This document shows, piece by piece, positions 1-43,529 of a stretch of 43,529 bases of DNA. Below the pieces are notes generated by a model. The model was not told the DNA's origin. It ran no database searches and was given only the letters and a program-made list of their open reading frames with translations. The stretch comes from Pseudomonadota bacterium (GTDB lineage Bacteria; Pseudomonadota; Alphaproteobacteria; SHVP01). Location of the stretch: NCBI GenBank assembly GCA_027622715.1, contig JAQBYN010000028.1, forward strand, positions 1 through 43,529. The letters are read 5' to 3'. A program made the translations under genes and the position numbers. How positions within the stretch are numbered: position 1 is the first letter of the stretch; each line of letters begins with the position of its first letter.

Positions 1-53
1 AGTCCCCCCTGGATCGGACCCATCCTAGGCCTCGAAGCAGAGACAAGTTAGCG

Positions 54-365
54 TTAGCCTGCCAGCACCAGCACGGCAGCCATTACGTTATTCCGGTCCA
101 AGCTAAGGGCGGTAAAGATCAGATCGGAATAGTTCAGACGGCCCAGGATATTACTTTCGTCGAGCAGAAATTTCCGGGCATGAGGTGCCGTGCTATCGCC
201 GTACAGTTCATGGCAGACAACGTAGTTGCCCTTTTCGAACTGACTCTCCAAGACGATGAGGTAAAAGTTGTCGAGGAACGCCACTACAAGCTCGTTCCGG
301 CTTCCGAGCTCGATCAGGACGCCATACGGTCCTATCGAGGCTAAGCGCCATAATTCAGACGGCAC
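54..365 (-). CDS. Hypothetical protein, 103 aa, weakly supported
   Basis: I do not recognise this reading frame. It begins at a GTG (363-365), is closed upstream by an in-frame TAG six codons before that, and ends in TAA at 54-56. No Shine-Dalgarno is visible before the GTG. The translation is hydrophobic and balanced, without the Arg/Pro/Ala excess typical of antisense frames in GC-rich DNA, which is the main reason to list it. It has no signal peptide, clear membrane segment or familiar motif. It lies just beyond the 3' end of the tRNA-Ser gene, and its base composition looks less GC-rich than the core genes further right. It could be a small accessory gene, the tail of a decayed longer gene, or a chance frame. 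Confidence 0.3.
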   Translation of the reverse strand: MPSELWRLASIGPYGVLIELGSRNELVVAFLDNFYLIVLESQFEKGNYVVCHELYGDSTAPHARKFLLDESNILGRLNYSDLIFTALSLDRNNVMAAVLVLAG

Positions 366-448
366 TTTGAAAGTGTGGGGCTAAATGTGGGGTTGGCAGA
401 CCTTCGCCGAAATTAATTTAGTTAAAACAACGACTTAGGTCGATGCGT

Positions 449-537
449 TGGCGGAGGGGGTGGGATTCGAACCCACGGTACCGTGAAGGTACAACGGTTT
501 TCGAGACCGCCCCGATCGACCACTCTGGCACCCCTCC
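449..537 (-). tRNA. tRNA-Ser (anticodon CGA)
   Basis: On the minus strand the sequence folds as a class II tRNA. A 7-bp acceptor stem pairs GGAGGGG (537-531) with CCCCTCC (459-453). The discriminator is G at 452 and the CCA end is encoded at 451-449. The anticodon loop reads CTCGAAA, placing CGA at positions 34-36, so it reads the serine codon UCG. A long variable arm with a GTACC/GGTAC stem follows, then a T arm with GTGGG/CCCAC around TTCGAAT. The long variable arm confirms serine rather than another UCN-like misreading. Serine tRNA genes are common integration sites for genomic islands, but I see no second copy of its 3' end here. Confidence 0.96.
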
Positions 538-728
538 GCAGGGTCGCTCGTTTCGGTCGCGGGCGGGAGATTAGGCCACGCGTTTCGCTGCTGCAACGCG
601 AACTGCCGCAAAACCTTGGCCTTTCGACGCACTTCCGTGTCGGGACTGGTCGCTGCGACGGGGCGGTCACGCGCTTGGGAAATCGGCGCGAAACCAGGGC
701 GCCTGACCGCCAGCGAGCGGGCTAGACC

Positions 729-758
729 ATAATAAGGGGACAAGCGCGGCGCTGACAC
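729..758 (-). promoter_or_regulatory. Possible promoter for tRNA-Ser
   Basis: Reading the minus strand, GTGTCA (758-753) and TATTAT (734-729) are separated by 18 bases. The -10 is good and the -35 matches four of six consensus bases. Transcription would start near 722, giving a leader of about 185 nt before the tRNA. This is a weak call; a promoter nearer the tRNA may have been missed. Confidence 0.25.
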
Positions 759-822
759 TCGTATAAAGAGTGTAACGCTAAGTACTATCGCGCGTGTCAG
801 TCCGGATAACCGCAGTCCGGGA

Positions 823-850
823 TTGACAGGGGGGTGCCGAAGGCTATATT
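823..850 (+). promoter_or_regulatory. Sigma70-type promoter of rplU-rpmA
   Basis: A perfect TTGACA (-35, 823-828) and TATATT (-10, 845-850) are separated by 16 bases, about 70 bases before the rplU start. The predicted transcript starts near 857. The rest of the 385-base gap between the tRNA and rplU (538-922) shows no convincing gene. It holds a direct repeat AGTCCGG (799-805 and 814-820) just upstream of the -35, a small hairpin (755-773), and the inverted repeat listed separately. Confidence 0.75.
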
Positions 851-868
851 TCGGCGCTTCGGAGCACC
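833..868 (+). repeat. Inverted repeat straddling the rplU -10 box
   Basis: GGTGCCGAAG (833-842) is matched by CTTCGG-AG-CACC (857-868), a 10-bp dyad with a 2-nt bulge, and the TATATT -10 box lies in the centre. It could be an operator. It could also be incidental, because the left arm lies upstream of the expected transcript start and so cannot fold as a full RNA hairpin. Confidence 0.35.
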
Positions 869-922
869 CGAAAACTCTTGGATTTCCGCCGCGAACGCAC
901 CTGGAAGAAGGCCGGTCGACCG

Positions 923-1342
923 ATGTATGCAGTGATGAAGACGGGCGGCAAGCAATACCGTGTCGAACCCAACGACAAGGTACGTGTGGATAAGTTGGTC
1001 GGTGAGCCGGGCACGGTGATCGAGATCAGCGACATTCTATTGGTCGGCGACGGCGATGACACGCAAGTCGGCGCGCCGCTGCTGAGCGGCGCTTCGGTCA
1101 AACTTGAGGTCGTCGAGCAAACGCGCAACGACAAGATTGTCGTCTTCAAGAAAAAGCGGCGGCAGAACTACCGGCGCAAGGCGGGTCATCTGCAAGAGAT
1201 GACAGTCGTGCGCGTGGCTGAGATAGCCGATGCCAATGGCAAGAAGGCGACGGCCGAGAACGCCGCGCCGAAGGCCAAGCCCAAGGCAAAATCGAAAAAA
1301 GCCGCCGCAGAGACGGATGCGGCAGCAGCGGACAAGGAATAG
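923..1342 (+). CDS. rplU: 50S ribosomal protein L21
   Basis: This is a large-subunit ribosomal protein that binds 23S rRNA. The start is the ATG at 923, because the N-terminus [14 protein letters not shown] is the standard L21 beginning; a GGAAGAAGG stretch lies upstream at 903-911. The L21 fold covers roughly residues 1-103, including the basic [15 protein letters not shown] segment near residue 75. A further ~36 residues form a Lys/Ala-rich, low-complexity tail. L21 in many bacteria stops near 103 residues; alanine/lysine tails like this one are seen in alphaproteobacteria. The product totals 139 aa. rpmA follows after 4 bases, the classical L21-L27 pair, behind the promoter at 823-850. Confidence 0.97.
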
Positions 1343-1346
1343 ATAG

Positions 1347-1604
1347 ATGGCCCATAAGAAAGCCGGCGGTAGTTCCAGAAACGGCCGCGACACAGCCGGG
1401 CGGCGCCTCGGCATCAAAAAATTCGGCGGCGAAGTTGTCATTCCCGGCAACATCATCGTGCGCCAACGCGGCACCAAGTGGCACCCCGGCACCAACGTCG
1501 GCATCGGCAAGGACCACACGATTTACGCGATGATTCCAGGGACCGTCTCGTTCGCCGAAAAGGCGAAGGGTCGTGTCTATGTGTCGGTGCAGCCGACCGC
1601 CTAG
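1347..1604 (+). CDS. rpmA: 50S ribosomal protein L27
   Basis: L27 reaches towards the peptidyl transferase centre and helps position tRNA ends. The 85-residue product starts [15 protein letters not shown] and carries the diagnostic [18 protein letters not shown] and GKDHTIYA segments. There is no N-terminal extension of the kind that is cleaved in Firmicutes. An AAGGA (1334-1338) sits 8 bases before the ATG, inside the end of rplU, so the two genes are cotranscribed. Transcription is expected to end at the hairpin at 1627-1654. Confidence 0.98.
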
Positions 1605-1626
1605 ATTTGCGGCTTGCCGGACCCCG

Positions 1627-1654
1627 GGGGAATGGCGAGCCATTCCCCTTTTTT
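1627..1654 (+). terminator. Rho-independent terminator after rpmA
   Basis: GGGGAATGGC (1627-1636) is followed after two bases by GCCATTCCCC (1639-1648) and then six T residues (1649-1654). This is a strong intrinsic terminator. It separates the rplU-rpmA transcript from obgE, which starts 23 bases later. Confidence 0.88.
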
Positions 1655-1677
1655 ATTGGCCGCGCGAGCACTGAGGC

Positions 1678-2700
1678 ATGAAGTTCCTCGATCAAGCGAA
1701 AATCTACGTTAAGTCCGGCAACGGTGGGCCGGGATGCGTGAGTTTTCGCCGCGAAGCCAATGTACCCATGGGCGGTCCCGATGGCGGCAGCGGCGGGCGC
1801 GGCGGTGACGTGATTGTGGTTGCGGTCGACGGACTAAACACGCTGATCGATTTCCGCTACCAGCAGCATTTCAAGGCGAAGAGCGGCGGCAACGGGATGG
1901 GCGCCGACCGAACCGGCGCGTCCGGCGCGGACTTGATCATCAAGGTGCCCGCCGGTACCCAAGTTTTTGCCGAGGACCACGAGACGATTATTGCCGACAT
2001 GGACAAGGTTGGCGCCCGAACGGTATTGGCGACGGGCGGCATTGGCGGCAAAGGCAACGCGCACTTCAAGACCTCGACCAACCGCGCGCCGCGCATTTCC
2101 CAACCCGGCATCCCGGGCGAGGAATTCTGGTTCTGGTTGCGTCTGAAACTGATCGCCGAGGCTGGCCTTGTCGGTCTTCCCAACGCCGGGAAGTCGACGT
2201 TTCTGGCCCGCGTCTCGCGCGCCAAACCGAAGATCGGGGGTTACCCCTTCACGACGTTACATCCGCAATTGGGCGTGGTTTACGTGGCTGAAGAAGAGTT
2301 CGTGCTCGCCGATATTCCGGGGATCATTGAGGGCGCGCACGACGGCGCCGGACTGGGTGACCGGTTTCTTGGCCATATCGAACGCTGCGGTGTGATCCTT
2401 CATTTGATCGACGGCAGCGGCGATGATCCGGTCGGCGCCTACCGGACGGTTCGCCACGAGCTGGCTGCCTATGGCTTCGGCCTCGAGGAGAAGAGTGAAA
2501 TCGTCGCACTCAACAAGGCCGACTTGCTGGACGCAGCGACGATCGAGCGGCACAGGCGCGATCTTTCTGATGCTGCTGGGTCGCGGGTCACCGTCATTTC
2601 CGGCGCCACCGGGGCGGGTATCGATGGCTTGCTGCGACAGATGCTCGAAATCATCGCCAACTGGCGGGCGCGGGATGAGACCACGCCAGCGACGCCATGA
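1678..2700 (+). CDS. obgE: GTPase Obg/CgtA
   Basis: This is a ribosome-associated essential GTPase involved in 50S maturation and stress signalling. The 340-residue protein has the glycine-rich Obg fold over residues 1 to about 158 ([20 protein letters not shown] start and several GG repeats). A GTPase domain follows: P-loop GLPNAGKST at residues 166-174, the YPFTTL switch I segment, DIPGIIEGA (G3) and NKAD (G4). It ends shortly after the G domain, so it lacks the long C-terminal Obg extension of some lineages. The ATG overlaps none of the upstream terminator, and the TGA overlaps the proB ATG (ATGA, 2697-2700), implying translational coupling. The rplU-rpmA-obgE-proB order is conserved in alphaproteobacteria. 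Confidence 0.97.
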
Positions 2701-3812
2701 CACCGCTCGTTGCGGCAAAGCGCATCGTGATCAAAGTCGGATCGATTTTGTTGGTCGATCCGAGCAACGGACGGGTGCATCAACGCTGGCTCGACGGCCT
2801 CGCCGAAGACGTCGCGCGCCTGCGCAAGCGCGGCCAAGACGTCATCATTGTCTCGTCGGGCGCGATTGCCTTGGGCCGGCGTCACCTTGGTCTGCGCGCG
2901 GGCAGATTAAGGTTGGAGGAGAGCCAGGCGGCTGCCGCAACCGGCCAGATTCATCTCGCCAAAGCGTATCAAGATGCGATGTCGGCGCACGGCATTTCCG
3001 TCGCCCAGGTCCTTCTGACCGTTGACGATACCGAGCAACGCCGCAAATACCTCAATGCACGCAGCACCATCAATACGCTTTTGCGGCTCGGCGCGTTGCC
3101 GGTCATTAACGAGAACGACACAGTCGCCACTGCCGAGATTCGGTTTGGCGACAACGACCGCTTGTCGGCGCGGGTGGCGGAGATGACATCGTCGGACTGC
3201 CTGGTTCTGTTGTCCGACGTCGATGGCCTCTACTCGGCCGACCCCTCGATTGAGGCCGGCGCGACACTGGTCCCACGAGTTGAACAGATCACGCCGGAAG
3301 TCGAAGCGATGGCCGGTAAGCCTCAAACCGGCGATGGCTCGGGCGGTATGGTGACGAAGTTGATGGCAGCCCGCATTGCGACATCTGCCGGCGCCGCCAT
3401 GGTCATCGCGCGCGGCACCGTTGAGTACCCCATCCTTGCCATTGAGGAAGGCGGCCCTTGCACGTGGTTCGACGCGCAGGGCAATCCGCGCACCGCGCGT
3501 AAACAGTGGATCGCCGGCACGCTGCAACCGTCTGGATCTATTGTCGTTGACGACGGGGCGGTACGCGCACTAACCGACGGGAAAAGTTTGCTGCCCGCCG
3601 GCGTCACCGCGATTGACGGCGATTTCCAGCGCGGCGATGCCGTGTATATCAAAGATGCGAGCGGCACTATCTTGGGGCGCGGCCTTGTCGCCTACGCCTC
3701 GGCCGACGCGCGTCCCTTGATCGGACACAAAAGCAGTGAAATAGAGACTCTGCTGGGCTACCGTGGCCGCGACGAAATGATTCACCGCGACGACCTTGTC
3801 TTGAACGATTGA
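2697..3812 (+). CDS. proB: Glutamate 5-kinase
   Basis: It phosphorylates glutamate to glutamyl-5-phosphate, the first committed step of proline synthesis. The amino-acid kinase domain occupies about residues 8-255 (IVIKVGS at 10-16, VSSGAIALG, then [18 protein letters not shown] and LLSDVDGLY). A PUA domain occupies about 280-365 ([13 protein letters not shown] onwards). At 371 residues it is full length. It starts within the last codons of obgE (ATGA overlap) and is followed by proA after 7 bases, so the two enzymes whose unstable intermediate is channelled are coexpressed. Confidence 0.97.
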
Positions 3813-3819
3813 GCCAGCA

Positions 3820-5097
3820 ATGTCCGTAGCCGAAGCCCGCGACGACATTCATAGCCTGATGACGGAGATCGGCGTTGCGGCGCGTAGCGCGGCACGTCTG
3901 CTCGCGCGGGCATCGACCGACAGCAAGAACCAAGCGCTGCGGGCCGCGGCGCAGCTCATTCGCGACCAGCGCGACAAGATCCTGGCGGCGAACGCGCGTG
4001 ACGTTGCCGACGCCGATGCCGGCGGCATCAGCCAAGTATTGCGCGATCGCCTGGCGCTGAACGTCGCGCGGATCGATGCCATGGCCGAGGGGCTTGAATT
4101 GATCGCCAGCCTCCCCGACCCGGTCGGCGAGGTGTTCTGGGAGACTACCCGACCCAACGGCCTGCGGATAACGCGGGTTCGGGTGCCGTTGGGCGTGATC
4201 GGCATTATTTATGAATCGCGGCCCAACGTGACGGCGGACGCTGGCGCACTGTGCATGAAGTCCGGCAATGCCGTCATCCTTCGCGGCGGTTCAGAGAGTT
4301 TCCATTCGAGCCAGGCAATCGTGGCGTGCCTGCATGACGGCCTGCGGGCGGCTGGATTGCCTGTCGCCGCTGTTCAGCTGGTGCCGACGCGGGACCGGGC
4401 GGCTGTCGGCGAGATGCTGATCATGAACGATTCTATCGACATCATCGTGCCGCGCGGCGGGCGCTCTCTCATCGAACGGGTTCAGCGAGAAAGCCGAATC
4501 CCGGTACTCGCCCACCTCGACGGTAATTGCCATGTCTATATTCACGAGGACGCGGACCCGGAAAAAGCCCTCGCGATCGTGCACAACGCCAAGCTGCGCC
4601 GCTTGTCGATTTGCGGTGCCGCCGAATCGTTGGTGGTGGACCAGAAAGTGGCGCGCACAATACTGCCCGGGATCATTGATGACCTGAGCCGGTCGGGATG
4701 CGAAATTAGAGGCGACGCGGCGGCCCAGAAGATCGATCAACGAGTCATCCCAGCCACGACCGCCGATTGGTCGACCGAATACCTGGACGCGATCATTTCG
4801 CTGCGGATCGTCGACGGCATCGAAGACGCCATCGCCCATATCGAGCAATACGGATCCCATCATACCGACAGCATCATCACCGAGAACGAGGGTGCCGCAG
4901 CGCGATTTCTTGCTGAAGTCGATAGCGCAATTGTGCTGCACAATGCGTCGACGCAATTCGCCGACGGTGCAGAATTCGGCATGGGCGCAGAGATCGGCAT
5001 CTCGACCGACCGGCTCCACGCGCGCGGTCCGGTCGGCCTTGAGCAACTCACCACGTACAAGTACCTCGTTTACGGCAACGGACAGGTCAGACCCTGA
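3820..5097 (+). CDS. proA: Glutamate-5-semialdehyde dehydrogenase (gamma-glutamyl phosphate reductase)
   Basis: It is the second enzyme of proline synthesis and reduces glutamyl phosphate with NADPH. The 425-residue product has the aldehyde-dehydrogenase fold: [15 protein letters not shown] cofactor-domain motif, GNAVILRGG, and the catalytic cysteine Cys265 in [12 protein letters not shown]. The C-terminal segment [20 protein letters not shown] is also diagnostic. It follows proB directly. Its stop codon TGA (5095-5097) overlaps a candidate CTG start of nadD (5094-5096), continuing the tight packing of this operon. Confidence 0.97.
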
Positions 5098-5699
5098 CTG
5101 ACGCCGACACGGTCATCCGGCGCGGCGGGACCAGAACGATCGGGTTGCTCGGTGGTTCGTTTAATCCTGCTCATAGCGGCCATCTGCGCCTGAGTGAATT
5201 CGCGCTGACCCGACTAGGGCTTGATGAAGTGTGGTGGTTGGTATCCCCTCAGAACCCCCTGAAGTCGACGATCGGTATGGCGCCTTTTGATGAACGCATG
5301 AGATATGCGATCGCTGGTGCCACCCATCCGCGTATTCGCGCGACCGATTTGGAATCCCGTCTTGGCACCCGCTACACCGTCGACACGATCGACAGATTGC
5401 TGGCGCGGTATCCGAGCACACGTTTTGTTTGGCTAATGGGTGCCGATAACCTTGCGCAAGTCGACCGCTGGCGGCGCTGGCGTACCTTGTTTTCGCGGGT
5501 TGTGATCGCGGTAATCGATCGCCCCGGGCATACCTATGCGGCCCTGGCATCGCCGGCCGGTCATGCCCTGGCGCCGCGCCGCTACAAAGGGCCTTTGAGG
5601 CAATTGGCGTACCAGCAGCCCCCAGCTTGGGCCTTCGTCTTCGGGTTCCGCGATTGGACCTCGGCCACCGCCTTGCGCCAAAACGGGTGGCACGGTTAA
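5094..5699 (+). CDS. nadD: Nicotinate-nucleotide adenylyltransferase (start uncertain: CTG or TTG)
   Basis: It adenylates nicotinate mononucleotide in NAD synthesis. The nucleotidyltransferase signature [11 protein letters not shown] follows the first beta strand (TIGLL). [14 protein letters not shown] and the C-terminal TSATALR, a variant of the ISSTxxR motif, support the call. No ATG or GTG precedes the signature in frame. The TTG at 5145 would cut into the first strand of the Rossmann fold. I prefer the CTG at 5094: it overlaps proA's stop as CTGA and has AGG at 5084-5086 seven bases upstream, giving 201 residues. The start is inference; the identity is firm. Other family members begin about 3-20 residues before LLGGSF. 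Confidence 0.88.
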
Positions 5700-5725
5700 A
5701 TGCCCGAAGTTTCAGCCTGAGTACC

Positions 5726-5731
5726 GGAGGT
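5726..5731 (+). promoter_or_regulatory. Ribosome binding site deciding the rsfS start
   Basis: A perfect GGAGGT lies six bases before an ATA codon (5738-5740) in the rsfS frame. It is the only strong Shine-Dalgarno in this gap and falls after the nadD stop, which argues against starts inside nadD. Confidence 0.6.
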
Positions 5732-5737
5732 CTTCAG

Positions 5738-6127
5738 ATAACGCGCAACCGCAGGGCACCTGAGCCCAAGGCAGACGACCAGCGAACGCTGAAGCTGATC
5801 CTTGAGTCGCTTGACGAGGATCAGGCGATTGACCCCACGACCATCGATCTCGTCGGAAAGTCCCTGATCGCCGACCACATGGTTGTCGCCAGCGGGCGAT
5901 CGAACCGGCACGTCGCCGCGATTGCGGACCATCTTGCTGAGCGGCTAAAGGCCCAGGGAATCCAGGTTCGCGTCGAGGGACTGCCAAAGGGCGACTGGGT
6001 ATTGCTGGATTGCGGCGACGCTATTGTCCACCTGTTCCGACCCGAGATCCGCGATTACTACAACCTCGAAAAGATGTGGTCCGCGGCGTTACCCGACGAG
6101 TCTGCCGCCGTCCTCCCGGGACCATGA
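5738..6127 (+). CDS. rsfS: Ribosomal silencing factor RsfS (apparent ATA start)
   Basis: RsfS binds L14 on the 50S subunit and blocks subunit joining when nutrients are short. The body is typical: LKLILESLDEDQAIDPTTID, KSLIADHMVVASGRSNRHV, GDWVLLDCGDAIVHLF, and RDYYNLEKMW near the end. There is no ATG, GTG or TTG between the nadD stop and the conserved core. A TTG at 5627 exists but would place 24 foreign residues inside nadD. GGAGGT at 5726-5731 points to the ATA at 5738, giving 129 residues, the normal family size. CTG at 5717 is the other option. nadD-rsfS-rlmH is a conserved order, and the TGA overlaps the rlmH ATG (ATGA, 6124-6127). Confidence 0.88.
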   Translation: MTRNRRAPEPKADDQRTLKLILESLDEDQAIDPTTIDLVGKSLIADHMVVASGRSNRHVAAIADHLAERLKAQGIQVRVEGLPKGDWVLLDCGDAIVHLFRPEIRDYYNLEKMWSAALPDESAAVLPGP

Positions 6128-6585
6128 GGGTTGCGGTCGTTGCTGTTGGCAAGCTGAAGCGAAGCCCACTCCAAGCCGTCTTTGATGACTATGTCACGCG
6201 CCTGAACTGGCCGGTCCAGGTTCATGAGGTTGGCGCCTCGCAAGGCGCGTCACCCGTGGCGCGGCGCGATCAAGAAGCGACCAAGCTGGTGCGCCACTTG
6301 GCCGGGCAGTCGGTTGTCGTCGCCCTCGACAAAGACGGTCGCGATTTGACCAGCGAAGCCCTGGCCGCACAGATCGGCGACTGGCAGGTTTCCTCGCAGG
6401 CCGACGTCGCTTTCGTCATCGGCGGCCCCGACGGGCTCGGCGCGGCGGTCAAGGCGCGCGCCAATCTGACACTCGCCTTTGGCCGAGCGACCTGGCCACA
6501 TCTCCTGGTTCGCGTCATGCTGGCAGAGCAACTCTATCGTGCCGCGTCGGTGTTGAGCGGCCATCCCTACCACCGCGGCGACTAG
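6124..6585 (+). CDS. rlmH: 23S rRNA (pseudouridine1915-N3)-methyltransferase RlmH
   Basis: It methylates pseudouridine 1915 in helix 69 of 23S rRNA, using S-adenosylmethionine on assembled 70S ribosomes. The 153-residue SPOUT-class protein starts MRVAVVAVGKLK and has the knotted SAM site VIGGPDGLG. It ends in the family-typical EQLYRA...HPYHRGD. It overlaps rsfS by four bases, so ribosome silencing and late rRNA modification are coupled in expression. The following 75 bases before gpmI show no clear terminator or promoter. Confidence 0.96.
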   Translation: MRVAVVAVGKLKRSPLQAVFDDYVTRLNWPVQVHEVGASQGASPVARRDQEATKLVRHLAGQSVVVALDKDGRDLTSEALAAQIGDWQVSSQADVAFVIGGPDGLGAAVKARANLTLAFGRATWPHLLVRVMLAEQLYRAASVLSGHPYHRGD

Positions 6586-6660
6586 CGAAGGCTTGCACCG
6601 GCCGGTGTTCTCGCCCATCTTCCGGCAATCGGTCCGCCCTGTGAAACCCGTGCACCACCC

Positions 6661-8232
6661 ATGAAAAGCCGACCTCGCCCCATTGTTTTGTGCATTCTGG
6701 ACGGCTGGGGCTACCGTGAGGAACGCGAGGGCAACGCGATTGCCCTTGCTGCGACGCCGGTTTTCGACCGGCTCTTGACGGAGAACCCTTGGGCCCTCCT
6801 CAAAACCTCTGCCGCTGACGTCGGCCTGCCGGCCGATCAGATGGGGAACTCAGAGGTCGGCCATACCAATCTAGGGGCTGGGCGCGTCGTCCTACAGGAT
6901 CTGCCACGGGTTGATGCGGCGGTCGCCGACGGCACGCTGGCGGGTAACGCGACACTCAAGTCCTTGGCCGACCGATGCCGTGCCGGTACCGGGCGGTGCC
7001 ACCTCATGGGTTTGGTTTCCCCCGGCGGCGTGCACGCACATCAAAAGCACATCGCGGCGCTCGCACGATCATTGGCCGATGCCGGCCTTGCGGTCGACAT
7101 TCATGCCATCGTCGATGGGCGCGACACGGCGCCACAGAGCGCAGAGCGATTTCTCGCGGAGTTTGAACAAGACATTGCCGGCTACAGCAAGGTTCGGATC
7201 GCGACCGTGAGCGGGCGTTACTTCGCCATGGATCGTGACACACGATGGGATCGCGTCGCCCGCGCATATAGTGCCATTGTCGCCGCGAATGGGCCGCGGG
7301 CGCGCGACGCAGCATCGGTAATCCGGGACGCCTACCGGGATGGGATCACGGATGAATTCGTGGTGCCAACGATCCTGGGCGATTATGCCGGGATGGTCGA
7401 TGGCGATGCCCTTGTGGTCGGAAATTTTCGCGCTGATCGCGTCCGGCAAATCTTGGACGCGTTATTGATCGACGATTTTGCCGGGTTCGAGCGGCCGCGA
7501 CGTGTGCATTTTAGCGCGGCGGCCGGGCTAACCTCCTATTCGCGCGAACTCGACGGCATTATGGACGCACTCTTCCCGACTTTGGAAATCAAAGACACGC
7601 TCGGCGAACTTGTGTCGCGCGCCGGGCTCTCGCAACTTCGCATTGCCGAAACCGAAAAGTATGCCCACGTGACATTCTTTTTCAACGGCGGCGAAGAAAA
7701 GGTTTTCGCGGGCGAGGAACGGATATTGGTGCCATCCCCGCATGTTGCGACCTACGACCTCAAACCCGAAATGTCCGCGGCCGAGGTGACCGACAAACTG
7801 GTCGCGGCCATTGAGTCGCGCCGCTTCGATCTTATCGTTTGCAATTACGCCAACGCCGACATGGTTGGCCATACCGGGATGTTGCAACCGGCGATCGCCG
7901 CGGTCGAAGCCGTCGACAACAGTCTTGGCCGGATCGAAACCGCCATCAAGGCGGCGGGCGGCGTCCTCCTGGTGACGGCCGACCACGGTAACGCGGAAAA
8001 AATGAGTGACGCGGCCGGCGGCGTTCATACCGCGCATACCACCGATGACGTCCCACTCATCGTTGTTAACGCGCCAGAGGTCACCGGCGTTGATGCCGGG
8101 CGATTGGCCGATGTTGCGCCAACCATTCTCAGTATCATTGGACTGTCCAAGCCAGACGCGATGTCCGGTAGATCGCTGATACGTCATGCGCACCGCGCCA
8201 AGACCAACGACACAGTGCGTGCGCAAGCGTAG
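6661..8232 (+). CDS. gpmI: 2,3-bisphosphoglycerate-independent phosphoglycerate mutase
   Basis: It interconverts 3- and 2-phosphoglycerate in glycolysis and gluconeogenesis with two manganese ions. The 523-residue protein shows the metal motif LDGWG (Asp14), the phosphorylated serine Ser64 in QMGNSEVGH, DGRDT, NFRADR, and the second metal set NYANADMVGHTG and TADHGNAE with HTAHTTDDVP near the C-terminus. Its length and motifs are complete. The ATG at 6661 lies directly before the conserved RPIVLCILDGWG. The 3' end overlaps the start of the EnvC-like gene, as in many proteobacteria where gpmI, envC and ctpA are adjacent. Confidence 0.97.
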   Translation: MKSRPRPIVLCILDGWGYREEREGNAIALAATPVFDRLLTENPWALLKTSAADVGLPADQMGNSEVGHTNLGAGRVVLQDLPRVDAAVADGTLAGNATLKSLADRCRAGTGRCHLMGLVSPGGVHAHQKHIAALARSLADAGLAVDIHAIVDGRDTAPQSAERFLAEFEQDIAGYSKVRIATVSGRYFAMDRDTRWDRVARAYSAIVAANGPRARDAASVIRDAYRDGITDEFVVPTILGDYAGMVDGDALVVGNFRADRVRQILDALLIDDFAGFERPRRVHFSAAAGLTSYSRELDGIMDALFPTLEIKDTLGELVSRAGLSQLRIAETEKYAHVTFFFNGGEEKVFAGEERILVPSPHVATYDLKPEMSAAEVTDKLVAAIESRRFDLIVCNYANADMVGHTGMLQPAIAAVEAVDNSLGRIETAIKAAGGVLLVTADHGNAEKMSDAAGGVHTAHTTDDVPLIVVNAPEVTGVDAGRLADVAPTILSIIGLSKPDAMSGRSLIRHAHRAKTNDTVRAQA

Positions 8233-9412
8233 CGTTTTCCGCGGCGCCGCTATCGCGATTGCCGCGTTGTGTTTGTCGTTGAATGCCGCCATTGCACAGA
8301 ACGAAGACGAGCAGCCAACCTCCAAACTGCGCGAAGTCGAACGAGCGATTGAGGTGGGTCGAACCCGCAGCCAAAAACTGGACCGCGAGGCAGCACGCAT
8401 TGAGGGCGAGCTTAATGACCTCCAACGTACGCTGGTCGAAAGCGCGCGGCGCGCTCAGGGCCAAGAAGAAACCGTCACGGAATTGGAGACTCGCCTCGAC
8501 TCCTATCGAGTCGAAGAACGGTCTCTTTTGGAATCGTTGAACGCGCGACGCGATGCAATCGGCAAGACCCTCGGCGCGCTTCAACGTATCGGGCGTATCC
8601 CGCCGACCGCACTGATTGCCGGCCCCGACAATGTGGCGGACGCCATGCGCACCTCGGTACTGCTATCCGCAATCATCCCAGGCTTGAGCGCGCAGGCTGA
8701 GACATTCCGCTCAGAGCTTGTCGCACTTCGGCAAATCAGGTCGGAGATTGCCCAACGACGGACGAGCCTCGACGGCGCGGGGCGTCGGCTCCAACGCGAA
8801 CAAATCGCCCTCGACCGTCTGATCGCGCGCAAAGCACGATTACGCTCGCAAACGCTGGCCGAAAGCGAAGACGAGCGCCGACAGCTTGCGGCGCTTTCGG
8901 CGAGCGCCAATGACCTCAAGAACCTGATCGATCGCCTTGAGCGTCGCCCGCGTGAGCAGCCTCAGCAACTCGCGCGCCGCCCGCCGTCAGAAACGACGCC
9001 ATTTTCCCAGTCGCGCGGGACCCTCGCCTTACCGGCGCGCGGGCGGATAGCCACACGTTTTGGTGAACGCAACGCGGTCGGGCTGGGTTCCCAGGGGATA
9101 ATTGTCGAGACACGCCCGGACGCACAGGTGGTCGCCCCGTATGATGGCCAGATCGTGTTCGCGGGGACGTTCCGGCGCTATGGCGAACTCTTGATCATCG
9201 CACACGGCGAGGGATATCATACGCTGCTTGCTGGGTTTTCCAGCATTGACGGGGTGGTTGGCCAATGGCTGCTTGCCGGAGAACCGGTGGGCAAAATGGG
9301 TCAGCAGGAAAGCCAAAGAAAGCCCGAGTTGTACATCGAGCTACGCCAGAATGGCGAACCGATTAACCCGATGCCCTGGTTGGCGGCCACAGATACAAAG
9401 GTTAGTGGATGA
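8186..9412 (+). CDS. envC: EnvC-like murein hydrolase activator with degenerate LytM domain
   Basis: This is a periplasmic protein predicted to activate septal amidases during cell division. A signal peptide ends near ...LNAAIAQ (residue 38). Residues 45-265 are Gln/Glu/Arg-rich heptads that should form the long coiled coil. A C-terminal LytM/M23 domain starts near GTLALPARGRIATRFG. Its zinc ligands are gone: the HxxxD position reads GSQGIIVETRPD, the usual YAHLS is LLAGFS, and the HxH position reads LYIEL. That is the degenerate form seen in EnvC activators, so it should bind amidase rather than cut peptidoglycan. The start could instead be GTG 8219, which begins the signal peptide more typically (VRKRSVFRG). 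It overlaps gpmI, and the ATGA with ctpA implies coupling. Confidence 0.9.
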   Translation: MRTAPRPTTQCVRKRSVFRGAAIAIAALCLSLNAAIAQNEDEQPTSKLREVERAIEVGRTRSQKLDREAARIEGELNDLQRTLVESARRAQGQEETVTELETRLDSYRVEERSLLESLNARRDAIGKTLGALQRIGRIPPTALIAGPDNVADAMRTSVLLSAIIPGLSAQAETFRSELVALRQIRSEIAQRRTSLDGAGRRLQREQIALDRLIARKARLRSQTLAESEDERRQLAALSASANDLKNLIDRLERRPREQPQQLARRPPSETTPFSQSRGTLALPARGRIATRFGERNAVGLGSQGIIVETRPDAQVVAPYDGQIVFAGTFRRYGELLIIAHGEGYHTLLAGFSSIDGVVGQWLLAGEPVGKMGQQESQRKPELYIELRQNGEPINPMPWLAATDTKVSG

Positions 9413-10692
9413 TGCGTAATGTCCTTGCCGTACTCGGTATTTCGATCCTTCTAGCGTTTTCAGCGCCGACATTTGCCGAGGCCCAGTCGAGTTCGGAGAC
9501 TTATCGCCAGCTCGACCTCTTCGGTGAGGTCTTTAATCGAGTTCGTGCCGACTACGTTGACGAAGTCGACGATGAGAAGCTGATCGAGGCAGCCGTCAAC
9601 GGCATGCTCCAGGCGCTTGATCCACATTCGGGCTTCCTCAACGCCAAGAATTTCCGCGAGATGCAGGTCCAGACTCGCGGCGAATTCGGCGGATTGGGAA
9701 TCGAAGTCACGATGGAGAACGGCTTTGTCAAAGTCATTTCTCCGATCGAAGGAACGCCAGCGGAACGCGCGGGCATTCTGACCGGCGACATCGTGACCCA
9801 CATCGGGAGCGAACCCATCCAAGGGTTAACCCTTTCGCAGGCTGTCGAGAAGATGCGGGGCCCGGTTAACACCGACATTCTCTTGACCGTCGTGCGCGTG
9901 GGCGTAGATGCGCCGTTTGATGTCACGCTGACCCGGGAAGTCATCCGCATTGCATCGGTACGGTCGAGAGTCGAAGGAAATATTGGCTACGTGAGAATCG
10001 CGTCTTTTAGCGAACAGACGGTGGCCGGGCTCGAAAAGCAGATTCGGGACATCAAGAGTGAGCTCGGCGAAAATTTAGCCGGCGTTGTTCTCGACTTGCG
10101 TGGCAATCCAGGCGGCCTCCTCGACCAGGCTGTCAAGGTTTCCGACGCGTTCCTCGAACAGGGTGAGATTGTTTCGACGCGCGGCCGGCAGGCCGGTGAC
10201 GCGCAGCGATTCAATGCAAAGTCCGGTGACTTGGCGGACGGCCTACCGATGGTCGTCCTGATCAACGGTGGGTCGGCGTCAGCGTCTGAGATCGTCGCTG
10301 GTGCGCTTCAAGATCATGGCCGGGCCATCATTTTGGGGACGCAGTCGTTCGGCAAGGGGTCGGTGCAGACGATCATACCGATCGCCGGGCATGGCGCGGT
10401 TCGTCTGACGACGTCCCTCTATTACACGCCATCGGGCCGATCAATCCAGGCAACGGGTATTTCGCCTGATATCGTGGTCGAACAGGCGCGTCTGGAGACC
10501 GTTCAGAGCCAAGCTAACGCGCGTCGGAGCGAGGCAAATCTGCGCAATCACATCGAAGTCGACGGTAACGAAACAGAAGGCACTGAGGCGGCGGCGAGCC
10601 CCGCCGACGAACGTCCCTTCGATTTCCAGCTGGCCCGCGCCTACGATTTGCTCCGGGGAATCCAGCTGTTTGCCAAGAAGTCCGTCAACTAG
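9409..10692 (+). CDS. ctpA: Carboxy-terminal processing protease CtpA (S41 family)
   Basis: This is a periplasmic serine protease that trims C-termini of envelope proteins. The 427-residue product has a signal peptide (...LAFSAPTFAEAQ) and an N-terminal helical segment ending DPHSGFLNAKNF. A PDZ domain spans about residues 90-170 (GLGIEVTMENGFVKVISPIEGTPAERAG region). The S41 core carries LDLRGNPGGLL, GGSASASE with likely nucleophile Ser291, and Lys316 in QSFGKGSVQ 25 residues later, the spacing expected for the Ser-Lys dyad. The start ATG overlaps the envC stop (ATGA, 9409-9412) with AAGG upstream. Coupling to EnvC suggests a shared role in cell separation. Confidence 0.96.
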   Translation: MMRNVLAVLGISILLAFSAPTFAEAQSSSETYRQLDLFGEVFNRVRADYVDEVDDEKLIEAAVNGMLQALDPHSGFLNAKNFREMQVQTRGEFGGLGIEVTMENGFVKVISPIEGTPAERAGILTGDIVTHIGSEPIQGLTLSQAVEKMRGPVNTDILLTVVRVGVDAPFDVTLTREVIRIASVRSRVEGNIGYVRIASFSEQTVAGLEKQIRDIKSELGENLAGVVLDLRGNPGGLLDQAVKVSDAFLEQGEIVSTRGRQAGDAQRFNAKSGDLADGLPMVVLINGGSASASEIVAGALQDHGRAIILGTQSFGKGSVQTIIPIAGHGAVRLTTSLYYTPSGRSIQATGISPDIVVEQARLETVQSQANARRSEANLRNHIEVDGNETEGTEAAASPADERPFDFQLARAYDLLRGIQLFAKKSVN

Positions 10693-10739
10693 CGGTGAAC
10701 CACGCAGGGCGGCCTGCAGCGCCGGGCGCCCGATAGGCC

Positions 10740-12005
10740 ATGGCTCGAAGCCCCAGGTCCCTTAGAGCCGGTCGCCGCCTCACGGCTGTCGACGAGACGG
10801 ACACACCGATCTGGCGCACCGCACCCGCGCTTGTTGCGTACGGCCTCGTCGGGCTATTGGTGGCAGGCGTCGTTCTCCTTCAGGTGACCTACGTTGCCCC
10901 GGGCCCGGTTGCCGATCAGGCGGAAGATGGCCCGACGGTCGTTTCACTCAGCCCGCCAACAACAGAGCCGGCCGCGCCGCCACCTGTTGAGAGCGACGAC
11001 GCGGTCTCAGAAGCTGCGCCGACGGACGCCCCATCAAGTGACGACCAAGCCGATGTCGCCCTGCCCGCCGCGCCGCCAGCACGCCAACAAGTCGTAGCGC
11101 CAACACCCCAACAGGCTGCGGCGGCAGCGCCCCAACCAACCGCGCTGCCACGAACCGCCGTACCCAGCGCCGCCCTACCGGCCTTGCCGCGCAAACTCGT
11201 TCTCGCACCCGCGCCCGAGCCAGCCTTGCTGGTCGCGGGTCGGTTCGGGCCTCTCCCCGTGATTGCCGATGACGGCCGCGAGGCATGGCGCGTCTACGCG
11301 AGGCCCTTCCCGCAAGAGCGCGACCGGCCGCGGATCGCAATCCTGATGCAGGATCTCGGCCTGAGCCAAGAGCAGACCAACGCCGCGATCCAACAGCTTC
11401 CGGGAAGTGTTTCACTCGGCTTCACGCCCTACGCGCGGCGACTCGATCAGTGGATCGCCCTAAGTCGCGCGGCCGGACACGAGGTGCTGCTGCAGGTGCC
11501 CATGGAACCGTTCGACTTTCCGACCAGCGACCCGGGGCCCCACACGCTTTTGACGTCGGCTGGCGCCGATGAAAATCTCGAGCGGCTCGAATTCTTGTTG
11601 AGCCGCTTTTCGGGCTACGTCGGGGTCTACAATCGGATGGGCGACCGATTTACATCTTCGACCGAGAGTTTGAGGCCCGTGCTCCAATCACTACGCGAAC
11701 GCGGTCTTCTATTCATCGATGCCCGCACCTCTGGTACCAGTGTGGCGGGCCGCATCGCTGACGACCTAGGGCTACCGCATGCGCTCAATAACCGAGAGAT
11801 CGACCAGGTCGCCTCCCGCGTCGCCATCGATGCAAAACTGATCGACCTCGAGAATATTGCGCGCCAAGAAGGTCAGGCGATTGGCATCGGGCGCCCCTAT
11901 CCGGTGACATTGGAACGGCTTGCGCAATGGGCTGCGGGCCTAGAAGCAAAGGGTATCGATCTCGCACCGATATCCGCGATGATCGCGAGAGATGAACAGC
12001 GTTGA
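10740..12005 (+). CDS. Divergent polysaccharide deacetylase (YibQ-like), probably non-catalytic
   Basis: This is an envelope protein with one N-terminal membrane helix (residues about 28-50, ALVAYGLVGLLVAGVVLLQV) and a Pro/Ala/Gln-rich spacer (about 52-165). A divergent polysaccharide deacetylase domain (PF04748 type) runs from about 198 to 415. Recognisable blocks are GHEVLLQVPMEPFDFP, DPGPHTLLTS, GYVGVYNRMGDRF and ERGLLFIDARTS. In this family I expect DDLG, NHMG and IGHP. Here they read QDLG (Gln204), NRMG (Arg299) and IGRP (Arg385), so metal-binding residues appear lost. The cell-wall role of the family is itself poorly defined. It follows ctpA after 47 bases and shares TTGA with rppH. Confidence 0.85.
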   Translation: MARSPRSLRAGRRLTAVDETDTPIWRTAPALVAYGLVGLLVAGVVLLQVTYVAPGPVADQAEDGPTVVSLSPPTTEPAAPPPVESDDAVSEAAPTDAPSSDDQADVALPAAPPARQQVVAPTPQQAAAAAPQPTALPRTAVPSAALPALPRKLVLAPAPEPALLVAGRFGPLPVIADDGREAWRVYARPFPQERDRPRIAILMQDLGLSQEQTNAAIQQLPGSVSLGFTPYARRLDQWIALSRAAGHEVLLQVPMEPFDFPTSDPGPHTLLTSAGADENLERLEFLLSRFSGYVGVYNRMGDRFTSSTESLRPVLQSLRERGLLFIDARTSGTSVAGRIADDLGLPHALNNREIDQVASRVAIDAKLIDLENIARQEGQAIGIGRPYPVTLERLAQWAAGLEAKGIDLAPISAMIARDEQR

Positions 12006-12499
12006 GAAAGCCAAGCGATTCGACCATCTATCGCCCGTGCGTCGGGATCATGTTGCTCAACCGTCACGGCGAAGTTTTCGTCGCCCAAAGGATCGATTCG
12101 CCGGGTGAGGCTTGGCAAATGCCGCAAGGCGGGATCGACCAGGGCGAGGAGCCCGCGGCGGCGGCGATTCGAGAATTAGGCGAAGAAATCGGCACCGCCA
12201 ACGCGGCAATCATCGCCGAATTTCCCGATTGGATTCCCTACGACCTACCGGCCCACTTGCGCCGGCGCCTGTGGGGCGGGCGGTACCGCGGGCAAACGCA
12301 GAAATGGTTTGTCATGCGCTTCCTCGGCGGCGACGAGGACATCAATATCGCGACGGCGGAACCTGAGTTCGATGCGTGGAAGTGGGTCCAAATGGCGCGG
12401 CTTCTTGACTTCGTCGTGCCCTTCAAGCGCCACGTCTACGGCCAACTCGTCGATGCGTTTGGCCACCTGGCAGCGAGCGAAGAAGGCGACAATCCGTAG
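12002..12499 (+). CDS. rppH: RNA pyrophosphohydrolase (Nudix)
   Basis: It removes pyrophosphate from the 5' end of mRNAs, opening them to RNase E decay; the family also hydrolyses dinucleoside polyphosphates. The 165-residue protein begins with YRPCVGIMLLNRHGEVFVAQR, then has a complete Nudix box (Gly43 to Gly64, GX5EX7REUXEEXGU) with RELGEEIG. WVQMARLLDFVVPFKRHVY near the end matches the RppH C-terminus. The start is TTG at 12002, overlapping the preceding stop as TTGA. The ctpA / YibQ / rppH run is common in alphaproteobacteria. Confidence 0.95.
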   Translation: MRKPSDSTIYRPCVGIMLLNRHGEVFVAQRIDSPGEAWQMPQGGIDQGEEPAAAAIRELGEEIGTANAAIIAEFPDWIPYDLPAHLRRRLWGGRYRGQTQKWFVMRFLGGDEDINIATAEPEFDAWKWVQMARLLDFVVPFKRHVYGQLVDAFGHLAASEEGDNP

Positions 12500-12581
12500 G
12501 CGCAAGATTCGGGTCGCTGATACGCCGGTAGCGCTTTAGGCTGCGGGCGCTTTGACCAGGAATCCCATCATCAATCAACGC

Positions 12582-13484
12582 ATGGACGGTCGTAGCTGGG
12601 CCGGCATCGCGTTGCTTGGTGCTGTCTGGGGCAGTTCATTCTTTTTCTTCGAAGTGGCGCTCGATACGCTGGGCCCGATTACCGTCGCGTTTGCGCGCGT
12701 GGCCATTGCCGCGTTGGCGCTGTTGGCGCTGTTGCGCATCGCCGGCGACGTTCTTCCCACGGACTGGCGGTCGTGGCGCGCGCTCGCGATCATGGGCGTT
12801 TTGAACAATGCCATTCCCTTCACGTTGATTGCCTGGGCCCAGGTCACGATTGAAGGCGGCCTTGCGTCGATCTTGAACGCAACGACGCCGATCTTCTCCG
12901 TTGTCCTGGCGGTATTTGTTGCACGTCAGGAGTCGCTCACCACCAATCGCCTTGTTGGCGTGTTATTGGGATTCAGCGGGGTGATCGTTCTTATTGGACC
13001 GGGCGCGCTATCGTCGCTAGGCGTGTCCGCCGGGAGCCAAGGCCTCGTCTTGCTGGGCGCGTTGTCCTATGCGACGGCGGCGATTTTCGCCCGCCGGCAT
13101 CTTGTCGCACACACGCCATTGGTAACGTCGTTCGGCCAGGTGGCGACCGCGGCGCTGGTCCTCTTGCCGCTGGCGCTTGTATTTGAGCGCCCGTGGGAAG
13201 CGACGCCCACGCTTGCGACGTGGGGGGCACTGCTGGCGATCGGCACACTAGGCACGGCGTTCGCCTATCCATTGTATTTCTTGCTGTTACGCCGATCCGG
13301 CGCCACCAACCTTATGCTGGTTACGCTGATTAACCCGGTGACCGCGTTGCTGCTCGGGATATTGATCCTTGGGGAAAATCCCGACTGGACCGCGTTCGCC
13401 GGCATGGGCCTTATTTTTGCTGGGTTGGCCACGATCGATGGTCGCCTAACCGACAGGCTGTTCAGGCCGTCCTCAATAGGGTGA
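12582..13484 (+). CDS. EamA-family (DMT superfamily) transporter
   Basis: This is an inner-membrane permease of the drug/metabolite transporter superfamily; its substrate cannot be told from sequence. About ten hydrophobic helices form two EamA repeats, roughly residues 5-135 and 150-290 counted from ATG 12582. The N-terminal GAVWGSSFFFFEVAL and the FTLIAWAQVTIEGGLASILNATTPIF loop region are typical. A TTG at 12552 would add ten residues. I prefer the ATG because helix 1 starts just after it, but neither start has a good ribosome site. Its 3' end overlaps the 3' end of the HAD gene on the other strand by 23 bases. Confidence 0.88.
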   Translation: MDGRSWAGIALLGAVWGSSFFFFEVALDTLGPITVAFARVAIAALALLALLRIAGDVLPTDWRSWRALAIMGVLNNAIPFTLIAWAQVTIEGGLASILNATTPIFSVVLAVFVARQESLTTNRLVGVLLGFSGVIVLIGPGALSSLGVSAGSQGLVLLGALSYATAAIFARRHLVAHTPLVTSFGQVATAALVLLPLALVFERPWEATPTLATWGALLAIGTLGTAFAYPLYFLLLRRSGATNLMLVTLINPVTALLLGILILGENPDWTAFAGMGLIFAGLATIDGRLTDRLFRPSSIG

Positions 13485-14181
13485 GTATCCCGGGCAAATC
13501 CGACACGATGTGGTCGGGTTGAATGCCATCTAGCGCCGTGGCGTGGTCGGCGTTGAGCCAGACCGCGACCAGACCGGCCGCCTGCGCACCCTGGACATCC
13601 CAAACGAGATTGTCGCCGATCATCCGCGTATCCACCGCACTGACCCCCAGAGCCGCGAGGGCATGGTGAAAGATCGCTGGATCAGGTTTAGCGAAACCAA
13701 CCTCTTCCGAAATGGCGATGCAATCGAATAAGCCGCCCAAACGGAACCGCGATATCTTTTCGCGTTGTTCAAGGGTACCGCCGTTCGTCACCAATCCGAT
13801 CTTCATGCCGAGCAATCGGACGCCTTCGAGCACAGTCATCGCGTCAGGTAGGAGGCTATGCCCCTGGCGTCGTTTGTTGGAAAAGCTGTCCGCTATCTCG
13901 ACCGAGAGCGCCGCATCGTCTATGCCCAGAGCCGCGAATGCTGTGGCGACGTTGGAGCGCCGAACCGCCCGCAGATCGTGGCGATTGACAACTTGGTCTT
14001 CCGGTGCCGCCCAGAAACGCGCGGCGACGTCCTCGATTGCGGCCGCCACGTGATCTGATTTCCAAGGATTAAGAGCAGTGGCATAGCCCTCAACATGGGC
14101 CTGCCAAGCGGCGGCGCGATTGGCGTAACCGTGAATCAGGGTGTCGTCGAGGTCGAACAAAATTGCCGACGGCAAAGCCAT
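13462..14181 (-). CDS. HAD-superfamily hydrolase
   Basis: This is a cytosolic phosphatase-type enzyme of the haloacid dehalogenase superfamily, 239 residues. All four HAD motifs are intact: FDLDDTL with nucleophile Asp10 and Asp12, VTNGG with Thr132, Lys165 in FAKPDPAIF, and GDN (189-191) with Asp195. The long helical stretch between motifs I and II is a C1 cap, as in YjjG/phosphoglycolate-phosphatase-like enzymes. The substrate is unknown. It starts 27 bases after the ferritin-like gene on the same strand, so it may be the last gene of the transcript running from the ATP synthase operon. Confidence 0.9.
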   Translation of the reverse strand: MALPSAILFDLDDTLIHGYANRAAAWQAHVEGYATALNPWKSDHVAAAIEDVAARFWAAPEDQVVNRHDLRAVRRSNVATAFAALGIDDAALSVEIADSFSNKRRQGHSLLPDAMTVLEGVRLLGMKIGLVTNGGTLEQREKISRFRLGGLFDCIAISEEVGFAKPDPAIFHHALAALGVSAVDTRMIGDNLVWDVQGAQAAGLVAVWLNADHATALDGIQPDHIVSDLPGILTLLRTA

Positions 14182-14208
14182 GTTTGCCTCCCGCGGGCCG
14201 GCGCGGAA

Positions 14209-15027
14209 CTAGACGGGGGTGTGCGGGACCCTGCGGGACCGCCATTGCATCAAGCGGAAGATCACCGCGGCGATGGCGTCCTGCCACCAGCCCTCGCGGC
14301 GCAGGCCGAGCGCCTTGAACACCATGACGACGCCTTTTTTGATGTGAACCGGACGGTAGAGCGAGAGGGCGCGTGCCGCGTAGGCGTCCGTGGCCGACTG
14401 ACGGTGATAGGGCCCGGGGAGACGATTGGCGGCATGGTAGGCGTAGGCCAGTTCGTCGTCCGTCGTTTCCAGGGTTCGCCCAATCATAATGCGTACCCTA
14501 GTCCAGAACCCGAGACGCTCTTGCACCATGTATCGTTCCATATGGCGTCGGAACAAACCGTAGTGGCCGAATTCATCGCGGGCTATGAGGTCGCATATCT
14601 GGCGAAGCACTGGTTCATCTGAAGCATCGCTAATCGAGCTGTAGAAGGAACTCGTTCCAATTTCGACCATGCAGCGTGACAGGAGCTCGGCAGAGCGCGT
14701 GCCCCGAATCGATTTCTCGACGTCGAGATCGAGCCTGTAGTTGGCCCGAAAATCTGCGAACGAGGACTCGAAATCGAACGAAGGATCGGCCAGTTGGGCC
14801 CACTTTCCGAGTGCCCGACCGTGCTGTGTTTCCTCGTCGCCCCAAATCTGGGCAGCGTCCTTGAAGGCCTCGTCGTCGGCAAATATTTTGCACAGATAGG
14901 CGACGTAGTCGGCGCTGCGGTACTCGACCATGCTCGCAGCGCGCACCACCGAGAGGAGCGCAGGGTCAACCTTTGAGGGGTCGAACCGATCCCATTGAAC
15001 GTCTTCAAGTGTCCACGTCATGCCCAT
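14209..15027 (-). CDS. Ferritin-like diiron protein
   Basis: This is a 272-residue, mostly helical protein with a full set of carboxylate-bridged diiron ligands: Glu35 (VEYRSADY), Glu66 and His69 (EETQH), Glu122 (VEIGTSSFY), and Glu152 and His155 (DEFGH). The E...ExxH...E...ExxH spacing is that of the ferritin-like superfamily, resembling rubrerythrin-type oxidases and acyl-ACP desaturases. Which reaction it performs cannot be read from sequence. The C-terminal 100 residues are basic, with a hydrophobic patch (HIKKGVVMVFKALG). It starts 69 bases after atpC on the same strand; Met3 (15021) is an alternative start. A terminator between them is not evident, so readthrough from atpHAGDC is possible. 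Confidence 0.85.
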   Translation of the reverse strand: MGMTWTLEDVQWDRFDPSKVDPALLSVVRAASMVEYRSADYVAYLCKIFADDEAFKDAAQIWGDEETQHGRALGKWAQLADPSFDFESSFADFRANYRLDLDVEKSIRGTRSAELLSRCMVEIGTSSFYSSISDASDEPVLRQICDLIARDEFGHYGLFRRHMERYMVQERLGFWTRVRIMIGRTLETTDDELAYAYHAANRLPGPYHRQSATDAYAARALSLYRPVHIKKGVVMVFKALGLRREGWWQDAIAAVIFRLMQWRSRRVPHTPV

Positions 15028-15096
15028 GCCTTTAGCCCCCTGCCGGCAGTGGTTCGCGACGATGTTAGCGATTTTCTGGGTCGGGGTCAGCAGCCA

Positions 15097-15498
15097 TTAG
15101 GCCGCGACCTGGAGCATCTCCCGCAGCGTGCCCAACCTGAGATCGACCAGGTGGCGTTCGAGGTCGGAACGCGCGTTTTGGATGTCTTCCTCGGCATCCC
15201 GAATACGCTGTTCCAAATCGGCCCGCTTCAAGTCTGCAACCGGTATGGCTTCTTCGGTCATGACCGCACATCGATCACCCGTTACTTCGGCGAAACCCCC
15301 GTTGACGAAAATACGGCGCGGCTCCGCCCCGGCATTTTGTACTTCGAGAATTCCCGGCCGAACTGTCGAGATCATGGGTTGATGCCCGACTAGTACGCCA
15401 AAATCGCCCTCGGTGCCCGGAATGACGACCATATCGACATCCTGCGAGACCAGGAGCCGATCGGGTGACACGAGTTCGAATGCGATCTTGTCGGCCAT
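15097..15498 (-). CDS. atpC: ATP synthase F1 subunit epsilon
   Basis: This is the rotor-stalk subunit that couples gamma to the c-ring and can inhibit ATP hydrolysis. The 133-residue product has the N-terminal beta sandwich (FELVSPDRLLVSQDVDMVVIPG, GDFGVLVGHQPMIS) and a C-terminal helical hairpin (DLKRADLEQRIRDAEEDIQN onward). It is the last subunit gene of the F1 operon, 9 bases after atpD. Confidence 0.96.
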   Translation of the reverse strand: MADKIAFELVSPDRLLVSQDVDMVVIPGTEGDFGVLVGHQPMISTVRPGILEVQNAGAEPRRIFVNGGFAEVTGDRCAVMTEEAIPVADLKRADLEQRIRDAEEDIQNARSDLERHLVDLRLGTLREMLQVAA

Positions 15499-15507
15499 CG
15501 GTCTTGC

Positions 15508-17843
<2,336 letters not shown>

Positions 17844-17855
17844 TGCTTGTTCGTC

Positions 17856-19945
<2,090 letters not shown>

Positions 19946-20047
19946 TTGGGACGCCCCTCCGGCGCGGCCGCGGTGGGTTAACGTATTGTTTTTATTCGCA
20001 CAATTTGTGGCGGCGCGGAAGCGCCGTACCGCCTGATTCGGGCGCGA

Positions 20048-20076
20048 TAACTAGCACACGGATTTGCCCCTTGCAA
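20048..20076 (-). promoter_or_regulatory. Predicted promoter of the atpHAGDC operon
   Basis: On the minus strand TTGCAA (20076-20071) and TAGTTA (20053-20048) are separated by 17 bases and point at atpH, about 100 bases downstream. The gap between priA's end and atpH (19946-20130) shows no gene. It contains a short GC hairpin (GGCGC/GCGCC near 20008-20025) and an A/T-rich stretch near 19981-20000. priA transcripts would run straight into this promoter. Confidence 0.5.
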
Positions 20077-20130
20077 CCGCCCAAAGCGGGCCCAAAGGCG
20101 CAGAAAACCTGGAAAAAATTGTGCGCCGAG

Positions 20131-22332
20131 TCAGAGAAAGGAGTACGGGTCGATGTCGACGGCGACCCGTACGGTGCCTGGCACCCGGACGCGAGCCAGC
20201 CACTGCCGGATTACCGGTTGGATTGGGGCGCCTTTCTCGGCCTTGAGCAACAGACGAAAGCGAAACCGGCCGCGTAGTAGCGACAGCGGTGCCGGCGCTG
20301 GGCCGAGCACCTGAAGCTGGTCATAGTGCGGGGCGGCCCGTCGAAAGGCTGCGGCGGTTTGCCGCGCGGCATCCTCCGAACGGCTGGACACGATTAACGC
20401 GACCAGTCGCCCGAACGGCGGCATGCCGTGGACCCGTCGCTCTTCGAGTTCGCGCCGAATGAAATCATCGCGCCGACCCGAGGCAAGCGCCGCCAGAACC
20501 GGATGCTCCGGCAAATGGGACTGCAAGAACACCTGTCCGACGCGGCGCTCGCGGCCCGCACGACCGGACACCTGGGACAACAGTTGGTACGTCTTTTCTG
20601 CCGCCCGGAGATCGCCACCAGCAAGGCCTAGGTCGGCGTCGATCACGCCAACAAGGGTTAGGAGCGGAAAGTGGAACCCTTTGGCGATGACCTGAGTGCC
20701 GATCAGTAAATCGATTTCGTGATTCTCGATAGCGGCAATGAGTTCTGCCGCTCGGGCGGGCCCGGTGAGCGTGTCGCTCGCAAGAACGGCGACGCGCGCT
20801 TCGGGGATGCGTTCGGCAACCTCTTCGGCAAGGCGCTCCACGCCAGGACCGCACGCGGCAAATTTGCCAACCGCCTCACACGACGGGCAGGCCTCTGGAA
20901 CGGCCATACCGAAGTCGCAATGGTGGCACCGCAGCCGCGCACGGTGGCGGTGTTCGACCAACCATGCCTGGCAATTCGGGCACTGAAAGCGGTGACCGCA
21001 GGCCCGGCACAACGTCAGCGGCGCATAGCCGCGCCGATTCAAGAACAGAAGAACTTGTTCGCCTGATTCGATAGTTTGGTGAACGTGTTCCTCAAGAACC
21101 GCCGATATCCACCGCCCCGCCGGAAGCTGCTCGGCTCTCATGTCCACAATAGACAGCGTTGGCAATTCGGCCCCGCCGTGTCGTTCCGGCAGGAGGAGGT
21201 GCTCGAACTTGTTGGTTTCGGCGTTTACCACGGTCTCAAGCGACGGCGTCGCCGACACCAAGACGACGGGGCACTTTTCCAGTTGCGCCCGAACGACAGC
21301 CATGTCCCGCGCGTTGTAGGCAACGCCTTCTTCTTGTTTGAACGATGTGTCGTGTTCTTCGTCCACGACGATCAAGCCGAGATCGTGAAACGGTAGGAAG
21401 AGCGCGGAACGCGCACCAACCACGACCGATACACGCCCCTCCGAGACGGCGCGCCAAACCCGTCGGCGCTCGGGTTGCGACAAGTCCGAATGCCACTGCG
21501 CCGGCATCACCCCGAATCGCTCGGCAAAACGGTCGAGCCATTGTGCGGTGAGCGCGATCTCGGGCAAAAGCACCAATGTCGGGCGATTGCCTCGAAGCGC
21601 TTCGGCGACGGCTTCAAAATAGACCGACGTTTTGCCCGAGCCCGTGACCCCCTCCAGTAATACCGGCGCAAACGCTCGAGCCGCGACCTTTGCGGTGAGG
21701 TCCGCTGCAGCGGCGGCTTGATCGGGTGAGAGGACTTGCGGTCCGAAATCGGGCTGCGGGGATTCAAAGGACCGCTCGGCTGGAACCTCGTGGCCGATCA
21801 ATACCCCGGCATCGGCAAGGCCTTTGATAACCCCGGAACTAACCGCAGCTTGTTCAGCGAGATCGGTACTGCGCCGCGGCACGCCGTCTTTGGCCACGTC
21901 CAGGACCCGTTGTCTGGCCGGTGTCACGCGCTCAGGCATGACGGGACCGGCAACGAACACCGTGTCTGTAGGGGCGGATGCGAGCGCGTCGGGTACCGAA
22001 ATTGCCATGCGCAAAACGCTGCCTGCCGGCGACACCGTATAGGCAGCGACCCAATCGATGAGGCGCCGCAGCGTCGCGGTCAGCGGGATCGCCGGTAGAA
22101 CGGCATAGACGGCCTTTAGCTTTGCCGCCTCGACCGGCAGCCCGGAAGCATCGCCTTCATCCCAAACAACGCCGATGACCTCTCGCGAGCCCAAGGGGAC
22201 CTTAACGATCGATCCGACACCCGCCGCCATATCAGATGGCACCAGGTAGTCATACGGTGCCCCAAGCGGGAGCGGCACCAGGACTTTGACGCGTTGGCGA
22301 CTGTCACCAGAACTGGTGCCCGAATCATGCAT
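20131..22332 (-). CDS. priA: Primosomal protein N' (replication restart helicase PriA)
   Basis: PriA is a 3'-5' DNA helicase that recognises stalled forks and reloads the replisome. The N-terminal DNA-binding domain begins VKVLVPLPLGAPYDYLVP. The helicase core has VTGSGKTSVYF (Lys234) and DEEHD. A zinc module of eight cysteines in four CxxC pairs (CRAC, CPNC, CHHC, CPSC) follows, then GTQVIAKGFHFPLLTLVGV and QVSGRAGR. I place the start at ATG 22332 (733 residues). A TTG at 22368 is in frame but would put the inverted repeat at 22339-22361 inside the coding sequence. It is divergent from the transaldolase gene. Confidence 0.95.
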   Translation of the reverse strand: MHDSGTSSGDSRQRVKVLVPLPLGAPYDYLVPSDMAAGVGSIVKVPLGSREVIGVVWDEGDASGLPVEAAKLKAVYAVLPAIPLTATLRRLIDWVAAYTVSPAGSVLRMAISVPDALASAPTDTVFVAGPVMPERVTPARQRVLDVAKDGVPRRSTDLAEQAAVSSGVIKGLADAGVLIGHEVPAERSFESPQPDFGPQVLSPDQAAAAADLTAKVAARAFAPVLLEGVTGSGKTSVYFEAVAEALRGNRPTLVLLPEIALTAQWLDRFAERFGVMPAQWHSDLSQPERRRVWRAVSEGRVSVVVGARSALFLPFHDLGLIVVDEEHDTSFKQEEGVAYNARDMAVVRAQLEKCPVVLVSATPSLETVVNAETNKFEHLLLPERHGGAELPTLSIVDMRAEQLPAGRWISAVLEEHVHQTIESGEQVLLFLNRRGYAPLTLCRACGHRFQCPNCQAWLVEHRHRARLRCHHCDFGMAVPEACPSCEAVGKFAACGPGVERLAEEVAERIPEARVAVLASDTLTGPARAAELIAAIENHEIDLLIGTQVIAKGFHFPLLTLVGVIDADLGLAGGDLRAAEKTYQLLSQVSGRAGRERRVGQVFLQSHLPEHPVLAALASGRRDDFIRRELEERRVHGMPPFGRLVALIVSSRSEDAARQTAAAFRRAAPHYDQLQVLGPAPAPLSLLRGRFRFRLLLKAEKGAPIQPVIRQWLARVRVPGTVRVAVDIDPYSFL

Positions 22333-22338
22333 GCGATA

Positions 22339-22361
22339 CACTTTGCCAGCAGCGCAAAGTG
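22339..22361 (+). repeat. Inverted repeat in the priA-transaldolase intergenic region
   Basis: CACTTTGC (22339-22346) and GCAAAGTG (22354-22361) are perfect 8-bp arms around a 7-base centre. The repeat lies between the two divergent genes, 7 bases from the priA ATG and 48 bases before the transaldolase ATG. It could be an operator for either gene or a hairpin in the priA leader; no T-run follows on either side. Confidence 0.5.
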
Positions 22362-22409
22362 ACGCCAACCAGGCCGTGACAATCGCTCGGCAAAACGATC
22401 AAGGATTCA

Positions 22410-23063
22410 ATGCAGTTTTTTGTCGACACCGCCGATATCGATGACATTCGCGATCTGGCGGCGACCGGACTTCTAGACGGGGTCACGACGAATCCATCCC
22501 TTGTTGCAAAAAGCGGGCGCGACTTTTTCGACGTTCTCAAAGACATCTGTGCGGTTGTCGAGGGGCCGGTCAGTGCGGAGGTTACCGCGACGGACCATGA
22601 AACGATGATCGCGCAAGGCCGAAAATTGGCCGCAATCGCGGACAACATAACAGTCAAAGTACCGCTGACGTGGGAGGGCTTGAAAGCCTGCCGGGCGCTT
22701 CGCGGTGACGGCACAATGGTGAACGTGACCTTATGTTTCTCGGCGACCCAGGCCCTTTTAGCCGCCAAGGCCGGCGCCACGTTCGTCTCCCCGTTTGTCG
22801 GTCGGTTGGACGATATCGGGCAAGACGGCATGCAGTTGATCCAAGACATCCGAACCGTTTACGACAACTACACGGCACTGGATACAAAAGTGCTGGTTGC
22901 ATCAATTCGCCATCCGACACACGTTCTCCAGTCGGCCTTGATCGGCGCGGACGTGTGTACGGTACCCCCCGACATTTTGCGAAAACTCGCGCAACATCCG
23001 TTGACCGATAAAGGCTTGGCCGCGTTCCTCGCCGACTGGCAGTCGACGGGGCAGGATATATAG
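22410..23063 (+). CDS. Small transaldolase / fructose-6-phosphate aldolase family protein
   Basis: This is a class I aldolase of the short transaldolase subfamily (TalC/MipB/FSA), acting in the non-oxidative pentose phosphate pathway or as a fructose-6-phosphate aldolase. The 217-residue protein has [36 protein letters not shown] and the Schiff-base lysine Lys83 in NITVKVPLT. It also has [20 protein letters not shown] and [11 protein letters not shown]. Transaldolase and aldolase activities cannot be separated confidently from these motifs. AAGGA lies 5 bases before the ATG. DUF484 follows after 8 bases. Confidence 0.93.
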
Positions 23064-23071
23064 GTGGGTCT

Positions 23072-23770
23072 ATGACCAGTTCCGAACCCCGGACACCAGC
23101 AAAACCCCGCCAACCAAGCGCAAAGGCAGTCGCCGAGTTTCTCACTGCCAATCCGTCCTTTCTCGTCGATCACCCGGAGCTAATTGGCGTCTTGGCGCCG
23201 CCGTCACAAAGCGGGTTAGACGGCGTCTTGGATATGCAGCAGTTCATGATCGAACGGCTACAGACCGAGTTGCGCGACCTTCGATCAAGCCAACGTGATT
23301 TATTGTCGGCAAGCCGCGTCAACCTCTCAAGCCAGGAACGCATTCATGCCGCTGTGCTGGCGGTCATTGAGGCGCGAACCCTTGAAGACATCGGGCGGAT
23401 TGTTGCAGAGGACTACCGATCGATCCTCGACGTTTCGACGTCGGCGCTGTGTTTCGAAGAACCCGGGCAAAGCAAGCTGCACAACATTATCTCTCTGAAC
23501 CCAGGAACGATCCGACAGATGATGGGTGATCGCAGCATTCTTCTTCGACACGATATTGCCGGTGACGAGCGCCTCTATGGCAGCGACGCCGACAAGGTCC
23601 GCTCAGATGCCCTGGTGCATCTGAATGTCGGCAAAGACGGACCCAACGGACTTCTTGCGCTCGGCAGCCTTGAACCGGACCGCTTTCATCCGGGCCAAGG
23701 GACTGAATTACTCGGATTCATGGCGCGCGCGATAACCGGTTCGTTGCGTGCCGGACTCAATGCCGCGTAG
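23072..23770 (+). CDS. DUF484 family protein
   Basis: This is a 232-residue cytosolic protein of the DUF484 family, which has a GAF-like fold and an uncharacterised role. The N-terminal segment AVAEFLTANPSFLVDHPEL and the short coiled region (DMQQFMIERLQTELRDLRSS) are typical. The C-terminal half has HLNVGKDGPNGLLALGS. DUF484 sits directly upstream of xerC in many proteobacteria, and here it overlaps xerC (stop at 23768-23770, xerC ATG at 23760). The function is unknown; linkage to chromosome dimer resolution is only contextual. Confidence 0.9.
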   Translation: MTSSEPRTPAKPRQPSAKAVAEFLTANPSFLVDHPELIGVLAPPSQSGLDGVLDMQQFMIERLQTELRDLRSSQRDLLSASRVNLSSQERIHAAVLAVIEARTLEDIGRIVAEDYRSILDVSTSALCFEEPGQSKLHNIISLNPGTIRQMMGDRSILLRHDIAGDERLYGSDADKVRSDALVHLNVGKDGPNGLLALGSLEPDRFHPGQGTELLGFMARAITGSLRAGLNAA

Positions 23771-24725
23771 CAATTCTGCGGTCGACCATAGGGCCGCAAT
23801 TTTTGCGCAACAGGACGCGGCGGAAGCAGTCGGCGATTTTCTCCACTCCCTTGGAAACGAGCGAAACTATTCGCCGCACACGATTGCTGCCTACCAGCGC
23901 GACCTAACGGGATTCTTTGCCTTCGCGCAGGACCACCTGGGGGCGCCCGCAAGCCTGGCCGACCTATCAAACTTCACGGTCTCGGACTTTCGAAGCTTTC
24001 TCGCCAAACGCCGCGGTGATGGGGTAGCGGGAACGTCGCTCGGGCGATCCCTCTCTGCGCTGAGAAGTTTCTTTCACCACCTAGACCGGAATGGCACGGT
24101 TTCGAATCAGGCGATCCGCCTCGTGAAACGACCGAAAACGCCGCACGCAATCCCCAAACCGTTGAGCAAGGAAGCAGCGCGCGCCAGCATTGAAACGATC
24201 GATACCCTCGATGTTCTGCCTTGGGTAGCGGCGCGCGATACCGCCATTCTCACCCTGCTCTATGGCTGCGGCTTGCGGATATCGGAGGCCTTGAACCTTG
24301 AACGGCGCGACGCGCCGCTGCGGGACGCCATGCGAATTACCGGCAAAGGCAACAAGGAGCGCGTGGTCCCGGTCCTCGTCGTTGTTGCGGACGCCGTGGA
24401 CCGCTACCTAGAACTCTGCCCCTTTGAATTGACGGCGAGCGGCCCCTTGTTTGTGGGTGTCCGAGGCAAGCGGCTGAATGCCGGCGTGATCCAGCGCCAG
24501 ATGCGCCAAACGCGGATCGCACTTGGCCTGCCTGACACCGCGACGCCCCACGCGTTGCGGCACAGCTTTGCGACACACTTGCTGTCGAGCGGCGGCGACC
24601 TGCGGAGCATTCAGGAACTTCTTGGCCACGCCTCGCTGTCGACCACCCAGCGCTACACGGAAGTGGACACCGACCAAATGAAGCGCGTTTACCAAAAAGC
24701 GCACCCACGCGCAGAAACCGGCTGA
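23760..24725 (+). CDS. xerC: Tyrosine recombinase XerC
   Basis: With XerD it resolves chromosome dimers at dif. The 321-residue protein has the N-terminal SAM-like core-binding domain (FLHSLGNERNYSPHTIAAYQ) and a complete catalytic set: Arg173 (CGLRISEAL), Lys196 (GKGNKER), His264 and Arg267 (HALRH), His290 (LGHASLSTTQ) and Tyr299. The conserved DUF484 partner and housekeeping neighbours mark it as XerC, not an island integrase. A GTG at 23748 would add four residues; neither start has a clear ribosome site. It ends 3 bases from the convergent hydrolase gene. Confidence 0.93.
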   Translation: MPRSNSAVDHRAAIFAQQDAAEAVGDFLHSLGNERNYSPHTIAAYQRDLTGFFAFAQDHLGAPASLADLSNFTVSDFRSFLAKRRGDGVAGTSLGRSLSALRSFFHHLDRNGTVSNQAIRLVKRPKTPHAIPKPLSKEAARASIETIDTLDVLPWVAARDTAILTLLYGCGLRISEALNLERRDAPLRDAMRITGKGNKERVVPVLVVVADAVDRYLELCPFELTASGPLFVGVRGKRLNAGVIQRQMRQTRIALGLPDTATPHALRHSFATHLLSSGGDLRSIQELLGHASLSTTQRYTEVDTDQMKRVYQKAHPRAETG

Positions 24726-24728
24726 AGC

Positions 24729-25730
24729 TTAGTCGTCAGGCCCAGCCCGACCTTCTTCACTGATGGCAATGCCGTCGGCAATATTGGGCAGCATATCGTC
24801 AAGCCAAACACGGGCCGCAACGTCGCCATTGACGAACGAATCGAGAAAGGCGGTCGTAATAGCTTTGATGAGGTTCAAGTGGCGCGCGTCCAATGGCCTG
24901 GGTTCACGCCGCGGTCCGCCAAAAACCGCGTGATCGCCGCCGTCGAGAATCACCAAGTATTTTTGCGCCTCAGTAGTGAGGTCGTAGGCATTGCGCCGCT
25001 CCTGCGCTGCCAATTCCGTGACCACCCCAACATCCTTGGTGCCGGTCATATGGAGGGTTGGAATCCGAATGCTCGAGAAGGACCGTTGTTGCGCATTACG
25101 AAACGCCGGTGGGCTAAGCGCAATCGATGCAACAAGCCGGTCGTCGCCGAGGTTTAGGGGCGCCCTCGCCGGGAGAAAAAACGTGACCCCCGCAGACGCC
25201 AACGCCGTAAAAGCGCCAAAGGAATGCCCGGCGACGGCAATCCGGTTTGGGTCAATCGAATGGGGCACCGCATCAACGTCGAGCGGTGCGGACAGAAGCC
25301 GGTCCACCGCGAAGCGAACATCTTGCGGCCGATCCGCGGCCGCCTGGGCGCTCGCTGCCGCTTTTTCGATCGCCTGCCGCGCTTCAGATTGAGACAGGCC
25401 GCGCCAAATCTCGATGTCGCTACCGGCATGTTGAAGATGGACAGCTAGGTAACCGTGACTTGCCCAGTGTCGGCCCAAGTAGCTGAGGCCGTCACGCGAT
25501 CCACCGACACCGTGCGAGACGATCACAACGGGCAAATTTGTTGCCACGTCGGCGGGGGCATAAATCTTGACCGGAATAATCCGGTCCCGCTTCAGATCTC
25601 GCCACTCGGCGGTCGATTCTCGAATTGGATGATTGCCTAGATCGGCCTTGTAGAGGTCGCCGTCACCCGCGCTGGCGGGATCGACAAACGCGCCCGCCAC
25701 GAGAAAAACGACAAGCGCCAATCGTTTCAT
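24729..25730 (-). CDS. Secreted alpha/beta hydrolase (chlorophyllase / PAF-acetylhydrolase-like)
   Basis: This is a 333-residue exported hydrolase with a clear signal peptide (MKRLALVVFLVAGAFVDPASA). The alpha/beta fold shows VVIVSHGVGGSRDGLSYLG (oxyanion region), the nucleophile Ser170 in AGHSFGAF, the likely acid Asp233 (TGTKD) and His267 (GGDHAVFGG), a complete triad. The overall pattern resembles chlorophyllase/platelet-activating-factor acetylhydrolase-type esterases; the substrate is unknown. It lies 48 bases downstream of lpdA on the same strand with no visible terminator, so it may be transcribed with the TCA genes. Confidence 0.85.
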   Translation of the reverse strand: MKRLALVVFLVAGAFVDPASAGDGDLYKADLGNHPIRESTAEWRDLKRDRIIPVKIYAPADVATNLPVVIVSHGVGGSRDGLSYLGRHWASHGYLAVHLQHAGSDIEIWRGLSQSEARQAIEKAAASAQAAADRPQDVRFAVDRLLSAPLDVDAVPHSIDPNRIAVAGHSFGAFTALASAGVTFFLPARAPLNLGDDRLVASIALSPPAFRNAQQRSFSSIRIPTLHMTGTKDVGVVTELAAQERRNAYDLTTEAQKYLVILDGGDHAVFGGPRREPRPLDARHLNLIKAITTAFLDSFVNGDVAARVWLDDMLPNIADGIAISEEGRAGPDD

Positions 25731-25778
25731 AATCGTAACACGGGCGAACGCCGGAAAAGCCGTCGGACGACGGTGGTG

Positions 25779-27185
25779 TCAGATATGGATCGCGTGGCCC
25801 GCGACGGCCAGGGCCGCTTCTTTCATGCCTTCGGAGAGCGTGGGGTGGGCATGGCAGGTCGCCGCGATATCCTCAGCAGAGCCACCAAATTCCATGCACA
25901 ACACAGCCTCGTGAATCAATGTGCCCGCGTCCGGCCCGATGATGTGAACGCCCAAGACGGCGTCGGTCTTGGCATCTGCCAGGATTTTGATGAACCCGTC
26001 GGTCGCACCGCTGACTTTGGCACGTGATACGGCCATGAACGGAAACTTGCCGACGTTGTAGGCGATGCCGTCCTTCTTCAGATCTTCTTCGTTGCGCCCA
26101 ACCGTCGCGACCTCGGGCGTCGTGTATACGACACCGGGGACCTTGCCGTAATCGACCATGGCGTGACGACCGTGCAGCATCTCGACGCAAGCAACGCCGT
26201 CCTCAGATGCCTTGTGTGCCAGCATCGGCCCACGGATGACGTCGCCGATCGCGTAGATACCATCAACGGATGTCTTGTAAGTTTCGTCGACATCGATGAA
26301 CCCGTGGGCGTCGCTTTTGACGCCAAGGCCTTCTAGGCCGAGGCCATCGGTAAAAGGTTTTCGGCCGATCGATACCAGAACAACGTCGGCACTGAGATCT
26401 TCCGCCTCACCGCCACCCGCGGGGGCGACCGTTAGAGTCACGCCGGATTTGGACGATTTTGCTTTGGTAACCTTGCTGCCCAAGCGAAAGGTGAGGCCTT
26501 GCTTGGTCAAAACACGCTGCAGGTGTTTGGCCACTTCGCCGTCCATACCTGGCACGATGCGGTCCAGATATTCAACGACTGTAACATCGGCGCCGAGCCG
26601 GCTCCAGACCGAGCCCATTTCGAGGCCGATGTAGCCGCCGCCAACCACGATCATCTTCTTGGGCACTGCCGACAAGGAGAGCGCGCCGGTCGAGGAGACA
26701 ATCCGCTTTTCGTCGATGTCGACGCCGGGCAACGACGCGACCTCTGACCCGGTGGCGACAATAATCGTTTTCGCCGTCAGCTCGGTTTTGCCGTTGGGGC
26801 CAGTCACCGTCACTTTGCCCGGGGCGGAGATCGAACCAACGCCCTCGAGGCGTTCTATTTTGCTCTTCTTGAGTAGAAACGCGATACCTTTGGTCAGATC
26901 CTCCACCACCTTGTCTTTGCGTGCCAGCATCTTGCCAAGATCAAGCGCGACCTTAGTCGCATTGATGCCATGGGCGGCGAGCCCATGCTGTGCTTCGGCG
27001 AAGAGTTCGGAGCTTTGGAGAAGCGCTTTCGATGGTATGCACCCGACGTTGAGGCACGTACCACCGAGGCTGCCACGGCTTTCGATGCAGGCGACGGTGC
27101 TGCCCATTTGGGCGGCGCGAATCGCGGCGACGTACCCGCCAGGGCCGCCGCCGATTACTACAATGTCATAACGCGCGTCTGTCAT
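25779..27185 (-). CDS. lpdA: Dihydrolipoyl dehydrogenase (E3)
   Basis: It reoxidises the dihydrolipoyl group of the 2-oxoglutarate dehydrogenase complex, passing electrons through FAD to NAD. The start is ATG 27185 (MTDARYDIVVIGGGPGG), with GGAAGGA upstream; a GTG at 27218 is upstream in frame but less typical. The redox cysteines are Cys44 and Cys49 in GGTCLNVGCIPSK. The NAD-binding VVGGGYIGLEMGSVWSRLG, the YAIGDVI flavin motif and the C-terminal HAHPTLSEGMKEAAL catalytic histidine segment are all present. It has 468 residues and no lipoyl domain of its own. The lipocalin-like gene ends 14 bases upstream. Confidence 0.97.
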   Translation of the reverse strand: MTDARYDIVVIGGGPGGYVAAIRAAQMGSTVACIESRGSLGGTCLNVGCIPSKALLQSSELFAEAQHGLAAHGINATKVALDLGKMLARKDKVVEDLTKGIAFLLKKSKIERLEGVGSISAPGKVTVTGPNGKTELTAKTIIVATGSEVASLPGVDIDEKRIVSSTGALSLSAVPKKMIVVGGGYIGLEMGSVWSRLGADVTVVEYLDRIVPGMDGEVAKHLQRVLTKQGLTFRLGSKVTKAKSSKSGVTLTVAPAGGGEAEDLSADVVLVSIGRKPFTDGLGLEGLGVKSDAHGFIDVDETYKTSVDGIYAIGDVIRGPMLAHKASEDGVACVEMLHGRHAMVDYGKVPGVVYTTPEVATVGRNEEDLKKDGIAYNVGKFPFMAVSRAKVSGATDGFIKILADAKTDAVLGVHIIGPDAGTLIHEAVLCMEFGGSAEDIAATCHAHPTLSEGMKEAALAVAGHAIHI

Positions 27186-27199
27186 GCCGTCCTTCCAAG

Positions 27200-27625
27200 T
27201 TAAGTCTGCTTCTCCCACACCAAAACACCGGCGCTTTCGCCGCCCCCGGCTATTTCAGGATCGGTCGATAGGGTCATTCGATTGCCAGTCAGTTCAATCT
27301 TTCGGCGGAGTTCCTTACCCACCCAGTTGGGAAAGAAGCTTGCCTCGGGGTGGTGATAGAGGGTGCCGTCCCGCCATTCGTATCGTCCCGCATAGGAGAC
27401 GAATTGGGCGGCACCGCGCATCCGTTCTTCTGGGGTTCCATATACGTCCCCCGACTCAAACGCCTGCCGGCCGCCCGGCATGAGAATCGCCTGCATGTAA
27501 CCGTCGGCCGTATAGGTTAACCGACCGACCGGTGCGTCGCCCATGGGCTGTGTGACACGACCATCGGAAAACCGGCGCTCAACGGAAACGAGCGCCCAGG
27601 TGCCGACAATGGCTTCAGCTATCAT
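27200..27625 (-). CDS. Lipocalin-like domain protein
   Basis: This is a 141-residue protein resembling the small lipocalin-like family (PF13924 type). It has IVGTWALVSVERRFSDG at the N-terminus, GRLTYTADGYMQAILM and YAGRYEWRDGTLYHHPE. There is no signal peptide, so it should be cytosolic. Family members form a small beta barrel presumed to bind a hydrophobic ligand; no activity is established that I can name. It sits between odhB (24 bases) and lpdA (14 bases), inside the oxoglutarate dehydrogenase gene set, so it is almost certainly cotranscribed with it. Confidence 0.82.
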   Translation of the reverse strand: MIAEAIVGTWALVSVERRFSDGRVTQPMGDAPVGRLTYTADGYMQAILMPGGRQAFESGDVYGTPEERMRGAAQFVSYAGRYEWRDGTLYHHPEASFFPNWVGKELRRKIELTGNRMTLSTDPEIAGGGESAGVLVWEKQT

Positions 27626-27649
27626 CGCACCACAGGGCCCGAGACCGGC

Positions 27650-28837
27650 CTACATGTCCAGTAGGATACGCTGCGGGTCTTCAATGCATTCTTTGACGCG
27701 CACCAGGAACATCACCGCTTCGCGGCCGTCGATGACCCGGTGGTCGTAGGACAACGCCAGGTACATCATTGAGCGGATCACGACGGCATCATTGACGACA
27801 ATTGGCCGCTTCTCGATTTTGTGCATACCGAGAATTGCCGACTGCGGCGGATTAATGATTGGCGTCGACAACAGCGAGCCAAAGACACCGCCGTTGGAGA
27901 TCGTAAAAGTGCCGCCGGTTAAGTCTTCCATGGCGAGTTTGCCGTCCCGCGCCCGGCGACCGTAGTCCGTGATGGATTGCTCAATGACTGCAAAAGACAA
28001 TTGGTCGACATCGCGAAGCACGGGTACGACAAGACCTTGGGGCGCCGACACGGCAACGCCGATGTCGTAATAGTTCTTGTAGACGATCTCATCGCCATCG
28101 ATCTCTGCGTTAACCGACGGCAGTTCACGTAGGGCGATCACGCTAGCTTTGGCAAAAAACGACATGAAACCGAGGCGGACGCCGTGCTTTTTCTCGAAGG
28201 TGTCGCGGTAGTCCGCGCGCACCTTTAACAATGCACTCATGTCGACCTCGTTGAAGGTCGTCAGAATGGCGGCCGTATTTTGTGCTTCTTTCAGGCGTTG
28301 CGCGATTCGCTGCCGAAGGCGGCTCATACGCACCCGTTCTTCCCGCGGACCCCGCGCGGCCGAATCGGATCCGGCGGTCTTCAAATGACTCAACACATCA
28401 CCTTTTGTCAGACGGCCGCCCTTGCCCGATCCGCTGACTTTCGAGGCGTCAAGATCGTTTTCGGCAACCAGTCGGCGCACTGAAGGCGCCTGTGTTTGGG
28501 CCGCTGCAGGCGCCTGGGCTGCGGGTTGTTTGGCTGGGGCGGCGCCGGCGTCGGCCTTTGGCGCCGCAGCGGTTTTAGGTTTGGCCGCGGCCGGGCCGGC
28601 ACCTTCAGTGATCGCGCCCAACAGCGCGCCCACTTCGACATTCGTGCCTTCGGTCGCGACGATTTCGCTAAGCGTCCCGGCTGACGCGGCGGGCACCTCA
28701 ACCGTCACCTTGTCGGTTTCGAGTTCGACCAGCGGCTCGTCGGCGGCAACCGCCTCGCCGACGGCTTTGAACCACTTCGAAACGGTTGCTTCACTGACCG
28801 ATTCGCCAAGTGCCGGCACTCTTATTTCGACTGTCAT
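27650..28837 (-). CDS. odhB: 2-oxoglutarate dehydrogenase E2 (dihydrolipoyl succinyltransferase)
   Basis: This is the core of the 2-oxoglutarate dehydrogenase complex and transfers succinyl to CoA. The start is ATG 28837 ([14 protein letters not shown]), 10 bases after sucA; the open frame runs further up but only as antisense-like sequence inside sucA. The lipoyl domain covers residues 2-76 with the lipoylated Lys43 in [11 protein letters not shown]. An Ala/Pro/Lys linker follows, then the E3-binding domain near 123-158 ([18 protein letters not shown]). The catalytic domain ends with [13 protein letters not shown]. It has 395 residues, the normal size with a single lipoyl domain. Confidence 0.97.
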
Positions 28838-28847
28838 CGGGATCCAC

Positions 28848-31706
<2,859 letters not shown>

Positions 31707-31744
31707 ATTATTTGGCGCGTCGCGCGCGCCCTCCGTCAGCGGCG

Positions 31745-32623
31745 TTAGCCGCGCTTAAGCAGATCAAGAAGCGTGGTGCCCATCGCCGCCGGCGATTCCG
31801 TCACCGTGATCCCGGCGGATTTCATGGCATCGATCTTGTCGTCAGCGCCACCTTTCCCACCTGAAATGATAGCACCTGCATGCCCCATCCGACGACCCGG
31901 CGGCGCGGTCCGACCGGCGATGAAGCCAACCACAGGCTTCTTGTGATTTGCGTCCTTGATGAGCTGAGCGCCCTCTTCCTCGTCGCTCCCACCGATTTCG
32001 CCAATCATTACGATCGATTCGGTGGCCGGATCGGCAAGGAACAACTCCAAGCAATCGACAAAATTGGTGCCATTGACCGGATCGCCGCCAATACCGATGC
32101 AGGTCGATTGCCCGAGGCCGGCGGCAGTGGTCTGCGCCACAGCCTCGTAGGTCAAGGTTCCCGAGCGCGAGACAATTCCGACCGAACCAGCCTTGTGGAT
32201 GTGACCGGGCATGATCCCGATCTTGCACGCCCCCGGGGTGATAACGCCGGGACAGTTGGGGCCGATAAGGCGCGACCCGGAATTATTAAGCGCGCGCTTC
32301 ACGTCGACCATGTCGAGAACAGGAATACCTTCGGTGATGCAGATGATCAGCGCCACCCCGGCATCGACCGCCTCTAGAATCGCGTCAGCGGCGAACGGCG
32401 GCGGGACATAGATAACCGAGGCGTCGACCCCGACTTTACCGACGGCTTCAGCGACCGTATCGAAAACGGGCAAGCCAAGGTGTTGTGATCCGCCCTTTCC
32501 AGGCGTTACGCCACCCACCATTTTGGTGCCATAGGCGATGGCCTGTTCGGAATGAAAGGTTCCTTGAACCCCGGTGAACCCCTGGCATATCACCTTGGTG
32601 TTTGAATCGACCAGAACAGCCAT
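31745..32623 (-). CDS. sucD: Succinyl-CoA ligase, alpha subunit
   Basis: It carries the phosphohistidine and the CoA site of succinyl-CoA ligase. The 292-residue protein begins [18 protein letters not shown]. It has [26 protein letters not shown] and [12 protein letters not shown], and the active-site histidine near residue 245 in [13 protein letters not shown]. Its ATG abuts the sucC stop directly (TAA then ATG), so the two subunits are made together. Confidence 0.98.
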
Positions 32624-33793
32624 TTAGGCAGCCTCCTCGACGGCTTTGACGATCTTGCGGGCTGCATCGCCCAAATCGTCGCCGGTGATAATGGGGAGAC
32701 CCGATTTGGCCAAAATTTCCTTGCCAAGTTCGACGTTGGTCCCCTCGAGACGCACGACAAGCGGCACGTGAAGACTGACATCGCGCGCGGCGGCGACGAC
32801 GCCCTCGGCGATCACATCGCAGCGCATGATCCCACCAAATATATTCACCAGTATGCCTTCAACGTTGGCGTCCGACAGAATGATCTTGAACGCCTCGGTG
32901 ACACGCTCTTTGCTGGCACCGCCCCCGACATCGAGAAAATTCGCGGGGGCGCCGCCGAACAGCTTGATGATGTCCATCGTCGCCATCGCCAAGCCGGCGC
33001 CATTGACCATGCAGCCGATCGATCCATCGAGCTTGATATAGTTGAGGTCGTGTTTTTGCGCCTCGATCTCGGCAGGGTCTTCCTCGTTTTCGTCACGCAA
33101 TTCAGCGATATCTTTGTGTCGAAAGAGCGCGTTGTCATCGAAGTTCATTTTTGCGTCCAGCGCCACGACGCCGCCTGAACCCGTAATGACCAGCGGATTG
33201 ATTTCGAGGAGGCTCGCATCCGTCGCGATAAACGCCTTGTAGGCGCCAAGAACGAAACGCACCGTCGCTTTCACCTGATCGCCTTCGAGTCCGAGGGCGA
33301 AGGCAACTTTGCGCGCGTGAAACGGCTGGATGCCGGTCGCCGGATCAATCGTGATAACCGTGATCTTCTCGGGCGACTTGGCGGCGACTTCTTCGATGTC
33401 CATGCCGCCTTCGGTTGATGCCATGATCGACACGCGGCTCGTCCCCCGATCCACCAGCATGCCGAGGTACAGCTCGCGCGCGATATCAGCGCCCTCTTCG
33501 ACATATATCCGTCTGACCAAACGCCCCTGTGGGCCGGTTTGTGGGGTCACCAACGTCATCCCAATCATCGACGAGGCGGCCGATGTTAGTTCGTCGAGGG
33601 ATTTGACAACTTTGACGCCGCCACCTTTGCCGCGACCACCAGCGTGAATTTGCGCCTTAACGACCCACACGGGCCCGCCCAAATCTTGTGCGATTTTATT
33701 GGCTTCTTGGGGCGTGTAAGCGACGCCGCCACGCGGCACGGTGACGCCGTATTGGGCGAGAACGCCTTTGGCTTGATACTCATGAATATTCAT
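32624..33793 (-). CDS. sucC: Succinyl-CoA ligase (ADP-forming), beta subunit
   Basis: This is the ATP-grasp subunit of succinyl-CoA ligase. The 389-residue protein starts [17 protein letters not shown]. It shows [17 protein letters not shown], the [11 protein letters not shown] metal-binding block, [18 protein letters not shown] and [10 protein letters not shown]. Length is normal. The 100-base gap to mdh (33794-33893) shows no gene and no clear terminator. Confidence 0.98.
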
Positions 33794-33893
33794 GGCGTGC
33801 CTAACGTGTGTTCCGTTGATTTAGGAGCGTTCTCGCGGTGCGGGCGCAGCGCATCTGAGACGCACCGCTTCTCGTCGGCGAGGCGGCCTTAGA

Positions 33894-34901
<1,008 letters not shown>

Positions 34902-34991
34902 TCAAAACCGGCCTATTCGGCCACGGTTCCTACTCCGAATCCCTGAGCCGAGCAAGCGGGCGGGTCGGACCGCTTGAAGCGCCCGAACTGA

Positions 34992-36899
34992 ACCACTAAT
35001 TGTGCGGCGAGCGCGCGCCGAGGCTGCGCACGCCGCGAAGCGGAAGTCAGCCGACTGCTCCAGATTGTCGCAAATTCGCTCTACAGCGACCGGGACGTCT
35101 TCTTACGGGAACTGATTTCGAACGCGTCCGACGCTTGCGACAAGCTGAGATATGAGGCGATCACCGCACCGGCACTGATCGCGAACGATGCCGCATTTCA
35201 GATTGTCCTGGAAATCGACAAATCGGCAGGCATCTTGCGGATCAGCGACAACGGGATCGGCATGAATCGGGAGGAACTGGCCGACAACCTGGGGACAATC
35301 GCCAAATCCGGGACGGCTGCCTTCATGGAGCAGCTCAAAGAGGCCCAATCGGACGATAAAGCGAATGCTGCGTCGATGATCGGCCAGTTTGGGGTCGGGT
35401 TTTACTCGGCGTTCATGGTCGCCGACCAAGTCGAGGTTGTTTCTCGGCCGGCTGGCGGAGAAACAAGCTGGTGCTGGCAGTCCGATGGTCTGGGTGAATT
35501 TACCCTCGCGCCCGGCGATCGCCCGGCCCGGGGGACGACCGTCACCCTGCATATCAAGAAAGACGCCAAGGACTACCTGAGCCCCGACACGCTGCGTCGC
35601 ATCGTCAAGAAACATTCCGACCATATCGGCATCCCGGTCGCCTTGAAGGGTGCCGACGACGCTTTGGAAACACTGAACGACTCCTCGGCGTTGTGGACCA
35701 AACCCAAGAACGAAATTGAACCGGCGCAATACGCTGAGTTCTATCACCACATTTCCAACAACTTCGACGAACCGACGCTGACATTCCACGCCCGGGTCGA
35801 AGGAAAAATCGACTACACGTTGTCGTTGTATGTGCCGTCGATGCGCCCATTCGATCTTTTCGATCCGGCGCGCCGGCATCATGTTCGGCTGTACGTGAAG
35901 CGAGTTTTCGTTACGGCGGAGATGGAAGGCCTCGTTCCGCCCTATTTGCGGTTCTTGTGCGGCATTGTCGACACCGAGGATCTGAACCTCAATGTCAGCC
36001 GCGAAATGCTGCAAGCGAGTCCGCTGGTTGCCAAAATTCGCAAGGACATCGTCAAGAAACTGTTTCGCGAGCTTAAGAAGCTATCGGACAAGGACTCGGA
36101 ACGATTCGAGGCCTTCTGGAAAGAGTTCGGCGCGGTCGTCAAGGAAGGTCTCTACGAGGACCCCGATACCAAAGGCGACATTCTGTCGATCGCCCGTTTT
36201 CAGAGTACCCGGTCAACCGACGTCACTAAGCTGGCCGACTACGTCAGTCGGATGAAGGACGGCCAGAAAACTATCTACTACATCGTTGGGGATGGCGACG
36301 CGATCGGGCGCAGCCCCCAGTTGGAGGGGTTTAGGGCACGCGATGTCGAAGTGCTGCTGCTATCGGACCCGGTTGACGATTTCTGGGTAAACGCCCTTGG
36401 CACGTTTGAAGATTTGCCGTTTACCTCGGTAACCCGCGGCGCCGCGGATTTGCAGGACCTGCCATCCACGGCCAAGCCGGAAGACGCCGACAACAAAGAC
36501 GGCGACGCGGTCGAAATCAAACGACTGGTTGCGCTTCTCAAGCTCGCGCTCAAGGACAGCGCAAAAGACGTCCGGACCACCGACCGCCTTACCGACAGTC
36601 CGGCTTGCGTCGTCGCGGCCGAAGACGGACTGGATATGCACACCGAACGCCTGCTGCGGCAACACGGACGGATCAACGAGAGTTCGCTTCGGGTCTTGGA
36701 AATCAACCCCAAACACCGAGTTATCGTCGCGCTCGCCAAGCTTGCGGCCAGCGAAAATGCCGGCGCTCGACTTGAGGACGCCGCACGGGTGCTGTTCGAT
36801 CAGGCGATTATCTTAGAAGGTGAACTTCCAGCCGATATCGGCGCATTTTCGCGCCGTCTCGTTTCGCTACTTGAGAAGGCGGTTAAGCTGGAGGACTAG
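34992..36899 (+). CDS. htpG: Molecular chaperone HtpG (Hsp90), no canonical start codon found
   Basis: This is an ATP-driven chaperone dimer. From about 35040 the frame reads EAEVSRLLQIVANSLYSDRD and then FLRELISNASDACDKLRYEA, the classic N-terminal ATP-binding start. DNGIGM, GTIAKSG, GQFGVGFYSAF, the middle domain (LNLNVSREMLQ) and a complete C-terminal dimerisation domain follow. The coordinates give the whole open frame after the TGA at 34989. Between 34992 and the conserved region there is no ATG, GTG or TTG, and the usual ...FQAEVS lead-in is replaced by Arg/Ala-rich residues. The first ordinary start is TTG 35235, which would remove the ATP-site helix. Either a rare start is used, or the 5' end is mutated or misassembled. 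Confidence 0.85.
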   Translation, partial: TTNCAASARRGCARREAEVSRLLQIVANSLYSDRDVFLRELISNASDACDKLRYEAITAPALIANDAAFQIVLEIDKSAGILRISDNGIGMNREELADNLGTIAKSGTAAFMEQLKEAQSDDKANAASMIGQFGVGFYSAFMVADQVEVVSRPAGGETSWCWQSDGLGEFTLAPGDRPARGTTVTLHIKKDAKDYLSPDTLRRIVKKHSDHIGIPVALKGADDALETLNDSSALWTKPKNEIEPAQYAEFYHHISNNFDEPTLTFHARVEGKIDYTLSLYVPSMRPFDLFDPARRHHVRLYVKRVFVTAEMEGLVPPYLRFLCGIVDTEDLNLNVSREMLQASPLVAKIRKDIVKKLFRELKKLSDKDSERFEAFWKEFGAVVKEGLYEDPDTKGDILSIARFQSTRSTDVTKLADYVSRMKDGQKTIYYIVGDGDAIGRSPQLEGFRARDVEVLLLSDPVDDFWVNALGTFEDLPFTSVTRGAADLQDLPSTAKPEDADNKDGDAVEIKRLVALLKLALKDSAKDVRTTDRLTDSPACVVAAEDGLDMHTERLLRQHGRINESSLRVLEINPKHRVIVALAKLAASENAGARLEDAARVLFDQAIILEGELPADIGAFSRRLVSLLEKAVKLED

Positions 36900-37648
36900 G
36901 GCCGAGACAAGCCCGCGAGCTGCGACGCTTGGGCCCCCAGGATGTGCCCAGAGTCATGTTCTTGCACGATCACCGCGACCGCCTCGCCCGCGGTTCGAAG
37001 ATCACCTATGTCGAGCGCCAGGCTGAATTCCTTGCCGTACCACTCGCCAATTTCGCGCATGTCTCGAACAACGTTGTGGGACCCGAGGGTGCGCCCGGCG
37101 TTCTCACCGCGCTCGACTTCGACCTCATGATAGGGATCGAAAATCACCAGCCATACGACGACCCGGCGATGGAAGATTTGTCCCTTGGCGATTGTGATCT
37201 GCAGCGTTCCGCGCGGCGCTTCCGAAAGTTGAACTGATAGATTTTCGTCTTGTTCGAGCGCGACTTTTCGGATCGTGCGATCTACCGCCTTATGCCGCGA
37301 ACCGACCTCGTGATACCTGCCGCCCACCACGATCTGCGGGGTGTAGATCGTTCGCTCGCCAAGCGAACGGGCGTAGTCGCGCTGGCGCTGGGTTGTCGTG
37401 TCACTTGCCAGCGTGTCGCGCCAGCCTAGGTAGTCCCAATAATTCACGTGATAGCTCAACGCGATGACGTCACCACGGCCCACAAGCGAGGCGAGATAGG
37501 CGTCCGCCGGCGGACAGGAATTGCAGCCCTGGGAGGTAAACAATTCTACCACGACGGGCGGTTTGGGCTCTGCTGCAATGGCCCCTGGCGTCGCCGCCAA
37601 GACCAACACGGCGATGCCGTATCCCAAGAAGAACCGCAGACTACCCAT
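36896..37648 (-). CDS. DUF1223 family exported thioredoxin-like protein
   Basis: This is a 250-residue secreted protein with a signal peptide (...VLVLAATPGAIAA). The DUF1223 core begins PPVVVELFTSQGCNSCPPAD. The CNSC is a CxxC in a thioredoxin-like setting, followed by VIALSYHVNYWDYLGWRD and YTPQIVVGG. A redox or copper-related role is inferred only from the CxxC. Its stop and that of htpG share the palindrome CTAG (36896-36899). It lies downstream of acnA on the same strand, a pairing often seen in alphaproteobacteria. Confidence 0.9.
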   Translation of the reverse strand: MGSLRFFLGYGIAVLVLAATPGAIAAEPKPPVVVELFTSQGCNSCPPADAYLASLVGRGDVIALSYHVNYWDYLGWRDTLASDTTTQRQRDYARSLGERTIYTPQIVVGGRYHEVGSRHKAVDRTIRKVALEQDENLSVQLSEAPRGTLQITIAKGQIFHRRVVVWLVIFDPYHEVEVERGENAGRTLGSHNVVRDMREIGEWYGKEFSLALDIGDLRTAGEAVAVIVQEHDSGHILGAQASQLAGLSRP

Positions 37649-37714
37649 GCTTCGACGCTAGACCCGAGGACCAGGAGCGGCGAATCAAGAAAGGGTGACC
37701 GCCCAACAATCGCA

Positions 37715-40408
<2,694 letters not shown>

Positions 40409-40491
40409 AGTGTGCCTCCAGGCAAATGCATACGGAGAAAGCGGTCTCGCGACACGCCAATTGGCGGTTTACCACGGCCAGTGGGCCAATT

Positions 40492-41943
40492 CTACTCGGC
40501 AGGCGCGATCTGGCGGGTGCGTCGCACTGCGGGGCCCGAAACGAACGCCGAAACAACCGCGCCGAAGACGAAACCCGTCGTTACTAGAGCCAACCCGAAG
40601 ACATTGACGCCAAAGTCGTCGGCGTACACGCCGGTACCGAGATCGACCCAGGCAGGAAAAATGGCAATGCCCAGGGCGCTCTCGAGCGTCAGCAGGACTC
40701 CGAAGAGGAGGCCTGGCCAGAATGCGAAATGGAAGCTCAGCCGGCGGGCCGTCGGAATCCACGACAGCAAGAAGATCGGCGCTAGGCCCATGACCATGGT
40801 GCCGCTGATGGTCGTCGCCGCGATCACCGCAGGCCCTGCCCGATCGCCCAAATAGATGCTCAGCAACGGCAGGTTCCCAAGGACGGCGATTGCCACAATA
40901 ATATAGCGCCCGAGGCGCATCCGTCGCGGACCAGGATCGACGGTGGCCGGAACGTCGTCCCAGTCGCGCGCGACCAACTTGGACGTGCTGGAAAACGTGG
41001 AATCCAACGTCGACCCGGCGCTGGTCAGCATCAGACCGTTGAACACCAGCATCATGGGCAACCCGAGGAGAATGGGGACAACAACAGATGGGTTGCCCTC
41101 GGCACCGACCGAGAGGGCGTAAAGCCCAACACCGCTATAGACCAGGACGAACCCGCCGGCGATGAGGCCGGCTAGGATAAAGGCGCGCAACATCACCCTT
41201 GGGCTGGTGAGAAAGGCGCGGTCGGTCATGACCGGATCGTGAAATGGGTAGCTAAGAACTTGGACAAGCGCCAGGCCGGCGAACGTCCAACCGGCCAAAT
41301 GAGTCGCCCTTGGCACGTTGGGAATCCCGCGCGCCGATAGGTCGGGCCAGATCACGACCATCACGACTACGAGGAGGACCGCGGCCAGGAGCATTTGCGC
41401 GCCGTCGGTCAACAAGCTGGACCGCAGGCCACCGCGCCACGAGTAGTAAACCGTGAATCCGGTGACGATGGCGGCGGCGAGCCAGTAGGACAGCGTCCCT
41501 TCATTGCCGAAAAACAGCGCTGCGACCTTGGTGTTGGACCACACTTCGTTAAAAAGCCGAATTGAGATCGCGATGAGGAATAGCCGGGCGCAAAAGACGC
41601 CATACTTCGAGACCAAGAAGCCAGAAAGCGAACTGTGGCCACCGCGGGTCCGTATGAAATAGATGGCAACGCCGGCGACGAGAAAACTGAGATAATAGAA
41701 GGCATACCCGACGCCGCCGATCACGCCGAAGACGCCGGCCAAACTCGCCGCGTTCGAGATCGACTTGGCGAAAACCCATGTCACCGCGGCGCTCGCCACC
41801 AATAGCCAGAGACCCGGCGGGGAGCCGTCTTCGGCTTTACCGTCGAAGAATTGCGATGGCGTAACGCGGCGCGGGGTAAGGCGCCATATAAGTGCGCAAT
41901 ATCCGACGAGGACGAGCCAGGGGAGCGCGCTGGATAACGACAT
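40492..41943 (-). CDS. Sodium:solute symporter family protein
   Basis: This is a polytopic inner-membrane protein of about 483 residues with roughly 12-13 hydrophobic helices, of the solute:sodium symporter type. Family-like regions are SAAVTWVFAKSISNAASLAG in helix 1-2, VYYSWRGGLRSSLLTDGAQM and LTSAGSTLDSTFSSTSKLVA. The last resembles the S-S/T-rich sodium-site segment of this family. The substrate is not inferable. I start at ATG 41943 (MSLSSALPWLVLVGY) because upstream in-frame codons to 42036 give an Arg-rich, non-membrane leader reaching almost to ccmA. It ends 83 bases before acnA on the same strand and is divergent from ccmA. Confidence 0.85.
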   Translation of the reverse strand: MSLSSALPWLVLVGYCALIWRLTPRRVTPSQFFDGKAEDGSPPGLWLLVASAAVTWVFAKSISNAASLAGVFGVIGGVGYAFYYLSFLVAGVAIYFIRTRGGHSSLSGFLVSKYGVFCARLFLIAISIRLFNEVWSNTKVAALFFGNEGTLSYWLAAAIVTGFTVYYSWRGGLRSSLLTDGAQMLLAAVLLVVVMVVIWPDLSARGIPNVPRATHLAGWTFAGLALVQVLSYPFHDPVMTDRAFLTSPRVMLRAFILAGLIAGGFVLVYSGVGLYALSVGAEGNPSVVVPILLGLPMMLVFNGLMLTSAGSTLDSTFSSTSKLVARDWDDVPATVDPGPRRMRLGRYIIVAIAVLGNLPLLSIYLGDRAGPAVIAATTISGTMVMGLAPIFLLSWIPTARRLSFHFAFWPGLLFGVLLTLESALGIAIFPAWVDLGTGVYADDFGVNVFGLALVTTGFVFGAVVSAFVSGPAVRRTRQIAPAE

Positions 41944-42047
41944 TGGGGGTTCCGATCTCGGCGACCGCCGTTTGCAGGGGCGAAACGTAGCGCCGTAAAC
42001 TGCGAACAGACCCGTCACAATCCAGTGACGCACCAATCAGAGCGGCA

Positions 42048-42719
42048 ATGAACACTAGCCAAACGCCAAAGCATGACGCGTTCGTAGCCGACCGACTGAC
42101 TTGCATTCGTGGACAACGACTAGTGTTCACGGACCTGTCGTTCACGATTGCGCCAGGATGCGCGACCGTCCTTCGCGGCCCCAACGGGAGCGGGAAGTCG
42201 AGCCTGCTGCGTCTCGTCGCGGGCCTGCTCAAACCCGCGACCGGCCGGATGACCTGGGCCGGCGCCGATGTCGCCGCTGATCGGGAATTCCACCGGCGAC
42301 AGGTCCGCTACGTCGGGCACCAGGACGCGGTCAAACCGACGCTGACGGTTGATGAAAACCTTCGGCATTGGGCGGCGATATACGGCGAGCCCCGCCCTAC
42401 TAAGGCGGCGGTTAGGGATGCGTTGAGCACACAAGACCTTGCTGGGCTGGCCGATCTGCCGGCCCGGCTGCTCTCGGCCGGGCAACGCCGGCGACTCAAT
42501 CTTGTTCGTCTCGTCTTTTCGCCTGGCCACCTTTGGCTGCTTGACGAACCGACCGTCTCTTTGGACGCGGAAAGTGTGACGCGTCTTGAAACCAGCGTGC
42601 GCGCGCACTTGGACCGCAAGGGGAGCGCTTTGATCGCAACTCATGTCGGGCTGACCATCGGGCCCCACGATACCGTTGAGCTATCCTCGGCCCGGCAGTT
42701 GGACGAATACGATGCGTGA
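42048..42719 (+). CDS. ccmA: Heme exporter ATP-binding protein CcmA
   Basis: This is the ABC ATPase of the CcmABCD complex, which releases holo-CcmE for cytochrome c maturation. The 223-residue protein has Walker A GPNGSGKSS, the signature LSAGQRRRL, Walker B LWLLDEP followed by TVSLD, and the H-loop ATHVGL. It is single-domain and of typical length. The upstream 104 bases (41944-42047) are a divergent promoter region with the symporter gene; I see no clear boxes there. It overlaps ccmB by 8 bases. Confidence 0.95.
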   Translation: MNTSQTPKHDAFVADRLTCIRGQRLVFTDLSFTIAPGCATVLRGPNGSGKSSLLRLVAGLLKPATGRMTWAGADVAADREFHRRQVRYVGHQDAVKPTLTVDENLRHWAAIYGEPRPTKAAVRDALSTQDLAGLADLPARLLSAGQRRRLNLVRLVFSPGHLWLLDEPTVSLDAESVTRLETSVRAHLDRKGSALIATHVGLTIGPHDTVELSSARQLDEYDA

Positions 42720-43377
42720 GTTCTGGGCATTGGTGCGGCGCGACTTGGTCCTGGCGCGACGGCAAGGCAGCGCCGCGACGAGCGTCGCCGTTTTCTTCAT
42801 TTTGACCGTGACGCTTTTCCCGCTCGGCGTAGGGCCGGAATCCGACTTGTTGGGTCGAATCGCGAGCGGCGTCATTTGGGTTGCCGCATTATTGGCGACG
42901 ATGCTGTCGCTCGACCGGCTGTACCAGGGCGATTATGAGGACGGCAGTCTGGATTTGATCGCCCTTAGCCCGCTGCCGCTCGAATTGGTTTCACTTGCCA
43001 AAACCCTGGCACATTGGCTCACCACCGGCCTTTTGCTAGTGCTATTGAGCCCCCTTCTTGGCGTTTTGATGCAGCTTGAGGGGTCGGCCTATCTTACTTT
43101 GGTTGCGGCAATGGCCCTCGGAACGCCGAGCCTAAGTCTCTTTGGCAGCATCGGCGCCGCACTCACAGTCGGCATGAAGCGGGGCGGCGTGTTGGTGTCA
43201 TTACTGGTGATCCCGCTGTTCATTCCAGTTTTGATTTTCGGTGTCGGCGCGGTGGGTGCCGCAGCCGATGGTCTCTCGCAACGACCGCACCTCCTCATTC
43301 TTGGCGCGATCTTCATGTTCTCGCTTGTCCTGTCGCCGGTCGCCAGCGCCGCCGCGCTGCGATTGAACTTGGAATAA
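42712..43377 (+). CDS. ccmB: Heme exporter membrane protein CcmB
   Basis: This is the membrane permease partner of CcmA. The 221-residue protein starts at ATG 42712 (MREFWALVRRDLVLARRQG) and has six hydrophobic helices. The conserved LYQGDYEDGSLDLIALSPLP loop lies between helices 2 and 3. FGSIGAALTVGMKRGGVLVS and LLVIPLFIPVLIFG follow. An in-frame upstream ATG at 42676 lies inside ccmA and is not preferred. ccmC would be expected next but is not in the remaining 152 bases. Confidence 0.95.
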   Translation: MREFWALVRRDLVLARRQGSAATSVAVFFILTVTLFPLGVGPESDLLGRIASGVIWVAALLATMLSLDRLYQGDYEDGSLDLIALSPLPLELVSLAKTLAHWLTTGLLLVLLSPLLGVLMQLEGSAYLTLVAAMALGTPSLSLFGSIGAALTVGMKRGGVLVSLLVIPLFIPVLIFGVGAVGAAADGLSQRPHLLILGAIFMFSLVLSPVASAAALRLNLE

Positions 43378-43529
43378 TGACTCAGGATATCTGTTGAGTT
43401 ACCTGTCGGGAGCCCAATCTCCTCTCACGGCCTCGTGCATTGCCGCAATGACATTCGGAACAGCTGATCTGCCCCCTTCTGAGTGGTCCAGAATCTTTGT
43501 TATTTTGGCTCACGAAGGAGTTTGGAAAT
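43378..43529 (+). promoter_or_regulatory. Spacer after ccmB ending in a ribosome binding site
   Basis: No complete gene lies here, and the base composition is less GC-rich than the rest. AAGGAG (43515-43520) is followed by seven bases and then AT at 43528-43529, the last two bases. If the next base is G, a plus-strand gene starts at 43528. A 36-codon minus-strand frame (43399-43509, ending VIAAMHEAVRGDWAPDR) has protein-like composition but no start codon near its beginning. It may be a gene remnant or chance. Confidence 0.45.

Follow-up and report, generated by a model that had tools for sequence, protein, structure and literature searches.

Across the Alphaproteobacteria, the gene for the ribosomal silencing factor, rsfS, seems to be translated mainly from codons that differ from AUG, and comparison of loci over the class makes it very likely that AUG is avoided at this position under selection. 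In the stretch of DNA analysed here (the window, 43,529 nucleotides of contig JAQBYN010000028.1), rsfS translation very probably initiates at an ATA codon at 5738..5740 of the forward strand, although initiation itself is inferred from the sequence and has no experiment behind it. The principle of a near-cognate start is already known from infC; for its use by rsfS no record in print was found. Near-cognate starts are documented for few bacterial genes beyond infC, mostly within one species or one genus, whereas a ribosome factor of wide conservation seemingly shuns AUG here over most of a class. In the open-licence PubMed Central literature searched, no AUA, AUC, AUU or CUG start of rsfS was found, just the UUG of E. 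coli. The main text of a Ribo-seq study of S. meliloti (PMC10117765) contains neither rsfS, infC nor CTG, and its metagene analysis takes ATG, GTG and TTG as annotated starts.

The rsfS locus and its ATA codon

The locus carries, head to tail, a gene which we take to be proA (3820-5097, named from sequence), nadD (5094..5699, forward strand; NF000843, PF01467), rsfS (5738..6127, forward strand, 129 residues counted from the ATA) and rlmH (6124..6585, forward strand; PF02590). The product of rsfS matches TIGR00090 with 109.3 bits (cut-off 56.9) and PF02410 with 104.3 bits (cut-off 21.6), and no second rsfS occurs in this genome. The order nadD-rsfS-rlmH, present in the window, is the typical neighbourhood of rsfS. 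The ATG of rlmH overlaps the rsfS stop as ATGA.

The open frame of rsfS reaches back to 5450, and the nadD stop is the TAA at 5697-5699. Downstream of this stop the first ATG, GTG or TTG in the frame is the ATG at 5879, already within the conserved core of rsfS, while the nearby standard codons upstream (TTG 5627, TTG 5654 and GTG 5687) are all within nadD. The best-scoring Shine-Dalgarno for the frame is the GGAGGT at 5726..5731 (score 8.0), separated from the ATA by six bases, or by seven when counted from GGAGG. A first-pass annotation of the window had described this motif and its distance to the ATA, and had stated that no standard start precedes the conserved core after the nadD stop; both claims held. 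The assignment of the ATA as start rests on its position behind the Shine-Dalgarno, on a congeneric genome and on the start calls made over the class.

An rsfS match was present in six of nine other genomes of the family. Of the two congeners, one (G001) encodes an RsfS with 77% protein identity, and in the other (G002, 87% complete) no rsfS match was found. Over the start region the alignment with G001 reads TACCGGAGG.C.TC.GATAACGCGCA, with the ATA at the identical place: GGAGG, the 7-base spacing, the ATA and the 11 bases GATAACGCGCA are retained exactly, the majority of bases from the nadD stop to the Shine-Dalgarno are changed, and G001 likewise has no standard start in the rsfS frame after nadD. 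The first-pass annotation had proposed that an ATA conserved together with its GGAGGT in close relatives would be genuine, and in the sole congener with a match GGAGG and ATA are indeed kept.

Two explanations that would remove the ATA start can be weighed at this point. The first is that the gene starts with an ATG which was miscalled, or which has recently mutated from G to A; the G-to-A change from ATG is an alternative that the first-pass annotation had itself put forward. In its favour, ATA is a single base away from ATG and there are no read data; against it, an independent congeneric genome shares the ATA within an exact 11-base context, and ATA, ATC, ATT and CTG starts are used across the class. 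This alternative failed and is all but excluded, although its rejection has no reads behind it. Since the congener has the same ATA, a base-call error at 5740 is very unlikely, and sequencing error was rejected on this ground unless both assemblies share one error.

The second explanation places the true start elsewhere, at ACG 5741, CTG 5717 or TTG 5627 within nadD. It is supported by the ACG that directly follows the ATA in both species and scores just 0.8 lower, and by TTG codons found in frame within nadD in both. However, such an ACG is absent after the ATA, ATC or ATT of most relatives in the class, CTG 5717 is an ATC in the congener and has no Shine-Dalgarno ahead of it in either species, and the TTG codons inside nadD also lack one. 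Moreover, the residues that an upstream start would add between the nadD stop and the ATA agree at only 4 of 13 positions, and the Shine-Dalgarno itself encodes three of these four. A start elsewhere is thus very unlikely.

In both species an ATG (5700 in the window) immediately follows the nadD stop as TAAATG, out of the rsfS frame. The mini-ORF that it opens has six codons in the window (5700-5720) and 13 in G001, whose mini-ORF ends in a TAA overlapping the ATA start; as a candidate leader peptide it differs between the two species in both length and sequence.

Start codons of rsfS over the class

The survey of rsfS was confined to Pseudomonadota, with no other phyla. It gathered 243 alphaproteobacterial loci, which became 237 distinct ones after removal of six duplicates; they include 30 loci plus 100 more from the best-scoring places among 361 class hits, and the best 80 of 591 in a second search. 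The loci surveyed are the better-scoring ones, and one place was left out for having too little upstream DNA. Under a scoring scheme of our own making, a strict call required that a near-cognate or a standard codon win by a margin behind a strong Shine-Dalgarno. This tally, with its class of ambiguous loci, was preferred over a looser rule whose calls included doubtful cases.

By the strict rule, the start could be called clearly in 143 of the 237 loci, each time with a strong Shine-Dalgarno ahead of it. Near-cognate codons account for 109 of these (ATA 35, CTG 30, ATC 24, ATT 17, ACG 3) and standard codons for 34 (TTG 18, GTG 9, ATG 7); the remaining 94 loci are undecided, 42 being ambiguous and 52 having a weak Shine-Dalgarno. 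When the same procedure was applied to the two shifted frames only 12 and 14 calls resulted, with near-cognate to standard ratios of 9:3 and 14:0. The looser rule called 210 of the 237 loci in the rsfS frame, versus 27 and 21 in the shifted frames. A scan blind to the codon, in which the strongest Shine-Dalgarno was chosen first (233 loci) and the codons 4-9 nt downstream were then counted, returned ATA 35, ATC 31, ATT 15, CTG 36, TTG 22, GTG 8 and ATG 6 in the rsfS frame, compared with ATA 4 and 2, ATC 6 and 4, ATT 0 and 7, and CTG 2 and 3 in the two other frames. No in-frame ATG, GTG or TTG exists within 60 codons or before a stop in 27 of the 237 loci.

As single-linkage clustering chained 101 loci into one cluster, centroid clusters and family codes were used instead. 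The coded families number 76, of which 50 show only near-cognate starts, 8 show only standard ones and 17 are undecided; the single mixed one is that of the window itself (ATA 2, ATC 1, TTG 1, ambiguous 2, weak 1). Two coded families (f47 and f49) have GTG starts. Named examples, which are looser calls, include ATC in Azospirillum, ATA in Kiloniellaceae and Rhodospirillaceae, CTG in Ensifer, Hoeflea, Rhizobium and Limibaculum (Paracoccaceae), and mostly TTG in Sphingomonas. Some looser calls are open to doubt: in four Sphingopyxis-like loci (L172, L174, L184, L194) an ATC or ATA directly behind a TTG leaves the start ambiguous, in some loci called as ACG (L196, L230, L240) the ACG stands two codons ahead of an ATG, and in Rhizobium alvei (L180), called as ACG, the CTG one codon upstream is probably the true start. 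Two loci whose records are titled Candidatus Kuenenia (L189) and Mesoflavibacter (L200) rank with their rsfS genes among the nearest matches of the alphaproteobacterial query, and are likely to come from mislabelled assemblies.

Several observations support the called starts independently. A residue A, S, T or P directly follows the start in 74% of the ATA, ATC and ATT loci (n=89) and in 79% of the CTG loci (n=43), against a background of 41% in the following codons; such second residues are a mark of true N-termini, and they were not used in calling. In addition, 40 ATA, ATC or ATT loci had a nearest neighbour that could be aligned, the alignment being made without the start codon. The neighbour carried ATA in 14 cases, ATC in 14, ATT in 10, ACG in 1 and CTG in 1, that is, ATA, ATC or ATT in 38 of 40 and ATG in none. 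Relatives with ATG at this codon, which the first-pass annotation had named as the refuting case, are hence absent from this set. Within rsfS, ATG makes up 418 of 1451 ATN codons versus 7 of 83 ATN starts, and ATA 70 of 1451 versus 35 of 83. A tree of the 143 decisive loci, quick and rough since built on about 95 residues, required at least 20 interchanges among ATA, ATC and ATT, and at least 6 changes between ATG and all other states.

These data also bear on the possibility that translational coupling to nadD relaxes the constraint on the rsfS start codon, leaving it to drift. As coupling would have it, 21 of 89 measured ATA, ATC and ATT starts overlap nadD and 30 are no more than 30 nt away from its stop, but 19 lie more than 80 nt from nadD. 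Drift predicts frequent ATG, A to G being a transition, as well as codons that are not starts, and no ATG was seen among the 40 neighbours. The start codon is also better conserved than its flanks, being the same as in the neighbour in 34 of 40 pairs, compared with 21 for the preceding and 28 for the following codon. Finally, in the window rlmH overlaps rsfS and yet has an ATG, and over the loci its calls are mostly standard (3:20, see below). Drift through coupling is consequently considered unlikely.

Control genes and loci outside the class

The same calls were made for other genes; in those other than infC, many loci remained undecided because of a weak Shine-Dalgarno. All 30 infC loci returned from 56 hits (L244-L273) have near-cognate starts, ATA in 25 and ATC in 5, and the infC of the window's own genome (L260) starts at ATA. 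In this sample of 30 the ATT of E. coli infC does not occur. The near-cognate to standard ratio was 3:20 for rlmH (212 loci), 1:4 for hpf (30 loci returned), 0:6 for rbfA (30 loci returned) and 19:6 for nadD (194 loci; mostly CTG and ATC; shifted-frame nulls 3:1 and 8:2). Among the genes compared, rsfS and infC stand out, with nadD showing a weaker signal of like kind. Because nadD does not encode a ribosome factor and still presents this near-cognate excess, part of the pattern is possibly linked to the operon. In the window itself nadD has no ATG or GTG ahead of its core, and CTG 5094 overlaps the proA stop as CTGA (5094-5097), an overlap found also in G001; a start of nadD at CTG 5094 is likely, as inferred from these features.

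In Pseudomonadota beyond the Alphaproteobacteria, the 67 rsfS loci sampled (L274-L300 and L361-L400 included) gave no clear near-cognate start: 16 were standard (TTG 10, GTG 4, ATG 2), 40 had a weak Shine-Dalgarno and 11 were ambiguous. The rsfS of E. coli K-12 starts with TTG, in agreement with published data (PMC10917681). Where the Shine-Dalgarno is strong in these loci, TTG and GTG are commoner than ATG, and weak starts may perhaps be usual for rsfS.

A putative infC-like control and its known counterparts

The first-pass annotation had suggested a deliberately weak start resembling that of infC. The avoidance of ATG throughout the class and the ATA of infC in the same genome support this claim, while the autoregulation also suggested is left as an inference, beyond the reach of sequence alone. 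A weak non-ATG start would point to a deliberately low and probably regulated production of RsfS. Our reading, which we hold by a narrow margin, is that rsfS resembles infC, in that a start avoiding AUG would keep its translation low and sensitive to IF3, with both IF3 control and feedback being inferred.

In this model, the AUA at 5738 is read as a start behind a strong Shine-Dalgarno, as part of a class trait in which the strong Shine-Dalgarno is kept and AUG is shunned in favour of codons mostly discriminated by IF3 (AUA, AUC, AUU, CUG), as in infC; the start position and the selection against AUG rest on the comparison of loci, and the further steps are inferred. Starts outside the set ATG, GTG and TTG are repressed by IF3 (PMC5472188); work in E. 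coli places CUG in the repressed group with AUA, AUC and AUU. The 30S complexes formed on near-cognate codons would be unstable and would be rejected by IF3 unless the 50S subunit joins fast, so that the output of RsfS would be low and set by IF3 and free subunits. Two published results lend support: IF3 and RsfS levels go up in parallel in E. coli mutated in rimM (PMC13246957), and near-cognate starts in S. aureus yield about 10% of AUG (PMC13009471, see below). Sensitivity of rsfS translation to IF3 is likely on these grounds, with no translation data behind it. In S. aureus, RsfS binds uL14 and blocks association of the 50S and 30S subunits (PMC7125091); for the protein encoded in the window, for which there are no binding data, both properties are assumed by analogy. 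Because RsfS blocks 50S joining, feedback on its own start could be expected: its accumulation would slow joining and would hit its own near-cognate start harder than AUG starts. Such feedback would need no binding site on the mRNA, and we regard it as slightly more doubtful than credible. Folds of 86 nt at the start were no more stable than shuffled sequences in the two species (z 0.25 and 1.08), no Rfam family matched in 4900-7000, and no sigma-70-type promoter match for rsfS itself was found in 5000-6700.

A bolder reading remains possible, though it is judged less likely than not, in which IF3, acting on the 30S, and RsfS, acting on the 50S, would in Alphaproteobacteria make up a single small regulon marked by its near-cognate starts. 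The start codon would then sense the rate of 50S joining, with high RsfS slowing joining, IF3 rejecting more and both factors going down. As no mRNA structure or site would be needed, the exact codon would be free to drift short of AUG.

Some observations speak against IF3 control. The TTG (18) and GTG (9) starts found in parts of the class are codons that IF3 tolerates, and with sphingomonads using TTG and two families using GTG this control cannot be universal. An rsfS reporter in E. coli was highest in exponential phase (PMC10917681), which also runs against the proposed reading. A less favoured possibility is that the near-cognate start merely fixes a low level of RsfS (of which few copies would be needed in relation to ribosomes), without regulation by IF3 or feedback. 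This view is favoured by the roughly ten-fold drop in yield caused by weak starts in S. aureus, where near-cognate codons with an extended Shine-Dalgarno give about 10% of the AUG yield and ccpN up to 30% (rich medium; PMC13009471). The TTG of sphingomonads and the GTG of two families, unrepressed by IF3, would fit selection on yield alone, and E. coli rsfS uses UUG. Against it, a weaker Shine-Dalgarno would be the simpler route to low yield and yet the Shine-Dalgarno is strong, and its combination with an IF3-discriminated codon is the arrangement of infC (30 of 30 loci). If AUG is indeed avoided over most of the class, ribosome silencing would be linked to initiation fidelity, and rsfS N-termini may be wrong in many alphaproteobacterial annotations, which were not checked.

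The closest known counterpart is infC itself, which shares with rsfS the strong Shine-Dalgarno, the near-cognate start and the avoidance of AUG, both genes using ATA in this genome; IF3 is likewise a factor preventing subunit association. However, RsfS works on the 50S and does not inspect start codons, meaning that its control would be indirect. Whereas infC has ATA or ATC in 30 of 30 loci, some lineages have CTG, TTG or GTG starts in rsfS, and autocontrol by IF3 is known for infC but control of rsfS by IF3 is only inferred. Streptomyces sigR, with a GTC start repressed by IF3, is a gene other than infC bearing a rare regulatory start (PMC5472188), although there the evidence is experimental and both the codon and the type of gene differ. 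Staphylococcal ccpN (AUA) and cvfC1 (AUU) resemble rsfS in having conserved starts with an extended Shine-Dalgarno (PMC13009471), but they were mapped by ribosome profiling, are restricted to one genus and do not encode ribosome factors, whereas the rsfS pattern is class-wide. The E. coli rsfS, lastly, is the same gene with a non-AUG start behind a G-rich Shine-Dalgarno (PMC10917681), differing in that its UUG is not repressed by IF3.
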